64,000 bases of DNA from Geminicoccus roseus DSM 18922 (GTDB lineage Bacteria > Pseudomonadota > Alphaproteobacteria > Geminicoccales > Geminicoccaceae), in NCBI RefSeq assembly GCF_000427665.1, contig NZ_KE386572.1, positions 3,720,373 to 3,784,372 of the forward strand. Direction: 5' to 3'. Both the position numbers and the translations under genes were made by a program. Positions 1-64,000 of the stretch are shown piece after piece. The notes under the pieces are model-generated. The model was not told the origin of the DNA. It worked only from the letters and a program-made list of their open reading frames with translations, and ran no database searches. Position 1 is the stretch's first letter. Each line of letters opens with the position of its first letter.

Positions 1-351
1 GAGGTGCTGATCACCACCGACCAATTGTTCATCCCGCTCCAGGCCCTGGGCGAAATGTACCACGTCCTGCGCCGCAAGACCCGGATGCAGCCTGGTGATC
101 TGGCAGGTCTGGTCCGGCGATACCTGGACCTGGCAGACACGGAAGCCTACCGGCCGTCGGACTTGGCGAGGGCCATGGCGGCGGTAGCCGATCATGGGCT
201 GCCGTTCTGGGATGCCCTGATCTGGTCGGTCTGCGACCGGATGGCGGTGCCGATCCTCCTGACCGAGGACCTGCAGGAAGGACGGACGCTGGGCTCGGTC
301 ACCTTCACCAACCCGTTCGGCGATCGAGCCGGCAGGATCCTGGCGATCTAG
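1..351 (+). CDS. PIN-domain (VapC-like) toxin, 5' end outside window
   Basis: The frame is open from the first base to a TAG at 349-351, so the gene enters from the left and its start is not visible. The visible part carries late PIN-domain features: a polar helical middle (NE-like stretch around GEMYHVLRRK), then FWDALIWSVCDRMAVPILLTEDLQEG, where the D in FWDA and the TED after the central strand match the acidic metal-binding residues of VapC-type ribonucleases. PIN toxins cleave RNA and are normally paired with an antitoxin gene just upstream, which would lie outside the window. The family call rests on the motif pattern only. Confidence 0.7.
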   Translation, partial: EVLITTDQLFIPLQALGEMYHVLRRKTRMQPGDLAGLVRRYLDLADTEAYRPSDLARAMAAVADHGLPFWDALIWSVCDRMAVPILLTEDLQEGRTLGSVTFTNPFGDRAGRILAI

Positions 352-364
352 CCGGCGCCGCCGC

Positions 365-787
365 TCAGTCGTGGTCCTTCGGCCGGCCGCGCATCGACTT
401 GATCCCGGAGCGCTGCGACTTGGCCGCCAGCCGCCGTTCCTTGGAGCCCTTGGTCGGCCGGGTAGCCCGGCGGGTTTTCGGGCGGACCGCGGCGGCGCGG
501 ATCAGCGCCACCAGGCGGGCCAGGGCGTCCTCGCGGTTGCGCGGCTGGTCGCGGAAGTCCTGCGCTTGGATGATCAGGATGCCGTCCTGGGTCATCCGCG
601 ACCCGGCCAGGTGGATCAGCCGCTGGCGGATGTCCTCGGGCAGGGAGGGCGAGTTCAGGACGTCGAAGCGCAGCTGCACCGCCGAGGACACCTTGTTGAC
701 GTTCTGCCCGCCGGGCCCGGACGCGCGCACGAAGCTCTCGTCCAGTTCGCGGGGATCCAGCTGGATGGATTTGGTGACGGGGATCAT
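365..787 (-). CDS. arfB: Alternative ribosome-rescue peptidyl-tRNA hydrolase ArfB
   Basis: A 140-residue class I release-factor-like protein. The catalytic GGQ lies at residues 26-28 in the context ASGPGGQNVNKVSS, and the C-terminal third is a basic tail rich in R and K (RRATRPTKGSKERRLAAKSQRS), which in ArfB enters the empty mRNA channel. It hydrolyses peptidyl-tRNA on ribosomes stalled without a stop codon. The length matches E. coli ArfB, which lacks the stop-codon-reading domain of RF1 and RF2. The ATG has a GGAAG Shine-Dalgarno. It is tail-to-tail with the PIN gene, 13 bases apart. Confidence 0.95.
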   Translation of the reverse strand: MIPVTKSIQLDPRELDESFVRASGPGGQNVNKVSSAVQLRFDVLNSPSLPEDIRQRLIHLAGSRMTQDGILIIQAQDFRDQPRNREDALARLVALIRAAAVRPKTRRATRPTKGSKERRLAAKSQRSGIKSMRGRPKDHD

Positions 788-896
788 CGAAGGCTTCCAG
801 AACGGCTCGCGGCCTTCTTAGCGCAACCAAGCGCGTTGACCACCGCCTCGTCACCCCGGAAGGATCGGGCGACCCCAGCTGCGACCGGAACCGCCC

Positions 897-1655
897 ATGT
901 CCCTTTCAACGAAGTCCATCCTGGTCACCGGCGCCACCGCGGGCATCGGCCAGGCCATCGCCCGGGTGCTAGCCGGACGCGGCGCGCGCCTGCTGATCAC
1001 CGGCCGCAACGCCGAGGCGGGCAGGGCGCTCGAGGAGGAACTGGCGAAGGCCGGTGCGACGGTCAGGTTCGTTCGTGCCGACGTGACGGACACCGATGCG
1101 CCCAGGCTGCTGGTGGACGCGGCGGTGGACGCCTTTGGCGGGATCGACGTGCTGGTCAACAATGCCGGGATCGTCGCCCGCGGCGATGCCGAGCACTGCA
1201 ACGACGAGCAGTTCGAGCGGATCATGGCGACCAACGTCACCGCCCTGTTCCGGCTGAGCCGTCAGGTCCTGCCGGTGATGCGCCGGGGCGGCGGCGGCTC
1301 GATCGTCAACATCGCCTCGGACTGGGGGCTGGTCGGCGCGGTCGGCGCGGTCGCCTATGGCGCCAGCAAGGGGGCGGTGGTGCAGATCACCCGCTCCATG
1401 GCGATCGACCATGCCCGGGACGGGATCCGGGTCAACGCGGTCTGCCCGGGCGACACCGACACCACCATGCTCGACGGCGCCATGACCGGCGGGGACCGGG
1501 CGGCGGAGCTGGCGAAGATGGGGCAGGCGCTGCCGCTCGGCCGGGTCGGCCAGCCCGACGAGATCGCCAAGGTGGTGGCGTTCCTGGCCTCCGACGACGC
1601 CAGCTTCATCACGGGCGCCTGCCTGCCGGTGGATGGCGGCAACACCGCCCAGTGA
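897..1655 (+). CDS. SDR-family NAD(P)-dependent oxidoreductase
   Basis: A 252-residue classical short-chain dehydrogenase/reductase. The nucleotide-binding TGATAGIG is at residues 11-18, NNAG at 88-91, catalytic Ser near 141 and the YxxxK pair Tyr154/Lys158 (AYGASKG). The C-terminal PVDGGN is typical of the FabG-like branch. It oxidises or reduces a hydroxyl/keto group with NAD(P)H; the substrate cannot be read from the sequence. It converges on the MFS gene 23 bases downstream. Together with that transporter and the DeoR regulator it may belong to a small sugar or polyol utilisation locus, which is inference. Confidence 0.9.
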
Positions 1656-1678
1656 GCGTCAGCAAGCTCCGTCGAGCG

Positions 1679-2839
1679 TCAGCGCCGGCGGACCATGCCG
1701 GCCGCCAGCATCAGGATGATCCCGGCCAGGGTCAGGACGCCCAGCGCACCGGCCAGGCCGATCGCCTTGGCCAGGAAGCCGATCAGGGGCGGGCCGGCCA
1801 GGAAGCCGACATAGCCGATGGTCGCGACCGCCGCCACGCCGGCGCCGGGCGCAGTCCCGGGCAGCCGGGCGGCCTGGCCCAGCAGGACCGGCACGATGTT
1901 GGCAGCACCCAGGCCGATCAGGCCGAACCCGGCGGCGGCCACGAACGGCATCGGCACCAGGGTGGTGATCAGGAACCCGGCGGTGATCAGGAAGCCGCCG
2001 GCGCGCAGGACCATGACCCGGCCGAACCGGTCGGTGACCGCGTCGCCGATGAAGCGGCAGCTGGCCATCGCCAGGGAAAAGGCGGCAAAGCCCGCCGCCG
2101 CGACCGCGGGGGTGGCGCCGGTGTTCTGCACCAGGTGCAAAGCGCTCCAGTCGGCGGCGGCACCCTCGACCACCATCACCATCATCGCCAGCAGGCCCAG
2201 CACCAGGGCGGCGCCGTGCGGCAGGGCGAAGTGCGGGCCGCCGGCCTGGTGGGCCGGGTCGGGCAGGGGCAAGAGCCAGTTCCAGACAAAGGCGATGATG
2301 GCGGCGGCCAGGCAGGCTGCCAGCAGCAGGCCGGACCCATCGCCCCAGCCGGCCCCGATCATGACGCCGCCGATGGCAGCGCCGGTCAGGCCGCCCAGGC
2401 TCCAGAAGCCGTGGAAGGAGGACATGGTCGCCCGGCCACGGGCGCGCTCGACATCGGTCGCCTGGGCGTTCATCGCGACATCGAGGCCGCCATTGAGCAT
2501 GCCGAACAGCAGGGCCGCCACGAACAGCAGCGGCAGGTTCGGCGCCAGCACTGGCAGCGCCATCACCAGCACGAACCCGGCAATGAAGAAGCGGGTCGCC
2601 CGGTCGCTGCCGAACCGGCCGGCGGCCCAGCCGGCGAGCGGCATGGTCGCCATGGCGCCGCCGGCGACCGTGAGCAGCACCAGCCCCAGCACGAACTCGT
2701 CGATGCCGTGGACGGCGCCGATGATCGGGATGTGCACGGCCCACAGCCCGATGGCGGTGCCGTTGACCATGAACACGGTCGAGACGGCCGCCCGGTTGCG
2801 GTCGACCGCGCCGCGACGGTCGGCGGTGGTGGCGGTCAT
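1679..2839 (-). CDS. MFS transporter
   Basis: A 386-residue inner-membrane protein with about twelve hydrophobic helices. The loop between helices 2 and 3 has GWAAGRFGSDR, a variant of the MFS motif GxxxDRxGRR, and a second copy, GDAVTDRFGRV, occurs in the C-terminal half. It resembles the YbjJ/FucP-like MFS subgroup. Its start overlaps the stop of the DeoR regulator by 4 bases (ATGA), so the two are translationally coupled and co-transcribed. DeoR regulators commonly sense a phosphorylated sugar, so a sugar or sugar derivative is a reasonable substrate guess, but none is shown. Confidence 0.85.
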   Translation of the reverse strand: MTATTADRRGAVDRNRAAVSTVFMVNGTAIGLWAVHIPIIGAVHGIDEFVLGLVLLTVAGGAMATMPLAGWAAGRFGSDRATRFFIAGFVLVMALPVLAPNLPLLFVAALLFGMLNGGLDVAMNAQATDVERARGRATMSSFHGFWSLGGLTGAAIGGVMIGAGWGDGSGLLLAACLAAAIIAFVWNWLLPLPDPAHQAGGPHFALPHGAALVLGLLAMMVMVVEGAAADWSALHLVQNTGATPAVAAAGFAAFSLAMASCRFIGDAVTDRFGRVMVLRAGGFLITAGFLITTLVPMPFVAAAGFGLIGLGAANIVPVLLGQAARLPGTAPGAGVAAVATIGYVGFLAGPPLIGFLAKAIGLAGALGVLTLAGIILMLAAGMVRRR

Positions 2840-3627
2840 CGCGTTTCTCCGGGTGCGCGCAGGATCTCGGGTCCCTCGTCGCCGACGATCCGCTCGACCA
2901 GGGCGGCGGGCGCGTCGGCCTCGATCACCAGCTGGTCCAGGGCCGCCAGGGGGGCGATGGTGAAGGGGGCGGAGGCGCCGAGCTTGTCGTTCAGCACCGC
3001 CGTGACCACCCGCCCGCTCACCTCGATCATGGTGCGCTTGACCACGGCGTCGTCGGCGAACACGGAGGCCAGCCCGTCATCGGCCGACAGGCTGCAGGCG
3101 CCGAGCAGGCAGAGATCCGCCCGGATCTGCCGGATCGCGTCGGTCACGCCGGTTCCGGTGACCGCACCGGCCCGATGGCTGAGGCTGCCGCCCAGCAGGA
3201 TCACCTCGATGGAGTTCCGGCCGAGCAGGGCGCTGGCGATCGCCGGGCTGTTGGTGACGATGGTCGCCTCGAGGGCAGCCGGCAGGCAGTGCATCACCGC
3301 GAGGTTGGTGGAGCCGGCATCCACGATCACCACCTCGCCCGGCCGGATCAGCCCGGCGGCTACCCGTGCTATCGCCTGCTTGCGCGGCCGCTCGGCCTGC
3401 TCGCGCTCCAGATAGGGGCGGGGTGCGGTGATCTGGCGGACGGCACCGCCATGGACCCGCTGCACCCTTCCGGTGGCGGCGAGTTCGCGCAGGTCGCGGC
3501 GGATGGTGTCCTCGGAGGTGCCGAAGTCACGGGCGAGCTCGGCGGCAAGCACGCGGCCGTCGCGCTCGATCAGGGTGAGGATCGCCCGCTGGCGCTCCTC
3601 CGGCAGGACAATGGCAGTGACGGTCAT
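2836..3627 (-). CDS. DeoR/GlpR-family transcriptional regulator
   Basis: A 263-residue regulator. The N-terminal winged helix-turn-helix reads ERQRAILTLIERDGRV followed by TSEDTIRRDLREL, the DeoR recognition-helix signature. The C-terminal DeoRC sensor domain includes VIVDAGSTN and the LLGGSL stretch, which resemble its sugar-phosphate binding loops. I chose the ATG at 3627, where the family N-terminus begins; an upstream in-frame GTG at 3672 would add 15 atypical residues and run through a palindrome. It heads a two-gene unit with the MFS transporter and probably represses it and itself. Confidence 0.88.
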   Translation of the reverse strand: MTVTAIVLPEERQRAILTLIERDGRVLAAELARDFGTSEDTIRRDLRELAATGRVQRVHGGAVRQITAPRPYLEREQAERPRKQAIARVAAGLIRPGEVVIVDAGSTNLAVMHCLPAALEATIVTNSPAIASALLGRNSIEVILLGGSLSHRAGAVTGTGVTDAIRQIRADLCLLGACSLSADDGLASVFADDAVVKRTMIEVSGRVVTAVLNDKLGASAPFTIAPLAALDQLVIEADAPAALVERIVGDEGPEILRAPGETR

Positions 3628-3645
3628 GGCAGGCCCAGAAGTTCG

Positions 3646-3671
3646 TGCACGTTCGGGTACACGAACATGCA
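3646..3671. promoter_or_regulatory. Candidate DeoR operator (imperfect palindrome)
   Basis: The arms TGCACGTTCG and CGAACATGCA form a 10-base inverted repeat with one mismatch around a 6-base spacer. It lies 19 bases upstream of the DeoR start, where an autoregulatory operator is expected. The 13-base block ACGAACATGCACG from its right half recurs exactly at 3733-3745 inside the cysA 3' end. No binding data; assignment is by position and symmetry. Confidence 0.45.
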
Positions 3672-3702
3672 CGAGCGTGCAATGCGGATCTGCCGGCGTT
3701 GT

Positions 3703-4746
3703 TCAGGCAGGGAAGATCCGGGCGCTGGCTGCACGAACATGCACGCTGTCGCCCCTGGCCAGCCCCAGCTCCCTCCAGCGCGAGGGCGGCAAGGAGGCCT
3801 CGACCGGGTCGGCCCGCCCCTCCACGTCCAGGTCGACCCGGATCACCGAGCCCAGCGCGGTGACGTGCCGGATCCGGGCAAGCGCGCCGTCCTGCCCGGC
3901 GACCCGGCTCATCTCGATCTCCTCCGGCCGGACATAGGCGATGCCCTGCGCAGCCGGGGTCTCCAGGCGGAAGGGGCGGCCCAGGACATGGGCGACGCTG
4001 TCCTTGGCCTCGAACGGGATGCGGTTCACCTGGCCCAGGAACTCGTAGACGAACGGGTTGGCGGGATGCTCGTAGATGTCGGCCGGCGCGCCGACCTGCT
4101 CGATCCGCCCCTTGTTCATCACCACCACCCGGTCGGCCAGCTCCAGCGCCTCTTCCTGGTCGTGAGTCACGAACACCGAGGTCAGCCCCATCTCGTGGTG
4201 CAGCCGGCGCAGCCAGCGGCGCAGGTCCTTGCGCACCTGGGCGTCCAGGGCGCCGAACGGCTCGTCCAGCAGCAGCACCTTCGGCTCGATGGCGAGTGCC
4301 CGCGCCAGCGCCACGCGCTGGCGCTGGCCGCCGGAAAGCTGGGTCGGGTAGCGATGGGAGAGGCCGTCCAGCTGGACCAGCTGGAGCAGCTCGTGGACCC
4401 GCCGCGCGATCTCCGCCTTGTCCGGCCGCTGGGCGCGCGGCTTCACGCGCAGGCCGAACGCCACGTTCTCGAACACGGTCATGTGCCGGAACAGGGCATA
4501 GTGCTGGAACACGAAGCCTACCGCGCGCTCGCCCACCGCCCGGGTGGTCGCGTCGTCGCCGTTGAACAGGACCTGGCCGCGATCGGCGAACTCCAGGCCG
4601 GCGATGATCCGCAGCAGCGTGGTCTTGCCGGAGCCGGAGGGGCCCAGCAGCGCCACCAGCTCGCCCTGCGACACCGTCAGGTCGACGTCGTGCACGGCCA
4701 CGAAGCCGTTGAATTCCTTGGTCAGTCCCTTGACCGTGATCGTCAT
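3703..4746 (-). CDS. cysA: Sulfate/thiosulfate ABC transporter ATP-binding protein CysA
   Basis: A 347-residue ABC ATPase. Walker A GPSGSGKT is at 35-42, the signature LSGGQ at 137-141 and Walker [13 protein letters not shown] near 157-168. After about residue 240 comes the CysA-type C-terminal regulatory/TOBE-like region ending in [13 protein letters not shown]. It powers uptake of sulfate through the CysT-CysW membrane pair. The frame is open far upstream through cysW, but the true start is the ATG at 4746, where [12 protein letters not shown] begins. It is the last gene of cysT-cysW-cysA, 26 bases after cysW. Confidence 0.95.
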
Positions 4747-4772
4747 CGAAGGGGCTCCAGCATGAAGCGGGG

Positions 4773-5648
4773 TCAGTGGCGGCGGGTCGCGGCCAGCTCG
4801 GCGCCGTAGCGCCATTCCAGCAGGTGCTTGATCACCAGGGTGACCAGGCCCAGCAGGGCCAGCAGGCTGGCGACCGCGAAGGCGGCCACCGACTGGTACT
4901 CGTTGTAGAGGATCTCGACATGGAGCGGGATCGTGTTGGTGAGGCCGCGGATATGGCCGGACACCACCGACACCGCGCCGAACTCGCCCATCGCCCGGGC
5001 GTTGCAGAGCAGGACCCCGTAGAGCAGGCCCCACTTCACGTTCGGCAGGGTCACCCGGCGGAAGGTCTGCCAGCCGGACGCGCCCAGGGACAGCGCCGCT
5101 TCTTCCGAATCGCGCCCCTGCTCGGCCATCAGCGGGATGAGCTCGCGGGCGATGAAGGGAAAGGTGACGAAGATGGTCGCCAGCACGATGCCCGGCACCG
5201 CGAACACGATCTTCACGCCCATCGCGTCCAGCCAGGGGCCGAAATAGCCGCTGCCGCCGAACAGCAGCACCCAGACCAGGCCGGAGATCACCGGGGAAAC
5301 CGAGAAGGGCAGGTCGATCAGGGTGGTGAGCAGCGCCTTGCCGCGGAAGTCGAACTTGGCGATCGCCCAGGCGGCGCACAGCCCGAACACGAGGTTGGCC
5401 GGCACCGCGATCGCCGCGATCAGCAGGGTCAGGCGGATTGCCGCCAGGGCGTCGGGTTCGGTGATCGCCGCGGCATAGGCGCCCCAGCCCTCCCGGAACG
5501 CCTCGATCAGCACCACCAGCAGCGGCAGGACCAGGAAGCCCAGCAGGAACAGGACGGCGATGGCGGTGAGCGTCCAGCGCGCCCAGCGGCCTTCGCCGGG
5601 TGAAGCGGGCGGGCGGGGAGCCGCCACGGCAGGAAGGCTCGCGATCAT
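4773..5648 (-). CDS. cysW: Sulfate ABC transporter permease CysW
   Basis: A 291-residue inner-membrane permease with about six helices and the binding-protein-dependent transport EAA-type loop ([26 protein letters not shown]), which contacts the ATPase. The stretch [19 protein letters not shown] is characteristic of CysW, as is LYNEYQ. It forms the sulfate channel with CysT. The start overlaps the cysT stop by 4 bases (ATGA), so the two are coupled, and cysA follows directly. Confidence 0.94.
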
Positions 5649-6505
5649 CGCCGTTCGTAGCTCCGGGTCCAGGCCTGCAGCAGGTTGATCAGCAGGAGGA
5701 GGAGAAAGGAGGCCAGCAGCATCAGGACGCCCACGGTGGCCGCACCGGCATAGTCGAACTCTTCCAGCCGGATCACGATCAGCAGCGGGGCGATCTCCGA
5801 TTCGTAAGGCATGTTGCCGGCGATGAAGATCACCGAGCCGTACTCGCCGACCGCGCGGGCGAAGGCCAAGGCGAAGCCGGTGAGGGCGGCCGGCAGGATG
5901 CTCGGCACGATCACCCGCCAGACGGTCTGCAGCCGGCTGGCGCCCAGCGTCGCCGCGGCCTCCTCGACCTCCTTCTCGAAGTCCGCCAGGATCGGCTCGA
6001 CGGTCCGCACCACGAAGGGCAGGCCGATGAACACCATGGCGACCACCACGCCGGCCGGGGTGAAGGCGATCTCGATGCCGAGCGGCTCCAGCAGACCGCC
6101 GATCCAGCCGTCGCCGGCGAACAGGGCCGTGAGGGTGATGCCGGCCACGGCGGTCGGCAGCGCGAAGGGCAGGTCCACCGCGGCGTCGAGCAGGCGCTTG
6201 CCGGGAAAGCGGTAGCGGACCAGCACCCAGGCGACCAGCACCCCCATCACCAGGTTCACCAGAGCGGCGATCAGCGCGCCGCCGAAACTCAGGCGCAGGG
6301 CGGCAAGGGTGCGGGGGTCGGTGGCGACCTCGATGAAATGGCCGATCCCGTCGCCGAAGCTGCGCAGGAACATCGCGGCCAGCGGGATCAGGACGATCAG
6401 CGACAGATAGGTGACGGTCAGGCCCAGGGTCGGGCCGAAGCCCGGCAGGACCATGCGGCGGACCGGCCGGAGACCGGCCGGCGCCGGGGCGGCCAGGCCG
6501 CTCAT
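5645..6505 (-). CDS. cysT: Sulfate ABC transporter permease CysT (CysU)
   Basis: A 286-residue inner-membrane permease, paired with CysW. After a short cytoplasmic leader come hydrophobic helices; the EAA loop reads [21 protein letters not shown] and the family marker [18 protein letters not shown] follows. First gene of the cysT-cysW-cysA unit. In most genomes a periplasmic sulfate-binding protein gene (cysP or sbp) precedes cysT. Here only a small unrelated membrane protein does, so the binding protein must be encoded elsewhere or replaced. Confidence 0.94.
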
Positions 6506-6611
6506 CGGAACGGGCGCATCGGAACGGGGAGCAGACTGGTCGGCATGACCGTACCCTTGGCGACGCGCCTGGAAGGCGCAGAGGAGGCAGGTTGGACGGA
6601 GGCCGCCCCGT

Positions 6612-6875
6612 TCAGTCGGCGACCACCAGATGCAGGCCGGCCGGAGGCGTCATGGGATCGGCCTCGACCGGCAGCCCTTCCGGTTCGGACATCGCCTCGG
6701 CAACGGCGGCGGGAGCGACCGCGGCGGGGGCGACGATGGCGGGCGGGGGTTGATGGAGGGCTTGGGTGGATACGAGGTTGTCGGTGCCGGAACCGAGGTG
6801 GAGGAAGGGAACGAGGGCGACCAGGGCGCCCAGAAACAGGATACCTCGGGCTAGGTGACGGCTCGGTCCACCCAT
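6612..6875 (-). CDS. Small predicted membrane-anchored Ala/Pro-rich protein
   Basis: An 87-residue protein of unknown function. One hydrophobic segment (ILFLGALVALVPFLHLG) follows a basic N-terminus, giving a single membrane anchor or uncleaved signal; the rest is low-complexity Ala/Pro/Val (two tandem APAAV units), then an acidic tail. I prefer the ATG at 6875, with GGAG seven bases upstream, over an in-frame GTG at 6899. It occupies the place between the cysH unit and cysT where a sulfate-binding protein gene often sits, but it has no resemblance to one. It could be a chance ORF, but the good ribosome site and position favour a gene. Confidence 0.45.
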   Translation of the reverse strand: MGGPSRHLARGILFLGALVALVPFLHLGSGTDNLVSTQALHQPPPAIVAPAAVAPAAVAEAMSEPEGLPVEADPMTPPAGLHLVVAD

Positions 6876-6889
6876 GGGCAGGCTCCATT

Positions 6890-6925
6890 TGATAAACACT
6901 ATGGATTTTATAAACTATCCGTCCC
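6890..6925. promoter_or_regulatory. AT-rich patch with near-direct repeat, probable promoter region
   Basis: In otherwise GC-rich DNA, 6890-6925 is strikingly AT-rich and contains two near-direct copies of ATAAAC followed by (AC)TAT. Read on the minus strand it offers a TATAAAAT-like -10. It precedes the small membrane protein and the cysT operon, so it probably carries their promoter and perhaps an activator site. No exact consensus is claimed. Confidence 0.35.
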
Positions 6926-6964
6926 GAGGTTGCACGCGAAACTTTTAAGCGCCCGCCGGCCGCC

Positions 6965-7474
6965 TCAGCCGGCCACCACCGCCGCCGGCGGCCACAGGCC
7001 TTCCGGGCCGATGGCGGGCTGACGACGCCCTGCCGGAGCCGCCTCCTCCGCCGCCCGGTCGAACCCGATCGCCACGACCAGCGCATCGCCGGCGAGCTCG
7101 TCCAGCCGCGCATGCACCAGGCCCGGATCGCCGCCGGGACTGCCGCCCAGCTCCACGAACAGGGTGACCCGGCCCAGCCGGCGCAGCATCCGTGCCCGGC
7201 CCGTCTCCAGCGCGGCCGGCCGCTGCCGGGTGCCGGCCAGGGAGGAGGCCAGGTCAACAAGGCGCGGGTCGCGCGCCAGGCTCGCCAGCGGCGAGTTCTC
7301 CTCGATCCCGACCGTGCCCACCGGCCGGCCGGCGGCGCGCAGCCGGGCGGCGGCCTCGACCGCCAGCCAGGCCACCTCGTCCCGGGGGAACAGGCGCACT
7401 GGCCCCGGACCCTGCGCCGGCTCGGGCGCAGCCTTGGCGGAACTCGGGCGGATCGGCAGGTCGAGCATGGTCAT
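6965..7474 (-). CDS. Uncharacterised protein coupled to cysH
   Basis: A 169-residue soluble protein I do not recognise. The ATG at 7474 overlaps the cysH stop (ATGA) and has a strong GGAGGTG site five bases before it, so it is certainly translated with cysH. Its first half has a VAWLAVEAAARLRAAGRPVG helix and VGIEENSPLASLARDP; the second half has VTLFVELGGSPGGDPGLVHARLDEL and VVAIGFDRAAEEAAP. In many alphaproteobacteria the partner of cysH in this position is DUF934, but I cannot match this sequence to that family. By context it probably serves sulfate reduction. No signal peptide, no Cys-rich motif. Confidence 0.7.
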   Translation of the reverse strand: MTMLDLPIRPSSAKAAPEPAQGPGPVRLFPRDEVAWLAVEAAARLRAAGRPVGTVGIEENSPLASLARDPRLVDLASSLAGTRQRPAALETGRARMLRRLGRVTLFVELGGSPGGDPGLVHARLDELAGDALVVAIGFDRAAEEAAPAGRRQPAIGPEGLWPPAAVVAG

Positions 7475-8226
7475 ATGCCACCTCCATGGGACACGTGGAT
7501 CCCGCATTCGCTTTTCGACGATCCCGACCAGCGGCCGGCGCGCGGATCCTCGCCCTCGGCCACCGGGCGGGTGCAGGGCGCGCAGCCGATCGAGCGGAAG
7601 CCTTCCGCGACCAGCGGATGGGCCGGCAGGTCGTAGCTGGCCCGGTACGCCTCCAGGTCCTCCGCCGACCACTCCGCCAGCGGGTTGATCTTGATCCGGC
7701 CGCTGTTTCGCTCAGGCTCGAACAACGGCAGGACCTGCCGGGCGCCACCCTGGAACCGCTTGCGCCCGGTGATCCACGCGTCGAAGCCGGACAGCGCCTC
7801 GTCGAGCGGCTCGGTCTTGCGGAAATGGCAGCAGACGTCCGGATCGCGGCTGTGCAGGTCGGCCCGCGGATCGATCCGGCCGAGCATCCGCAGGTTCGGG
7901 GTGGCGCTGCGGACATCGCGCAGGCCCAGCAGCTTCACGAGCTGGTCGCGATAGGCGAGGGTCGCCGGGAAATGGGCGAGGGTGTCCAGGAAGATCACCG
8001 GGATATCCGGGTCGACCGACGCCACCATGTGCAGCAGCACGACGCTCTCGGCGCCGAACGACGAGACCAGGGCGATGCGGCCGCGCAGGCTGCCGCCCTG
8101 GCCGAGCACGGCGGCGAGCAGGTCGCGGCCGCACAGATGGCCGTGAAGCCGGTTCAGTTCGCCGCTCATCGTCTCGATGGAGCCGGGCAGCTCGGCGCGG
8201 ACGGCCCCGATGGCTGGTTGCGGCAT
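7471..8226 (-). CDS. cysH: Assimilatory adenylyl-sulfate (APS/PAPS) reductase
   Basis: A 251-residue cytoplasmic reductase that turns activated sulfate into sulfite using thioredoxin or glutathione. The SSFGAES phosphate-binding loop is at 55-61. Four cysteines mark an iron-sulfur APS-type enzyme: CC at 132-133, CAPC at 215-218, and the catalytic KSECGIH with Cys241. Enzymes that lack the CC and CxxC pair use PAPS, so this one most likely uses APS directly. The ATG has GGAGGA upstream. The sulfite reductase and ATP sulfurylase genes are not in the window. Confidence 0.95.
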   Translation of the reverse strand: MPQPAIGAVRAELPGSIETMSGELNRLHGHLCGRDLLAAVLGQGGSLRGRIALVSSFGAESVVLLHMVASVDPDIPVIFLDTLAHFPATLAYRDQLVKLLGLRDVRSATPNLRMLGRIDPRADLHSRDPDVCCHFRKTEPLDEALSGFDAWITGRKRFQGGARQVLPLFEPERNSGRIKINPLAEWSAEDLEAYRASYDLPAHPLVAEGFRSIGCAPCTRPVAEGEDPRAGRWSGSSKSECGIHVSHGGGI

Positions 8227-8326
8227 GAGGATCCTCCGGACGCAACGATGCGGGAGGTGAAACTACATGCTCGGCCCGGGTGCTCCAGCCATATTTCATG
8301 AATCCGGGTGTTATGTTTCCTATATA

Positions 8327-8348
8327 TCAATTATTATTTGTAAATTGA
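8327..8348. promoter_or_regulatory. AT-rich inverted repeat upstream of cysH
   Basis: TCAATT and AATTGA form a perfect 6-base inverted repeat separated by 10 A/T-rich bases, about 100 bases upstream of cysH and within the only strongly AT-rich patch between cysH and rpsU. It has the size and symmetry of a dimeric regulator site, as expected for a sulfur-status regulator. The regulator is not identified. Confidence 0.4.
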
Positions 8349-8368
8349 CGGCGGCGGCCAAGCGCAAC

Positions 8369-8396
8369 GAGCCCGCCGAGTTGCCCCGGCGGGCTC
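8369..8396. terminator. Hairpin downstream of rpsU
   Basis: GAGCCCGCCG (8369-8378) pairs perfectly with CGGCGGGCTC (8387-8396) around an 8-base loop. It lies about 90 bases beyond the rpsU stop on the minus strand. There is no clear T-run on either side, so termination may be weak or Rho-assisted. Confidence 0.5.
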
Positions 8397-8484
8397 AGAT
8401 CGCTTGCTGCATGGCGACGCTCCAACGTGACGAGACCGCGGGAAAATCCCGGCGATCGCTCAAGTCAGGGCGACGAGCTTGAAC

Positions 8485-8709
8485 TCAGAGTTCGTCGCGC
8501 TCGGCGCGCTTGCGCATCAGCTTGCGGAAACGGCGCACGGCTTCCGCCTTCTCGCGGGCACGGCGCTCGGAAGGCTTCTCGTAATGCCTGCGCATGCGCA
8601 GCTCACGGTACAGACCCTCGCGCTGCATCTTCTTCTTCAGTGCGCGCAGAGCCTGGTCGACATTGTTGTCGCGGACCTGGACCTCGACGATGACCGTTCT
8701 CCTCGGCAT
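8485..8709 (-). CDS. rpsU: 30S ribosomal protein bS21
   Basis: A 74-residue, strongly basic ribosomal protein. The block [23 protein letters not shown] is the bS21 signature and the C-terminus is an R/K-rich helix. I placed the start at the ATG at 8709 ([10 protein letters not shown]). An upstream ATG at 8724 would add five residues (MSYGF), and many relatives start a few codons later, so the N-terminus is uncertain by up to 10 residues. It is divergent from def, with a 150-base shared promoter region. Confidence 0.93.
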
Positions 8710-8862
8710 AAAACCATACGACACGCGCCGCGGCCGCGGTTCCGACCGACGCGGCCGGGCCTATATCACCGTCCGCGGGCAGGGGCAACATGGTCGCGCC
8801 GTCCGGCGGCCAGCCGATCGGCCGGCGTGACGCCGCCGGCAGGACGGTCTAGATCTCCGGGC

Positions 8863-9420
8863 ATGACCATACTTCCCGTCCTGCGCATGGGCCACCCCAC
8901 GCTCCTGGCGGTCGCCGAACCGGTCGGCGACCCGACGACGCCCCAGATCCGCCGCCTGGCCCTGGACATGATCGAGACCATGCATGCCGAGGAGGGAATC
9001 GGCATCGCGGCCCCCCAGGTCGGCCGCTCGCTGCGCCTGATCGTGGTGCTGCCGATCGAGGAGCGCGGCGCGGCCGGGGACGTGGACGCGATCGAGCCGC
9101 TGGTGCTGGCGGACCCGGTGCTGGAGCCGGTGGGCGACGCCGTCGAGGAGGCGGTGGAAGGCTGCCTCTCCATCCCGGGCCTGCGCGGGCAGGTGCCCCG
9201 GCCGGCCCGGGTGCGCTGGCGCGCGCGCGACCTGGACGGCGAGGAACTCGGCGGCGAGGCGGGCGGCCTGTTCGCCCGGATCCTGCAGCACGAGGTCGAC
9301 CATCTGGACGGTATCCTCTACCCGATGCGGATGAACGACCTACGTTCTCTGGCATTCGTGGACGCCGTGGAGGCGGCCGGGAGCAACGAAGCGGGAGCGC
9401 CGGAAGGGGCGAAACCATGA
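8863..9420 (+). CDS. def: Peptide deformylase
   Basis: A 185-residue metalloenzyme that removes the formyl group from nascent proteins. All three motifs are present: GIGIAAPQVG (45-54), EGCLSIPG with metal-ligand Cys101, and QHEVDHLDG with ligands His143 and His147 and catalytic Glu144. The frame is open well upstream, but the ATG at 8863 begins the normal MTILPVLRMGHPTL start. The C-terminal 20 residues are an Ala/Gly/Glu-rich tail. The stop overlaps the COQ9 start (ATGA). A fmt partner gene is not nearby, so this may be one of two deformylase paralogues. Confidence 0.94.
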   Translation: MTILPVLRMGHPTLLAVAEPVGDPTTPQIRRLALDMIETMHAEEGIGIAAPQVGRSLRLIVVLPIEERGAAGDVDAIEPLVLADPVLEPVGDAVEEAVEGCLSIPGLRGQVPRPARVRWRARDLDGEELGGEAGGLFARILQHEVDHLDGILYPMRMNDLRSLAFVDAVEAAGSNEAGAPEGAKP

Positions 9421-10091
9421 AGTCCGATGAGGCCCTGGCCCTGAAGGCCGCCGAGAAGGACCGCCTGTTCGAGATGGTCCTGCAGCATGTCCCGTTCGAC
9501 GGCTGGGGCATCAAGAGCCTGAACGCGGCGGCCCAGGACCTGGGCATGACCACGATCACCGCAAGGCGGCTGTTCCCGCAGGGCCAGGAGAGCCTGCTGG
9601 CCTGGCTGGGCGACTGGCTGGACCGGCGCGCCGCCGAGCGGCTGGCCGACGTCGCCCTGGACCGGCTGCGCATCCGCCAGCGGATCGCCAAGCTGGTCTC
9701 GGTGCGGCTGGAGGTCCTGCAGGGCCACAAGGAGGCGATGCGCCGGGCGGTCGCCGCCGGGGCGCTGCCGCGCAACCTGTTCGCCACCGGCCGCCGGATC
9801 TGGTCCGGCGCCGACGGGATGTGGCGTGCGGCCGGCGACCGTGGCACCTCCTCGGAGTTCGACTACTGGACCAGGCGGGGCCTGCTTTCGGCGGTCTGGG
9901 TGTCGACCTTCCTGTTCTGGCTGGAGGACCGCAGCGAGAACGACGCCGAGACCCTGGCCTTTTTGGACCGGCGCATCGAGAACGTGATGGGCATCGCCAT
10001 GCTCAAGGGCCGGGTCGAGGGCATGGTGCGCAGCATCCCGGGCCTGCGCATGTTCCTGCCCGAAAAGCCGGCCGGCAGCCGGCGCGGCTGA
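9417..10091 (+). CDS. COQ9-family ubiquinone biosynthesis protein
   Basis: A 224-residue helical protein of the COQ9 family, which has a TetR-like fold. Recognisable parts are the N-terminal VPFDGWGIKSLNAAAQDLGM, the central RLFPQGQESLL, and the C-terminal WTRRGLLSAVWVSTFLFWLEDRSE, the lipid-binding amphipathic helix region. In mitochondria COQ9 binds quinone intermediates and helps COQ7; the bacterial version is assumed to act likewise. It is coupled to def by a 4-base overlap. COQ9 near rpsU is a recurring alphaproteobacterial arrangement. Confidence 0.88.
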   Translation: MKSDEALALKAAEKDRLFEMVLQHVPFDGWGIKSLNAAAQDLGMTTITARRLFPQGQESLLAWLGDWLDRRAAERLADVALDRLRIRQRIAKLVSVRLEVLQGHKEAMRRAVAAGALPRNLFATGRRIWSGADGMWRAAGDRGTSSEFDYWTRRGLLSAVWVSTFLFWLEDRSENDAETLAFLDRRIENVMGIAMLKGRVEGMVRSIPGLRMFLPEKPAGSRRG

Positions 10092-10202
10092 CGATTCCGA
10101 GGCCGTTCGATGCTTCCCATGTGACACGGCGCCGTTTTATCAATCGGCCCCCGTGTCCCGTCGGGACCATCCACGAAGCTTGCGCGCGCCCTCCGGGATT
10201 GA

Positions 10203-10979
10203 ATGATGATCGTCTATGTCGCGACCTGGCCGCGCTGCGGCAACAGCGTGCTCCGCGACCTGTTCTGGCTCAACTGGGGCATCACCGTCACCGATCCCTA
10301 CATGCCGGCGGCCGGCCAGGAAACGTGGCAGCGGATCATGACGGGCAAGCACGGCATCGTCATCGACCAGGACGAGCCGCAGATCTTCCGCCTGGGCCAG
10401 AAGGTCGGCCTGGTGCCGGGCTGGCTGTCCTGGCTGACCGAGGAGCGCCGCCGCGAGCTCGCCGGCCAGCCGGTCACCTACTACCTCAAGACCCATGAGC
10501 CGCCCTACGCCAGCTACCTGCCGGGCGAGACGGTGGTGCAGATGATCCGCCACCCGCTCCCCGCCTGCTGGTCCTGGCACTGCCTGAGCAAGCAGGACAA
10601 GGAGCTGGCGCCCGAGTTCGTCGCGACCCGCGGCAACGGCACGACCCTGCCGGGCTATGTCGAGTTCCACGAGCGCTGGCTGGAGGCCCGGGTGCCGCTG
10701 ATCCGGGTCGCCTACGAGCATCATTTCCGCCATCCCGAGGCGACCGTGCGCACCCTCGCGGCCTATCTGCGCCTGGAACTGCAGACGCCCAAGGTCACCA
10801 GCTTCAACACGATGAACACCATGAACCCGGTGCGCTACCGGGCCGGCAAGGTCGCCGGCTGGCAGGGCACCGACGAGCAGGCGGCGGCGATCTGGGAAGC
10901 CTGCGCCCCCGTGGCGGGGCGGCTGGGCTACCGCTCGATGACCCCGGAGCCGCCCGTCCGGGGGCCGGCCCCCGGCTGA
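10203..10979 (+). CDS. Sulfotransferase-fold protein
   Basis: A 258-residue protein of the PAPS-dependent sulfotransferase superfamily. The N-terminal VATWPRCGNSVLRDLF resembles the 5'-phosphosulfate-binding loop, and VVQMIRHPLPACWSW resembles the 3'-phosphate-binding motif (RxxxxxxxS). The C-terminal YRAGKVAGWQG is close to the RKGxxGDWK-type loop. It would transfer a sulfo group from PAPS to a hydroxyl or amine; the acceptor is unknown. Two consecutive ATG codons (10203, 10206) are possible starts. It stands alone, convergent with an MFS gene. Confidence 0.78.
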   Translation: MMIVYVATWPRCGNSVLRDLFWLNWGITVTDPYMPAAGQETWQRIMTGKHGIVIDQDEPQIFRLGQKVGLVPGWLSWLTEERRRELAGQPVTYYLKTHEPPYASYLPGETVVQMIRHPLPACWSWHCLSKQDKELAPEFVATRGNGTTLPGYVEFHERWLEARVPLIRVAYEHHFRHPEATVRTLAAYLRLELQTPKVTSFNTMNTMNPVRYRAGKVAGWQGTDEQAAAIWEACAPVAGRLGYRSMTPEPPVRGPAPG

Positions 10980-11002
10980 GCCGCCCGCGCGCCGGGCGGC
11001 TC
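10978..11002. terminator. Convergent hairpin between sulfotransferase and MFS genes
   Basis: GAGCCGCCCG and CGGGCGGCTC form a perfect 10-base stem with a 5-base loop, starting at the sulfotransferase stop codon. It lies between convergent genes and could stop transcription from both sides. There is no T-run. Confidence 0.5.
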
Positions 11003-11020
11003 AGCCGGCCGTCTGCCGGC

Positions 11021-12301
11021 TCAGGCCTCCTCGAGCTGCTCCTGGCGGACTTCCTCCTCCTGGGCCTCGCGCCGCACGGCGCTGGCTTCCTGCGCCAGCA
11101 CCGTGCTGTAGGGGCTGCCGGTCGGGATCGCCTGCACGGGCCCGCGCTCCGCGGCGGTCGGCGCCGGGCGGCGGGTCATCCGCCAGAGAGCGAAGGCGCC
11201 GATCGCGGCATGGGCGGCCGCCAGCATCAGCGGGAAGGCGTAGACCCCGGCCTGCTCCATGATGAAGGAGGTGAGGGTCGGGCCGATCGCGGCGCCCAGC
11301 CCGTTCGCCAGCAGCAGCGCGCCGCTCACGCCCACCAGCTGGTCGGCGCGCATGAAGTCGTTGGTGTGGGCGACGCCCAAGGAATACATCGGCAGGCTCA
11401 GGCCGCCGAACAGGAAGAACAGCACCAGCACCAGCGTCTCCGCCGAGGGCTGCGCGGTCAGCACCATGGCCGAGGCCAGCGCCGCGCCGAAGCTCACCGC
11501 GGCCAGCACGATGCGCCGGTCCATCCAGTCGGACAGCCGCCCGATCGGCATCTGGAACAAAGCACCGCCGATCAGCGTCACCGCCATGAAGATTGACACG
11601 GTGCCGACCGACATGCCGAACTCGCGCGCCCAGATTGGGCCCATGGCGTAGAGCCCGCCCTGGGCGATCCCGATCCCGAAGATGGTGACCAGGCCCAGGG
11701 GCGAGAGCCGCCAGAGCTCCCGGAACCCGACATGGGTCGGCCGCGACGGCGGCGGCGCCTGGTTGTCGGCCAGCAGGATCGGGATCAGCCCCACCGAGAA
11801 CAGCACCGACACGCCCACGAACAGCTGCCAGGAGTTCACCGGCGCCAGGTTCAGCAGGAAGTTGCCGCCGGCGAACCCGCCGGTCTGGATCACCATGTAG
11901 AATGAGAACAGCCCGCCCCGGGTGCGGTTGTCCGCCTTGCTGTTCAGCCAGCTCTCCGCGGTCATGTAGACCCCGCAAAGGGCCATGCCGGTCAGAAAGC
12001 GCAGCAGCGCCCAGACGATCGGGTTCACCCACAGGATGTGCGCCAGGATGATGCCCGAGGCGAGCGACGCCAGGGCGGCGAACACCCGGACATGCCCCAC
12101 CGAGCCCACGAAATGCGGCACGATGAAGGGCGCCACCACCAGGCCCAGGTAATAGCTGGACATCACGATGCCGGTGCTGGACAGGGCGAACCCCTCGGCC
12201 GCCGCGCGCAGGGGCAGGAGCGTGCCCTGCAGGCCGTGCCCGAGCATCAGCACCGCCATGCCCAGCAGCAGCGACCAGGCGGATAATATCGTACGGGTCA
12301 T
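11021..12301 (-). CDS. MFS transporter (YcaD-like)
   Basis: A 426-residue inner-membrane permease with about twelve helices. It begins MTRTILSAWSLLLGMAVLMLGHGLQGTLLPLRA and has the family markers YMTAESWLN (helix 4 region) and GRLSDWMDRR in the central loop, a form of the MFS GxxxDxxxRR motif. This places it with the YcaD/YfkF-like group of unknown substrate. The last 50 residues are a charged Glu/Gln-rich cytoplasmic tail (EEEVRQEQLEEA). CAGGA precedes the ATG. It is divergent from the hydantoinase gene. Confidence 0.87.
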   Translation of the reverse strand: MTRTILSAWSLLLGMAVLMLGHGLQGTLLPLRAAAEGFALSSTGIVMSSYYLGLVVAPFIVPHFVGSVGHVRVFAALASLASGIILAHILWVNPIVWALLRFLTGMALCGVYMTAESWLNSKADNRTRGGLFSFYMVIQTGGFAGGNFLLNLAPVNSWQLFVGVSVLFSVGLIPILLADNQAPPPSRPTHVGFRELWRLSPLGLVTIFGIGIAQGGLYAMGPIWAREFGMSVGTVSIFMAVTLIGGALFQMPIGRLSDWMDRRIVLAAVSFGAALASAMVLTAQPSAETLVLVLFFLFGGLSLPMYSLGVAHTNDFMRADQLVGVSGALLLANGLGAAIGPTLTSFIMEQAGVYAFPLMLAAAHAAIGAFALWRMTRRPAPTAAERGPVQAIPTGSPYSTVLAQEASAVRREAQEEEVRQEQLEEA

Positions 12302-12530
12302 GATCGTCCTGCGTTGATGCGCGCCGAGTCGTTGCTGGCTTGATGGCCCTGGTTTCCGATCCCTCTAGCCTTCCTTTGGGCTGTTCGGCCACGGTCATGC
12401 GTCACGGGACGCACTGGAAGCGGCCTGTTGCAGCATTTCCGGCTCATTCCCGCCGCGGCGGCATCGAGGCCGCTTCCTTCCGTGGTGCGGCGTGCTACGC
12501 CCACGGCCGGGCAGCGGCGGGGGATCACGC

Positions 12531-14519
12531 TTGAGTTTCCGGCTCGGGATCGACACGGGCGGCACCTATACCGACGCGGTGCTGTTCGACCCTGACAAGG
12601 GGGTGGTGCGCGCCGCCAAGGCGCTGACCACCAAGCACGACCTCACGATCGGCGTGCGCGCGGCGGTATCGGAAGCCCTGGGCGACACGCCGCCCCCGAT
12701 CGGCCTGATCGGCCTGTCCACGACGCTGGCGACCAATGCCCTGGTGGAGGGCCATGGCGGGCCGGTGGCCCTGGTGCTGATCGGCTTTGGCGCCGATGCC
12801 CTGGAGCGGGCCGACCTGAAGGAGGCACTGCGCGGCGACCCGGTGCTGTTCATCGCGGGCGGGCACGACGCCAATGGCCGGGAACAGGCGCCGCTGGACG
12901 AGGCCCGGCTGCTGGAGGAGGCGGCCCGCGTGGCCCCCGGCATCGACGCCTTCGCGATCACCGGCCATTTCGCGGTGCGCAATCCCGGCCACGAGCGGCG
13001 CGCCGCCGAACTGCTGGCAACCGCCACCGGCAAGCCCGCCACCGCCTCGCACGAGCTCACCGCCCGCCTCGACGGCACCCGCCGGGCACTCACCACCCTG
13101 CTCAACGCCCGCCTGATCGGCGACATCCACCGCCTGATCGGCGGGGTGCGCGGCTTTTTGGCCGAGCGCGGCATCGACGCGCCGCTGATGGTGACCAAGG
13201 GCGACGGCTCGCTGGTCACCGCCGCCACGGCGCTGCTCCGCCCGGTGGAGACGATCCTGTCCGGGCCGGCGGCGAGCGTGGTGGGGGCGGCCCACCTGTC
13301 GCGCCTGCAGGACGTGATGGTGTCCGACATCGGCGGCACCACCACCGACATCGCCTTCCTGCGCGGCGGCCGGCCGGAACTCGACCCGAACGGGGCCAGG
13401 GTCGGCCGCTTCCGCACCATGGTGGAAGCGATCGCGGTCCATACCTCGGGCCTGGGCGGGGACAGCGAGGTCCGCCGCGACGAGCTGAAGCGCCTGGTCC
13501 TGGGCCCACGCCGCGCGGTGCCGCTCTCGCTCCTGGCGCGGCAGCACCCGGGAGTGCTGGCGGAGATGGAGGCGCAGCTGGAGCGGCCGTTCTGGCGCCC
13601 GCTGGACGGGATGTTCGCCGTGCGGATGCGCGCGTTGGACGATCCGGCCGCCCTGCCGCGCCTGCAGCGCGAGGTCTGGGAATGGCTGGCCGAGGGGCCG
13701 ATGGCGCTGGACGAGATCTGCGAGCGCCGCCACGCCGCCCGCCAGCTGGAGCGCCTGGTCGACCGCGGCCTGGTCGCCCGCGCCGCCTTCACCCCGTCGG
13801 ATGCCGCCCATGTCCTGGGGCTGCAGGACAATTGGGACCCGGCCGGCGCACGGCTCGGCGCCCGGCTGCGCGGCCGCTACGAATCCCTTGTCGCCAAGGA
13901 CGAGCGCCTGCTGGATCCGGAGCATTTCGCGCGCCTGGTGGTGGAGCTCGCCATCCGCCAGACCGCCTGCGCGTTGCTGGGTGCGGCGTTCGCGGAGGAC
14001 GGCGCCGCCGCGACCGAGACATCGGCGGTGCGGGACCTCCTGGAGCGGGCGGTCTCCGGCGACGGTGCCGGGGGCTTGGTGCGGCCACGCATGGAGCTGC
14101 GCCTGCCGGTGGTGGCGATCGGCGCGCCGGCCCGGCTGTTCTATCCCGAAGCCTGCGCGCGCCTTGCCACCGAGGCGGTGATCCCGCCCTTTGCCGAGGT
14201 CAGCAACGCGATCGGGGCGGTGGCCGGCGACGTGGTACAGCATGCGAGGGTCACGATCGGGCTGGTCGAGCAGCAGCGGATGCGGGTGCACGGCTCAAAC
14301 GGCCCGTTCGACACCTTCGTCCTGGCCGAGGCGCTGGCCCATGCCCGAATCGATGCGGAGCGGCAGGCGCGGGCGCGAGCCCAGGCGGCCGGTGCGGTCG
14401 AGATCGCGGTGGTGCTGGACGAGAAGGTGACCATGGTCGACGGGATCGAAGGCGGGTCGATCTTCGTCGAGGCGGTGGTCACCGCCACCGCCTCCGGGCG
14501 CCCGGGCCTCGTGGCCTGA
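12531..14519 (+). CDS. Hydantoinase A / oxoprolinase-family protein
   Basis: A 662-residue protein with the actin-like ATPase core of the hydantoinase A family. FRLGIDTGGTYTDAVLF at the N-terminus and SDIGGTTTDIAFL near residue 268 are its two phosphate-binding motifs, and SGPAASVVGA lies between them. Family members hydrolyse 5-oxoproline, hydantoins or acetone-type substrates using ATP. There is no HyuB partner beside it, so the substrate is open. I chose a TTG at 12531 with a GGGGGA site, which begins at LSFRLGIDTGG; a GTG at 12492 is also in frame. Confidence 0.86.
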   Translation: MSFRLGIDTGGTYTDAVLFDPDKGVVRAAKALTTKHDLTIGVRAAVSEALGDTPPPIGLIGLSTTLATNALVEGHGGPVALVLIGFGADALERADLKEALRGDPVLFIAGGHDANGREQAPLDEARLLEEAARVAPGIDAFAITGHFAVRNPGHERRAAELLATATGKPATASHELTARLDGTRRALTTLLNARLIGDIHRLIGGVRGFLAERGIDAPLMVTKGDGSLVTAATALLRPVETILSGPAASVVGAAHLSRLQDVMVSDIGGTTTDIAFLRGGRPELDPNGARVGRFRTMVEAIAVHTSGLGGDSEVRRDELKRLVLGPRRAVPLSLLARQHPGVLAEMEAQLERPFWRPLDGMFAVRMRALDDPAALPRLQREVWEWLAEGPMALDEICERRHAARQLERLVDRGLVARAAFTPSDAAHVLGLQDNWDPAGARLGARLRGRYESLVAKDERLLDPEHFARLVVELAIRQTACALLGAAFAEDGAAATETSAVRDLLERAVSGDGAGGLVRPRMELRLPVVAIGAPARLFYPEACARLATEAVIPPFAEVSNAIGAVAGDVVQHARVTIGLVEQQRMRVHGSNGPFDTFVLAEALAHARIDAERQARARAQAAGAVEIAVVLDEKVTMVDGIEGGSIFVEAVVTATASGRPGLVA

Positions 14520-14528
14520 GCTGCCCGC

Positions 14529-15470
14529 TCAGCCCGGGCGGGAGCCGGTCGGCGGCGCCCGCCACCAGCGCAGGCCCGGCTCCGAGAGCATTGCCAGGAG
14601 CCCCAGCAGGCAGCCGGACAGCAGGAGGGCGGCATGGGTCGCCAGCGCCACGGTGATCGCCTCGCGGGTCGGCACGCCGGCCTGCACCGCCGCCCAGGCG
14701 AACGCCGCCTGGACCGGTCCCAGGCCGGCGATCCCCTGGAACGGCAGGGCGAAGGCCAAGTTGGCGCAGGCGCCGGCGAACACGGCCGTGGCCAGGTCCA
14801 CCGGCTGGCCCAGCGCGGCGAACGCCAGCCAGGCCACCCCGGCATGGCAGGCCCATACCAGCAGCGACAAGAGCGTCACCTGGCCGAAGATGTGCCGGGC
14901 CTGGGCGCGCGCCAGCACCTCGCCGATCGAGGCCAGGACGGGGATGCGCCGCTGGACGAAACGGGCTCCGACCAGCAGCGCCAGGGGCGCCAGCAGGGCC
15001 GCGGCCGCGGCCAGGAGCGACAGCCAGCGCCAGGACGCCAAGGACGGGACGGCGAAGCTGGCCGAGACCGCCAGGAAGGCGAACAGGGTGCCGAGATCCA
15101 GGATGCGCACCGTCAGGAGCGTGCTGGTGCCGGCGGCAAGCTCGACGCCCATCAGCCGCCGCGCCAGAAGCGGGAACGCCGCCTCGCCCAGCTTGAACGG
15201 CAGGAGGAAGTTCAGCGCGATATGGACGCAGGAGATCCGGAAGCTCGCCATCAGGCCGCCCTGGCGCATCCGCTCCAGCAGCAGCACGAACCGGCCGGCC
15301 CGCGCGAACTGCAGGACCACCACCAGCGGCAGCACCAGCGCCAGGATGCGCAAATCGGCGGCGCCAAGGCCGGCCAGCACTGGCGCCAGCTGGTCGGTGG
15401 CGACCAGCCACCACAGGCTGGCCGCGGTCAGCAGCACGGCGGCCAGGGTGCCGAGGACGCGACGGTTCAT
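14529..15470 (-). CDS. Flippase-like integral membrane protein (LPG synthase TM / AglD family)
   Basis: A 313-residue membrane protein with about eight helices, matching the lysylphosphatidylglycerol-synthase transmembrane region family. Markers are the FARAGRFVLLLERMRQGG segment, NFLLPFKLGEAAFPLLARR (the conserved P.R.GE-like stretch) and LPFQGIAGLGPVQAAFAW near the end. Such proteins without the synthase domain are thought to handle lipid-linked sugars. Its ATG overlaps the stop of the GT2 gene, so GT39, GT2 and this gene form one coupled unit. Confidence 0.85.
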   Translation of the reverse strand: MNRRVLGTLAAVLLTAASLWWLVATDQLAPVLAGLGAADLRILALVLPLVVVLQFARAGRFVLLLERMRQGGLMASFRISCVHIALNFLLPFKLGEAAFPLLARRLMGVELAAGTSTLLTVRILDLGTLFAFLAVSASFAVPSLASWRWLSLLAAAAALLAPLALLVGARFVQRRIPVLASIGEVLARAQARHIFGQVTLLSLLVWACHAGVAWLAFAALGQPVDLATAVFAGACANLAFALPFQGIAGLGPVQAAFAWAAVQAGVPTREAITVALATHAALLLSGCLLGLLAMLSEPGLRWWRAPPTGSRPG

Positions 15471-16474
15471 TCGGGGGATGCGTCGGTCCGTGCGCGGATC
15501 AGCCGGCCGGTCTCGGCCGGGCGGGTCCGGGCGTTGATCAGCTCGGCCAGCATCCCGAACAAAACGGTCTGCACGCCGACGATCACCAGCAGCATGCCGA
15601 GTTGCAGCAGCGGCCGGTGCCCGATCAGCGCGCCGGTGAACAGCTTGAGGCAGAACAGGTAGAACAGGATCAGCGAGCCCACCGTCCCGATCGCGACCCC
15701 GGCCCCGCCGAACAGATGGCCCGGGCGCTGGTCGTAGCGGGTGATGGTCAGCACGGTCAAAAGGTCGACAGCCCCGCGCAACAGGCGCTTCAGCCCGTAT
15801 TTGGACTTGCCGTGCCGGCGCGGATGGTGGGTCACCACCAGCTCGCCCACCTCGAAGCCCAACCCGTGGGCCAGCAGCGGCACGAAGCGGTGCAGCTCGC
15901 CATAAAGGCGGATGTCGGCGAACACCTCGCGGCGATAGGCCTTGAAGCCGCAGTTGAAGTCGTGCAGCGGCACGCCGGAGACCTTGGCGGTCACCTTGTT
16001 GAACAGCTTGCTGGGCCAGGTCTTGTGCGCCGGGTCGTGGCGGATCTGCTTCCAGCCCGACACCACGTCCAGGCCGGTCGCGATCGCCGCCATGAAGCGC
16101 GGCAGCTCGTCCGGGTCGTCCTGCAGGTCGGCGTCCATGGTGACGATCACCTGCGCCGAGGAGGCCCGGATGCCCAGGTCCAGTGCGGTGGCCTTGCCGA
16201 AATTGCGGCGCAGGCGCAGGCCCTGGACACAGGGCCGGGCAGCCGCCAGCCGCTCGATCGCCGCCCAGGAGCCGTCGGTGGAGCCGTCATCCACCAGGAT
16301 GATCTCGCGCAGCGGCAGGTCGTGGCCGGCGCACACCGCCTCGATCCGCGCGACCAGCTCGTCCAGGGTCGCCGCCTCGTCCCGCACCGGCACGATCACC
16401 GCGAGGTCGAGCGCCGCCGGGGCCTTGGCAGGTTCCGCGGTCAGATCCGGGGCCAGACGGTAGTAGGACGTCAT
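15467..16474 (-). CDS. Family 2 glycosyltransferase (DPM/ArnC-like)
   Basis: A 335-residue membrane glycosyltransferase. The GT-A domain has VIVPVRDEAATLDELV, ILVDDGSTDGSW and the metal-binding VTMDADLQDDP, followed by FNCGFKAYRREV, all typical of polyprenyl-phosphate sugar synthases. Two C-terminal hydrophobic helices (GTVGSLILFYLF and QLGMLLVIVGVQTVLFGML) anchor it. It loads a sugar onto polyprenyl phosphate for the GT39 enzyme encoded just upstream. The ATG at 16474 overlaps the GT39 stop; the frame is open far upstream, but that is read-through of the neighbour. Confidence 0.92.
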   Translation of the reverse strand: MTSYYRLAPDLTAEPAKAPAALDLAVIVPVRDEAATLDELVARIEAVCAGHDLPLREIILVDDGSTDGSWAAIERLAAARPCVQGLRLRRNFGKATALDLGIRASSAQVIVTMDADLQDDPDELPRFMAAIATGLDVVSGWKQIRHDPAHKTWPSKLFNKVTAKVSGVPLHDFNCGFKAYRREVFADIRLYGELHRFVPLLAHGLGFEVGELVVTHHPRRHGKSKYGLKRLLRGAVDLLTVLTITRYDQRPGHLFGGAGVAIGTVGSLILFYLFCLKLFTGALIGHRPLLQLGMLLVIVGVQTVLFGMLAELINARTRPAETGRLIRARTDASPE

Positions 16475-17994
16475 CGACACTCGCCGTTGGGACCGTCGAA
16501 CAGAATGTATCCGACCGACTGGCGCTTGTAGCTGGCGCCTTCCAGCAGCGCGCTCACGGCTCCTCGCATGGCCGCGGCCTCCATGTCGATGCCGAGCTTG
16601 GCGACCGCGCCGCTCAGCAGCCGCTCGGGCGGCACGTAGCCGAACACGTCGGCGTTCCAGGCGAGCAGGCACTGGGCCTGGCCAACCGGCGGGCCGAACA
16701 CTCCGGCGGGTGCGGTGACGTCGACCACCCGCGACGCGGCGAACCGCACCCGCAGGTTGCCGCCCAGATGCAGGTCGTCGACCACGATCGTGCCCTGCTG
16801 GAAGCCGCGCTCGCGCAGGCTCTCCGACAGCTCGGCGAACGGCGACAGGATCCGGCAGCGGCCGGGGCAGCTGTCGCCGCCCAAGAGATGCATGCCGGTG
16901 CGGATCCCGAGCGCCAGCACCACCACCAGGACCATCACGGTCAGCCAGCGGTCCACGGGCAGGTCGCGCGGATCCAGGAGTGCCGCGAACAGGATCGGCA
17001 GGGGCAGGAGCGGCACGATCATCCAGCGCTCGCTGAAATTGACCCCGCCGAAGGGGAGGATCAGCAGGGCGTGCAGCAGGAGCGCCACCAGCACATAGGT
17101 GCCGAGGATCCGGAAGGCCGGGTCGGCGCGCAGCCGGCCGCGGCGGCGCAGCAGCGCCGGAAGGAACACGATCAGCCCGAGGATCAGCCAGGGCTGCGGG
17201 AAGGCCAGCACCGCCAGGAGCAGGTCGAGCAGGCTGCCGAGCGCGCTCTTCTCGCCCCGGATCAGCACGGCGCTGCCGGCCGCCCCGATCGACTTGTGCG
17301 CCAGCAGCCACAACGCGTTGGGCAGGACGATCAGGGCGGCGACGGCCGCGGCCACCAGCGTGCCCGGATGCAGCACCGCCCGGCGCATCTCCGGCAGGAT
17401 CAGCCCGGTCAGCAGGAGCGCCGCCCCGGCCATGGCGAGGTTCCACTTGCCCAGGATGCCCAGGCCCAGCACCACGCCCAGCACGACATAGTCGACCATG
17501 GCCGGCCGCCCGGCCAGGCGCGCCGCCAGCCACAGGATCACCGCCACCGCGGTGGCGAGTACCGTGGAGTGGGTCAGGTCGACCTGGGCGTACCAGCCGA
17601 AGGTGTAGATGGTGGGCAGCGCCGACACCGCGATCGCGGCCCGGGCGTCGTCGCCGAGCCAGGCCTTGGCCGCCTTCCAGAACGCGAAGCAGAGCAGGCC
17701 CAAAAAGGCGTAGCGCAGCACGGTGATGGCGACGTAGCCGGTGCCGAACACCGGCTCGATCAGCAGCAGCAGCCAGGTGAACAGGGGGGGCTGCTCGGTG
17801 CGGTAGCCCCAGGACCAGGCCTGGGCGGCCAGGGCCTGCTCGGCGTCGTCCATGCCCAGGGTCGGGCCGATCAGGAGGCGCAGGAGGGCATGCAGGGCCA
17901 GCCAGCCGACGATCACGCTGGCGATCACCGCCGGTTCGGCAAGTCGGTTCCTGAGACTGGGAGCGCTCGGAGAGGTGTTCAGGGCGTCGGGCAC
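16471..17994 (-). CDS. Family 39 (ArnT-like) membrane glycosyltransferase
   Basis: A 507-residue polytopic inner-membrane protein. GPTLGMDDAEQALAAQAWSWGYRTEQPPLFTW near the N-terminus holds the acidic DD pair and the QPPL motif of ArnT/PMT-type transferases, followed by many hydrophobic helices and a C-terminal periplasmic domain of about 130 residues. It would take a sugar from a polyprenyl-phosphate donor, supplied by the adjacent GT2, and attach it to a periplasmic acceptor such as lipid A or another lipid. First gene of the coupled three-gene unit. Confidence 0.88.
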   Translation of the reverse strand: MPDALNTSPSAPSLRNRLAEPAVIASVIVGWLALHALLRLLIGPTLGMDDAEQALAAQAWSWGYRTEQPPLFTWLLLLIEPVFGTGYVAITVLRYAFLGLLCFAFWKAAKAWLGDDARAAIAVSALPTIYTFGWYAQVDLTHSTVLATAVAVILWLAARLAGRPAMVDYVVLGVVLGLGILGKWNLAMAGAALLLTGLILPEMRRAVLHPGTLVAAAVAALIVLPNALWLLAHKSIGAAGSAVLIRGEKSALGSLLDLLLAVLAFPQPWLILGLIVFLPALLRRRGRLRADPAFRILGTYVLVALLLHALLILPFGGVNFSERWMIVPLLPLPILFAALLDPRDLPVDRWLTVMVLVVVLALGIRTGMHLLGGDSCPGRCRILSPFAELSESLRERGFQQGTIVVDDLHLGGNLRVRFAASRVVDVTAPAGVFGPPVGQAQCLLAWNADVFGYVPPERLLSGAVAKLGIDMEAAAMRGAVSALLEGASYKRQSVGYILFDGPNGECR

Positions 17995-18091
17995 GGCCCG
18001 CCTTCTGGTACGAGGGACGCCCGCACCCTAGCCATGGTCCCGCGAAGAACAACCGGCTTCGTCATGTCTCAGGCGGCACCGGGCATGATGG

Positions 18092-19267
18092 TCATCCGAG
18101 CACCGCGGCCAGCCGTCCGGCCAGCGGGTCCAGCTCCTCCGAGCCAAGGCAGATCGGATTCACCACCAGCCGGCCGGAGCGATGCTGCTCGACATCCAGG
18201 CGGACCGACGGCGTGCCGCCCTCCAGCGCCATCACCACCGGCCAGGCCTCGCGCTCCAGGTCGAGCCGGAGCAGGGGCACCGTGCCCGGCAGGATCGTCG
18301 TGGCCATCCCGGCGATCCCCGCCAGGCGCGCCTGCAGCGCCTCGAGCAGCTGGAGCCAGCGCTGGCTGCGCTCCCGGTCGTCTTCGGCCAGGAACAGGTC
18401 GAGGGCGGTCAGCAGGCCGACGATCTGCTCCTTGCCGACCTTGCAGGGCCGGCCGATCCCATGGGGTGGCAGGCCGCGCAGCCTGGAAAGGTCGATGAAG
18501 TCGGGGTTTGGGCGGAACTGCTCCAGCCAGACGTCGAGGTCGAGCATCTGCAGTGCAGCGGCCATGATCAGGTCGCGCCGGCCGGCCAGGATGCCCGAAG
18601 CCTGCGGGCCGCCCAGCGCCTTGCCGCCGGAAAACGCCACCAGGTCGGCGCCCTCGTCGGTGAACCGGCGCAGGTTGGCGGACGGCGGCAGCTGGGCGGC
18701 CGCGTCGACGATCACCGGGACGCCGGCCGCGTGGGCGACCTCGGCCAGCTGGGCCAGGCCCGGCTGGGCCTGGGCATCGGCCACCCACAGCACCGCCGCG
18801 GTGTCCGGGCCGATCGCGTCGGCAAACTCCCAGGGCTCGGCGTCGCGCACCCCGGCCCCGGCATAGCGGTCGGGCAGGCCGACCTCGACCAGCCGCACCC
18901 CGGCGGTCCGCACCGCATGGTCGTAGAAATTGCGCTGCGAGCGGGCGACCACCACCTCGCCGGGCATGCCGGCGATCTGCGGCAACCGCGCCATCCGGCC
19001 GGGATCCAGTCCGGTCACGCAGGCCGCGGTCGCCAGCAGCAGCCCGGCCGCAGCACCGCTGGTCACCAGGCCCGCCTCCGCGCCGGTGGCCTGCGCGATC
19101 CGCCGGGACGCCGCCGCCTGCAGGTCGGCCATGTCCACGCAGCTGCCGGCGGCCTCGGCCATCGCCGCCAGCACCTCCGGCCGGATCCTTCCCCCGGACA
19201 GCCGCGTGGCCGGGCCCTTGCCGTTGATGACCGGCCGGACCCCGAGCCTGGCGTAGACCGACGTCAT
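18092..19267 (-). CDS. PLP-dependent enzyme of the SelA/DgaE-like family
   Basis: A 391-residue fold-type I PLP enzyme. It starts MTSVYARLGVRPVINGKGPATRLSGG, the L-seryl-tRNA(Sec) synthase-like opening, and LVAFSGGKALGGPQASG carries the predicted Schiff-base lysine (SGGK). VIVDAAAQLPP supplies the Asp that contacts the pyridine nitrogen. In this family only true SelA acts in selenocysteine formation; shorter relatives without the N-terminal tRNA-binding domain, as here, act on amino-sugar acids or unknown substrates. Nothing nearby suggests selenium metabolism. Substrate unknown. Confidence 0.85.
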   Translation of the reverse strand: MTSVYARLGVRPVINGKGPATRLSGGRIRPEVLAAMAEAAGSCVDMADLQAAASRRIAQATGAEAGLVTSGAAAGLLLATAACVTGLDPGRMARLPQIAGMPGEVVVARSQRNFYDHAVRTAGVRLVEVGLPDRYAGAGVRDAEPWEFADAIGPDTAAVLWVADAQAQPGLAQLAEVAHAAGVPVIVDAAAQLPPSANLRRFTDEGADLVAFSGGKALGGPQASGILAGRRDLIMAAALQMLDLDVWLEQFRPNPDFIDLSRLRGLPPHGIGRPCKVGKEQIVGLLTALDLFLAEDDRERSQRWLQLLEALQARLAGIAGMATTILPGTVPLLRLDLEREAWPVVMALEGGTPSVRLDVEQHRSGRLVVNPICLGSEELDPLAGRLAAVLG

Positions 19268-19273
19268 CGCTTG

Positions 19274-19624
19274 TCAGTACTGGTTGGGATTGCCCGGGAC
19301 GATCGTCCCGGTGCCGCTGTCCTGCCCGTCCTTCATCCAGGTCACGGAATCGCCGTCGACCTCGGCCTGGTAGCAGGTGGCCGGCTCCTCGCCATACTTG
19401 AAGCACATCTCGTTGTCGCGGATCCGCCAGCGGCCCTCATAGTCCTTGCTGTGGATGCTGCCGTCCTCGGCGTAGAACTCGGAATAGGCGCCGGTGAGCG
19501 CCATGTCCCCCTGGACGGTGTTGCCGATCAGCGCGCTGCGGATGGCGTCGCCGTCCGCCGTCGCGGCCCGGGCGGCCGGCACGGTCAGGAGGAGACAGGC
19601 AAGGGCGGCGGACATCCTGAGCAT
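19274..19624 (-). CDS. Small secreted protein, unknown function
   Basis: A 116-residue protein with a clear signal peptide (MLRMSAALACLLLTVPAARA, cleavage after ARA). The mature part is about 95 residues, polar and beta-rich, with two cysteines (MCFKYG and ATCYQA) that could form a disulfide, and repeated acidic/aromatic strands (YSEFYAEDGSIHSKDYEGRWRI). The pattern resembles small periplasmic lipocalin-like domains of the DUF995 type, but I cannot confirm a family. The ATG at 19624 with GGAG nine bases upstream is preferred over the TTG at 19633. It lies 6 bases upstream of the PLP gene and is probably co-transcribed. Confidence 0.7.
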   Translation of the reverse strand: MLRMSAALACLLLTVPAARAATADGDAIRSALIGNTVQGDMALTGAYSEFYAEDGSIHSKDYEGRWRIRDNEMCFKYGEEPATCYQAEVDGDSVTWMKDGQDSGTGTIVPGNPNQY

Positions 19625-19793
19625 CCAGGGCAACTCCGGTCGTGGACTTGACCTGCACAGCTAGGCCGCGGCCGGTGCCGCGGCAAGCGGGCAGCCCTGT
19701 CGCGATCGCGCACGTGATCGGGACAGGCGAGGCGAGCCTTTGCCGTTTGGATCCTCTATAGGGCTGGCATCCCTGGATGTCCGGTGCCTCGTC

Positions 19794-21194
19794 ATGTCGA
19801 TCAGCGTCTTCGACCTCTTCAAGATCGGGATCGGTCCCTCCTCCTCCCACACCGTGGGCCCGATGCGGGCCGCGCGCACCTTTGCGGAAGGCCTGGCCCG
19901 GGACGGGCTGTTGGAGCGCACCGGCTCGGTGAAGGCGGAGCTGTTCGGCTCGCTGGGCGCCACCGGCGTCGGCCATGGTTCCAACAAGGCGGTGATGCTG
20001 GGGCTGGAGGGCGAGGCGCCGGAAAGCGTCGCGGTGGAGACGGCGGCGGGCCGGGTGGCGGCGATCCGCGCGGACAAGCGCCTGAACCTGATGGGCAGCC
20101 GGGCCATCCCGTTCGAGGAGGGCGTGCACCTGGTCCTCCATCGCAAGAAGTCGCTGCCCTTCCATCCCAACGGGATGCGGTTCACCGCCCTCGACACAGC
20201 AGGCCAGCCCCTGCGCGCGGCGGTTTATTATTCGGTGGGCGGCGGCTTCGTGGTCGACGAGGCGGAGGCCGGGGCCGACCGGATCAAGCCGGACCGGACG
20301 CCCTTGCGCCACCCATTCACCACCGGCGACCGGCTGCTGGCGATCTGCGCCGAGACCGGGCTTCGGGTCAGCGACGTGATGCTGCAGAACGAGCTGGCCT
20401 GGCGCGACGAGGCGGAGATCCGCCGCCGGCTCCTGGAGATCTGGTCAGTGATGCAGGAATGCGTGCGCAACGGCTGCGCGCGCGAGGGCATCCTGCCGGG
20501 CGGGCTGAAGGTGCGCCGCCGCGCGCGCGTTTTGTACGAGAAGCTGCAGTCCGAGCCGGAGCGGGCGCTGACCGACCCGCTCACCATCATCGACTGGGTG
20601 AACCTCTACGCGCTGGCGGTGAACGAGGAGAACGCGGCGGGCGGCCGGGTGGTGACGGCGCCCACCAATGGTGCCGCCGGCATCATTCCGGCGGTGATGC
20701 ACTATTATGCCCGTTTCGTGCCCAGCCGCTCCGACGACGGGATCGTCCGCTTCCTGCTGACCGCGGGCGCCATCGGCATCCTGTTCAAGGAGAACGCCTC
20801 GATCTCCGGCGCCGAGGTCGGCTGCCAGGGCGAGGTCGGCTCGGCCTGCTCGATGGCGGCGGCGGGCCTGGCCGAAGTTTTGGGCGGCTGCCCCCGCCAG
20901 GTGGAGAACGCCGCCGAGATCGCCATGGAGCACAATCTCGGTCTGACCTGCGACCCGATTGGCGGGCTGGTCCAGATCCCTTGCATCGAGCGCAACGCCA
21001 TGGCCTCGGTCAAGGCGATCAACGCCGCCCGCATGGCGCTACGCGGCGACGGTGAGCATTTCGTCAGCCTGGACAAGGTGATCCGCACCATGCGCGACAC
21101 CGGCGCCGACATGAAGACCAAGTACAAGGAAACCGCCCGGGGCGGGTTGGCGGTGAACGTGGTCGAGGTGCCGGTCAGCGTGGTGGACTGCTGA
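19794..21194 (+). CDS. sdaA: L-serine ammonia-lyase (serine dehydratase)
   Basis: A 466-residue single-chain iron-sulfur L-serine dehydratase that makes pyruvate and ammonia. It starts [23 protein letters not shown], the substrate-loop signature of the beta domain. The alpha domain follows with [13 protein letters not shown], the Cys pair region [18 protein letters not shown] and [20 protein letters not shown], whose cysteines ligate the [4Fe-4S] cluster. Length and domain order match E. coli SdaA. The ATG at 19794 is chosen because it begins the family N-terminus; an in-frame ATG at 19740 would add 18 unrelated residues. Confidence 0.95.
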
Positions 21195-21320
21195 GGGTAG
21201 GTCTGCCCGACAACGCCGGATGCGACCGTTGGCGGGTTTGCCTGCGCGATTCCGTCCAGCCTTAACCAGATCTTCAGGACCGGATGGCATGGTCCTGCAA
21301 GGGGCTGGACGGGATCGAAG

Positions 21321-21519
21321 GTGACGGAACGGATCTATCTCATCGACGGCGCCAGTCGGCTGACGGAACTTCATCGCTCCGACTACAGCTCGGAAGACCT
21401 TTTCCAGAGTCTCCTGGGCGAGCACCCGGCTTTGCTGCGGCTGGCGGCAGGCCCCCTAAGGCGCACTGCTCCTGGTGAAGCGGGAGCAGGCCAGGGACAC
21501 CCGGGCGCGCCGCGAGGTC
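21321..21519 (+). pseudogene. 5' remnant of a PD-(D/E)XK nuclease-like gene
   Basis: Starting at 21321, [39 protein letters not shown] matches, to my recollection, the opening of a conserved protein family with a PD-(D/E)XK-type core. The frame then shifts near 21455: reading in the next frame from 21463 gives LLLVKREQARDTRARREV. In intact relatives the WLLVRRE segment and the DTRxRREV segment are separated by roughly 30 residues that contain the catalytic (PTLVEVKR) core, so that core is deleted here. The coding similarity ends at 21519. The remainder of the gene resumes at 22141. Confidence 0.7.
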
Positions 21520-22140
21520 ACTAGTTCGGCGGGTGATTACGTTCGTTGACCCAGTTGCGCCGGGTGATCCTCGTCACGGCCTCGGCTTGACGGAATAGGC
21601 ATCTCGCTGCCCATACAAGTGAGGGCAGGGGCCGCGCCCGGCGAAAAGGCGGCGCAACAGAGAGGTTGACGATGTACGGTGCTGCCCTAGCGATCATGAT
21701 CATGCTGGGCCTATCGGCGTGCACCACTGCATCCCAACCAGACCGAGCGCAGTACGAGTTGCTAAGGACTAGGTTGCAGGAAGACCCGGCCCTGCGACAG
21801 GCGATGTTTCAGGATTGCACCGAACGCATGGACGCCTTCGCTCTCAAGGAGCGTGAGATGGCCGCAGCTGTTCTACAGACCGATGTGGGCACATTCCCGA
21901 GTCTCTTCTGCCGCCGGCTCCTTGATGGATTCGCGAGCGGGCGGGTCAGTATTGATGACGTCAAGGCCATGGAGCGGGGTGCCCTGGCCACCGATCCTGA
22001 TGTGATGCGCCGGGTCTTGCCCGTAATGCTGGGGCAGGAGCCGCCCGGGATTTAGGCGACGATCAGGACGCCCGCCGCCGCCTGAAGTCTTCCTGCTCCG
22101 CCTCGCGGAGAATGTCCTGGGGACATCCGAGCGCGGCGGG
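21520..22140. other. Inserted segment splitting the nuclease-like gene
   Basis: These 621 bases separate RREV of the left remnant from GQMLDYAAN of the right one, two pieces that are contiguous in the intact family. I found no terminal inverted repeats, target duplication or transposase, so it is not a recognisable insertion sequence. It holds one plausible gene, a small lipoprotein at 21672-22055. Base composition is lower in GC than the surroundings in its first half. Confidence 0.55.
21672..22055 (+). CDS. Small predicted lipoprotein, unknown function
   Basis: A 127-residue protein with a lipoprotein signal: MYGAALAIMIMLGLSAC, lipobox LSAC, so Cys17 would be acylated. The mature part is helical and charged, with two further cysteines (DCTERM and LFCRRLL) and the stretch LREDPALRQAMFQDC-like, i.e. 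short amphipathic helices. I do not recognise the family. The ATG at 21672 with GAGAGG six bases upstream is preferred to a TTG at 21666. A TTGACG box near 21585 could be its -35. It sits wholly inside the insert that splits the neighbouring pseudogene. Confidence 0.65.
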   Translation: MYGAALAIMIMLGLSACTTASQPDRAQYELLRTRLQEDPALRQAMFQDCTERMDAFALKEREMAAAVLQTDVGTFPSLFCRRLLDGFASGRVSIDDVKAMERGALATDPDVMRRVLPVMLGQEPPGI

Positions 22141-22986
22141 GGGCAAATGCTCGATTATGCCGCCAACGGGATTGCCTACTGGTCGATCGAGCAGATCATC
22201 GCCGCGTTTCATGCGACCGCCCAGCGCGATGGAAAGGAGCCGGACGAACTGCTGTCATCGTTCCTGGAGGGTGCCGACCCCGAAGCCTACTGGCGGCAGG
22301 TCGAGGCCAACTTGCGGTCGGGTCGCATCCGGATGCTGTTCGTCGCCGACCGGATCCCCAAGGAACTGGCCCGGATCGTCGAGTTCCTCAACGAACAGAT
22401 GCGCCCGGCCGAGGTGCTTGCCGTCGAGGTGGAGCAGTTCGTGAACGCTGCCGGTGTCCGCACCCTGGTGCCGCGGCTGGTCGGCGCCACCGAACGGGCC
22501 CGTACCGCTAAGGCGGTTGGCGGTCCGCGGAGCCTGCCGTCCGAGGCCGAGTGGCTGGATGAGCTGGAAGGCAGCTTCGGCAGCCGGTCGCGCCAGGGCG
22601 CGGAGCGTGCCATCGCCTGGTTCCGTGCCGGGCAGTGCGAGGTGGGTCCGACCGATACCGGCGATTCGATGGTCGCCCGTCTCCTTAGGACCGACGGCAA
22701 GCCGACCTGGCCGTTCTTCCTCCGCAAGAGCACGGGACGGCTGGAGATCTCGTTCCAGCGGCTGGCGAGCGTGCCCCAGTTCCGGGACGAGGAGGTCCGG
22801 CAGGAACTGCTGGCCAGGTTCGCGCTTCTGCCCACGCAGACCTTCACCACCGGCAAGACGACCGGCTGGCCGGCCCTGGCGCTGGAAGACCTGCTGGACG
22901 ACGATCTCTGGCATGCCTTCACCGACCTGGCCGTGGAAATCCTCGCCGGCATCGGCGGCGGCCGGACAGGTCGCGGCGCGGGGTAA
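22141..22986 (+). pseudogene. 3' remnant of the PD-(D/E)XK nuclease-like gene
   Basis: The reading frame GQMLDYAANGIAYWSIEQI resumes the family that begins at 21321. The ATG at 22147 is an internal methionine of that family, so the apparent 279-residue protein is the C-terminal part only. It keeps the conserved RIRMLFVADRIPKELARIVEFLNEQMRPAEVLAVEVEQF block and a variable C-terminal region, but lacks the catalytic nuclease core. A GGGG stretch just before the ATG could still allow translation, so a shortened product is possible. No further frameshift was found before the stop. Confidence 0.7.
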
Positions 22987-23153
22987 GGCCAGGGGGGCGA
23001 CGGGCAGCCGGACGGTTGGCCTGAACAAGGATCCGGCCGCGCCTCGGCCATTTCAGATGAATGGCCCGGTCTGTTCGTGCTATGCTCCCTGCATGGCGCG
23101 CCAAGACGCCAACACCGGATGAGACGCCCGGATCGGCCTGTTGTCGGGCCGGC

Positions 23154-23178
23154 GGCGGTGGTGCCGCGCGCCACCGCC
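23154..23178. terminator. Hairpin upstream of ybaK
   Basis: GGCGGTGG (23154-23161) pairs with CCACCGCC (23171-23178) around a 9-base loop. It stands 170 bases after the pseudogene stop and 39 bases before the next start, and lacks a T-run. It may end transcription of the remnant gene or shape the next leader. Confidence 0.35.
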
Positions 23179-23216
23179 GTCTCGACGGCCAGAATGGCTT
23201 GTGTACAATCTCCCGC

Positions 23217-23687
23217 ATGAACGACGAAGCCTCGCCCGTGGAGCGCGTCCGGCAGCTGCTGGGCCCGGATCACCCCGTGATCGAGTTCGATGCCAGCACG
23301 GCGACCTCCGCCGAGGCGGCGCAGGCGATCGGCTGCGACGTGGCGCAGATCGCCAAGTCGCTGATCTTCAAGAGCCGGAGCGGCCGGCCGGTGCTGGTGG
23401 TGGCGTCCGGGGCGAACCGGGTCGACGAGAAGAAGGTCGGCGCGATCCTGGGCGAGAAGGTCGGCCGGGCCGACCCGGACTTCGTGCTGGCCGCCACCGG
23501 CTATCCGGTGGGCGGCGTGGCGCCGGTGGGCCACCTCCAGGCCGTGGTTGTCCTGCTCGACGCGGACCTGCAGGGCTTTGCCGAGATCTGGGCGGCGGCA
23601 GGGGCGCCCAACGCCGTGTTCCGGCTGACCCCGGCCGGGCTGGCCCGCCTGACCGGCGGCCGGTTCGCCGAGGTGGCGCGCCGCTGA
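23217..23687 (+). CDS. YbaK/EbsC-family aminoacyl-tRNA deacylase
   Basis: A 156-residue protein of the YbaK/ProX-type editing family, which hydrolyses mischarged aminoacyl-tRNAs. Markers are AAQAIGCDVAQIAKSLIFKS, VLVVASGANRVDEKKVGAILG (with the conserved catalytic-site Lys pair) and TGYPVGGVAPVGH. The ATG at 23217 follows an ACAATCTCCCGC leader and begins the conventional N-terminus; 52 codons of open frame upstream are not family-like. Which mischarged pair it edits (Cys-tRNA(Pro), Ala-tRNA(Pro) or other) cannot be told. Confidence 0.9.
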   Translation: MNDEASPVERVRQLLGPDHPVIEFDASTATSAEAAQAIGCDVAQIAKSLIFKSRSGRPVLVVASGANRVDEKKVGAILGEKVGRADPDFVLAATGYPVGGVAPVGHLQAVVVLLDADLQGFAEIWAAAGAPNAVFRLTPAGLARLTGGRFAEVARR

Positions 23688-23728
23688 GCGGGCCTCGCCG
23701 GCGTCCCGGCCGGGGCGAACCCGGGGGA

Positions 23729-24724
23729 TCAGGCCAAAACGATCAGGGTTTGCGGCGTTGGCTCCAGCGGCACGAACTCCACTGTCCCGAACCCGGCCTT
23801 GTGAGCCATGTCGGCGAATTCCGCCCGGGTATGGGCCTGGCCGGCCGGGGTGTTGTTCAGCATCAGGTAGCTGAACAGGCCGGCAAACGGCGGCGTCACC
23901 CGGTCCTCCCCGGCCACGAACTCCGGGAGAAGCGCCCGTCCGCCCGGCGCCAGCGCCGCCTTCGCCTTCTCCAGCAGGCGGATGCAGGCCGGCGCATCGA
24001 AGTGATGCAGGAGATGCGCCATCATCACGAGGTCGAAGGAATCGCCGAACGGCACCTCGAACGCGTCGCCGGGCAGCGTCCGGTAGCGCTCGGAAAGGCC
24101 AGCCTCGGCGGCGTTGCGGCGGGCGACGTCCAGAACCGGTGCGCCGTCGATGGCGGTCACCACCGCGCCTGGCGCCTGCCGGGCAAGGGCGATGCCCCAC
24201 ATCCCGTGGCCGGCCGCCACATCGAGGATCGCCGCCGGCTTCAGGTTCCAGCCTGCCACGATCCCGGCGGTCATCGCGGCCGCCGGGCCCATGAACGGCA
24301 CCATGCTCTCGGCGAAGCGGACCCAGAGCGGGTTGTCGGGCGTGGCGGTGGCGCGGCCGTCCGCACCGCCCCGGCGGACATTGCCGGCCGGATCGGTCAG
24401 CGAGAGGGCGGTCATCTCCGGGGCGGCCAGGAACCCGGTCACCGAGCCCAGGAACATCGGCGAGCGCCGGTCGAGGAACGCCGCCGAAGGCTCGGCAAGC
24501 CCGTAGCTCTCCCCGTCCTTGGTGAGCAGGCCCAGCACGACCAGGTAGTCGGCCAGCGCCCGAATGCCGCGCTCCGACGCCTGCGTGCGCGCGGCCAGCG
24601 CCGGGATGGTCTGAGCTCCGGCGCCGATTTCCGTGAACAGGTCGAGCTCGACCGCGGCGGACACCGCCGCGGTCTTGGTGAAGCCGAGGATCGCGTCGAT
24701 CACCAGATCGGGTGAGGCAGGCAT
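23729..24724 (-). CDS. SAM-dependent methyltransferase (O-methyltransferase type)
   Basis: A 331-residue protein with an N-terminal dimerisation winged-helix domain (VIDAILGFTKTAAVSAAVELDLFTEIG) and a C-terminal class I methyltransferase. The SAM motif I is ILDVAAGHGMWGIALA, motif II region ends in AIDGAPV, and MMAHLLHHFD is the motif IV area. The layout matches acetylserotonin/hydroxyneurosporene-type O-methyltransferases. The substrate is unknown. The ATG at 24724 with GGAG nine bases upstream was chosen over a GTG at 24739. It is divergent from the GMC oxidoreductase. Confidence 0.87.
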   Translation of the reverse strand: MPASPDLVIDAILGFTKTAAVSAAVELDLFTEIGAGAQTIPALAARTQASERGIRALADYLVVLGLLTKDGESYGLAEPSAAFLDRRSPMFLGSVTGFLAAPEMTALSLTDPAGNVRRGGADGRATATPDNPLWVRFAESMVPFMGPAAAMTAGIVAGWNLKPAAILDVAAGHGMWGIALARQAPGAVVTAIDGAPVLDVARRNAAEAGLSERYRTLPGDAFEVPFGDSFDLVMMAHLLHHFDAPACIRLLEKAKAALAPGGRALLPEFVAGEDRVTPPFAGLFSYLMLNNTPAGQAHTRAEFADMAHKAGFGTVEFVPLEPTPQTLIVLA

Positions 24725-24864
24725 GGTCGCACGCTCCACGAATATAGTTGTGGCCGATCTGGACGCTGCTCCATCGCAGGATGCCGGTCAACGGCCAGGG
24801 CCATGGCTTGCGGGCGCGGCGCAAGCCCGGCACTGATCGGGGCAACCACAGGGAGGCGAGGGCG

Positions 24865-26463
24865 GTGCCGGTGGATCTGGGCGAGTTCGACTATGTCATC
24901 ATCGGCGCCGGTTCGGCCGGCTGCGCGCTTGCCAACCGGCTGTCCGCCGACCCGTCGGCCCGGGTCTGCCTGCTGGAGGCGGGCGGCCAGGACAACTGGA
25001 TCTGGATCCACATCCCGATCGGCTATCTCTACACCCAGGGCCATCCGCGCACCGACTGGTGCCTGAAGACCGAGGCGGAGCCGGGCCTGAACGGCCGCGT
25101 CCTGAACTATCCGCGCGGCAAGGTGCTGGGCGGCTGCTCGGCGATCAACGGCATGATCTACATGCGCGGCCAGGCGGCCGACTACGACCACTGGCGCCAG
25201 CTGGGCAATCCCGGCTGGGGCTGGGACGAGGTGCTGCCCCTGTTCAAGCGCTCCGAGGACCATGTCGACGGCGCTTCCGAGGCGCATGGGGCCGGCGGCG
25301 AGTGGCGGGTCGAGAACCAGCGGCTGTCCTGGCCGATCCTGGACGCGTTCCGCGAGGCCTGCGCCCAGGTCGGCATCCCCCCGACCGACGACTTCAACAA
25401 AGGCGACAACGACGGCTGCGGCTATTTCCAGGTCAACCAGAAGAAGGGCGTGCGCTGGACCAGCGCCAAGGCGTTCCTGCGCCCGGTCAAGGCGCGGCAA
25501 AACCTGAGCGTGGTCACCCAGGCGGAGGCGCGCTCCTTGCTGTTCTCCGGCCGGCGCTGCATCGGGGTGGCGCTGGTCGACGGGCGCACCGTGCGGGCGC
25601 GCCGCGAGGTGATCTCCTGTGCCGGCGCCGTGATGAGCCCGCTTCTCCTGCAGCGCTCCGGGATCGGCCCCGCACCCCTGCTCAAGGAGCTCGGCATCGA
25701 CGTCCGCCACGACCTGCCGGGCGTCGGCCGCAACCTCCAGGACCATCTGCAGATCCGGCTGGTCTACGGGGTGAGGGGGATCGGCACGCTCAACGAGCGG
25801 GTCGGCTCGATGCTGGGCAAGGGCCGGATGGGCCTGGAGTACCTCCTGTTCCGCAAGGGCCCGCTCACCATGGCGCCCTCGCAGCTGGGCGCCTTCACCC
25901 GCACCGACCCGCGCTACGCCACCCCGAACATCGAGTACCATGTCCAGCCTTTGTCCCTGGACAAGTTCGGCGACCCGCTCCACCCCTATCCGGCCTTCAC
26001 CGCCTCGGTCTGCAACGTCCGCCCGACCAGCCGCGGCGAGATCCGCCTGAGGAGCCCGGACCCCTCCGTGCCGCCGGCGATCGCGCCGAACTACCTGTCC
26101 ACCGACGAGGACCGCCAGGTCGCCGCCGATTCGATCCGGGTGACCCGGCGGATCTGCGCCGCCCCGGCCCTGGCCCGCTACGTGACCGCCGAGCTTAGGC
26201 CAGGCCCCGCCGCCCAGGACGAGGCCGAGCTGGTGCGGGCCGCGGGCGATCTGGGCACCACGATCTTCCACCCGGCCGGCAGCTGCAGGATGGGCCCGGA
26301 TTCGGATATGGGTGCGGTCGTTTCGCCGACGCTGCGGGTGCACGGCGTGGATGGCCTGCGCATCGCCGACGCCTCGATCATGCCCACCATCACGTCTGGC
26401 AACACCAACAGCCCGAGCATCATGATCGCCGAGAAGGCCGCGGAGATGATCCTTGCCCGCTGA
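24865..26463 (+). CDS. GMC-family FAD-dependent oxidoreductase (choline-dehydrogenase-like)
   Basis: A 532-residue flavoprotein. The FAD-binding DYVIIGAGSAGCALANRL is at the N-terminus, followed by GGxxxxNGMIYMRG (signature 1, here GKVLGGCSAINGMIYMRG) and GAVMSPLLLQRSGIGP (signature 2). Near the end FHPAGSCRMG and SGNTNSPSIMIAEKAAEMI supply the catalytic His and Asn of the family. It oxidises an alcohol, possibly choline or another primary alcohol. The start is the GTG at 24865, with GGAGG eight bases upstream; the 39 codons of open frame before it are not family-like. Confidence 0.92.
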   Translation: MPVDLGEFDYVIIGAGSAGCALANRLSADPSARVCLLEAGGQDNWIWIHIPIGYLYTQGHPRTDWCLKTEAEPGLNGRVLNYPRGKVLGGCSAINGMIYMRGQAADYDHWRQLGNPGWGWDEVLPLFKRSEDHVDGASEAHGAGGEWRVENQRLSWPILDAFREACAQVGIPPTDDFNKGDNDGCGYFQVNQKKGVRWTSAKAFLRPVKARQNLSVVTQAEARSLLFSGRRCIGVALVDGRTVRARREVISCAGAVMSPLLLQRSGIGPAPLLKELGIDVRHDLPGVGRNLQDHLQIRLVYGVRGIGTLNERVGSMLGKGRMGLEYLLFRKGPLTMAPSQLGAFTRTDPRYATPNIEYHVQPLSLDKFGDPLHPYPAFTASVCNVRPTSRGEIRLRSPDPSVPPAIAPNYLSTDEDRQVAADSIRVTRRICAAPALARYVTAELRPGPAAQDEAELVRAAGDLGTTIFHPAGSCRMGPDSDMGAVVSPTLRVHGVDGLRIADASIMPTITSGNTNSPSIMIAEKAAEMILAR

Positions 26464-26971
26464 TCCGGCGCTGCTGGTCCGGGACGAGCGCCCAGGGGAC
26501 CAGGCACCGCTTCGGGCCCTGGTCACGGCCGCCTTCACCGGGCACCCGCACAGCGACGGCAGCGAGCCCGGGATCGTCGACGCCTTGCGCGCCGACGGGG
26601 CGCTGGCCATCTCGCTGGTCGCCGAGCTTGGGGGCGACATGGTGGGGCAGGCCGCCTTCTCTCCGGTGCGGATCGGCGACGGCAGCACCGGCTGGTACGG
26701 GCTGGGCCCGGTCGCGGTGGCCCCGGAGCGGCAGGGGCAGGGGATCGGCAGCGCCCTGATCGAGGAGGGGCTGCGCCGGCTGCGCGCCCAGGGTGCTTCC
26801 GGCTGCGTGGTGCTGGGCGAGCCCGGCTACTACCGGCGCTTCGGGTTCGCCCAGGATCCGGCCCTGACCCTGGAAGGGCCGCCGGCCGAGTACTTCCTGG
26901 CGCTGCGCTTCCAGCCGACGCCGGCTCAGGGCGCCGTGGCCTATCATGCCGCTTTCGGTGGCCCGGAATAA
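26453..26971 (+). CDS. GNAT-family N-acetyltransferase (YhbS-like)
   Basis: A 172-residue acetyltransferase. The acetyl-CoA-binding loop is APERQGQGIGSALIEEGL (motif A, Q/RxxGxG/A), followed by VVLGEPGYYRRFGF, the marker of the YhbS-type subgroup. The start is a TTG at 26453 that lies inside the end of the GMC gene (11-base overlap) with GGAG seven bases upstream, so translation is coupled to it. The substrate may therefore be related to the product of the oxidoreductase, but this is only inference from position. Confidence 0.87.
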   Translation: MPADPALLVRDERPGDQAPLRALVTAAFTGHPHSDGSEPGIVDALRADGALAISLVAELGGDMVGQAAFSPVRIGDGSTGWYGLGPVAVAPERQGQGIGSALIEEGLRRLRAQGASGCVVLGEPGYYRRFGFAQDPALTLEGPPAEYFLALRFQPTPAQGAVAYHAAFGGPE

Positions 26972-27086
26972 ACTATCGTAAGAATAGGGGGCGCTTTTCC
27001 CGAAAGTTTCCGGATCCGGGCTGCAAGCCTGTTGCAGGAAGGCGGCAGTCTGCTCCACTTGTCCCAGGCGGTTCACGGGACATGTC

Positions 27087-27539
27087 ATGCTGACAGCAGT
27101 TGCCTTCCTGGCCGGACTGGCCCTCGCGGGCTACGGCGTCGCCCGGTGGTTTCGCGAGCGCGAGGATGCGCTCCTGGCCGAGATCGGCGCCCATTACGAG
27201 CGCCGCCAGCAGCTGATGATGGGCCGGATCGAGGAAGGCGACCAGGCGCTGCTCGCCGCCTATGCCGATCTGGACCGGCTGGAGCAGCAGAAGAGCCTGG
27301 TCGACCTGCGGCTGGCCGAGGCGCGCGCCGAGCTGGACGCCGCCCTGGCTGCCAGGTCGGCGGCCGAGCAGGCGCTGGAGCGCCGGCAGGCGGCGCTGGC
27401 GACCGCGGAGGTCCAGCTCGAGCTCGCGCGCCGGCAGGCGGAGGCCCATGGGGAGGCTCAGGGGGAAACGGTGCCGAGCGCGGCGTTCGCCTACCCGCCC
27501 GAAGCCGTCGGCCGCCATGAGATGGCATGCAGCAACTGA
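27087..27539 (+). CDS. Membrane-anchored coiled-coil protein, unknown function
   Basis: A 150-residue protein: one N-terminal transmembrane helix (MLTAVAFLAGLALAGYGVARWF) followed by about 100 residues of charged, Ala/Glu/Gln/Leu-rich helix with heptad-like spacing (LDRLEQQKSLVDLRLAEARAELDAALAARSAAEQALERRQ), which is a long coiled coil. The C-terminus is short and unstructured. No family is recognised. Such proteins are often membrane-tethered scaffolds. Coding is supported by codon bias and by the ATG, with a second ATG 5 bases upstream out of frame. Confidence 0.6.
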   Translation: MLTAVAFLAGLALAGYGVARWFREREDALLAEIGAHYERRQQLMMGRIEEGDQALLAAYADLDRLEQQKSLVDLRLAEARAELDAALAARSAAEQALERRQAALATAEVQLELARRQAEAHGEAQGETVPSAAFAYPPEAVGRHEMACSN

Positions 27540-27751
27540 GGATGGGCATCCACGGGCCCGGCGATTGGCGGCAATCGGGTTGTACCTACATCTGATTGAA
27601 CATGAACTATGGTTAATGTGCGGGATTTCGCCCCCTTGCCATTCGGGCGCCCCTGCGCGAATCTCAGCCTGACCCATCTGTACCGACAAACGCCTCGATC
27701 ATCCCCTCTCGCGGCCTCGACAGCGAGCAGGACCGGGCTGGAGCCAGCACC

Positions 27752-28825
27752 TTGAAGCAATCCATCCAGACGCTGCGCGGCCTGGCATGTATCTTTCTGG
27801 TCGCCTATCACACGATCGGCAGCGCTCCCGATCGTGGCCTGATGATGGGCGACGGGACGGTGTTCCGTCACTTGGCGGAATCGTTCGTCTACCTGCGCAT
27901 GCCGCTGTTCGCCTTCGTCGCGGGACTTGTCTACACCTTCCGCAGTGTATCACCCGGCCAACATGTCGGCGGGTTCATGTTGGGCAAGGCGCGGCGCCTG
28001 CTGATTCCGTTGCTGGTGGTCGGCTCCTGCCAGTTCATTGTTTCCGGTCTCTCGAAAGGCATGGACCCGGCCCAGCTGGCCGAGATCGCCTGGCTGCCGA
28101 TCTTCCCCTACGAGCATTTCTGGTTCCTGCAGGCGGCCTTCCTGCTGTTCGCGCTGATCGCCGTGCTGGACAGTTTCGGGCTGCTGGTGAAGCGCGCCGC
28201 CCTGGTAGGCGCCCTGGTGTTCGCCGCGGTGCTGGCCGCCACCGACATCGTCACCACCGAGTTCTTCTCGCTCCGGGGCGCCATCTACCTGCTGCCGTTC
28301 TTCCTGCTGGGCGTGTATTTCGGCCGGTTCGGCGACCCGCTGGCCCGCCCGGGCGGCGTGCCGATCGCCTGGGCGCTGGTCGCCATCGGCGTGGTGGTCA
28401 CCCAGGCGGGGCTGCTGGGCTACATGGACGGCCCGGTGCCGCGGGAGGCCGCGATCGGGCTCCTGTTCGGCGCGGCGTTCTGCATGCTGATCATGCGCAC
28501 CGGCTGGACCAATGGCGGGCTGGAGTTCCTCGGCAAGTACTCCTACGCGATCTACCTGTTCCACATGTTCGGGGTGGCCGGGCTGCGCATGGTCCTGCCC
28601 AAGCTCGGCATCACCGACCCCTATCTGATGTTCGTCATCATGCTGGCGGCGGGGCTGGGCCTGCCGATCCTGGTGGAGATGGTGGCCGGCCGCTTCAACC
28701 TGACCCGGATGCTGCTGCTCGGGCAGAAGCCGCTGCGGCCTGCCCAGGAGCCCCGGCCGGCGGCGGCGATGCTCCAGGAGCGTACCGACAGCGGCGTCGG
28801 CGAGAAGCGGTTCGCGGCGCGCTGA
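27752..28825 (+). CDS. Acyltransferase family 3 (OpgC/OafA-like) membrane protein
   Basis: A 357-residue polytopic membrane protein of the acyltransferase-3 family. It opens QSIQTLRGLACIFLVAYHTIG, with the conserved R and the catalytic-type His in the first helix, and later has GGFMLGKARRLLIPLLVVG and GKYSYAIYLFHMFGVAGLR near the end, all typical. It would transfer an acyl group, such as acetyl or succinyl, to an exported glycan or lipid. The TTG start at 27752 has GGAG eight bases upstream. It stands alone, tail-to-tail with the HD gene. Confidence 0.87.
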   Translation: MKQSIQTLRGLACIFLVAYHTIGSAPDRGLMMGDGTVFRHLAESFVYLRMPLFAFVAGLVYTFRSVSPGQHVGGFMLGKARRLLIPLLVVGSCQFIVSGLSKGMDPAQLAEIAWLPIFPYEHFWFLQAAFLLFALIAVLDSFGLLVKRAALVGALVFAAVLAATDIVTTEFFSLRGAIYLLPFFLLGVYFGRFGDPLARPGGVPIAWALVAIGVVVTQAGLLGYMDGPVPREAAIGLLFGAAFCMLIMRTGWTNGGLEFLGKYSYAIYLFHMFGVAGLRMVLPKLGITDPYLMFVIMLAAGLGLPILVEMVAGRFNLTRMLLLGQKPLRPAQEPRPAAAMLQERTDSGVGEKRFAAR

Positions 28826-28838
28826 GCGCCTCGGAGCC

Positions 28839-29492
28839 TCAGCCCGCCTCGGCCACGATCCGCGCCGCGAACGCCTTCAGGAAGGCGACCCGCTCGGCGG
28901 CGATCGCCCGGGCGGGCGCGGTGTGCAGCGTCTCGGCGATCCGGTAGAGCTTGACCGGCAGGTGGTCGAGGGCGAACGCCCGGTCGTCCAGCTCCCGGTG
29001 CTGCCCCAGCGGATCGGCCGGATCGAACAGCTGCGCATCCATCCGGCCGGCGGTGTAGAAGCACCGGGCCAGCCCGATCGCCCCAAGGGCGTCCATCCGG
29101 TCGGCGTCCTGCAGCACCTTGGCCTCGATGGTTTGGCAGGGAACGCCCGCCGAGAAGCTGTGGGCCAGGATGGCGTGGTGCACCGCCGCCAGCCGCTCCT
29201 CGGGAAAGCCGTGCCGGCGCAGCTTCGCCACCGCCTCGTCCGCCGAGCGGGCCGACGCCCGGGCGCGGTCGGGGTCGGATTTCGGCAGGCTCACCAGGTC
29301 GTGCAGCCAGGCCGCCGCGCAAAGCACCAGGGGATCGCAGGGATGCCCCAGCTCGCGATCGATCCGCGCCGCCATCCGCACCACCCGGCCGACATGGGCC
29401 AGGTCATGGGCGCCGTCGCCGTCGCCGTCGTCCTGCGCCTGCAGGATCAGGCGTGCCTGTTCTTCCACCCGGGCGGGCGTGTCGAGGATCAT
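28839..29492 (-). CDS. HD-domain phosphohydrolase
   Basis: A 217-residue metal-dependent hydrolase. HDLAHVGRVVRMA gives the first His-Asp of the HD superfamily, LCAAAWLHDLVSLPK the central HD pair, and VLQDADRMDALGAIGLARCF the last Asp, in the order H-HD-D. It resembles the YedJ-like subgroup of nucleotide phosphohydrolases. I chose the ATG at 29492, preceded by AGGA, over an upstream ATG at 29633 whose extra 47 residues are not family-like. Confidence 0.88.
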   Translation of the reverse strand: MILDTPARVEEQARLILQAQDDGDGDGAHDLAHVGRVVRMAARIDRELGHPCDPLVLCAAAWLHDLVSLPKSDPDRARASARSADEAVAKLRRHGFPEERLAAVHHAILAHSFSAGVPCQTIEAKVLQDADRMDALGAIGLARCFYTAGRMDAQLFDPADPLGQHRELDDRAFALDHLPVKLYRIAETLHTAPARAIAAERVAFLKAFAARIVAEAG

Positions 29493-30175
29493 GACGAATT
29501 CCTGGAGGGGAGGGGCCTGGACGGGCAGCGTTGCCGCCAGGGCCGCATGGTGCACTCGGGTCTGCCCCCCGTCCATGGCGGGTATCAGGGGATGACTGTG
29601 CGGGCTGTCGAAAACGATCGCAGACGACTTCAAGTTGAACAGCCCGCTCCGCCCACGCCGTTCCTGCCGCCGAACATGACAAGTATGTCATCTCCTGCCA
29701 TTGCGCAAATGATCGAGATGCAACACCAGGGGAGGCCGCCTTAGAGCTTCACCAGTGCTGGAGCCGCCGGCACGGCACGTTTGGGCCGTTCGGGGCGCGG
29801 CATTCGGCAACTCGACTGGCCCTGCGATTACTTCGATATTGCTAGCGATATATAAGAAGAGAATCGAACCTGTCGCAGCCCGCTCTAGAAGAGTTGCTTG
29901 CTGGACTTGGGATCCGGCAATCCCGGTCACTATAGACCCGTGCGACGAGCTGCCGCATCCGGAGCCGGCTCCGGGCTGGCCGACCCGCTTTCCCAGCGCT
30001 GGCGCGGCTTTGCCGGGTCCACCGTGGTACAGAGGGCACGGCTTGTTGCATCGGCTCCGTTTTTGCCGTTGTCATGGGTGCGAAGATGGATTAGCTGTCA
30101 CGTCGGCGGCGCTGCGGACGTGCATTCCCCCCCAGGACACCAGGCAGAGCCGAAAGTTTCTCCCCCAGAGAGTAA

Positions 30176-30211
30176 AGAGGGCGGTCTTCCAGGGCCGCCC
30201 TCTTTTCTTTT
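30176..30211 (+). terminator. Strong plus-strand terminator with no upstream gene
   Basis: AGAGGGCGG (30176-30184) pairs perfectly with CCGCCCTCT (30195-30203) around a 10-base loop, followed by TTTCTTTT. It is a textbook Rho-independent terminator on the plus strand, yet no plus-strand gene ends before it within 1.3 kb. Confidence 0.8.
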
Positions 30212-30290
30212 GGGGCAAATGGTGCGGCATCGGCAGAACCACCACCAAAAGAAAGCGGCCCCGTTGCGGGGGGCCGCTCCTACCGAACCG

Positions 30291-30319
30291 AAAAGCCCGG
30301 TCGAACCGAAAGATCGGGC
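30291..30319 (-). terminator. Terminator of acs
   Basis: On the minus strand, three bases past the acs TAA, GCCCG pairs with CGGGC around a 15-base loop that contains a second small CGGTTCG element, and the stem is followed by TTTT. It fits a Rho-independent terminator of acs. Confidence 0.65.
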
Positions 30320-30321
30320 GA

Positions 30322-32253
<1,932 letters not shown>

Positions 32254-32552
32254 CGAAAACCACCTTCTTGGTGCCCAGCGGCCCGGGCCCCCGCACGTGG
32301 CGAGCCTCCCGGACCGGAGTCGGCGACGCGGTCGCCGGCCTCCCTTTCGGCAAGTCTCGCGCCTGCTGGCCCTTGGTGCAACCGCGATGCGTCCGGGCAG
32401 GGCAGGCAGGCGGGCCGATCTCGGAACTATCCACGTATTCCCCATACTTCTCCACAGTCCAGGAACGGCCCGAACCGGCTTGGGCAAGCTGTGGGGCGGG
32501 GGCATCAAGGTCGGGCACAGAACCAGCGCCCGGAACCTTCCGGGAACGGCGG
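32254..32552 (-). promoter_or_regulatory. acs upstream region
   Basis: A 299-base gap between acs and tesA, both on the minus strand. It contains no family-like frame. On the minus strand two GTGGA boxes are 22 bases apart near 32430-32455, either side of a small AT-rich patch (AGTATGGGGAATAC), which is the only promoter-like composition here. I can assign no regulator. Confidence 0.3.
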
Positions 32553-33197
32553 TCAGGAAACCTTGTCGAGCCAGTCGACGACTGTGGGGGTGATGCGCTC
32601 GACCATGATCTCGATACCTTGGGCGGTGGGATGAATACCATCGCTCTGGTTGAGAGCCTGCTCGCCGGCCACCCCATCCAGGAAGAACGGGTAGAGCGGC
32701 ACGTCGTGGCGGGCCGCAACCTGCCGGTAAACCTCGGCAAACGATTTTCCGTAGGCTGCGCCGAGATTGGGCGGCGCCAGCATTCCGGCCAGCAATACTG
32801 GCACGCCGGCGTCCTGGGCCTTGCCGACGATCGCGTCGAGATTGCGTTCGAGCTGGTCGGTCGGCAGCGCGCGCAGGGCGTCGTTGGCGCCCAGCGCCAC
32901 GATCATGTGGGTCGGGCGGTCGCCCAGCACCCAGTCGACCCGGCTGAGCCCGCCGGCCGAGGTGTCGCCGGACACCCCGGCGTCGATCACGCTGCAGTCA
33001 CGGCCTTGGGAACGTAACGCCTGTTCGAGACGGGCGGGAAATCCTTCGTTTACCGACAGCCCATAGGCTGCTGTCAGGGAATCGCCGAGCACAGCGATGC
33101 GGCAGGCCGGATCGGCCGCCACCGCAGGAGCGCTGGCCGTGGCCGCCATGGCGGCCACGGCCCCACCCAGCAGGGTCCGCCTTACCGTTGCGACCAT
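32553..33197 (-). CDS. tesA: Arylesterase / TesA-like GDSL hydrolase
   Basis: A 214-residue SGNH hydrolase with a signal peptide ([26 protein letters not shown]). The four blocks are GDSLTAAYG (catalytic Ser), a Gly block around [15 protein letters not shown] (Asn) and [10 protein letters not shown] (catalytic Asp-His). It cleaves acyl esters or thioesters in the periplasm. I chose the ATG at 33197; another ATG at 33242 gives a longer N-region with GGGA close by. It is divergent from ybbA-ybbP, the same arrangement as in E. coli. Confidence 0.92.
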
Positions 33198-33273
33198 CTT
33201 GCTGAGGGTGGAGAGGTTGTCGCCATGGTGGGGGCCGGCCATGTTCCCATGAACTGCGTGGTGTGAGGATCGG

Positions 33274-33984
33274 ATGATCAATCTCGTGGACCTCCGTCTC
33301 GAGCTGAGGGGTGCCGCCGGGCGGGTATCGATCCTCAAGGGCGTCGACCTGCATATCCCGGCCGGGGCTGCGGTAAGCGTGGTCGGTCCGTCCGGTTCCG
33401 GCAAGTCGAGCCTGATCGCGGTGATCGCCGGGATCGAGCGGCCGAGCGGTGGCCAGGCGATCGTGGACGGAACCGACATCGCGACCCTGGACGAGGATGG
33501 CCTGGCCCGGTTCCGCCGCGGCCGCCTCTCGATCCTGTTCCAGTCCTTCCACCTGATCCCGACCCTGTCGGCGCTGGAGAACGTCGCAGTGCCGCTGGAG
33601 CTGATGGGCCAGCGCGACGCGCTGGACCGCGCGGCCGCGGCCCTGGAGGAGGTCGGCCTGGGCCACCGGATCGACCATTATCCCGGGCAGATGTCCGGCG
33701 GCGAGCAGCAGCGCACCGCACTGGCCCGTGCGCTGGTCACCGAGCCGTCGATCCTGCTGGCCGACGAGCCCACCGGCAACCTCGACCGCGCCAACGGCGC
33801 CCATGTCATGGAACTGCTGTTCGACCTGCGCAAGAAGCGCGGCAGCACCCTGCTGCTGGTCACCCACGACCCGGCCCTGGCCGAGGCCTGCGACTGGATC
33901 TGCCGGATGGAGGACGGCCGCCTGGTGTCGCCGCCCGAGACGGTGGCGAACGATGCCCAGGCACGGGCGCGGGTGCCGGCATGA
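33274..33984 (+). CDS. ybbA: ABC transporter ATP-binding protein YbbA
   Basis: A 236-residue ABC ATPase of the LolD/MacB group. Walker A GPSGSGKS is at 38-45, the signature MSGGEQQRTALARAL follows QMSGG, and Walker B is ILLADEPTGNLD. It works with the permease YbbP directly downstream, the two overlapping by 4 bases (ATGA). The pair is thought to move or extract lipids or lipid-linked molecules, not solutes. The neighbour on the other strand is the TesA esterase, a conserved linkage that suggests a related role. Confidence 0.93.
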   Translation: MINLVDLRLELRGAAGRVSILKGVDLHIPAGAAVSVVGPSGSGKSSLIAVIAGIERPSGGQAIVDGTDIATLDEDGLARFRRGRLSILFQSFHLIPTLSALENVAVPLELMGQRDALDRAAAALEEVGLGHRIDHYPGQMSGGEQQRTALARALVTEPSILLADEPTGNLDRANGAHVMELLFDLRKKRGSTLLLVTHDPALAEACDWICRMEDGRLVSPPETVANDAQARARVPA

Positions 33985-36548
33985 GCGGTCCCGGCATGAC
34001 GGATTCGGGCATGACGGGCATGCGCCTGCCGTTCGCCCTGTCCTTCGCGCTGCGCGACCTGCGCGGCGGCCTGCGCGGCTTCTGGCTGCTGCTGCTCTGT
34101 CTGGCGCTGGGGGTCGCCGCCATCGGCGCGGTCGGCCTGCTGTCCTCCGCGGTCGACCAGGCGGTGGAGCGCGATGCCCGCAGCCTGCTGGGCGGCGACC
34201 TGGTGGCCGAGGCCTCGGGCAGCGAGATCGCCCTGGCCGAGATCGGCGATGCCCTGCCGCCCGGCAGCGTCACCCGCTCCTCGGTCCGGATGAGCGGGCT
34301 GGTCACCAGCGACGTTCCCGGCGCCAGCGGCGCGCCGCGCAGCCTCGCCATCTCCCTGAAAGGCGTGGAACAGCCGTGGCCGCTGGTGGGCGAGGTCGTG
34401 CTCGACCCGCCGATCCCCGTGGAGGAAGCCCTGGCCGATAACGGGGCGGTGGTGGAGCGCACCCTGCTGCCGCGCCTGGGCGTCGAGGTCGGCGACCAGC
34501 TGAACCTGGGCGAGGGCCAGGTGACCATCCGCGCGGTGCTGGTGAGCGAGCCGGAGCGGGTCCAGGGCATCTACGGCCTGGGGCCCCGCGTGGTCGCGAG
34601 CATCGACACGATCGAGGCCGCCGGCATCCTCCTGCCGGGCGCGGTGACCACCTGGAGCCGCGCGATCGCGCTGCCCCCGGGCACCGACGCCGCGGCGGTC
34701 CAGGCGGCGGTCCGCAACGACAATCCCGGCGCGCGCTACCGCCTGCAGGGCATCGAGGAGATCCAGCCGCAGGTCGCCCGCTTCACCGACCGGCTCGCCA
34801 GCTACCTCACCATCGCAGCACTGGCCGCCCTGCTGACCGGCGGGATCGGCATCGGCCTGGCGGTGCAGGGCTGGCTGGTCCAGCGCCGGGCGGGCATCGC
34901 CACCCTGAAGGCCCTGGGCGCCACGCCCGGCCAGGTGCTGCTCGTCTATGGCCTGCAGGTGGCACTCGTCGCCACCGTCGCGGCGCTCCTGGGCATGATC
35001 GGCGCCTACGCCCTGGCCTCGCTGGCGCGGCTCCTGCCGAGCGAACTGATCCCGTTCGCCTTGGGCGACGTGTTCCAGCCCTGGCCGCTCCTGCGCGCGG
35101 CACTGCTGGGCATCGCCACCGCGCTCCTGTTCGCGGCGCTGCCGCTCCTGGACGCCCGCGACCTGCCGGTGGCCGCGCTGTTGCGCCCGGCCGCCGCCGA
35201 GCACCGCCATGGCGACTGGAAGCTGCGGGCCGCCGTGATCGCCGGCGGGGTCGTCCTGGTGGGCGGGCTGGCCGCGCTGACCACGCCCCGGCCGGAGATC
35301 GGCGCCAGCTTCGCCCTGGCCGCCATGGTCGCCGCCCTTCTGCTGACTTTGCTGGGCAAGGCGGTGCTGGCGCTGGTGGCGCTGGTCGCCAAGAACGGCC
35401 CGCTGGTGCTGCGCCTGTCCCTGGCCCGCCTGAACCGCCCGGGCTCCACCGCCCTGCCGGTGGTGGTGGCGACCGGCACCGCGCTCTCGGTGCTGGCGAC
35501 GGTGCTGTTCGTCCAGCAATCCCTGGATTCGGAGCTGCAGAGCGCCCTGCCGGAACGGGCGCCCTCGGTCGTGTTCATCGACATCCAGCCGGACCAGGTC
35601 GCGGCGTTCGACCAGGTCCTGGCCGGGTTCCCCGAGGCGAGCCTGGACCAGCGCGCGCCGGTGCTGCGCGCCCGGGTGTCGGGGATCAAGGGCGTGCCGG
35701 TGGAGGAAGCCGCCATCGGCGAGAACGTCCGCTGGACGGTGCGCCGCGACCGCGGCCTGTCCTGGACCGACCAGAAGCCCGACAACGCGCCGCTGGTGGC
35801 CGGCTCCTGGTGGGAGCCCGGCTATGACGGCCCGCCCCTGGTGTCGGTCGAGGACGACGTGGCGGAAGGCTACGGGGTCGGGGTCGGCGACACCCTGTCC
35901 TTCAACGTGATGGGTCGGACCGTGGAGGCGACCATCGCCAACCTGCGCGAGGAGATCGACTGGTCGCGCGCCCGGATCGACTTCGTGTTCCTGTTCAGCC
36001 CGGGCGTGATCGACAAGGCGCCGCACACCCTGATCTCCACCGTGCGGGTGCCGCCCGACCGGGAGCCGGCCCTGCTGGACGCCATGGCCCAGGCGCTGCC
36101 GAACGTCACGCCGATCTCGATCAGCGAGGTCAGCCGGCAGATCGGCGAGGTGCTGGGCAAGATCGGCTTCGCGGTGCAGGCGGTGGCCTCGGTCACGCTG
36201 GGCGCCGGCCTGCTGGTGCTGCTGGGGGCGCTCGCCGCCTCGCGCCGCCAGCGCCTGCACCAGGCCGCGCTGATGAAGGTCCTGGGCGCCACCCGCGCCG
36301 ACCTGCTGCGCCACTTCCTGATCGAGCACGCCGCCACCGGCTTGCTGTCGGCGCTGGTCGGGCTGCTGGTGGGCGGGATCGCGGCCTTTGTCCTGGTCGG
36401 GCCGTTCATGAACCTGGTGTTCACGCCTGACCCGGGCAGCGCCAGCCTGCTGGCGCTGGGGGCGGTCGTGGTGACCGGGCTGGTCGGCGCGGTGTCGACC
36501 TGGCGCCTGCTGGCAAGGCCGGTGGCCCCGGTGCTGCGCTCCTCCTGA
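33981..36548 (+). CDS. ybbP: FtsX-like ABC permease YbbP
   Basis: An 855-residue membrane protein with two FtsX-type permease domains. Hydrophobic helices occur near residues 25-50, then a large periplasmic region of about 200 residues, a first core (YLTIAALAALLTGGIGIGLAV and following, near 270), a middle set near 400-500, a second periplasmic loop and a second core (AVASVTLGAGLLVLLGALAASRRQR near 740). The total length matches E. coli YbbP (804) with a slightly longer loop. It forms one transporter with YbbA. Confidence 0.93.
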   Translation: MSGPGMTDSGMTGMRLPFALSFALRDLRGGLRGFWLLLLCLALGVAAIGAVGLLSSAVDQAVERDARSLLGGDLVAEASGSEIALAEIGDALPPGSVTRSSVRMSGLVTSDVPGASGAPRSLAISLKGVEQPWPLVGEVVLDPPIPVEEALADNGAVVERTLLPRLGVEVGDQLNLGEGQVTIRAVLVSEPERVQGIYGLGPRVVASIDTIEAAGILLPGAVTTWSRAIALPPGTDAAAVQAAVRNDNPGARYRLQGIEEIQPQVARFTDRLASYLTIAALAALLTGGIGIGLAVQGWLVQRRAGIATLKALGATPGQVLLVYGLQVALVATVAALLGMIGAYALASLARLLPSELIPFALGDVFQPWPLLRAALLGIATALLFAALPLLDARDLPVAALLRPAAAEHRHGDWKLRAAVIAGGVVLVGGLAALTTPRPEIGASFALAAMVAALLLTLLGKAVLALVALVAKNGPLVLRLSLARLNRPGSTALPVVVATGTALSVLATVLFVQQSLDSELQSALPERAPSVVFIDIQPDQVAAFDQVLAGFPEASLDQRAPVLRARVSGIKGVPVEEAAIGENVRWTVRRDRGLSWTDQKPDNAPLVAGSWWEPGYDGPPLVSVEDDVAEGYGVGVGDTLSFNVMGRTVEATIANLREEIDWSRARIDFVFLFSPGVIDKAPHTLISTVRVPPDREPALLDAMAQALPNVTPISISEVSRQIGEVLGKIGFAVQAVASVTLGAGLLVLLGALAASRRQRLHQAALMKVLGATRADLLRHFLIEHAATGLLSALVGLLVGGIAAFVLVGPFMNLVFTPDPGSASLLALGAVVVTGLVGAVSTWRLLARPVAPVLRSS

Positions 36549-36562
36549 CCGCCCGCTCGCCG

Positions 36563-36587
36563 GGTCTGGCGCGCCTCGTCAGACCCC
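36563..36587. terminator. Hairpin after ybbP
   Basis: GGGTCTG and CAGACCC form a perfect 7-base stem with an 11-base loop, 15 bases after the ybbP stop. No T-run follows, so it would be a weak or Rho-assisted terminator. Confidence 0.4.
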
Positions 36588-36886
36588 GCGACAGTCCCGG
36601 TGCGGAGCAAACAATACAAGCCACGGGCCCGATCGCGTTCTTCTTCGGCAGCCGTCGACGATGCCCGCCGAGGACTTGGCCGCGCGAACAAGCACCGGCC
36701 GCGATCTCGTGGCTGGCGAGGGATATTCAGTATCCGGCCGCGGCTGACCGGATTGTAACGATATGTATCACTTCGCAGCCGGGTGCGCCCCCGCCCGTCT
36801 GGTCTTGAAGCGCCCGGCCATATCGCTATATCTTCGATGTACGAGCGACGGCCGGGCAAGGTCGTCGTCCCCCTTGAGGAGGTTAC
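36588..36886 (+). promoter_or_regulatory. Leader and promoter of the BI-1 family gene
   Basis: This gap of about 300 bases has no gene. A promoter candidate is TTGAAG at 36805-36810, 16 bases, TATATC at 36827-36832, which gives a leader of about 45 bases ending in a strong GAGGAGG ribosome site before the ATG at 36887. Confidence 0.5.
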
Positions 36887-37615
36887 ATGGCATTCGGCAC
36901 GGATCCCCGCTTGGCCCGCATGGGCGGACGTGTAGCGGTCGACCAGGTCGACGCGGGCCTGCGCCGCTACATGCTGTCGATCTACAACTACATGGGTCTC
37001 GGCCTGGCGCTCACCGGCATCATCGCGATGTTCGTGGCGGCCACGCCTGCGATCTACGTCCCGATCTTCACCTCGCCGCTCAAGTGGGTGGTGATGCTGG
37101 CGCCGCTGGGCTTCATCTTTTTCCTGGGCTTCCGCGTCCAGCAGATGAGCGCCTCCGCGGTCCAGATGACCTTCTGGGCGTTCTGCGCCGTGATGGGCCT
37201 GTCCATGGCCTCGATCTTCCTGGTGTTCACCGGTGAGAGCGTGGCGCGGACCTTCTTCATCACCGCCGCCGCGTTCGGTGCCTTGTCGCTGTACGGCTAC
37301 ACCACCAAGCGCGACCTCTCGGCGATGGGCACGTTCCTGGTGGTCGGCCTGTTCGGCCTGATCATCGCGAGCGTGGTGAACATCTTCATCGGCTCCAGCG
37401 CGATCCAGTTCATGGTCAGCGTGGCGGGCGTGCTGATCTTCGCCGGCCTGACCGCCTGGGACACCCAGCGGCTGAAGGAGATGTACCTGGACAACATGGA
37501 GCCGGGTGCGCAGACCAAGATGGCGGTCATGGGTGCGCTGACCCTGTACCTGGACTTCATCAACATGTTCCAGTTCCTGCTGCAGTTCATGGGCGTGCGC
37601 ACCAACAGCGAGTGA
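36887..37615 (+). CDS. Bax inhibitor-1 (BI-1)/YccA family membrane protein
   Basis: A 242-residue membrane protein with seven hydrophobic helices after a 40-residue cytoplasmic leader (VAVDQVDAGLRRYMLSIYNYMGLGLALTG). The family mark is LTAWDTQRLKEMY near residue 190 and a C-terminal LYLDFINMFQFLLQFMG. It belongs to the BI-1/TMBIM family, whose bacterial members include YccA, an inhibitor of FtsH, and BsYetJ, a calcium leak channel. The strong GAGGAGG site suggests good expression. Followed by a terminator. Confidence 0.9.
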   Translation: MAFGTDPRLARMGGRVAVDQVDAGLRRYMLSIYNYMGLGLALTGIIAMFVAATPAIYVPIFTSPLKWVVMLAPLGFIFFLGFRVQQMSASAVQMTFWAFCAVMGLSMASIFLVFTGESVARTFFITAAAFGALSLYGYTTKRDLSAMGTFLVVGLFGLIIASVVNIFIGSSAIQFMVSVAGVLIFAGLTAWDTQRLKEMYLDNMEPGAQTKMAVMGALTLYLDFINMFQFLLQFMGVRTNSE

Positions 37616-37647
37616 TGCATGGCTGATTGACGCGCTCGACTGACGCG

Positions 37648-37686
37648 AGGGGCCGGTTGCCTGCTAAGGGTGGCCGGCCCTTTTTC
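37648..37686 (+). terminator. Terminator after the BI-1 gene
   Basis: AGGGGCCGG pairs with CCGGCCCTT (37674-37682; one G-T wobble) across a 17-base loop, followed by TTTTTCTT. It lies 33 bases after the BI-1 stop and just before the next gene's leader. Confidence 0.75.
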
Positions 37687-37719
37687 TTGTCCTGCCTTTA
37701 TCTGCGAGACCGCCGCCCC

Positions 37720-38721
37720 GTGTCGAAGATGTCGTCCGCCGCTGTTCTGGCGCTGCTGCTGGCCGCCTGCGCCGCCGATCCCCCGGCCGCGATCGCGGTC
37801 GCCGACGAGGCCCGGGTGCGCCGGGTGCCGGTTCCCGACCTCGACCTGCCCCAGGTCCTGCCCGGCGGCGCCGTCCTGGACGATGCCTGGGAACTGCGCT
37901 CCGCCCTGCCGATCACCGGGCTCTCGGCGATGGCGCTCCACGGCGAGCGCCTGCTGCTCGCGACCGATGCCGGGGAGATGTTTGAGACCAGCTGCCCGGC
38001 TGGCCTACCCCTGTCCGGCTGCGCCGAGCGCTGGCGCTATGGCGGGCGGCTGGTGGCAAGGGGTGCGCCGCGGGCCGATGTGGAGGCCCTGGCGATCCGC
38101 CCGGACGGCAGCGTGATCCTGGGGCTGGAGAACCTGCCGCGCCTGGCGCTGCTCGCCGGGGAGGGGCAGGGTGGCTACCGGATCGAGCGGCTGGCGGATG
38201 CGCCGGACCTGGGCTTCCTGCCGAAGAACGACGGGCCTGAGGCGATGACGTCGCTGCCGGATGGGCGGCTGATCGTTTTGCCCGAGGGCGGGGTCGACCA
38301 GGACGCCCGGGCGCTGGTGCTCCTGCAGGACCGGAACGGGGCCTGGAAGCGCCACCGGATCGCCCTGCCCGATGCCAGCCTGCGCCCGGTGGAGGCGGCG
38401 GTGGCCGGCGATCATCTGTTCGTGCTGCTGCGCAGCTTCGGCCTGCTGGCCGGCTGGCATGGCGAGATCCTGGCGCTGCCGCTGGCGGGGCTGGAAGCCC
38501 CGGGCGAGATGCTGCCGGAGCCGCGCTCGATCGCCACGATCACCGACCAGCCAATCGCCGACAACCACGAGGCCATGGCCGTGCGGCGCCTGGCCGACGG
38601 CAGCTATTCGATCCTGGTGGCGAGCGACGACAATGCCCTGATGCTGCAGCGCAAGCTGCTGCTGGCGCTCAGCTGGAGTGAAGAGCAGGCCCAGGCAGGG
38701 CGGGCGCTCGGAGATTCATGA
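37720..38721 (+). CDS. Phytase/esterase-like lipoprotein (beta-propeller)
   Basis: A 333-residue protein of the esterase-like activity of phytase family. A short lipoprotein signal, MSSAAVLALLLAAC, with lipobox LAAC, anchors it in the envelope. The mature part repeats propeller-type blades (LSAMALHGERLLLATDAGEMF, VEALAIRPDGSVILGLENLPRL, PEAMTSLPDGRLIVLPEGG, NHEAMAVRRLADGSYSILVASDDN). Function is unproven. I used the GTG at 37720, which adds a lysine to the signal; the ATG at 37729 is equally possible. Its 3' end overlaps the convergent transporter gene by 53 bases. Confidence 0.8.
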   Translation: MSKMSSAAVLALLLAACAADPPAAIAVADEARVRRVPVPDLDLPQVLPGGAVLDDAWELRSALPITGLSAMALHGERLLLATDAGEMFETSCPAGLPLSGCAERWRYGGRLVARGAPRADVEALAIRPDGSVILGLENLPRLALLAGEGQGGYRIERLADAPDLGFLPKNDGPEAMTSLPDGRLIVLPEGGVDQDARALVLLQDRNGAWKRHRIALPDASLRPVEAAVAGDHLFVLLRSFGLLAGWHGEILALPLAGLEAPGEMLPEPRSIATITDQPIADNHEAMAVRRLADGSYSILVASDDNALMLQRKLLLALSWSEEQAQAGRALGDS

Positions 38722-39220
38722 TCGCCCGGAACGGGACGAGCAGGATCAGCGCCATGGCGAGCTTGGCGCCCAGATCGCCCACCGCCCAGCTCACCCAGGG
38801 CAGGCCGGTGAACGCGAAGGCGCCGGCGAAGAACACGCCGGTGTCCCAGGTGGACGCCAGCAGCGAGCCGATCAGCGGCGCCTTCCACCACGACGCGCGG
38901 CGCATCCGGTCGAAGATCGCGATGTCGAGGAGCTGCGAAGTCAGGAACGCGGCGCCGGACGCCAGGGCGATCCGGACATCGGCCAGGATCAGCGACAGGA
39001 CGACGCCCAGCGCGAAGCCGACATAGGCAACGTGCCGGGCCCGCTTCGGGCCGTACCAGCGATTGGTGAGGTCGGTGACCAGGAACGCCAGCGGGTAGCT
39101 GAACGCGCCCCAGGTCAGCCAGTCATTGATCGGGAACTGGACCAGCCAGTTGGAGGCGACCACCACGACCACCATGGCCGCGACCGCTTCCATGGGCAGC
39201 GTGCGGAGGAATGCAGGCAT
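38669..39220 (-). CDS. VUT-family (YhhQ-like) queuosine precursor transporter
   Basis: A 183-residue membrane protein with about six helices. Family marks are FPINDWLTWGAFSYPLAFLVTDLTNRWYGPKRARHVAYVGF and the helix-loop LIGSLLASTWDTGVFF. Homologues (YhhQ) take up preQ0/preQ1 or queuosine base. The ATG is preceded by GAAGG. It overlaps the convergent phytase-like gene by 53 bases at the 3' ends, so both C-termini are encoded by the same DNA. No queuosine genes are adjacent. Confidence 0.86.
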   Translation of the reverse strand: MPAFLRTLPMEAVAAMVVVVVASNWLVQFPINDWLTWGAFSYPLAFLVTDLTNRWYGPKRARHVAYVGFALGVVLSLILADVRIALASGAAFLTSQLLDIAIFDRMRRASWWKAPLIGSLLASTWDTGVFFAGAFAFTGLPWVSWAVGDLGAKLAMALILLVPFRAIMNLRAPALPGPALHSS

Positions 39221-39264
39221 GGCAGGTCGCCTTCAGCAGCGAAGAATGCGTCCGCGGGTGAGGC

Positions 39265-39561
39265 TCAGGCCTCGGCGGCGCTGGCGCGCACGGCCAGGAT
39301 GCGCTCCTGGACCCGCGCCAGTTCGGCCGGCAGGTCCTTGCGCGCGGCCTCGACCAGGAAGCCGTCCAGGCCGCCATGCTTGTCCAGGGTCCGCATCGCC
39401 GCCACGGTGAGGCGGATACGGAACTGCTGCTTCAGCGTTTCGCTGTAGAGGCGGCGATACTGCAGGTTCGGCAGGTACCGGCGACGGGTCTTGTTGTTCG
39501 CGTGGCTGACATTGTTGCCGACGAGAACGCCCTTGCCCGAAACGGCGCAGCGACGTGCCAT
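39265..39561 (-). CDS. rpmB: 50S ribosomal protein bL28
   Basis: A 98-residue ribosomal protein beginning [34 protein letters not shown], the bL28 signature, then [23 protein letters not shown]. It has the longer alphaproteobacterial C-terminus ([18 protein letters not shown]). The ATG at 39561 has AGGA seven bases upstream; the frame is open further upstream without homology. It is a single-gene unit on the minus strand, 44 bases beyond the transporter start. Confidence 0.96.
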
Positions 39562-39741
39562 GGGAAGATCCTCAATAAAACTCGTGACCGATCGGACGAA
39601 CGGGGCCCGCAGGTGGCGGAAGCCCGGCACGCAGTGCGGGCGCATCTAGCCGGGTGCGGGCCCGGCGTCAAGCTGGCGGGTCCCGCTGGCTTCCCCGCGA
39701 GCCGGATCAGGCCGGCGCGCCGGGCCGATCCGGGTTTATGC

Positions 39742-39807
39742 TGCGCTGCACAAAAATGCCCCTTGCATCAGGTTCGAATGACTCTTATCTAGCGATTGTG
39801 CGATGCA
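39742..39807 (+). promoter_or_regulatory. Phasin promoter with two candidate PhaR operators
   Basis: TGCGCTGCA (39742-39750) and TGCGATGCA (39799-39807) are two TGCNNNGCA palindromes. They sit within inverted 15-base copies (39739-39753 and 39796-39810) that agree at 12 of 15 positions. Between them lies a promoter candidate: TTGCAT at 39763-39768, 17 bases, TATCTA at 39786-39791. PhaR, the PHB-responsive repressor of phasin genes, is known to bind CTGC-spacer-GCAG type sites, so these are plausible PhaR sites. PhaR itself is not in the window. Confidence 0.5.
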
Positions 39808-39865
39808 GCATAACAAGAATTCGTGCCAAGCCCGTCGTCATGTCGCCATAAAGGAGAGTTCACCC

Positions 39866-40243
39866 GTGGCTCAGTTTGCATTTCCTGCCCCGAAGTTCGA
39901 TGCCGACCTGTTCGCCGCCGCCCAGAAGCGCAATGTCGAGGCCTTCACCGGCGCGACCCAGATCTTCGCCGACGGCATGCGCACCCTGGCGCAGCGCCAG
40001 TCCGAGATCGCCCAGGCGTCCATGAAGCAGTTCATGGCTGACAGCCAGGCCTTCCTGACCACCAAGCCCACCGAGGTGAAGCCCGCCGACGTCGCCGGCA
40101 AGGTCAAGACCGCCTACGAGTCGGCCATCGCCAACGTGCAGGAACTCGGCAACATCGTGGTGAAGGCCCAGACCGACGCCCTGAACGTGCTGAACAACGC
40201 CGCGGTCGCCAATTTCGACGACATGAAGAAGGTCGGCGCCTGA
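39866..40243 (+). CDS. Phasin family protein (PHB granule coat)
   Basis: A 125-residue amphipathic helical protein of the phasin_2 family. It opens VAQFAFPAPKFDADLFAAAQKRNVEAFTGATQIFADGMRTLAQRQSE, with the family's NxEA and AQRQxE segments, then a long Ala/Lys helical region. Phasins coat polyhydroxyalkanoate granules. The GTG at 39866 with AGGAG nine bases upstream is the start; the ATG at 39803 would add 21 residues that run through the operator. Strong terminator follows. PHB synthase genes are elsewhere. Confidence 0.88.
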   Translation: MAQFAFPAPKFDADLFAAAQKRNVEAFTGATQIFADGMRTLAQRQSEIAQASMKQFMADSQAFLTTKPTEVKPADVAGKVKTAYESAIANVQELGNIVVKAQTDALNVLNNAAVANFDDMKKVGA

Positions 40244-40310
40244 ACCCAGGCCCGGGTGCCGACTGGCAGGTCCTCACGCGGACTGGCCAGGTAGCACCGT
40301 CGATCTGCAC

Positions 40311-40344
40311 GAAGGGGCAGCGCGAGCGATCGCGCTGCCCCTTC
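40311..40344. terminator. Perfect 15-base hairpin after the phasin gene
   Basis: GAAGGGGCAGCGCGA (40311-40325) pairs perfectly with TCGCGCTGCCCCTTC (40330-40344) around a 4-base loop. It lies between the phasin and the convergent nitroreductase gene (stop at 40362) and can serve both. A T-run is short (GTCGTT). Confidence 0.75.
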
Positions 40345-40361
40345 GTCGTTGGCCGTACCGC

Positions 40362-40946
40362 TCAGCCCTGCCGCGCGCTGGCGGTCCACCGGCTCGTGAT
40401 GGCGGCCGGGTCCTTCTTGGCGCTGGCCGGGTGCTCCTCGACATAGGAGCCCACGTACAGAAAGCCGGTGATCACGTCGTCGCCGGCGAGGCCCAGGCCG
40501 TCCCGCACCATCGGGTCGTAGGCGTTCTTGCCGGTGACCCACTTGCTGGCGAAGCCGGCGGCATGCGCTGCCAGCAGCATGTTCTGCATCGCGGCCGCCC
40601 CGGCGCTCAGTTGCTCCACCGCCGGGATCTTCGGATGGTCGGCGCGGACCTGGGTCACCACCACGATCACCACCGCGGCGCGCTGCGGGTTGCGGCGCTG
40701 CTTGTCCAGGTCGGCCTCGGCGACCTGCGGGTCGGCCTGGCGCGCGGCCCGCACGAACAGGTCGCCCAGCTCAGCGCGCGCCTCGCCCTCCACCACCAGG
40801 AACCGGAACGGCGCCAGCCTGCCATGGTCGGGGGCGGCGGCGCCGGCCGCCAGGATCGCCTCCAGTTCCGCCCGATCCGGCCCGGGCGCGCCCATCTTGA
40901 GCGGCGGTATGCTGGTCCGGCCCATGATCGCGCTCACAACATCCAT
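40362..40946 (-). CDS. Nitroreductase family protein
   Basis: A 194-residue flavoprotein of the small YdjA-like group. Family features are the TSIPPL opening, ELEAILAAGAAAPDHGRLAPFRFLVVEG (FMN phosphate region), VTQVRADHPKIPAVEQLSAGAAAMQNMLLAAHAAGFASKW and a C-terminal GFLYVGSY. It likely uses FMN and NAD(P)H to reduce nitro or quinone-like compounds; the natural substrate is unknown. It stands alone, convergent with phasin and divergent from the MaoC gene. Confidence 0.88.
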   Translation of the reverse strand: MDVVSAIMGRTSIPPLKMGAPGPDRAELEAILAAGAAAPDHGRLAPFRFLVVEGEARAELGDLFVRAARQADPQVAEADLDKQRRNPQRAAVVIVVVTQVRADHPKIPAVEQLSAGAAAMQNMLLAAHAAGFASKWVTGKNAYDPMVRDGLGLAGDDVITGFLYVGSYVEEHPASAKKDPAAITSRWTASARQG

Positions 40947-41161
40947 GGAGTCATCCCCTGCTTCCCGCTGGCCCCGCTGCCGGCCGGTCGGGCCGTCTCC
41001 TAGCGCGAAACCGGAAGGCAGCGAAGGCGTACCCGGAACATGTGGGGCGACAGGCGCTGCTTGCGCCGCCCGATCCGGAAAGGCTAGGGCGGTGCGCCGG
41101 TCGGGCGCCTTCGGGTGGCCGCCGGGCAGAACAGGACAACTGGAACGGCCACAGGACGGGC

Positions 41162-41590
41162 ATGTCGGAGCAGGGCTATTATCTCGAGGATCTGCAGCCG
41201 GGCATGTCGGCCGCGTTCGGCAAGACCGTGACCGATGCCGACCTGATCCTGTTCGCCGGCGTGTCCGGCGACACCAACCCCGTCCACCTGGACGAGGAGT
41301 TCGCCGCCCAGACCATCTTCAAGGGGCGGATCGCCCACGGCATGCTGATCGCCGGGGTGATCTCGGCGGTGCTGGGCACGCGGCTGCCGGGTCCGGGCGC
41401 CATCTATGTCAGCCAGTCGATGAAGTTCCTGGCGCCGGTCCGGGTCGGCGACACGCTGAAGGCTTCCGTGACCGTGCGCGCCGTCGACTATGAGCGGCGC
41501 CGGGTGACCCTCGACACCGAATGCCGGGTGCGCGAGACCAAGGTCGTGGTGGGCGAGGCGGTCCTGATGGTCCAGCGCCGCCCGGCGTGA
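41162..41590 (+). CDS. MaoC-like dehydratase ((R)-specific enoyl-CoA hydratase type)
   Basis: A 142-residue hotdog-fold protein. The hydratase-2 motif is FAGVSGDTNPVHLDEEFAAQTIFKGRIAHGML, with the catalytic Asp (SGDTNP) and His (NPVHLD). Such PhaJ-type enzymes make (R)-3-hydroxyacyl-CoA and can feed PHA synthesis; a phasin gene lies 0.9 kb away, which fits but does not prove this. The ATG at 41162 is the start; upstream frame lacks homology. Confidence 0.88.
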   Translation: MSEQGYYLEDLQPGMSAAFGKTVTDADLILFAGVSGDTNPVHLDEEFAAQTIFKGRIAHGMLIAGVISAVLGTRLPGPGAIYVSQSMKFLAPVRVGDTLKASVTVRAVDYERRRVTLDTECRVRETKVVVGEAVLMVQRRPA

Positions 41591-41657
41591 GCGCGAATCC
41601 GGTCCGGTGGGAACGGCTCGGCTTGACCCGGCGGCGGGCGTCGCGCATCTGCCGCTC

Positions 41658-42617
41658 ATGCAGGTCCACCGTCATCTCGACCGTCTGCCGAGCGCCGCCC
41701 GCGGCCTGGCCCTGGCCATCGGCAATTTCGACGGCGTCCATCTCGGGCACCGCGCCATTCTCGGCCGGGCCGCCGCCGAGGCGCGCGACCTGGGCGTTCC
41801 GGCCGGCGTGCTCACCTTCGAGCCGCATCCCCGCGAGCTGTTCCGCCCGGAAAGCGCGCCCAGGCGACTGACACCGCTGCGCCGCAAGCTGGAACTCCTG
41901 CAGGACATCGGCGTCAGCCATGTGGTGGTGCCCCGCTTCACCCGGCCGTTCGCCGCGCGCACCGCCGCCGAGTTCGTGGACGATGTGCTGGTCGGCCAGC
42001 TGGCCGTCCGGGTGGTGGTGGTCGGCGCCGATTTCTGCTTCGGCAAGGGCCGCAGCGGCGACGCCGCCTTTCTGGCCGGGCGCCTGGCCGAGCACGGCGT
42101 TGCCGCGGTGGTGCATTGCAAGGTCTCGATCGCGGGCGCGGTCTGCTCCTCCACCACGATCCGCGACCTGCTGGCCGAGGGCGACGTCCGGGGTGCCACC
42201 GCCCTGCTCGGCCGGCCGCACGTGGTCGAGGGGATGGTCCGCCAGGGGGCGGGGCTTGGCCGCCAGATCGGCTTTCCCACCGCCAACATCGCGCCCTTGA
42301 GCCGCCGCGCCCTCCTGCCTGCCCATGGCGTCTATGCGGCCAGGGTCGGCATCGTCGGCGAGGACCAGAACGAGCCGCGCCCGGCGGTGCTGAACTGGGG
42401 CAAACGGCCGACGGTGGATGGGCTCCAGGAGGTCCTGGAGGTGCATCTGTTCGACATGGCCCGAGACCTCTATGGTAAGCGCCTGCGGGTGGGCTTCGTC
42501 GAGCGTCTGCGCGGCGAGATCCGTTTCCCGAACCTGGACGCGCTGGTGGCCCGGATCCGCGAGGATGCCGATGCCGCCCGCGCGCTGCTGTCGTCTCCCC
42601 TCTCGCCGGTCGAATGA
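41658..42617 (+). CDS. ribF: Bifunctional riboflavin kinase / FAD synthetase
   Basis: A 319-residue enzyme that makes FMN, then FAD. The N-terminal FAD-synthetase domain has LAIGNFDGVHLGHRAIL (nucleotidyl-transfer motif), GADFCFGKGRSGD and SSTTIRDLLAEGDV. The C-terminal kinase domain has GRQIGFPTANI and the ending HLFDMARDLYGKRLRVGFVERLRGE. The start is the ATG at 41658. It opens a tight run: its stop overlaps ileS, then lspA, a BamF-like lipoprotein, two M16 genes and mutL follow. Confidence 0.95.
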   Translation: MQVHRHLDRLPSAARGLALAIGNFDGVHLGHRAILGRAAAEARDLGVPAGVLTFEPHPRELFRPESAPRRLTPLRRKLELLQDIGVSHVVVPRFTRPFAARTAAEFVDDVLVGQLAVRVVVVGADFCFGKGRSGDAAFLAGRLAEHGVAAVVHCKVSIAGAVCSSTTIRDLLAEGDVRGATALLGRPHVVEGMVRQGAGLGRQIGFPTANIAPLSRRALLPAHGVYAARVGIVGEDQNEPRPAVLNWGKRPTVDGLQEVLEVHLFDMARDLYGKRLRVGFVERLRGEIRFPNLDALVARIREDADAARALLSSPLSPVE

Positions 42618-45436
42618 TGAGCCAGGATCTGAAGAGCACGGTCTTCCTGCCGAAGACCGATTTCCCGATGCGGGCCGCCTTGCCCGAGCGTGAGCCGGCG
42701 ATCGTCCAGCGCTGGATCGACACCGGGCTGTGGGAGCAGATCCGGGCGCAGTCCAAGGGCCGGCCCCTGTTCGTCCTGCACGACGGCCCGCCTTACGCCA
42801 ACGGCAATATCCACATGGGCACGACGTTGAACAAGGTCCTCAAAGACCTGATCAACCGCTCGCGCCAGATGCTGGGCTATGACGCCAACTACGTGCCCGG
42901 CTGGGACTGCCACGGTTTGCCGATCGAGTGGCAGATCGAGCAGGAATACCGCAAGCGGGGCGCCGACAAGGACGCCGTGCCGATCGTGCAGTTCCGCGAG
43001 GAGTGCCGCAAGCACGCCGCCAAATACATCGACGTCCAGCGCAAGGAGTTCCAGCGCCTGGGCTGCTTAGGGGACTGGAACAACCCCTACACCACCATGG
43101 CGTTCTCCTCCGAGGCGGCGATTTTCGAGGAGCTGGCGAAGTTCCTGGAGAACGGCTCGCTGTATCGCGGCCTGAAGTCGGTGATGTGGTCCACGGTCGA
43201 GAAGACCGCGCTGGCCGAGGCCGAGGTCGAGTATCACGACCACACCTCGACCACGATCTGGGTGCGCTTCCCGCTGGCCCGGGCGGTCGACCCCGCGCTC
43301 GAGGGCGCCGCGGCGGTGATCTGGACCACCACGCCCTGGACGATCCCGGCCAACCGCGCAATCGCCTATGGGCCCGAGATCGCCTACGTGCTGGTCGAGC
43401 CCACCACGGTGGCCGAGCAGTCCACCGTGCGGGTCGGCGACCGGCTGGTGGTCGCCGAGGACCTGCTCCCATCCTTCCTGGAGACCGCCGGGATCACCGG
43501 TCACACCCTGCGCGGGCGCTTTCCCGGCGCCACGCTGGCCGGTGCGGTGGCCGAGCATCCGCTGCGCGGGCTGGCCGACGGCTACGGCTTCGACGTGCCG
43601 CTCCTGGCCGGCGACTTCGTCACCACCGAGCAGGGCACCGGCCTCGTCCACATCGCGCCCTCCCATGGCGAGGACGACTTCAACCTGGGCGCGGCGCACG
43701 GCATTCCCGCCGAGGACACCGTGGCCGCGGACGGCACCTACACCGCGACCGTGCCGGGCTTCACCGGCACCCATGTGTTCAAGGCGCACGAGCCGGTGAT
43801 CCAGGCGCTGACCGAGCGCGGCGCCCTGATCGGCCGCGCCAGCCTGGTGCATTCCTACCCGCATAGCTGGCGCTCCAAGGCGCCCCTGATCTTCCGCGCC
43901 ACCGCCCAGTGGTTCATCGCGATGGATGACGACATCCGCCTGCGCGAAAAGGCGCTGGCGTCGATCGCCGCCACCACCTTCGTGCCGGAAAAGGGCCGCA
44001 ACCGGATCGGCTCGATGGTGGAGGGCCGCCCGGACTGGTGCGTCAGCCGCCAGCGCGCCTGGGGCGTGCCGATCGCGGTGTTCGTCGACAAGGCGAGCGG
44101 CGAGCCGCTCCGCGACCCGGAGGTGTGCCGGCGGATCGCCGACGCGTTTCGGGCCGAGGGTGCGGATGCCTGGTGGTCGCGCGACCCGCAGGACTTTTTG
44201 GGCGAGAAGTACCGGGCGGAGGACTTCGAGAAGGTCGACGACATCCTGGACGTCTGGTTCGACAGTGGTTCGACCCACGCCTTCACCCTGGAAGGCCGCG
44301 ACGACCTGCGCTGGCCGGCCGACCTTTATCTGGAAGGCTCTGACCAGCACCGCGGCTGGTTCCAGTCCTCGCTGCTGGAGAGCTGCGGCACCCGCGGCCG
44401 GGCCCCCTTCGACACCGTGCTGACCCACGGCTTCGTGGTGGACGCCAACGGCCGCAAGATGTCGAAGTCGCTGGGCAACACGCTCTCGCCCATGGACCTG
44501 ATGAAGACCCAGGGCGCGGACATCCTGCGCCTGTGGGTGGTGTCCACCGACTTCTCCGAGGACATCCGGATCAGCAAGGACATCCTGGAGCGCACCGCCG
44601 ACAGCTACCGCAAGGCGCGCAACAGCCTGCGCTACCTTCTGGCCAACCTGGACGGCTTCACCGACGCCGAGAAGCTGCCCGACGCGGAACTGCCCGAGCT
44701 CGAGCAGTGGGTGCTGCACCGGCTGGCCGAGATCGACCGGGCGGTGCGCGCCGGCAACGAGGCCTATGACTTCCTGGGTCCCTACAAGGAGGTCCTGGAG
44801 TTCGCGGCGATCGATCTCTCGGCGTTCTATTTCGACGTGCGCAAGGATGCGCTCTACTGCGACCATCCGGACGACCTTCGCCGCCGCGCCGCCCGCACCG
44901 TGCTCGACCGGGTGTTCGACTGCCTGGTGCGCTGGCTGGCGCCGGTTCTGGTGTTCACCACCGAGGAAGCCTGGCGCTACCGTCATGGCGAGGCTGCCGC
45001 GAGCATCCATCTGGAGCAGTTCGCGCCGGTGCCGGAAGCCTGGTTGCGGCCGGATCTGGGCGAACGCTGGGAGAAGGTCCGCGACCTCCGCCGGGTGGTG
45101 ACCGGCGCCTTGGAGATCGAGCGGCGCGACAAGCGGATCCGCAGCTCCCTGGAGGCGGCGCCGGTTCTCTTCCTGACCGAGGCTCAGGCGGCGGTACTGG
45201 AGGGGCTGGACATGGCCGAGCTGTGCATCACCTCCGCTCTCGACCTGCAGACCGGCCTGGCCCCGGCCGAGGCGTTCCGGCTGGACGACGTGCCGGGTGC
45301 CGCGGTGCTGCCGCGGCCAGCGCCGGGCGGCAAGTGCCTGCGCTGCTGGAGGGTGCTGCCCGAGGCGGAGAGCTCCCCTGAGCATGTCTGCGACCGCTGC
45401 GCCGGGGTGCTTGGCCGGCTGCGGATCGCCGCATGA
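42614..45436 (+). CDS. ileS: Isoleucyl-tRNA synthetase
   Basis: A 940-residue class I synthetase. The HIGH-type motif is YANGNIHMG (61-69), the KMSKS motif is GRKMSKSLGN, and the editing domain lies between (WTTTPWTIPANRAIAYG near 240-255). The C-terminal zinc-binding segment is CLRCWRVLPEAESSPEHVCDRCAG. This is the bacterial eukaryote-unlike, mupirocin-sensitive type. The ATG overlaps the ribF stop by 4 bases; lspA overlaps its end in the same way. Confidence 0.97.
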   Translation: MMSQDLKSTVFLPKTDFPMRAALPEREPAIVQRWIDTGLWEQIRAQSKGRPLFVLHDGPPYANGNIHMGTTLNKVLKDLINRSRQMLGYDANYVPGWDCHGLPIEWQIEQEYRKRGADKDAVPIVQFREECRKHAAKYIDVQRKEFQRLGCLGDWNNPYTTMAFSSEAAIFEELAKFLENGSLYRGLKSVMWSTVEKTALAEAEVEYHDHTSTTIWVRFPLARAVDPALEGAAAVIWTTTPWTIPANRAIAYGPEIAYVLVEPTTVAEQSTVRVGDRLVVAEDLLPSFLETAGITGHTLRGRFPGATLAGAVAEHPLRGLADGYGFDVPLLAGDFVTTEQGTGLVHIAPSHGEDDFNLGAAHGIPAEDTVAADGTYTATVPGFTGTHVFKAHEPVIQALTERGALIGRASLVHSYPHSWRSKAPLIFRATAQWFIAMDDDIRLREKALASIAATTFVPEKGRNRIGSMVEGRPDWCVSRQRAWGVPIAVFVDKASGEPLRDPEVCRRIADAFRAEGADAWWSRDPQDFLGEKYRAEDFEKVDDILDVWFDSGSTHAFTLEGRDDLRWPADLYLEGSDQHRGWFQSSLLESCGTRGRAPFDTVLTHGFVVDANGRKMSKSLGNTLSPMDLMKTQGADILRLWVVSTDFSEDIRISKDILERTADSYRKARNSLRYLLANLDGFTDAEKLPDAELPELEQWVLHRLAEIDRAVRAGNEAYDFLGPYKEVLEFAAIDLSAFYFDVRKDALYCDHPDDLRRRAARTVLDRVFDCLVRWLAPVLVFTTEEAWRYRHGEAAASIHLEQFAPVPEAWLRPDLGERWEKVRDLRRVVTGALEIERRDKRIRSSLEAAPVLFLTEAQAAVLEGLDMAELCITSALDLQTGLAPAEAFRLDDVPGAAVLPRPAPGGKCLRCWRVLPEAESSPEHVCDRCAGVLGRLRIAA

Positions 45437-45906
45437 CCCATGTCCGCCCGGCGCTGATCCTGGCCGTGCTCGTTTTCGCCCTGGATCAGGCGACCAAGGA
45501 AGTGGTGCTGGCGGTCCAGGACAGCCTGCCGGTGGTCGTGCTGCCGTTCTTCAACCTGGTCCTGGTCTGGAACCCGGGCGTCAGCTTCGGGATGTTCGGC
45601 GGCGACAAGGCCCTGGAGCCCTGGATCCTGGTGGGCCTGGCCCTGGCCATCTCGATCGGGCTCCTGGTCTGGCTGGCGCGCGAGCGGGACCGGGTGACGG
45701 CGCTCGCGATCGGCCTGGTGCTGGGCGGGGCGGTCGGCAACGTGGTCGACCGGCTGCGCCATGGCGCGGTGGTCGACTTCCTCGACTTCCACGTGTCCGG
45801 CTATCACTGGCCGGCATTCAACGTCGCCGACGCGGCGATCGTGGTGGGCGCGCTGCTGCTCGTGGCGGAGAGCTTCATGGTCAGGAAGAAGGAGGCCGCG
45901 TCGTGA
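45433..45906 (+). CDS. lspA: Lipoprotein signal peptidase (signal peptidase II)
   Basis: A 157-residue inner-membrane aspartyl protease with four helices. The catalytic dyad is in GNVVDRLRHG (Asp) and FNVADAAIVVG (Asp), and WNPGVSFGMF is the conserved loop. It cleaves prolipoproteins at the lipobox, of which several are encoded in this window. Its ATG overlaps the ileS stop and its stop overlaps the GTG of the next gene. Confidence 0.96.
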   Translation: MTHVRPALILAVLVFALDQATKEVVLAVQDSLPVVVLPFFNLVLVWNPGVSFGMFGGDKALEPWILVGLALAISIGLLVWLARERDRVTALAIGLVLGGAVGNVVDRLRHGAVVDFLDFHVSGYHWPAFNVADAAIVVGALLLVAESFMVRKKEAAS

Positions 45907-46655
45907 GGAATCCCGGGACCCGGAGCGCCGGCTGGATCGCGGCCGTGACGGCGGCGGCGGCGCTGCTGGCCGGCTGCGACACCACCGTCCAGGAGCAGCT
46001 GGGCTTCAGCAAGAACTCGCCCGACGAGTTCCAGGTCCTGCGCCGCGCGCCGCTGGAGATGCCGGCTTCGCTGGCGGAACTGCCGCCGCCGCGCCCGGGC
46101 GCGCCGCCGATCAGCGATGCCGACCCCTCCCAGGACGCGCGCAACGTGCTGCTCGGCAGCGTCGCGACCGCCGGGGTAGCCGGCACGGCAAGCGCCGGGG
46201 CGGCCAGCACGGCGCCCCCGGGGTCGGCCGGCACGATGACGGCCAGCGCGGCGCCTTCTGGGGCCGCCGGTGCGGCGCCGCCCGGCGCGGCCGGCACGCC
46301 AGGCGATCTGGCGGTGGTGGGTGCCGGCAACAGCTCGGACGGCTCGATGGAGGCGGTCACCGCCGAACTCAGCCCGGGCCAGCAGGCGCTGCTGAACCAG
46401 ACCGGCGAGATTCCGGTCGATCCGAATATCCGGCAGCAGTTGAACCAGGAGGAGCAGGACGCCACTTCGATCAGCAACCAGACCTTCCTGTATATCGCGT
46501 CGTGGCAGCGGACCGATCCGGAGGACCAGCCGGGCGTGGTGCTGGACCCGGTCGCCGAATCCAAGCGCCTGCAGGAAGCGGGGATCACCGCACCCACCCG
46601 GTCGATGACCACCAGGGTGGGCAGCGTCCCGCTCGCCGCACCGCCGATCAATTAA
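45903..46655 (+). CDS. BamF-like lipoprotein (DUF3035)
   Basis: A 250-residue lipoprotein. The signal is RSAGWIAAVTAAAALLAGC with lipobox LAGC. The mature N-terminus (FSKNSPDEFQVLRRAPLEMPASLAELPPPRPGAP) is the mark of DUF3035, an alphaproteobacterial family proposed as the BamF subunit of the outer-membrane beta-barrel machine. It then has a 60-residue Ala/Gly/Thr/Pro-rich low-complexity linker and a C-terminal conserved part (LSPGQQALLNQTGEIPVDPNIRQQLNQEE). The start is a GTG that overlaps the lspA stop. Confidence 0.82.
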   Translation: MRNPGTRSAGWIAAVTAAAALLAGCDTTVQEQLGFSKNSPDEFQVLRRAPLEMPASLAELPPPRPGAPPISDADPSQDARNVLLGSVATAGVAGTASAGAASTAPPGSAGTMTASAAPSGAAGAAPPGAAGTPGDLAVVGAGNSSDGSMEAVTAELSPGQQALLNQTGEIPVDPNIRQQLNQEEQDATSISNQTFLYIASWQRTDPEDQPGVVLDPVAESKRLQEAGITAPTRSMTTRVGSVPLAAPPIN

Positions 46656-46666
46656 GGGGATCCGCC

Positions 46667-47977
46667 TTGTCGACCGCCGGTCTCGAACCCGCTGAAGTGG
46701 TCCCGGCCAAGAAGGGCCTGTTCCATCCCACCACCTTCACCCTCGACAACGGCATGCAGGTGGTGGTGGTCGAGAACCACCGCGCCCCGGTCGTGGCGCA
46801 CTGGGTCTGGTACAAGGTCGGCTGCGCGGACAGCCCGGTCGGCAAGTCCGGCCTGCCGCACTTCCTCGAGCACCTGATGTTCAAGGGCACCGACAAGATC
46901 CCGCCCGGCGCCTTCAGCAAGGAGGTCGCCCGCCAGGGCGGCAACGACAACGCCCAGACCAGCCTGGACTACACCGCCTATTTCCAGCTGATCGCCAAGG
47001 ACCGCCTGCCTCTCATGATGGAGATGGAGGCCGACCGGATGGCCAACCTCCGGCTGGTCGATGAGATCGTTTATCCCGAGCGCGACGTGATCGTGGAGGA
47101 GCGCCGCCAGCGCACCGACAACGACCCGGCGGCGCAGCTCAGCGAGCAGATGGGCGCCCTGCAGTACCTGCACCATCCTTACCGCCTGCCGGTGATCGGC
47201 TGGATGCACGAGATCCAGAGCTACACCCGCGAGGACGCGCTGGCCTTCTACGAGCGCTGGTACGCGCCGGGCAACGCCGTCTTGGTGGTGGCCGGCGACA
47301 TCACCGCCGAGGAACTGCGCCCGCTGGCCGAGGCCACCTACGGCAAGGTCGCCCCGCGCGGCATTCCCGAGCGCGTGCGCCTGGGCGAGCCGCCGCAGCT
47401 GGCCGAGCGCCGCCTGGAGCTGGCCGACGAGCGGGTCGGCCAGCCGATGCTGATCCGTTCCTACCTGGTCCCGTCGTTCGCCAGCGAGGGCAGGGAGCAC
47501 GCCTACGCGCTGGAAGTGCTGATGGAATGGCTGGGCTCGGGCGGCACCTCCGAACTGTTCCGCGAGCTGGTGGTGGAGAAGGGCCTGGCGTCGAACGCCG
47601 GCGGCTTTTACCGGGGCGTGTCGCTCGACCCGACCCTCTTGCGCCTCTACGCGATCCCGCGGCCGGGCGTCGGCCTGGACACGGTCGAGGAGGAGCTGGA
47701 CGAGGTCCTGGCCCGGGTGATGCGCGACGGCATCCCCCAGGATGCCCTGGAGCGCGTGCAGAAGCGCATGCTCGCCGAGGCGGTCTACGATCGCGACAGC
47801 CTGATGGGCGCGTCCCGCTATTTCGGGGCGTGCCTGTGCAGCGGCCTGACCGTCGAGGAGGCCGAGGAGTGGCCCGACCGGATCGCCTCGGTCGGCCGCG
47901 ACGAGATCCTGGCCGCCGCCGCGCTGGCGTTCGACAAGCGCAAGGCCGTGACCGGCCGGCTCGTCCACGCCGCATGA
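46667..47977 (+). CDS. M16-family metallopeptidase, catalytic subunit
   Basis: A 436-residue zinc peptidase of the pitrilysin/MPP type. The inverted zinc site HFLEH (GLPHFLEHLMFKGT) is present, and the third ligand Glu follows in the YPERDVIVEERR helix. It pairs with the non-catalytic M16 protein encoded downstream, as in processing peptidases and the PqqL/YmxG-like bacterial pairs. It is probably periplasmic or cytoplasmic; no signal peptide is seen. The start is a TTG at 46667 with AGGGG seven bases upstream. Confidence 0.92.
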   Translation: MSTAGLEPAEVVPAKKGLFHPTTFTLDNGMQVVVVENHRAPVVAHWVWYKVGCADSPVGKSGLPHFLEHLMFKGTDKIPPGAFSKEVARQGGNDNAQTSLDYTAYFQLIAKDRLPLMMEMEADRMANLRLVDEIVYPERDVIVEERRQRTDNDPAAQLSEQMGALQYLHHPYRLPVIGWMHEIQSYTREDALAFYERWYAPGNAVLVVAGDITAEELRPLAEATYGKVAPRGIPERVRLGEPPQLAERRLELADERVGQPMLIRSYLVPSFASEGREHAYALEVLMEWLGSGGTSELFRELVVEKGLASNAGGFYRGVSLDPTLLRLYAIPRPGVGLDTVEEELDEVLARVMRDGIPQDALERVQKRMLAEAVYDRDSLMGASRYFGACLCSGLTVEEAEEWPDRIASVGRDEILAAAALAFDKRKAVTGRLVHAA

Positions 47978-48038
47978 GCGGCCGTCGCCCCATCGACGTG
48001 CCGAACCCCATCCACGTGCAGAAGAGGAGTGCCGGATC

Positions 48039-49292
48039 TTGATCCCCGTCCAGGAGGTGAAGACCGCGGCTGGCATCCGCGCCTATCTCGTCACCGAGCG
48101 CGCCGTGCCGTTCCTGTCCCTGGGCTTCCATGTCCGAGGCGGGGCCAGGCTCGACCCGTTCGGCAAGGAGGGCCTTGCCAACTTCACCTCGGGCGTGATC
48201 GACGAGGGGGCCGGCCCCTACGACACCCAGGCGTTCCGCCGCGAGCTGGAGGACAATGTCATCCGGCTGGGCTTCGATGCCGACCGGGAGGGGTTCAGCG
48301 GCCACCTGAAGACGCTCACCGCCACCCGCGACCATGCCTTCGAGCTCCTGCGCCTGTCGATCCGCGAGGCCCGGCTGGATGAAGAGCCGATGGAGCGGGT
48401 CCGCGCCCAGGTCCAGGCGGATCTCGCCCGCCGCGCCAAGGACCCGGGCGCCCAGGCGCGCCGCCATTTCTACCAGGGCATCTTCGGCGCGCATCCCTTT
48501 GGCCGGCCGGTGCGCGGCACCACCGAAACGGTCGCGACGCTGAGTGCTGAGGACGTCCGCGCCTATGTCGCGGGCTCGCTGCGCAAGGACGACCTGGTGG
48601 TCGGCGTGTGCGGCGACATCGACGCCGACACGCTGGCGCCGCTCCTGGACCTGGTGTTCGGCGACCTGCCGGCCGGCAGCGCCTGGACCGAGGAGGCCTC
48701 TGTTCCCCTGGCCGGGCCGGGCACCCAGATCGTCGAGATCGACAACCCGCAGACCGTGGCGATGTTCGGCCATGCCGGCATCGCCCGCCGCGATCCGGGC
48801 TACCACGCCGCCTTTGTCGCCAACCACATCCTGGCCGGCGGCGGGTTCTCCTCGCGGCTGATGGAGGAGGTCCGCGAGAAGCGCGGCCTGGCCTACGGGG
48901 TCGGTGCCTCGCTGGTGGAGCTGGAGGGTGCCCCGCTCTGGGTCGGCCATGTCGCGACCAGCAACGACCGGGTCGCCCAGTCGCTGGAGATCATCGCCGC
49001 CGAGGCGGCCAAGCTGGCGGAAGGCATGCTGGATTCGCCGGAGCTGGAGGATGCGCGCACCTACATCACCGGCTCGTTCCCGCTGCGCCTGACCAGCAAC
49101 GACCAGGTCGCCAGCATGCTGACCGGCATGCTGATGCTGGATCTGGGCCGGGACTATCTGGACCGGCGCAACCAGCTGATCGAGGCGGTGACCCTGGACG
49201 ATGTCCGCGCCGCCGCGGCCCGGCTGTTCCATCCCGACGCCATGCGGATCGTCGCGGTCGGCAAGCCGCAGGGCCTGACCGCCACCGGCTGA
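48039..49292 (+). CDS. M16-family peptidase, non-catalytic partner
   Basis: A 417-residue M16 protein. At the place of HxxEH it reads GLANFTSGVIDEG, so the zinc ligands are missing and it cannot be catalytic alone. It keeps the C-terminal Arg/Tyr loop GGGFSSRLMEEVREKRGLAYGVGA that, in M16 heterodimers, helps bind substrate for the partner. The start is a TTG at 48039 with AGGAG ten bases upstream. It follows the catalytic gene after 61 bases. Confidence 0.9.
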   Translation: MIPVQEVKTAAGIRAYLVTERAVPFLSLGFHVRGGARLDPFGKEGLANFTSGVIDEGAGPYDTQAFRRELEDNVIRLGFDADREGFSGHLKTLTATRDHAFELLRLSIREARLDEEPMERVRAQVQADLARRAKDPGAQARRHFYQGIFGAHPFGRPVRGTTETVATLSAEDVRAYVAGSLRKDDLVVGVCGDIDADTLAPLLDLVFGDLPAGSAWTEEASVPLAGPGTQIVEIDNPQTVAMFGHAGIARRDPGYHAAFVANHILAGGGFSSRLMEEVREKRGLAYGVGASLVELEGAPLWVGHVATSNDRVAQSLEIIAAEAAKLAEGMLDSPELEDARTYITGSFPLRLTSNDQVASMLTGMLMLDLGRDYLDRRNQLIEAVTLDDVRAAAARLFHPDAMRIVAVGKPQGLTATG

Positions 49293-49310
49293 GGCGACAA
49301 AGGAGCCCAC

Positions 49311-51122
49311 TTGCCCGTCTGCCGCCTGCCCGACCATCTGGTCAACCGGATCGCCGCGGGCGAGGTCGTCGAGCGGCCGAGCTCGGCGATGAAGGAGCTG
49401 GTCGAGAACGCGCTGGACGCTGGTGCCCGGCGGATCGACGTCGCGGTCGAGAAGGGCGGGCGCAGCCTGATCCGGGTGGTGGACGACGGCGCCGGCATGG
49501 ACGAGGCCGACCTGGCCTTGTGCGTGGAGCGCCATGCGACCAGCAAGCTGGCGCCGGACGCGGACCTAGTGCGCATCGCGACCCTTGGCTTTCGCGGCGA
49601 GGCGCTGGCCTCGATCGGGGCGGTGGCGCGGCTGACCATCACCACCCGCACCGCGACGGCGCCGCATGCGATCGCCCTGGATGTGGAGGCGGGCCGGGTG
49701 GCGCCGATCCGGCCGGCCTCGGCCGGGCCCGGCACCCGGATCGAGGTCCGCGACCTGTTCTTCGCCACCCCGGCGCGGCTGGCCTTCCTGAAGTCGGAGC
49801 GCGCCGAGACCGCCGCCATCGTCGACCAGCTCGACCGGCTGGCCCTGGCCCGGCCGGACCTCGCCTTCAGCCTGACCGTGGACGGCCAGGAGCGCCGCCG
49901 CTTCGAGCCGGCCCGCCAGCTGGAGCGGCAGCTGGAGGCGCGGGTGGCCGAGGTGCTGGGGGCGGAGTTCCTGGACGACGCCCGGCCGGTGACGGTGGAG
50001 CGCGAGGGCGTGACGCTGGAAGGGTTTCTCGGCCTGCCCACCGAGGCCGCCCGGGGGCGCCGGCCGTTCCTGATCGTGGTGAACGGACGCCCGGTGCGCG
50101 ACCGGCTGGTCGAGACCGGCTTGCGGGTCGGCTATGGCGACACGCTGGCGAAGAACCGGCTGCCGGGGGCGGCAGTGATCCTGCGCCTCGATCCCGAGCG
50201 GGTCGACGTGAACGTCCACCCCGCCAAGACCGAGCTGCGCTTCCGCGAGCCGGACCTGGTGCGCAGCCTGGTGATCGGCGCGGTCCGCCGCCACCTGGAC
50301 GGCGCCGGCACGGCCACCGCCGGCTCGCTGGCCGCGGCGACGCTGGCGACCTTCAGCACGGCGCCGGCCGCGGAGCGATCGCCGCCCGTCTGGCAGCCGG
50401 CCTGGGGCGGCGGCGGCCGGCACGGCGCGCCACGCCCGGCTTTGGCCGAGGCGGCGGCCGCCTTTGCCTATCAGGGCCGCCTGGACACCGGCCCGCCCTC
50501 CGCGCGCGCGGAGCCGGTGCAGGCGCCAGCCCCGCAGGCGGCCAGGCATCCCCTGGGAGCGGCCCGGGCGCAGCTGTTCGACGCCTATGTGCTGGCCGAG
50601 ACCGAGGACGGCTTCATCCTGGTCGACCAGCACGCCGCCCATGAGCGGATCGTGTACGAGCGGCTGAAGGCCGAACTCGCGCGCGGCGGCGTCGCCCGCC
50701 AGGGGCAGCTGGTGCCGGTGGTGGTCGATCTGGCCGAGCATGAGGTCGAGCTGCTGGCGGCGGCCACCGCGGAGCTGGCCGAGCTCGGCCTGCTCCTGGA
50801 GCCGTTCGGGACCCGGGCGGTGCTGGTGCGGGAAAGCCCGGCCATGCTGGGTGCTGCGGACCTGCCGGGCCTGGTGCACGATCTGGTGAGCGGCCTCGCC
50901 GAGGAGGGCGGGGCCGGCGCGCTGGTCGCGTCGCTGCACCGGGTGGCGGCGACCATGGCCTGCCACGGCAGCGTGCGCGCCGGCCGGCGGCTGGCGCTGG
51001 CCGAGATGGATGCCTTGCTGCGCCAGATCGAGACCACGCCCAATGGCGGGACCTGCAACCACGGCCGGCCGACCTGGGTGCGGATCGGCCGCGACGCCCT
51101 GGACCGCCTGTTCGGACGCTGA
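49311..51122 (+). CDS. mutL: DNA mismatch repair protein MutL
   Basis: A 603-residue GHKL ATPase. N-terminal motifs are MKELVENALDAGA, VVDDGAGM and TLGFRGEALASIG. The C-terminal domain has the endonuclease motif DQHAAHERIVYE, so this MutL should nick DNA itself, as in bacteria without MutH. A linker of about 90 residues rich in Ala/Pro joins the halves. The start is a TTG at 49311 with AGGAG eight bases upstream. Last gene of the ribF-to-mutL run. Confidence 0.96.
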   Translation: MPVCRLPDHLVNRIAAGEVVERPSSAMKELVENALDAGARRIDVAVEKGGRSLIRVVDDGAGMDEADLALCVERHATSKLAPDADLVRIATLGFRGEALASIGAVARLTITTRTATAPHAIALDVEAGRVAPIRPASAGPGTRIEVRDLFFATPARLAFLKSERAETAAIVDQLDRLALARPDLAFSLTVDGQERRRFEPARQLERQLEARVAEVLGAEFLDDARPVTVEREGVTLEGFLGLPTEAARGRRPFLIVVNGRPVRDRLVETGLRVGYGDTLAKNRLPGAAVILRLDPERVDVNVHPAKTELRFREPDLVRSLVIGAVRRHLDGAGTATAGSLAAATLATFSTAPAAERSPPVWQPAWGGGGRHGAPRPALAEAAAAFAYQGRLDTGPPSARAEPVQAPAPQAARHPLGAARAQLFDAYVLAETEDGFILVDQHAAHERIVYERLKAELARGGVARQGQLVPVVVDLAEHEVELLAAATAELAELGLLLEPFGTRAVLVRESPAMLGAADLPGLVHDLVSGLAEEGGAGALVASLHRVAATMACHGSVRAGRRLALAEMDALLRQIETTPNGGTCNHGRPTWVRIGRDALDRLFGR

Positions 51123-51150
51123 CCGGCCAGGACGGGAGGCGGCCATGATC

Positions 51151-51212
51151 CCGGCGCATGCGCCGGTACGCCGCACCTGCTCGACTTAGCGGGTATTTTC
51201 CGATATATATCG
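51151..51212 (+). promoter_or_regulatory. fdxA upstream region with two palindromes
   Basis: Two perfect palindromes lie here: CCGGCGCATGCGCCGG (51151-51166), possibly the mutL terminator, and CGATATATATCG (51201-51212). A promoter candidate is TCGACT at 51181-51186, 17 bases, TATATA at 51204-51209, so the second palindrome would overlap the -10 box. Confidence 0.45.
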
Positions 51213-51307
51213 CCGAACGCGTTGGCGAGCGCCTGCAGCGCGCCTGCGCAGTCGGGCCGGTGACAGGCATGTCCCCGGCCTTTTCCGTGGGGAACGTCGG
51301 AGTCTCT

Positions 51308-51649
51308 ATGGCCTACGTGGTCACCGAAGCCTGCATCAAGTGCAAGTACACCGATTGTGTCGAGGTCTGCCCGGTAGATTGCTTCTACGAGGGCGAGAAC
51401 ATGCTCGTCATCAATCCGGACGAGTGCATCGATTGCGGCGTGTGCGAGCCGGAATGCCCGGCCGAAGCTATCCGTCCCGACATGGAAGCGGAGGGTGAGA
51501 AGTGGGCTGAGCTCAATCGCGAGTTCTCGGGCCAGTGGCCCAACCTCACCAAGAAGCGTCCGCCGCCAGAAGACGCCGACAGCTTCAAGAACACGAAGGA
51601 CAAGTACGAGCAGTTCTTCAGTCCAAACTCCGGTGCGGGGAATGGTTAG
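51308..51649 (+). CDS. fdxA: 7Fe ferredoxin FdxA
   Basis: A 113-residue ferredoxin. The N-terminal cysteines [18 protein letters not shown] bind the [3Fe-4S] cluster with the C-terminal PEC, and [12 protein letters not shown] gives the [4Fe-4S] cluster. The C-terminal extension rich in Lys/Glu matches Azotobacter-type FdI. It transfers electrons in the cytoplasm. The ATG at 51308 begins the conserved [10 protein letters not shown]. FdxA followed by CarD is a recurring alphaproteobacterial order. Confidence 0.96.
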
Positions 51650-51774
51650 CGAGATTGCTCACACGTAATGACGCAGGGGTGCCAACAGTTGTGGCATTCT
51701 TAGCTAAAATGTGGTATGAATACCGCCATCACAGTTAATTCGCCTGCTTCCATAGTCGTTTGGCGCGATTTTCC

Positions 51775-51791
51775 TTGTCCTCCAAGGACAA
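51775..51791 (+). other. Short hairpin in the carD leader
   Basis: TTGTCC and GGACAA form a perfect 6-base stem with a 5-base loop about 95 bases before the carD start, inside the fdxA-carD gap (51650-51886). It may be a leader structure. Role unknown. Confidence 0.3.
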
Positions 51792-51886
51792 CTTGGCGCT
51801 GACGACGTCGTAGCGTTCGCAGCAAAGTGAAACGTCGGGTTGATCGGATGCGGTCAGCCCGGACGAGACGCGAGGGAAAGTGCCGG

Positions 51887-52390
51887 ATGGCCAAGAAAGA
51901 ACTGGCTTTTGAGCCTGGTGATCACATCGTCTATCCTTCCCACGGGGTAGGAAGAGTCCGCAGCGTGGAGACCGAGATCATCGCCGGTTTCGAGCTGGAG
52001 ATGTATGTCGTCGGCTTCGAGAACGAGCGCCTGACCTTGCGGGTCCCGGTCGGCAAGGCCGCTAAGGCCGGCATGCGCAAGCTCAGCTCGCGCGAGAAGA
52101 TCCAGTCGGCCCTGGAAGCGCTCAAGATCAAGACCAAGCCGCGTCGCTCGGTCATGTGGAGCCGTCGCGCCCAGGAATACGAAGCGAAGATCAATTCCGG
52201 CGATCCCGTCGCCATCGCCGAGGTCGTCCGCGAGCTGCACCGGGCCGAGGACGCCGAGCAGTCCTATTCCGAGCGGCAGATGTACCGCGCCGCCCTGGAG
52301 CGTCTCGCCCGCGAGGTCGCGGCGATCGACAAGGTCGACGAGGCGGAAGCGACCCGCCGCCTGGAGAAGGTGCTGTCCGCCGCGGCGTGA
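51887..52390 (+). CDS. CarD-family RNA polymerase-binding regulator (CdnL)
   Basis: A 167-residue CarD/CdnL protein. The N-terminal RNAP-interaction domain starts FEPGDHIVYPSHGVGRVRSVE, and the C-terminal helical DNA-binding domain has RAQEYEAKINSGDPVAIAEVVRELHRAEDAEQSYSERQMY. It binds the polymerase beta subunit and stabilises open promoter complexes, notably at rRNA promoters. The start is the ATG at 51887. Terminator directly follows. Confidence 0.95.
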   Translation: MAKKELAFEPGDHIVYPSHGVGRVRSVETEIIAGFELEMYVVGFENERLTLRVPVGKAAKAGMRKLSSREKIQSALEALKIKTKPRRSVMWSRRAQEYEAKINSGDPVAIAEVVRELHRAEDAEQSYSERQMYRAALERLAREVAAIDKVDEAEATRRLEKVLSAAA

Positions 52391-52417
52391 GCAGCCTTTC
52401 ATCGCCGGATCGAAACG

Positions 52418-52449
52418 ACGGGGGCCCTTCCAGGCCCCCGTTTCGTTTT
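52418..52449 (+). terminator. Terminator of carD
   Basis: ACGGGGGCC (52418-52426) pairs with GGCCCCCGT (52433-52441) around a 6-base loop and is followed by TTCGTTTT. It is a good Rho-independent terminator, 28 bases after the carD stop. Confidence 0.85.
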
Positions 52450-52472
52450 GGCGGCGCGCCTGCCTTGCCCGC

Positions 52473-52670
52473 TTGCACGAACGAACCCGGCAATCCAGCC
52501 GGCGGCCACGGCCAATCCCGCTCCCGTCCGGGCATGGCGCGGGCCGGGGCGGTGTGACGCCGCGCGTCGGCCCGCTGGGTTTTGCACGAACGAACCCGGG
52601 AGCGCCCGCGCCCCGGCCGGCCAAGCCCACGGTGCCGGTCATGCGCCCGCGTTTGCACGAACGAACCCGG
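52473..52670. repeat. Three exact copies of an 18-base repeat
   Basis: TTGCACGAACGAACCCGG occurs exactly at 52473-52490, 52582-52599 and 52653-52670, all in the same orientation. Copies 2 and 3 also share flanking T and G, so they agree over about 20 bases. Start-to-start distances are 109 and 71 bases, and the DNA between them is unrelated. They fill the gap between the carD terminator and the convergent gshB. Each has a GAAC-GAAC direct repeat. Too few, too irregular and too short to be a CRISPR array. Confidence 0.85.
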
Positions 52671-52768
52671 GATCGGTCACGATAGAACCCGTCGGGCGAA
52701 GGGCTTTGCGTCCCCGGCCGCCCGGATCCACCGGGACGAGCCCGGGGAGCCGCGCCGGGACGAATGCC

Positions 52769-53731
52769 TCAGACGGTCGAGCCGCGGCTTTCCGCCACCC
52801 GCTCCTCGATCACGTCCCAGATCTGGCCCTCGATCGAGACCCTGTCGAACCGGTCGATCTCCTGGATGCCGGTGGGCGAGGTGACGTTGATCTCGGTGAG
52901 ATAGTCGCCGATCACGTCGATGCCCACGAAGATCAGGCCGCGCTGCTTGAGCGCCGGGCCGATCGCCTCGCAGATCTCGTGCTCGCGGTGGGTGAGCGTG
53001 CTCTTCTCCGCCCGGCCGCCGACATGCATGTTGGCGCGCGCCTCGCCATCGGCCGGCACCCGGTTCAGGGCGCCCGCGACCTTGCCGTTGACCAGGATGA
53101 TGCGCTTGTCGCCGGCGCGCACCGCCGGCAGGTAGCGCTGGATCATCAGCGGCTCGTTCAAGAAGCGCGCGAACATCTCGTGCAGGCTGACCAGGTTGGT
53201 GTCGTCCGGCTTGATGTGGAACACCCCGGCCCCGCCATTGCCGTAGAGCGGCTTCACGATGATGTCGCCGTGCTCCTTGCGGAACTCCCGGATCTCGTTG
53301 AGATCGTAGGTGATCAGGCTGGGCGGCATCAGTTCCGAGAACTGGGTGACGAACAGCTTTTCCGGTGCGTTGCGCACATGGTGCGGGTCGTTGACCACCA
53401 GGGTCTGCGGATGGATCCGGTCCAGCAGGTGCGTGGTCGAGATGTAGTTCAGGTCGAACGGCGGGTCCTGGCGCAGCAGCACCACGTCGACCCCGGCCAG
53501 GTCCAGCTGCTCGGCCTGGCCGAACTGGACATGGTCGCCCTTGACGCGCTGCACCTGGAACGGCCTCGCCTTGGCAAGAACCCGCCCCTCCTTCCAGGAC
53601 AGGTCGCGCGGCTGGTAGTGGTAGAGGCCGAAGCCGCGGCGCTGCGCTTCCAGCGCCAGCGCGAACGTGCTGTCGGCGTCGATCGCGACGGTTTCCAGCG
53701 GATCCATCTGGATTGCCACCGCTAGTGACAT
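52769..53731 (-). CDS. gshB: Glutathione synthetase
   Basis: A 320-residue ATP-grasp enzyme joining gamma-glutamylcysteine and glycine. Features are the N-terminal [25 protein letters not shown], the ATP-binding [17 protein letters not shown] loop, [22 protein letters not shown], and the C-terminal [20 protein letters not shown] with the metal-binding Glu and Asn. Length matches E. coli GshB (316). It faces the HIT gene with an 82-base divergent gap that contains the promoters. Confidence 0.97.
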
Positions 53732-53813
53732 CTACCTACTCCTCGACTTGACAGGGATGGCCCCAAGGGGCTCCGGAAGCGGACATGCTAACCGCGAACG
53801 GCTGAGGGTAACG

Positions 53814-54173
53814 ATGGCCTATGACCCGAACAACATCTTCGCGCGGATCCTGCGGGGCGAGATCCCCAACCGGACGGTGTATGACGACGATTTCGCCCTG
53901 GCCTTCCACGACATCAACCCCCAGGCGCCGATCCACGTGCTGGTGATCCCCAAGGGCGCCTACACCGACCTCGCCGATTTCGGGGCACGGGCGACACCCG
54001 ACGAGCTGGCCGGGTTCTTCCGGGCGGTCGCCGCGGTGGCGGCGCAGCTCGGCATCGTCGAGCCCGGTTTCCGGGCCTTGTGCAACACCGGCTCGGACGC
54101 CCATCAGGAAGTGCCGCACTTTCATGTGCACCTGTTCGCCGGCGCTCCGCTCGGGCCGATGCTGGCGCGCTAG
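53814..54173 (+). CDS. HIT-family (HinT-like) nucleotide-binding protein
   Basis: A 119-residue histidine-triad hydrolase. The triad is HFHVHLF near residue 106 and the opening NNIFARILRGEIPNRTVYDDDFALAFHDINPQAPIHVLVIPK is that of HinT. It hydrolyses purine nucleoside phosphoramidates. The ATG at 53814 starts the usual N-terminus; an upstream in-frame start would add unrelated residues. It is convergent with a small lipoprotein gene 7 bases away. Confidence 0.93.
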   Translation: MAYDPNNIFARILRGEIPNRTVYDDDFALAFHDINPQAPIHVLVIPKGAYTDLADFGARATPDELAGFFRAVAAVAAQLGIVEPGFRALCNTGSDAHQEVPHFHVHLFAGAPLGPMLAR

Positions 54174-54180
54174 GAACGCC

Positions 54181-54297
54181 TCACTCGCGGTTCTGCTCGG
54201 CCATCTCGGCCGTGGTGCTCGGCAGGTTGAGCGTGCAGGCGGAAAGAACCCCACTGGCCAGGACCGCGACAAGCAGGGTGCGAAGAAGCGCGCGCAT
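54181..54297 (-). CDS. Tiny lipoprotein, 38 residues
   Basis: A short open frame read directly from the sequence: ATG at 54297, TGA at 54181. It begins MRALLRTLLVAVLASGV and continues LSACTLNLPSTTAEMAEQNRE. The basic N-region, hydrophobic core and lipobox LSAC, with the modified Cys at position 21, make a classic lipoprotein signal, leaving only 18 mature residues. The start has a poor SD. It has the look of entericidin-like small lipoproteins but no family match is claimed. It lies between the HIT gene and opgH and is probably missed by length-filtered gene calling. Confidence 0.7.
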   Translation of the reverse strand: MRALLRTLLVAVLASGVLSACTLNLPSTTAEMAEQNRE

Positions 54298-54402
54298 CAG
54301 GATCTGATCCCTTCGGGCATCCGGCATCGGGCCGTGGCTTCGACCTGCCCCAACGCCATGCGGCCGGTCAAGCCGGCCACATGGGTTGTTCGAGCAGGCG
54401 TG

Positions 54403-56148
54403 TCAGGCCACCGCGGCGAACGGCGGCCGGATGGGGCTGCGGGCGTCGCCCGCCGACCACCAGGTCGCCACCGGGCCCAGCCACAGGCCGGCCAGGATCG
54501 GCGCCAGCCAGGGCAGGGCCGGCGGGGAGAACCACAAGGCCAGGCCCAGCAGGACGGCACCCACCCCGATCGGCAGCATGTGGGTCTCCAGCACCTCGCC
54601 CCAGCTCAGCCGCCGGGCGCCGCGCGCCTGGGCGCCCCAGGCATCCACCTGGCCGCGCAGGGTCTGGATCAGGAAGCGGGTGTGCCAAACCATGAACAGG
54701 GGCGCGATCAGCGAGGAGAAGATCTGCTCGCCCACCACGTCGCGCCAGAAGCGGAAGCTCGACCGCTCGCGGCCCTCGGCCAGGGCATGCACGATGCCCA
54801 GGACCTTCTGGGCGAACAGCAGCACCAGGGTCATCATCAGGATCGACGGCAGCACCGTGCCGGCGGTCCCGCCGCCCGGGCTGACGATCAGGCTGGTGAC
54901 CACCAGGGCGAACCACACGGCCGAGACCATGTAGGCCCAGGCACCCATGAAGAAATGCAGGCGGCTGAGCGGGTGCAGGCCCTTCATGCCCAAGAGGCGC
55001 AGATGCTGCAGATTGCCCTGCATCCAGCGACGGTCGCGCTTGACCTCGTCCACCACGGTGGGCGGACTGTCCTCCACGGCGCCGTCCAGCTCATAGGCCA
55101 GCCAGACCCGCCAGCCGCTGCGCCGGACCAGGGCGGCCTCGACGAAGTCGTGGCTCATGATCGGCCCGCCCAGCGGCGCCTTGCCCGGCAGTTCCGGCAG
55201 GCCGCAATTCTCGGTGAAGGCGCGCACCCGGATGATGGCGTGGTGGCCGTAATAATTGGCCTCGCTGCCGGCGAAGATCGACAGGCCGGCCGAGGCGATC
55301 GGGCCGTACAGCCGGGTCGCCAGCGCCCGGTAGCGGGTGAAGCGGGTGTCGCCCTCGGTCAGGCCCGGCGAGACCTGGATGATCCCGGCATCAGGGTTGG
55401 CGTCCATCAGCCGCGAGAGCGAGGCCAGGGTGCGGCCGCTCATCAGGCTGTCTGCGTCCAGGATCAGCATGTAGTCGTAGCGGCCGCCATGGCTGCGGCA
55501 GAACTCGGCGATGTTGCCGGCCTTCTTGCCGTAGTTGTCGGTGCGGACCCGCCACATGATGCGGAACTGCGGCCACGAGTGGACCAGGCGCTGCCACTCG
55601 CGCCGCTCCTTCTCGATCACCGCGTCGATGTTGCTGTCAGAAAGGATGTGGAACGCGAAGCGGCCGTCCATCTTCAGGGCGGCCAGGTCGCGGATCAGGC
55701 TTTCCAGCTTGGCCAGGCTCTCGCTCGGATCCTCGTTGCGCAGCGGCATCAGCACCGCGGTGCGGCCGCGCGGGGGCAGGAGCGAGGCGGTGCTGGTCGG
55801 CCGGTTCATGCCGGCAGGCGGCACGCCGCGCTTGAGCGCCAGGAACCCGGCCACGGTCAGCGCGAAGCCGAAGGCCAGCCAGCCGAAGCACAAGGTGAAC
55901 AGGGTCAGCAGCACGATCTCGCCGACCGACAACCCGTCGGCCGCGAGGCCGCCGCCGAACCACCAGACCGCACTGCCGGTCAGGGCCAGCCAGATGCCGA
56001 TCACCAGGATCCGCCAGCCGAACGAATGGGGGTGCGACGGGAGCGCGATGCGTCGGGGAAGCGGCTCTGTGAACCCCTTGACCGGCATGTCGGTTGGTGC
56101 GGGATCCAGGGCCAAAGCCAAGCTCTCTCGATCAATGACACGGTCCAT
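54403..56148 (-). CDS. opgH: Periplasmic glucan glucosyltransferase OpgH (MdoH)
   Basis: A 581-residue inner-membrane family 2 glycosyltransferase that builds osmoregulated periplasmic glucans. TAVLMPLRNEDPSESLAKLESL, MLILDADSLMSG (DxD) and a late VKRDRRWMQGNLQHLRLLG, the QxxRW-type processive motif, are all present. It is shorter than E. coli MdoH (847) at the N-terminus, as in alphaproteobacterial forms. I chose the ATG at 56148; an upstream start at 56250 adds 34 unrelated residues. OpgG, its usual partner, is not here. Confidence 0.9.
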   Translation of the reverse strand: MDRVIDRESLALALDPAPTDMPVKGFTEPLPRRIALPSHPHSFGWRILVIGIWLALTGSAVWWFGGGLAADGLSVGEIVLLTLFTLCFGWLAFGFALTVAGFLALKRGVPPAGMNRPTSTASLLPPRGRTAVLMPLRNEDPSESLAKLESLIRDLAALKMDGRFAFHILSDSNIDAVIEKERREWQRLVHSWPQFRIMWRVRTDNYGKKAGNIAEFCRSHGGRYDYMLILDADSLMSGRTLASLSRLMDANPDAGIIQVSPGLTEGDTRFTRYRALATRLYGPIASAGLSIFAGSEANYYGHHAIIRVRAFTENCGLPELPGKAPLGGPIMSHDFVEAALVRRSGWRVWLAYELDGAVEDSPPTVVDEVKRDRRWMQGNLQHLRLLGMKGLHPLSRLHFFMGAWAYMVSAVWFALVVTSLIVSPGGGTAGTVLPSILMMTLVLLFAQKVLGIVHALAEGRERSSFRFWRDVVGEQIFSSLIAPLFMVWHTRFLIQTLRGQVDAWGAQARGARRLSWGEVLETHMLPIGVGAVLLGLALWFSPPALPWLAPILAGLWLGPVATWWSAGDARSPIRPPFAAVA

Positions 56149-56691
56149 GGTCGAATCCAGCCTCGCTACGTGCGTCGACGGCGTAAGGGGGGACGGGCAG
56201 ACGCCGCGAAGAAACGTGCGGCCATCCCAGAGCATCGCGCAGCAGATCAATCCGACGCTTCTGGCGGATAAGCTGCGTTACCTGACCAACACACGATACC
56301 CCAAAACGTTCCGCAGCCGCCCCTTTAGATTTGTTCACAAAGGACATCCGTGCGATCGGCATTCCTGCCCATGCGTGGACGCGCTTTGCAGCGGTATCGG
56401 CCGGATCAGGGCCTCTGCCGGCGCCAGGGGCTGGGGGCGGTCGGGCCTGCCTGGCGCTTCCTGCATGTAAGCTTCTCCATCGTGCCGCGCCACGCTCCGC
56501 GCGTGCGCTGCGCCATGCGTTTTGGCATGGGAGCCATGTCGAAAATCGATGGCGGCTCGATGCGGCCCCTATGGCCCATCTTCGTCGTGGTGAGGCGGCA
56601 CTCCCCGGCTCTTCGCCGGCCCCGGCGGGATCGACGATCGCCGGATGGAACCCATCGCCGTTGAACGATACAAGTCGGCCGTTCGGCACGC
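56149..56691. other. 543-base gap between opgH and the sugar dehydrogenase
   Basis: The two flanking genes diverge, so both promoters should lie here. I see no frame with family-like content. Short inverted repeats occur (CCATGC and GCATGG flanking GTTTTG near 56513-56530), and the only AT-rich patch is near 56290-56345. No binding site is assigned. Confidence 0.4.
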
Positions 56692-57985
<1,294 letters not shown>

Positions 57986-58011
<26 letters not shown>

Positions 58012-58579
58012 CCCGCGGCGGCCCCTGGCCGTCCTCCGCCTGCCGGCCGTGGCCCTGGCCCTGGCGCTGCTGGCCGCCCCGCCGGTGCTGGCCGACCAGC
58101 GCGACCCGGCCCTGGCGCCCTTGTTCGAGCGGCTGAAGCGGGCCGACGCGGTGGAGGGGCCCGGGATCGAGGACCAGATCTGGGCGATCTGGTTCCGTTA
58201 TCCCGACCGGGTCGTCGCCAGCCTGCTCGACGAGGGCACCGTCCTGATGAGCCGGCGACGCTGGGCCGAGGCGCTGGACCGGTTCGACCAGATCGTCGCC
58301 CGCGCCCCGGACTTCGCCGAGGGCTGGAACAAGCGCGCCACCGTGCGCTTCCTGCTGGACGATCTGGAGGGCTCGGTGGCGGACATCCAGCGCACCTTGC
58401 TGCTGGAGCCGCGCCATTTCGGGGCGCTGGCCGGGCTCGGCCAGGTCTATCTGCGCCTGGAGCGGCCGGCAGCGGCGCTGCGGGCCTTTCAGGCGGCGCT
58501 GGACCTCAATCCGGCCATGGCCGGCGTGCGACGGCAGGTGGAAGAACTGCGCGCGTGGCTGGACGGCAGCGACATCTGA
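57986..58579 (+). CDS. TPR-repeat periplasmic protein
   Basis: A 197-residue protein with a signal peptide (LAVLRLPAVALALALLAAPPVLA) and about two to three TPR units (EALDRFDQIVARAPDFAEGWNKRATVRFLLDDLEGSVADIQRTLLLEPRHFGALAGLGQVYLRL). Such proteins hold other proteins together. The ATG overlaps the end of the dehydrogenase gene by 26 bases, so the start may be lower in the frame; several GTG codons are also in frame. Function unknown. Confidence 0.75.
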
Positions 58580-58646
58580 CGTTCCTTCCTGTGGTTTCCG
58601 CGGCTACCCTTACCGGCGTGGACGTGCGCTAAAGGAACATCGACGG

Positions 58647-59780
58647 GTGACGGCTTCGATCCGCGCCGAACGGGAGGACGACGCTGCCCTGGTGACCGCG
58701 GCCGGAAGCTGGCTGGTCGACCAGGCCGCCATGCTGTCGACGAGGCTCGGCCGGCTGCCGCTCCGCCTGGCCGGTGCCGGCACCGTGACGCTGGACCTGC
58801 GGGCGATCGAGCGCTTGGACACCACCGGCGCCTGGCTTCTCGCCCGCACCGAGCGCAGCCTGGAGCAGGCGGGCTTCCGGGTGACCACCCGGCCGCCGGA
58901 AGGGGCGGGCGACGCCGAACTCCTGCGGCATGTCCGCGACCTGAACCTGACCGAGACCCAGCTTGCCCGTCCGGCGGGCGCGCTGGTGACCCTGCTGGCG
59001 CGCACCGGCGCCTGGGTCACCGATGCCCTGCACCAGGCCGTGGGGGTCCTGGGCTTTTTCGGTGCGATCGTGCTGCGCACCCTGTCCGCCCTGGTGCGTC
59101 CGCGCGAGATCCGCTGGACCGCTCTGGTCCACCACCTGGAGCAGACCGGGCTGGGTGCGATCGGCATCACCGCGCTGCTCTCCTTCCTGATCGGGCTGGT
59201 GATGGCCTGGCAGGGTGCCGCGCAGCTGGTGCGGTTCGGCGCCGACATCTTCACCGTCGACCTCCTGTCGATCTCCGTGCTGCGCGAGCTCGGCGTGCTG
59301 CTCACCGCGATCATCGTGGCCGGCCGCACCGCCAGCGCCTTCACCGCCCAGATCGGCTCGATGGTGCTGAACGAGGAGATCGACGCGATGCGGGTGATCG
59401 GGCTGGACCCGGTCGACACGCTGGTGCTGCCCCGGTTCTTCGCGCTCCTGCTGGCGCTGCCGATCCTCACCTTCATCGCCGATGCCGCCGCGCTGGCCGG
59501 CGGTGCCGTGGTGGTGCTGTTCGACCTGGACATTCCCTGGACCCAGATGATCTCGCGGTTTGGCGAGGTCGCCACCTTCACCCATTTCGCGGTGGGCATG
59601 GTCAAGGCGCCGGTGTTCGCCTTCGCGATCGCCCTGATCGGCTGCTGGAACGGCCTACGCGTCGAGCGCAACTCGGAAAGCGTCGGCAGGATGACCACCC
59701 AGTCGGTGGTGGCGTCGATCTTCCTGGTAATCGTGGTCGACGCGATGTTCTCGATCCTGTTCGTCCGGCTGGGCGTCTGA
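58647..59780 (+). CDS. mlaE: MlaE-type phospholipid ABC permease with N-terminal STAS domain
   Basis: A 377-residue protein. Residues to about 105 form a STAS domain (VTLDLRAIERLDTTGAWLLARTER), the role played by MlaB as a separate protein in E. coli. The rest is an MlaE permease with five to six helices and the conserved stretch LRELGVLLTAIIVAGRTASAFTAQIGSMVLNEEIDAMRVIGLDPV. It forms the channel of an outer-membrane lipid asymmetry transporter with MlaF and MlaD. The start is a GTG with AAAGGA upstream. Confidence 0.9.
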   Translation: MTASIRAEREDDAALVTAAGSWLVDQAAMLSTRLGRLPLRLAGAGTVTLDLRAIERLDTTGAWLLARTERSLEQAGFRVTTRPPEGAGDAELLRHVRDLNLTETQLARPAGALVTLLARTGAWVTDALHQAVGVLGFFGAIVLRTLSALVRPREIRWTALVHHLEQTGLGAIGITALLSFLIGLVMAWQGAAQLVRFGADIFTVDLLSISVLRELGVLLTAIIVAGRTASAFTAQIGSMVLNEEIDAMRVIGLDPVDTLVLPRFFALLLALPILTFIADAAALAGGAVVVLFDLDIPWTQMISRFGEVATFTHFAVGMVKAPVFAFAIALIGCWNGLRVERNSESVGRMTTQSVVASIFLVIVVDAMFSILFVRLGV

Positions 59781-59781
59781 G

Positions 59782-60561
59782 ATGGAAGGCAGTCCGCCGC
59801 CGATCGACGTCCAGGGCCTGGTCACCCGGTTCGGCGACACGACCATCCATGACGGGCTGGACCTGGCCGTGCGCCGGGGCGAGGTGCTGGGGCTGGTCGG
59901 CGGCTCCGGCACCGGCAAGTCGGTGCTGATGCGCACCATCCTGGGCCTGATCCGGCCCGCGGGCGGCACCGTGCGCCTGCTCGGCGCCGATCTGGCCGCC
60001 CTGCCGCGCGACCGGCTGGTCGACCTGCGCGGCCGCACCGGCGTCCTGTTCCAGGATGCCGCGCTGTTCAGCACGCTCACCGTCGCCGAGAACGCCCAGG
60101 TGCCGATGCGAGAGCGCTTCCGCCTGCCCAGGCGGCTGATGGACGAGCTGGCCTGCCTGAAGATCGCCCTGGTGGGCCTGCCGCGCGACGCCCGAGACAA
60201 GTATCCGTCGGAACTGTCGGGCGGGATGCGCAAGCGCGCCGGCCTCGCCCGCGCCATCGCGATCGACCCGGAGATCCTGTTCCTCGACGAGCCCACCGCC
60301 GGGCTGGACCCGATCGCCGCCGCGGCGTTCGACGATCTGATCCTGCAATTGTCCAAGACGCTGGGGCTGACCGTGGTGATGATCACCCATGACCTGGACT
60401 CGCTGATGCGGATCACCGACCGGGTTGCCGCCCTGATCGACGGCAAGGCGGTGGTCGCACCGATTGATGAACTGCGCAGGCTCGACGACCCCTGGTTGCG
60501 CCAGTACTTTGGTGGACCTCGAGGTCGCGCCGCGCTTGCTGCCGGCATGGCCGCCGTCTGA
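59782..60561 (+). CDS. mlaF: MlaF-type ABC ATPase
   Basis: A 259-residue ABC ATPase. Walker A is GGSGTGKS (40-47), the signature LSGGMRKRAGLARA starts at 145, and Walker B ILFLDEPTAGLDP is at 165-177. The MlaF-type signature SGGMRKR distinguishes it from solute importers. It starts one base after the mlaE stop, with no gap, and energises lipid movement through MlaE. Confidence 0.92.
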   Translation: MEGSPPPIDVQGLVTRFGDTTIHDGLDLAVRRGEVLGLVGGSGTGKSVLMRTILGLIRPAGGTVRLLGADLAALPRDRLVDLRGRTGVLFQDAALFSTLTVAENAQVPMRERFRLPRRLMDELACLKIALVGLPRDARDKYPSELSGGMRKRAGLARAIAIDPEILFLDEPTAGLDPIAAAAFDDLILQLSKTLGLTVVMITHDLDSLMRITDRVAALIDGKAVVAPIDELRRLDDPWLRQYFGGPRGRAALAAGMAAV

Positions 60562-60572
60562 ACGGGAGATTC

Positions 60573-61547
60573 ATGGAGACGCGGGCGCATCATGTCGTGG
60601 TGGGGGCGTTCGTCCTGTTGGGACTGGTCGCCATCGCCGCGTTCGCCGTCTGGCTCGGCCGGGCCTCGCTCGACCGCAAGGTCGACCGGTACGAGATCGT
60701 CTTCAGCGGGGCGGTGACCGGCCTGCAGGCCGGCAGCGGCGTCCGCTATCGCGGCATTCCGGTGGGCCGCGTGGCCGACCTGCGCATTGATCCGCAGGAC
60801 GTCAGCCGCATCCTCACCCTGGTGGAGCTCGACGCCGGCACCCCGGTCAAGACCGATACGGTCGCCTCGGTGGAAGCCCAGGGCATCACCGGCCTGTCGC
60901 TGATCCAGCTGGAGGGCGGCACCCAGAGCGCGCCGCCGCTGACCTCCGATGATCCCGACCACCCGCCGCGCATTCCCTCCCGCCCGGGCGCCTTCCAGCA
61001 GCTGGTCCAGACCACGCCGGAGCTGCTGGCGAGGGGGGTGGTGCTGGTCGAGCGGGCCTCGGCGCTGCTGAACCCGGATACCGTGGCTGCGGTCGGCCAG
61101 ACGGTGGAGAACCTCGCCAAGCTGACCGACGCGCTGGCGACCCGCAGCGACGGCATTGAGCAGACCCTGGCGGACGTCCAGGTGATGGCGTCGGACCTCC
61201 GGGTGGCCGGGAGCGCCATCGCCGACCTGTCGGTCGACGCCAAGAGCGTGCTGCAGACCGCCGACGGTGCGTTCGCGACCCTGGGCAACGAGGGCAAGAT
61301 CACGCTGGAGGCCCTGGCCAAGGCCAGCGTGGCCCTGGAGCGGGTCAGCACCCGGCTGGACACCTTCCTGGACGACACCACCGTGCCGATCGCGGATTTC
61401 TCGCGCACCGGCCTCTACGAACTGACCCAGCTCGTGGTCGAGTTCCGTGACCTCACCGCGACCCTCTCCAGGGTCGTCAACCGGTTCGATCGTGATCCGG
61501 CCGGCTACGTGTTCGGCGGGACAAGGCGGGGAATTCCAACCGAATGA
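60573..61547 (+). CDS. mlaD: MCE-domain substrate-binding protein (MlaD-like)
   Basis: A 324-residue protein with one N-terminal transmembrane helix (VVVGAFVLLGLVAIAAFAVWLG) and an MCE/MlaD domain (YEIVFSGAVTGLQAGSGVRYRGIPVGRVADLRID... VASVEAQGITGLSLIQLEGG). The later half is a long helical region, with many Ala/Leu/Asp/Ser heptads, longer than E. coli MlaD (183). It binds phospholipid in the periplasm and links the inner-membrane transporter to outer-membrane partners. Stop overlaps the next gene by 4 bases. Confidence 0.92.
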   Translation: METRAHHVVVGAFVLLGLVAIAAFAVWLGRASLDRKVDRYEIVFSGAVTGLQAGSGVRYRGIPVGRVADLRIDPQDVSRILTLVELDAGTPVKTDTVASVEAQGITGLSLIQLEGGTQSAPPLTSDDPDHPPRIPSRPGAFQQLVQTTPELLARGVVLVERASALLNPDTVAAVGQTVENLAKLTDALATRSDGIEQTLADVQVMASDLRVAGSAIADLSVDAKSVLQTADGAFATLGNEGKITLEALAKASVALERVSTRLDTFLDDTTVPIADFSRTGLYELTQLVVEFRDLTATLSRVVNRFDRDPAGYVFGGTRRGIPTE

Positions 61548-62203
61548 ACGACCCGCTCCGCCTTGGCCGCCTTGGTCGTCGCAGCCTGTTCGGGGCTTTG
61601 GGCAGTGCCGGCCTTGCCGGCTGCACCGGGCTGGACATCCTGAACGCGCCGCCGCCGCGGATCTTCGAGCTTACCCCCAAGAGCTCGTTCCCGCCGGACC
61701 TGCCGACGACCCGCGTGTCGATCGTGGTGGACATCCCCACCGCGTCCAGCGGCCTGAACACGTCCCGGATCGCGGTCAGGCCCCTGCCGACCTCGATCGA
61801 CTATTATGCCGACGTGATCTGGGTCGACGTCGTGCCGGTGATGGTGCGCACGCTGATGGTCGAGACGCTGGAGAACAGCGGCAAGATCGACGTGTACAGC
61901 CGCAGCGACCTGGCCTCCCGGGCCGACTTCGCCCTGATCTGCCACATCCGCGAGTTCCAGGCGGAGATCCAGCAGCAGTCCGAGACGCCCCTGGCCCATA
62001 TCCGCCTGCAGTTCCGGCTCCTGCGCATGCCGCAGCGCGTGTCGATCGGCTCCAGCTACGCCGACTTCCGGGTTCCCGCCGCCAGCAACGCCATCGAGGA
62101 CGTCGTCGCGGCCCATGACGATGCCTTGGGCGCCTGCCTGAAGCAGATGGCGGTCTGGGTCATCGAAACCGCGGCGGCCAACCGGCCGCCCAAGCAGGCC
62201 TGA
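61544..62203 (+). CDS. ABC-type transport auxiliary lipoprotein (PqiC-like)
   Basis: A 219-residue lipoprotein. The signal ends GSAGLAGC (lipobox LAGC), and the mature domain includes PRIFELTPKSSFP, then a ABC_trans_aux pattern of short beta strands (TRVSIVVDIPTASSGLNTSRIAVRPLPTSIDYYADVIWVD). It is the outer-membrane-attached partner of MCE systems, in the position of PqiC in E. coli pqiABC. The ATG overlaps mlaD by 4 bases, so the four genes form one operon. Confidence 0.85.
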   Translation: MNDPLRLGRLGRRSLFGALGSAGLAGCTGLDILNAPPPRIFELTPKSSFPPDLPTTRVSIVVDIPTASSGLNTSRIAVRPLPTSIDYYADVIWVDVVPVMVRTLMVETLENSGKIDVYSRSDLASRADFALICHIREFQAEIQQQSETPLAHIRLQFRLLRMPQRVSIGSSYADFRVPAASNAIEDVVAAHDDALGACLKQMAVWVIETAAANRPPKQA

Positions 62204-62232
62204 GCCTTTCACCGAACCGAACGAGACCGATC

Positions 62233-62931
62233 TTGCTGCCTGTCCTGCTGCATCTCCACGTTCCGCGCGCCTCCGGCTCCAGCCTGCACGCCTGGTTCCG
62301 CCAGGGCCTGGGCCAGGGCGGCGTCGCCCGGGCCAATGCCACCGAGGCGGTCCGCAAGATCGTGGCGGAACGCCAGGAGCCGCGGCGTCCGGCCGTGATC
62401 AGCGGCCACTTTGCCTATGGGGTGCACCAGAACCTGGAGGGGCATCCCTACCGCTACGCGCTCCTCCTGCGCGATCCCGTGCGCCGGGTCCTGTCCCTGT
62501 TCCGCTACATCCGCGGACTGCCGGCCCACGACCTGCACGAGGTGCTGAACGGTCCGGACATGACCATCGCCCGGTTCTACGCGGAGCGCCTGCCCGGCAG
62601 CGGGCCGCGCAACGCCATGGTGGCGCAGCTGGCAGGCGTGCTCGGTTCCGGCGTCACGCTGGCGCCGGAGCATCTGGAGCAGGCCTGCGCCAACCTGTTC
62701 GCCCAGGACATGATGTACGGCCTGGCCGAGGACCCGGCGCCGTTCCTGGCGCGGGCCGCCGGCCTTTTGGGCATCGAGCAGCCCCCGCCGTTTCCCGAGG
62801 TGAACCGGCCGGGTGCGCGCGAGAGCTGGGGCGGCAGCGAGGCCGACCTTGCGGCCATTGCCCAGGCCAACCAGCTGGACATCGCCTTCTATGAGCGGGC
62901 GCGCGCCCGGCTTAAAGCCGCCGCGGCCTAG
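62233..62931 (+). CDS. Sulfotransferase family 2-like protein
   Basis: A 232-residue protein with sulfotransferase-fold features: LHLHVPRASGSSLHAWF is a variant of the phosphosulfate-binding loop, and RYALLLRDPVRRVLSLFRYIRG, with the conserved RDPxxRxLS, is the 3'-phosphate-binding motif. It resembles the heparan-sulfate/chondroitin sulfotransferase family 2 branch. The acceptor is unknown. The start is a TTG at 62233, 29 bases after the Mla operon; the ending overlaps the convergent dehydrogenase at a CTAG. Confidence 0.75.
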   Translation: MLPVLLHLHVPRASGSSLHAWFRQGLGQGGVARANATEAVRKIVAERQEPRRPAVISGHFAYGVHQNLEGHPYRYALLLRDPVRRVLSLFRYIRGLPAHDLHEVLNGPDMTIARFYAERLPGSGPRNAMVAQLAGVLGSGVTLAPEHLEQACANLFAQDMMYGLAEDPAPFLARAAGLLGIEQPPPFPEVNRPGARESWGGSEADLAAIAQANQLDIAFYERARARLKAAAA

Positions 62932-63914
62932 ATCATCGAGGGCAGGACCCGGTCGGGCGGGCGGTGGCCGTCGACAAAGGTCTTGATGTTGACGATCACC
63001 TTCTCGCCCATGTCGACCCGCCCCTCGATGGTGGCTGAGCCCATGTGCGGCAGCAGCACGACGTTGGGCAGGTCGCGCAGCTTGGGATTGATCGCCGGCT
63101 CGTGCTCGAACACGTCCAGCCCAGCGCCGGCCAGCTCGCCTGCGCGCAGCATCCGGGTCAGCGCCGCCTCGTCGATCACCTCGCCGCGGCTGGTGTTCAC
63201 CACGATGGCGTGGCGGCGCAGCAGCTTGAGGCGGCGGGCCGAGAGCAGGTGGTAGGTGGCGGGGGTGTGCGGGCAGTTGGTGGAGATCACGTCCATCCGC
63301 GCCAGCATCTGGTCGAGGCTGTCCCAGTAGGTCGCCTCCAGCTCCTGCTCCAGCGAGGGATGCACCCGGTTGCGGTTGTGGTAGTGCACCGCCAGCCCGA
63401 AGCCGCGCGCCCGCCTGGCCACCGCCGTGCCGATCCGGCCCATGCCGACAATGCCGATCCGCTTGCCCCAGATCCGGTGGCCCAGCATGCCGGTCGGGCT
63501 CCAGCCGGCCCAGTCGCCGGACCGCGCCAGCCGCTCGCCCTCCACCAGCCGCCGCGACACCGCCAGGATCAGCGCCATGGTCATGTCGGCGGTGTCCTCG
63601 GTGAGGACGCCCGGGGTGTTGGTGACGGTGATGCCGCGCTCGTGGGCGGCCTCCACGTCGATATGGTCGACGCCGGTGCCGTAGTTGGCGATCAGCTTCA
63701 GCTGCGGCCCGGCTTCGGCCAGGACGCTGCTGTCCAGGCGGTCGGTCACCGTCGGCACCAGGACCTCGGCGACCCTGACCGCCTCGATCAGCTCCGCCTT
63801 GGTCATCGGGCGGTCCTCGGTGATCAGCCGCGCATCGAACAGCTCCCTCATGCGCGTCTCGATCACGTCCGGCAGGGTGCGCGTGACGATCACGAGTGGG
63901 CGGATGCGGATCAT
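62928..63914 (-). CDS. D-isomer-specific 2-hydroxyacid dehydrogenase (glyoxylate/hydroxypyruvate reductase type)
   Basis: A 328-residue NAD(P)-dependent dehydrogenase. The nucleotide loop is GKRIGIVGMGRIGTAVARRARGFG, the second signature VISTNCPHTPATYHLLSARRL and the third NTSRGEVIDEAAL. The catalytic triad Arg/Glu/His is present as RGEVID, FEHEPAI and LLPHMGSAT. It most likely reduces glyoxylate or hydroxypyruvate. The ATG at 63914 has GGGA seven bases upstream; an earlier in-frame start at 63992 is not family-like. Confidence 0.92.
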   Translation of the reverse strand: MIRIRPLVIVTRTLPDVIETRMRELFDARLITEDRPMTKAELIEAVRVAEVLVPTVTDRLDSSVLAEAGPQLKLIANYGTGVDHIDVEAAHERGITVTNTPGVLTEDTADMTMALILAVSRRLVEGERLARSGDWAGWSPTGMLGHRIWGKRIGIVGMGRIGTAVARRARGFGLAVHYHNRNRVHPSLEQELEATYWDSLDQMLARMDVISTNCPHTPATYHLLSARRLKLLRRHAIVVNTSRGEVIDEAALTRMLRAGELAGAGLDVFEHEPAINPKLRDLPNVVLLPHMGSATIEGRVDMGEKVIVNIKTFVDGHRPPDRVLPSMI

Positions 63915-64000
63915 CGATCGGTCCCTTTCGCCGCATGGATCGCGGCGCTCAGCTTTGCGGCGGACCTTGGCAGAAACCGGCGCGCGCCTCAAACAGGATG

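Follow-up and report, generated by a model that had tools for sequence, protein, structure and literature searches.

A genome-wide directional 20-bp repeat in Geminicoccus roseus and its association with an unannotated gene family

Three 18-bp repeats in the carD-gshB gap of Geminicoccus roseus DSM 18922 are, we are nearly certain, copies of a directional repeat found throughout the genome, and there is strong reason to believe that arrays of this repeat are paired with a family of unannotated proteins. Together these observations suggest a gene-and-repeat pair that has not been described. That the protein recognises the motif, and that the two propagate in the manner of REP sequences and their RAYTs (REP-associated tyrosine transposases), is an inference on which we are evenly divided, as neither binding nor transposition has been shown.

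The array lies within a window of 64,000 nt, the whole stretch of DNA analysed, and has the following features:

51887..52390, + strand: carD, left flank, pointing at the array (Pfam PF02559, PF21095)
52417..52442, + strand: carD terminator-like hairpin, ahead of the array and also aligning in G. flavidas
52473..52490, + strand: motif copy 1, core TTGCACGAACGAACCCGG (exact 18-mer match)
52582..52599, + strand: motif copy 2, full form TTTTGCACGAACGAACCCGGG (exact 18-mer match, 20-bp motif census)
52653..52670, + strand: motif copy 3, full form GTTTGCACGAACGAACCCGGG (exact 18-mer match, 20-bp motif census)
52678..52691, + strand: degenerate fourth core CACGATAGAACCCG
52769..53731, - strand: gshB, right flank, pointing at the array (Pfam PF02955, PF02951)

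An earlier note on this DNA had reported three exact 18-mers in a single orientation, with starts 109 and 71 bp apart, and all three were recovered on the + strand with this spacing. It had also described the gap as convergent, which is correct, and as 200 bases long, which is not: the stop codons are separated by ~378 bp (52391-52768), and 198 bp is the span of the three copies. The hairpin of carD precedes the first copy. A scan of the window allowing up to three mismatches returned only the three array copies (shuffled sequences averaged 0.12, and 0/100 had three). No inverted partner of the motif was found within the window array, so the terminal inverted repeats of a MITE are lacking, and the best Rfam score, 16.8 bits, is far below the gathering score of 123. 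The partner gene family is absent from the window. A search for a promoter-like element at the carD-gshB array found none, which we count against the gene-and-repeat reading.

A search of the G. roseus genome (5,698,370 bases in 5 contigs) for the 18-mer, tolerating as many as two mismatches, gave 107 copies (49 forward, 58 reverse). This 18-mer forms the core of a 20-bp directional motif, (A/T)TTT(G/A)CACGAACGAACCCGAG, with 148 copies at up to three mismatches, 40 of them perfect; reversed controls gave 0 copies in both searches. These counts bear out the first option of the earlier note, a genome-wide dispersed repeat. They also overturn the condition under which that option was to be abandoned, namely only three copies and no conservation in relatives, as there are ~150 copies in the genome and the 14-mer core (up to one mismatch) is present in 27 of 31 family genomes, in several at background level. 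The two other options, a protein-binding array and the remnant of a small mobile repeat, are not excluded and are both still alive.

Copies of the motif fall in ~55 clusters. A profile of 146 copies, taken from 53 of the 54 cluster loci fetched and weighted by locus, has sharp edges (-5 to +15) with no context beyond and, read by eye, no self-complementarity; the 54 loci were picked for holding a match and do not sample the genome at random. Within a locus the core ACGAACCC almost always keeps to one strand, with a single opposite-strand copy at just one of the 54 loci, and CCAAACGAACCCGGG is a variant form of the motif. Array spacers are locus-specific and tandemly duplicated, and two arrays (L089 and L105) have ~64 bp in common. 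A k-mer comparison of array flanks revealed no second conserved motif beyond a TTTG extension.

A strong excess of the motif is confined to Geminicoccaceae, the class sample containing no comparable genome outside the family. Counts of the 14-mer core are 158 in G. roseus, 79 in G397, 45 in G385 and 33 in G411, with 0 to 4 in other genomes. In G. flavidas, flanking alignment places the motif at the same position as in G. roseus at eight of 24 fetched loci, and at the shared loci that were aligned the spacers fail to align. One further shared motif sits in a homologous copy of the partner protein gene, and in one more aligned pair (L201 and L138) the positions of the motif differ. In G. flavidas the carD-gshB gap retains a single motif copy, and other sequence has taken the place of its middle part. 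This gap (L208) includes ~500 bp not in G. roseus that by eye have the look of an acetyltransferase fragment; one frame examined has a stop. Composite arrays occur in identical order at three loci of G411 (L223 at 1700-2090, L224 and L225), each with ~5 palindromes TGTCGC...GCGACA followed by ~5 motif copies repeated every 21 bp and an AT-rich, promoter-like stretch.

Several candidate extensions of this range were rejected. The exact 11-mer CGAACGAACCC, counted in 372 genomes outside Geminicoccaceae, reaches at most 10 (G029, control 1) and 9 (G338, control 2) versus 121 in G. roseus, which does not support a class-wide spread. A pair-array pattern matched 33 of 385 class genomes, mostly as single or unrelated low-complexity matches; the pair scan also picked up a Clostridia record (L142), a repetitive stretch that looks unrelated, and 13 single exact 16-mers in viral contigs were taken as chance. 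'ERTNP' and 'NEAN' reading frames in other bacteria served only as a lead; the 11-mer counts gave no support for a wide spread of the exact Geminicoccus form, and the distant alphaproteobacterial loci supported the variant form. In the open-access literature we found no description of either the motif repeat or the partner protein.

The proteins encoded at several motif loci start MPR-x-x-AQAEASRRNGARSRGP and share an N-terminal RNGARSRGP-x-T-xxGKxRSAQNAxxHGLR segment, a helical middle and a C-terminal tail. Four of them had no match in Pfam, three had no credible family in NCBIfam or PHROGs, and no catalytic domain was recognised with these three resources. A single-sequence structure model of a 5'-truncated member (mean pLDDT 66.7) had no PDB match at E<0.001 and is uninformative. 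With a nine-row profile (A1) the protein was detected in 24 of the 31 family genomes, including seven copies in G. roseus, 19 in G397 and 17 in G131, and in at least 17 of 385 class genomes, an undercount since no more than seven candidates per genome were scored. Homologues are encoded by three plasmid records (Planctomyces pPL62-1, Marivivens and Picosynechococcus); the queries used returned none from viral contigs or phages. Across the 31 genomes, motif count correlates with protein copy number (rho 0.58, p 6e-4, without correction for phylogeny). Seven family genomes, with motif counts of 0 to 4, have no protein match, which we count against the gene-and-repeat reading.

The association is most direct at the protein genes themselves. 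Six of the seven G. roseus gene copies coincide with motif clusters, and all nine Geminicoccus protein loci examined contain the core ACGAA(C/G)CC. Among 86 distinct protein loci, 52 have this core in the 3' region, with 106 forward and six reverse occurrences; shuffled patterns average 3.6 loci and 0/500 reach 52, the top ones (46 loci) being near-variants of the motif itself. In G397, additional copies occur at the N-terminus on the same strand. The rate varies by group, at 11/28 loci in genus g2, 0/3 in g290 and 7/18 outside the family. Genus g290 (G409-411), with motif counts of 13-33, one protein copy per genome and three protein loci lacking the core, speaks against the pairing. Distant alphaproteobacterial loci have the word ACGAA(G/C)CCAA, for example within TTTTGCCAAACGAAGCCAAA. 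The 18 out-of-family loci contain ten copies of it (shuffled mean 0.53; 1/1000 shuffles reaches ten), and at six of them it falls in the interval from -125 to +121 bp around the stop codon, with either orientation represented; the remaining 12 have no motif near the stop codon and are counted against. On the plasmids, the word is found inside the 3' part of the gene in Planctomyces pPL62-1 and 160 bp after the gene in Marivivens, and it is absent from the Picosynechococcus plasmid region. Over whole plasmids, there is a modest excess in Planctomyces (four words, shuffled mean 0.37) and none in Marivivens (two words, mean 1.79, in the first 149,800 of 169,066 bases).

Some duplicated units have the motif as their boundary. 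Two G. roseus gene copies, a recent duplication (C5:3993584 and C5:5232768), have 695 bp in common at 97.8% identity, starting 19-20 bp before the ATG and stopping immediately past the last motif. A G397 pair (777 bp, 92%) starts 11 bp before the ATG and ends exactly at a motif. Two G131 pairs end 13-25 bp past the stop and not at the motif, which counts against such a boundary; hence motif-ended duplicates are two of the four pairs closely examined. Upstream of many copies there is, as read by eye, a promoter-like TTGACA-TTCCTA-TGCTA stretch, and three loci (L089, L095 and L121) appear to have retained the promoter-like element and start codon without the coding domain.

Gene contexts, which are approximate because genes were called with a simple custom script, place 35 of 146 copies in a gene on the same strand and eight antisense within a gene. 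Convergent gaps contain 29 copies, divergent gaps 11 and tandem gaps 51 (34 opposed to the gene direction, 17 along it), with 12 undetermined; some of the placements in genes are array regions and are uncertain. The absence of a clear orientation relative to transcription speaks for a role at the DNA level. Within conserved genes, the motif stretch is gap-free in LeuRS (L091) against orthologues in four other genera, in TatD (L130) against those in five other genera, and in an SDR gene against solved structures. The LeuRS and TatD copies are thus not simple insertions. Query fragments of both genes had no match in G385, a nominally complete genome in 1150 contigs where assembly breaks may explain the result. 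A CysRS gene (L128, G000:C5:4251000-4255600) has four motif copies in frame, each in a variable part of the enzyme, and L137 (G000:C5:5045600-5051900) contains an open frame of ~2000 residues that starts with membrane-like segments and has TNEPE/TSEPG repeats with a period of 78/156 bp.

The gap-free gene copies are the strongest evidence for either selected binding sites or an overwriting process, and they are among the reasons to take seriously, as an unlikely but real contender, the explanation that the motif is a selected site for a host protein that would bind DNA in a nucleoid, segregation or regulatory role, and that the gene family merely carries such sites. The SDR copy is kept in both G. 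roseus and G. flavidas, the eight positions shared by the two species persist though the aligned spacers differ, and 53 cluster positions are spaced more evenly than random (CV 0.74 versus 0.98, P 0.012), with the caveat that clusters were drawn by eye for this test. A host site alone leaves unexplained why one gene family should have the motif in its 3' part in genus after genus and in other families, and why two duplicates end at the motif.

It is improbable, in our judgement, that biased uptake and recombination have spread the motif as a DNA uptake sequence, with the gene family spreading because it carries several copies. The non-palindromic form, lineage-specific dialects within the family, occurrence on both strands and gap-free copies inside genes would all fit. 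Tight same-strand tandem arrays, which the motif forms, are not a known feature of uptake sequences. The ~150 copies also seem few, as uptake sequences are reported to number in the hundreds to thousands (PMC2346458).

A repeat maintained at the protein level (TNEPE), with DNA conservation secondary, seems very improbable. The C-terminal tails of family members do contain in-frame (C/Y)TNEPE, and repeat distances are multiples of three in G406, four G397 loci and L137. Against this, 108 of 141 T(D/N)EP stretches in our loci use exactly ACGAACGAACCC (a biased figure, as the loci come from the motif search), spacings of 107, 109, 71 and 73 within arrays are incompatible with one continuous frame, the TatD and SDR genes translate the motif in frames other than this one, and the window copies are non-coding. 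The frame data rule it out as a general cause. Local chance duplication without wider meaning has next to no standing, being ruled out by the genome census, and nothing was found in its favour.

We return to a gene-and-repeat pair as the preferred reading. The carD-gshB array would be one of ~55 clusters of a motif partnered with the unannotated gene family, whose protein is inferred to bind the motif. Units of gene and array, ended by the motif, may be copied around the genome, although target-site duplication has not been established. Loci from which the coding domain has disappeared would then be non-autonomous offshoots, as would bare arrays like that at carD-gshB, and both would grow and shrink through local tandem duplication. 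The pair would work like REP/RAYT, but its protein is unrelated and its repeat is not palindromic. A more ambitious version, which we advance only tentatively, is an undescribed class of self-propagating gene and repeat in which the protein recognises a conserved, directional word of ~16-20 bp, of the form TTTTGC-N-AAACGAA(G/C)CC(A/G)A, at the end of its own gene; it would have seeded >100 copies in Geminicoccaceae, some of them gap-free in essential genes (LeuRS), and its protein is found in several alphaproteobacterial families and on planctomycete and cyanobacterial plasmids. If true, this names a widespread unannotated protein family and offers a clean testable target of one protein and one 20-mer. 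The gap-free LeuRS and TatD copies raise the question of how a 20-bp word is written into conserved genes without added length.

Comparison with known systems helps to place the pair. On the criterion of spacing alone, its arrays differ from CRISPR arrays in being irregular (109 and 71 bp in the window, locus-specific elsewhere). Rickettsia palindromic elements are repeats carried in frame inside protein genes, for which the four CysRS copies are a parallel; the motif differs in not being palindromic, in being much shorter and in having gap-free copies as well. With the DNA uptake sequences of Neisseriaceae and Pasteurellaceae the motif shares a short non-palindromic word, family dialects and some copies in genes, and it differs in its seemingly lower copy number, tandem arrays and tie to one gene family. 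The closest likeness is to REP sequences and RAYTs (PMC2817692, PMC3116915): more than 100 short interspersed copies (148 here), mostly between genes and lineage-specific; a linked gene with the repeat at its border; non-autonomous clusters; and repeat abundance that tracks the partner gene, here without phylogenetic correction. REP is an imperfect palindrome, and the RAYT is an IS200/IS605-like tyrosine transposase flanked by an inverted pair of repeats, whereas the Geminicoccus motif is not palindromic, its partner is not a recognised RAYT, the motif lies on one strand at the 3' side of the gene, and some copies are gap-free inside conserved genes. Because palindrome, transposase type and inverted flanks were each tested and did not hold, the pair is not a member of REP/RAYT. 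If our reading is true, a short bacterial repeat has gained a partner gene by a second, unrelated route.
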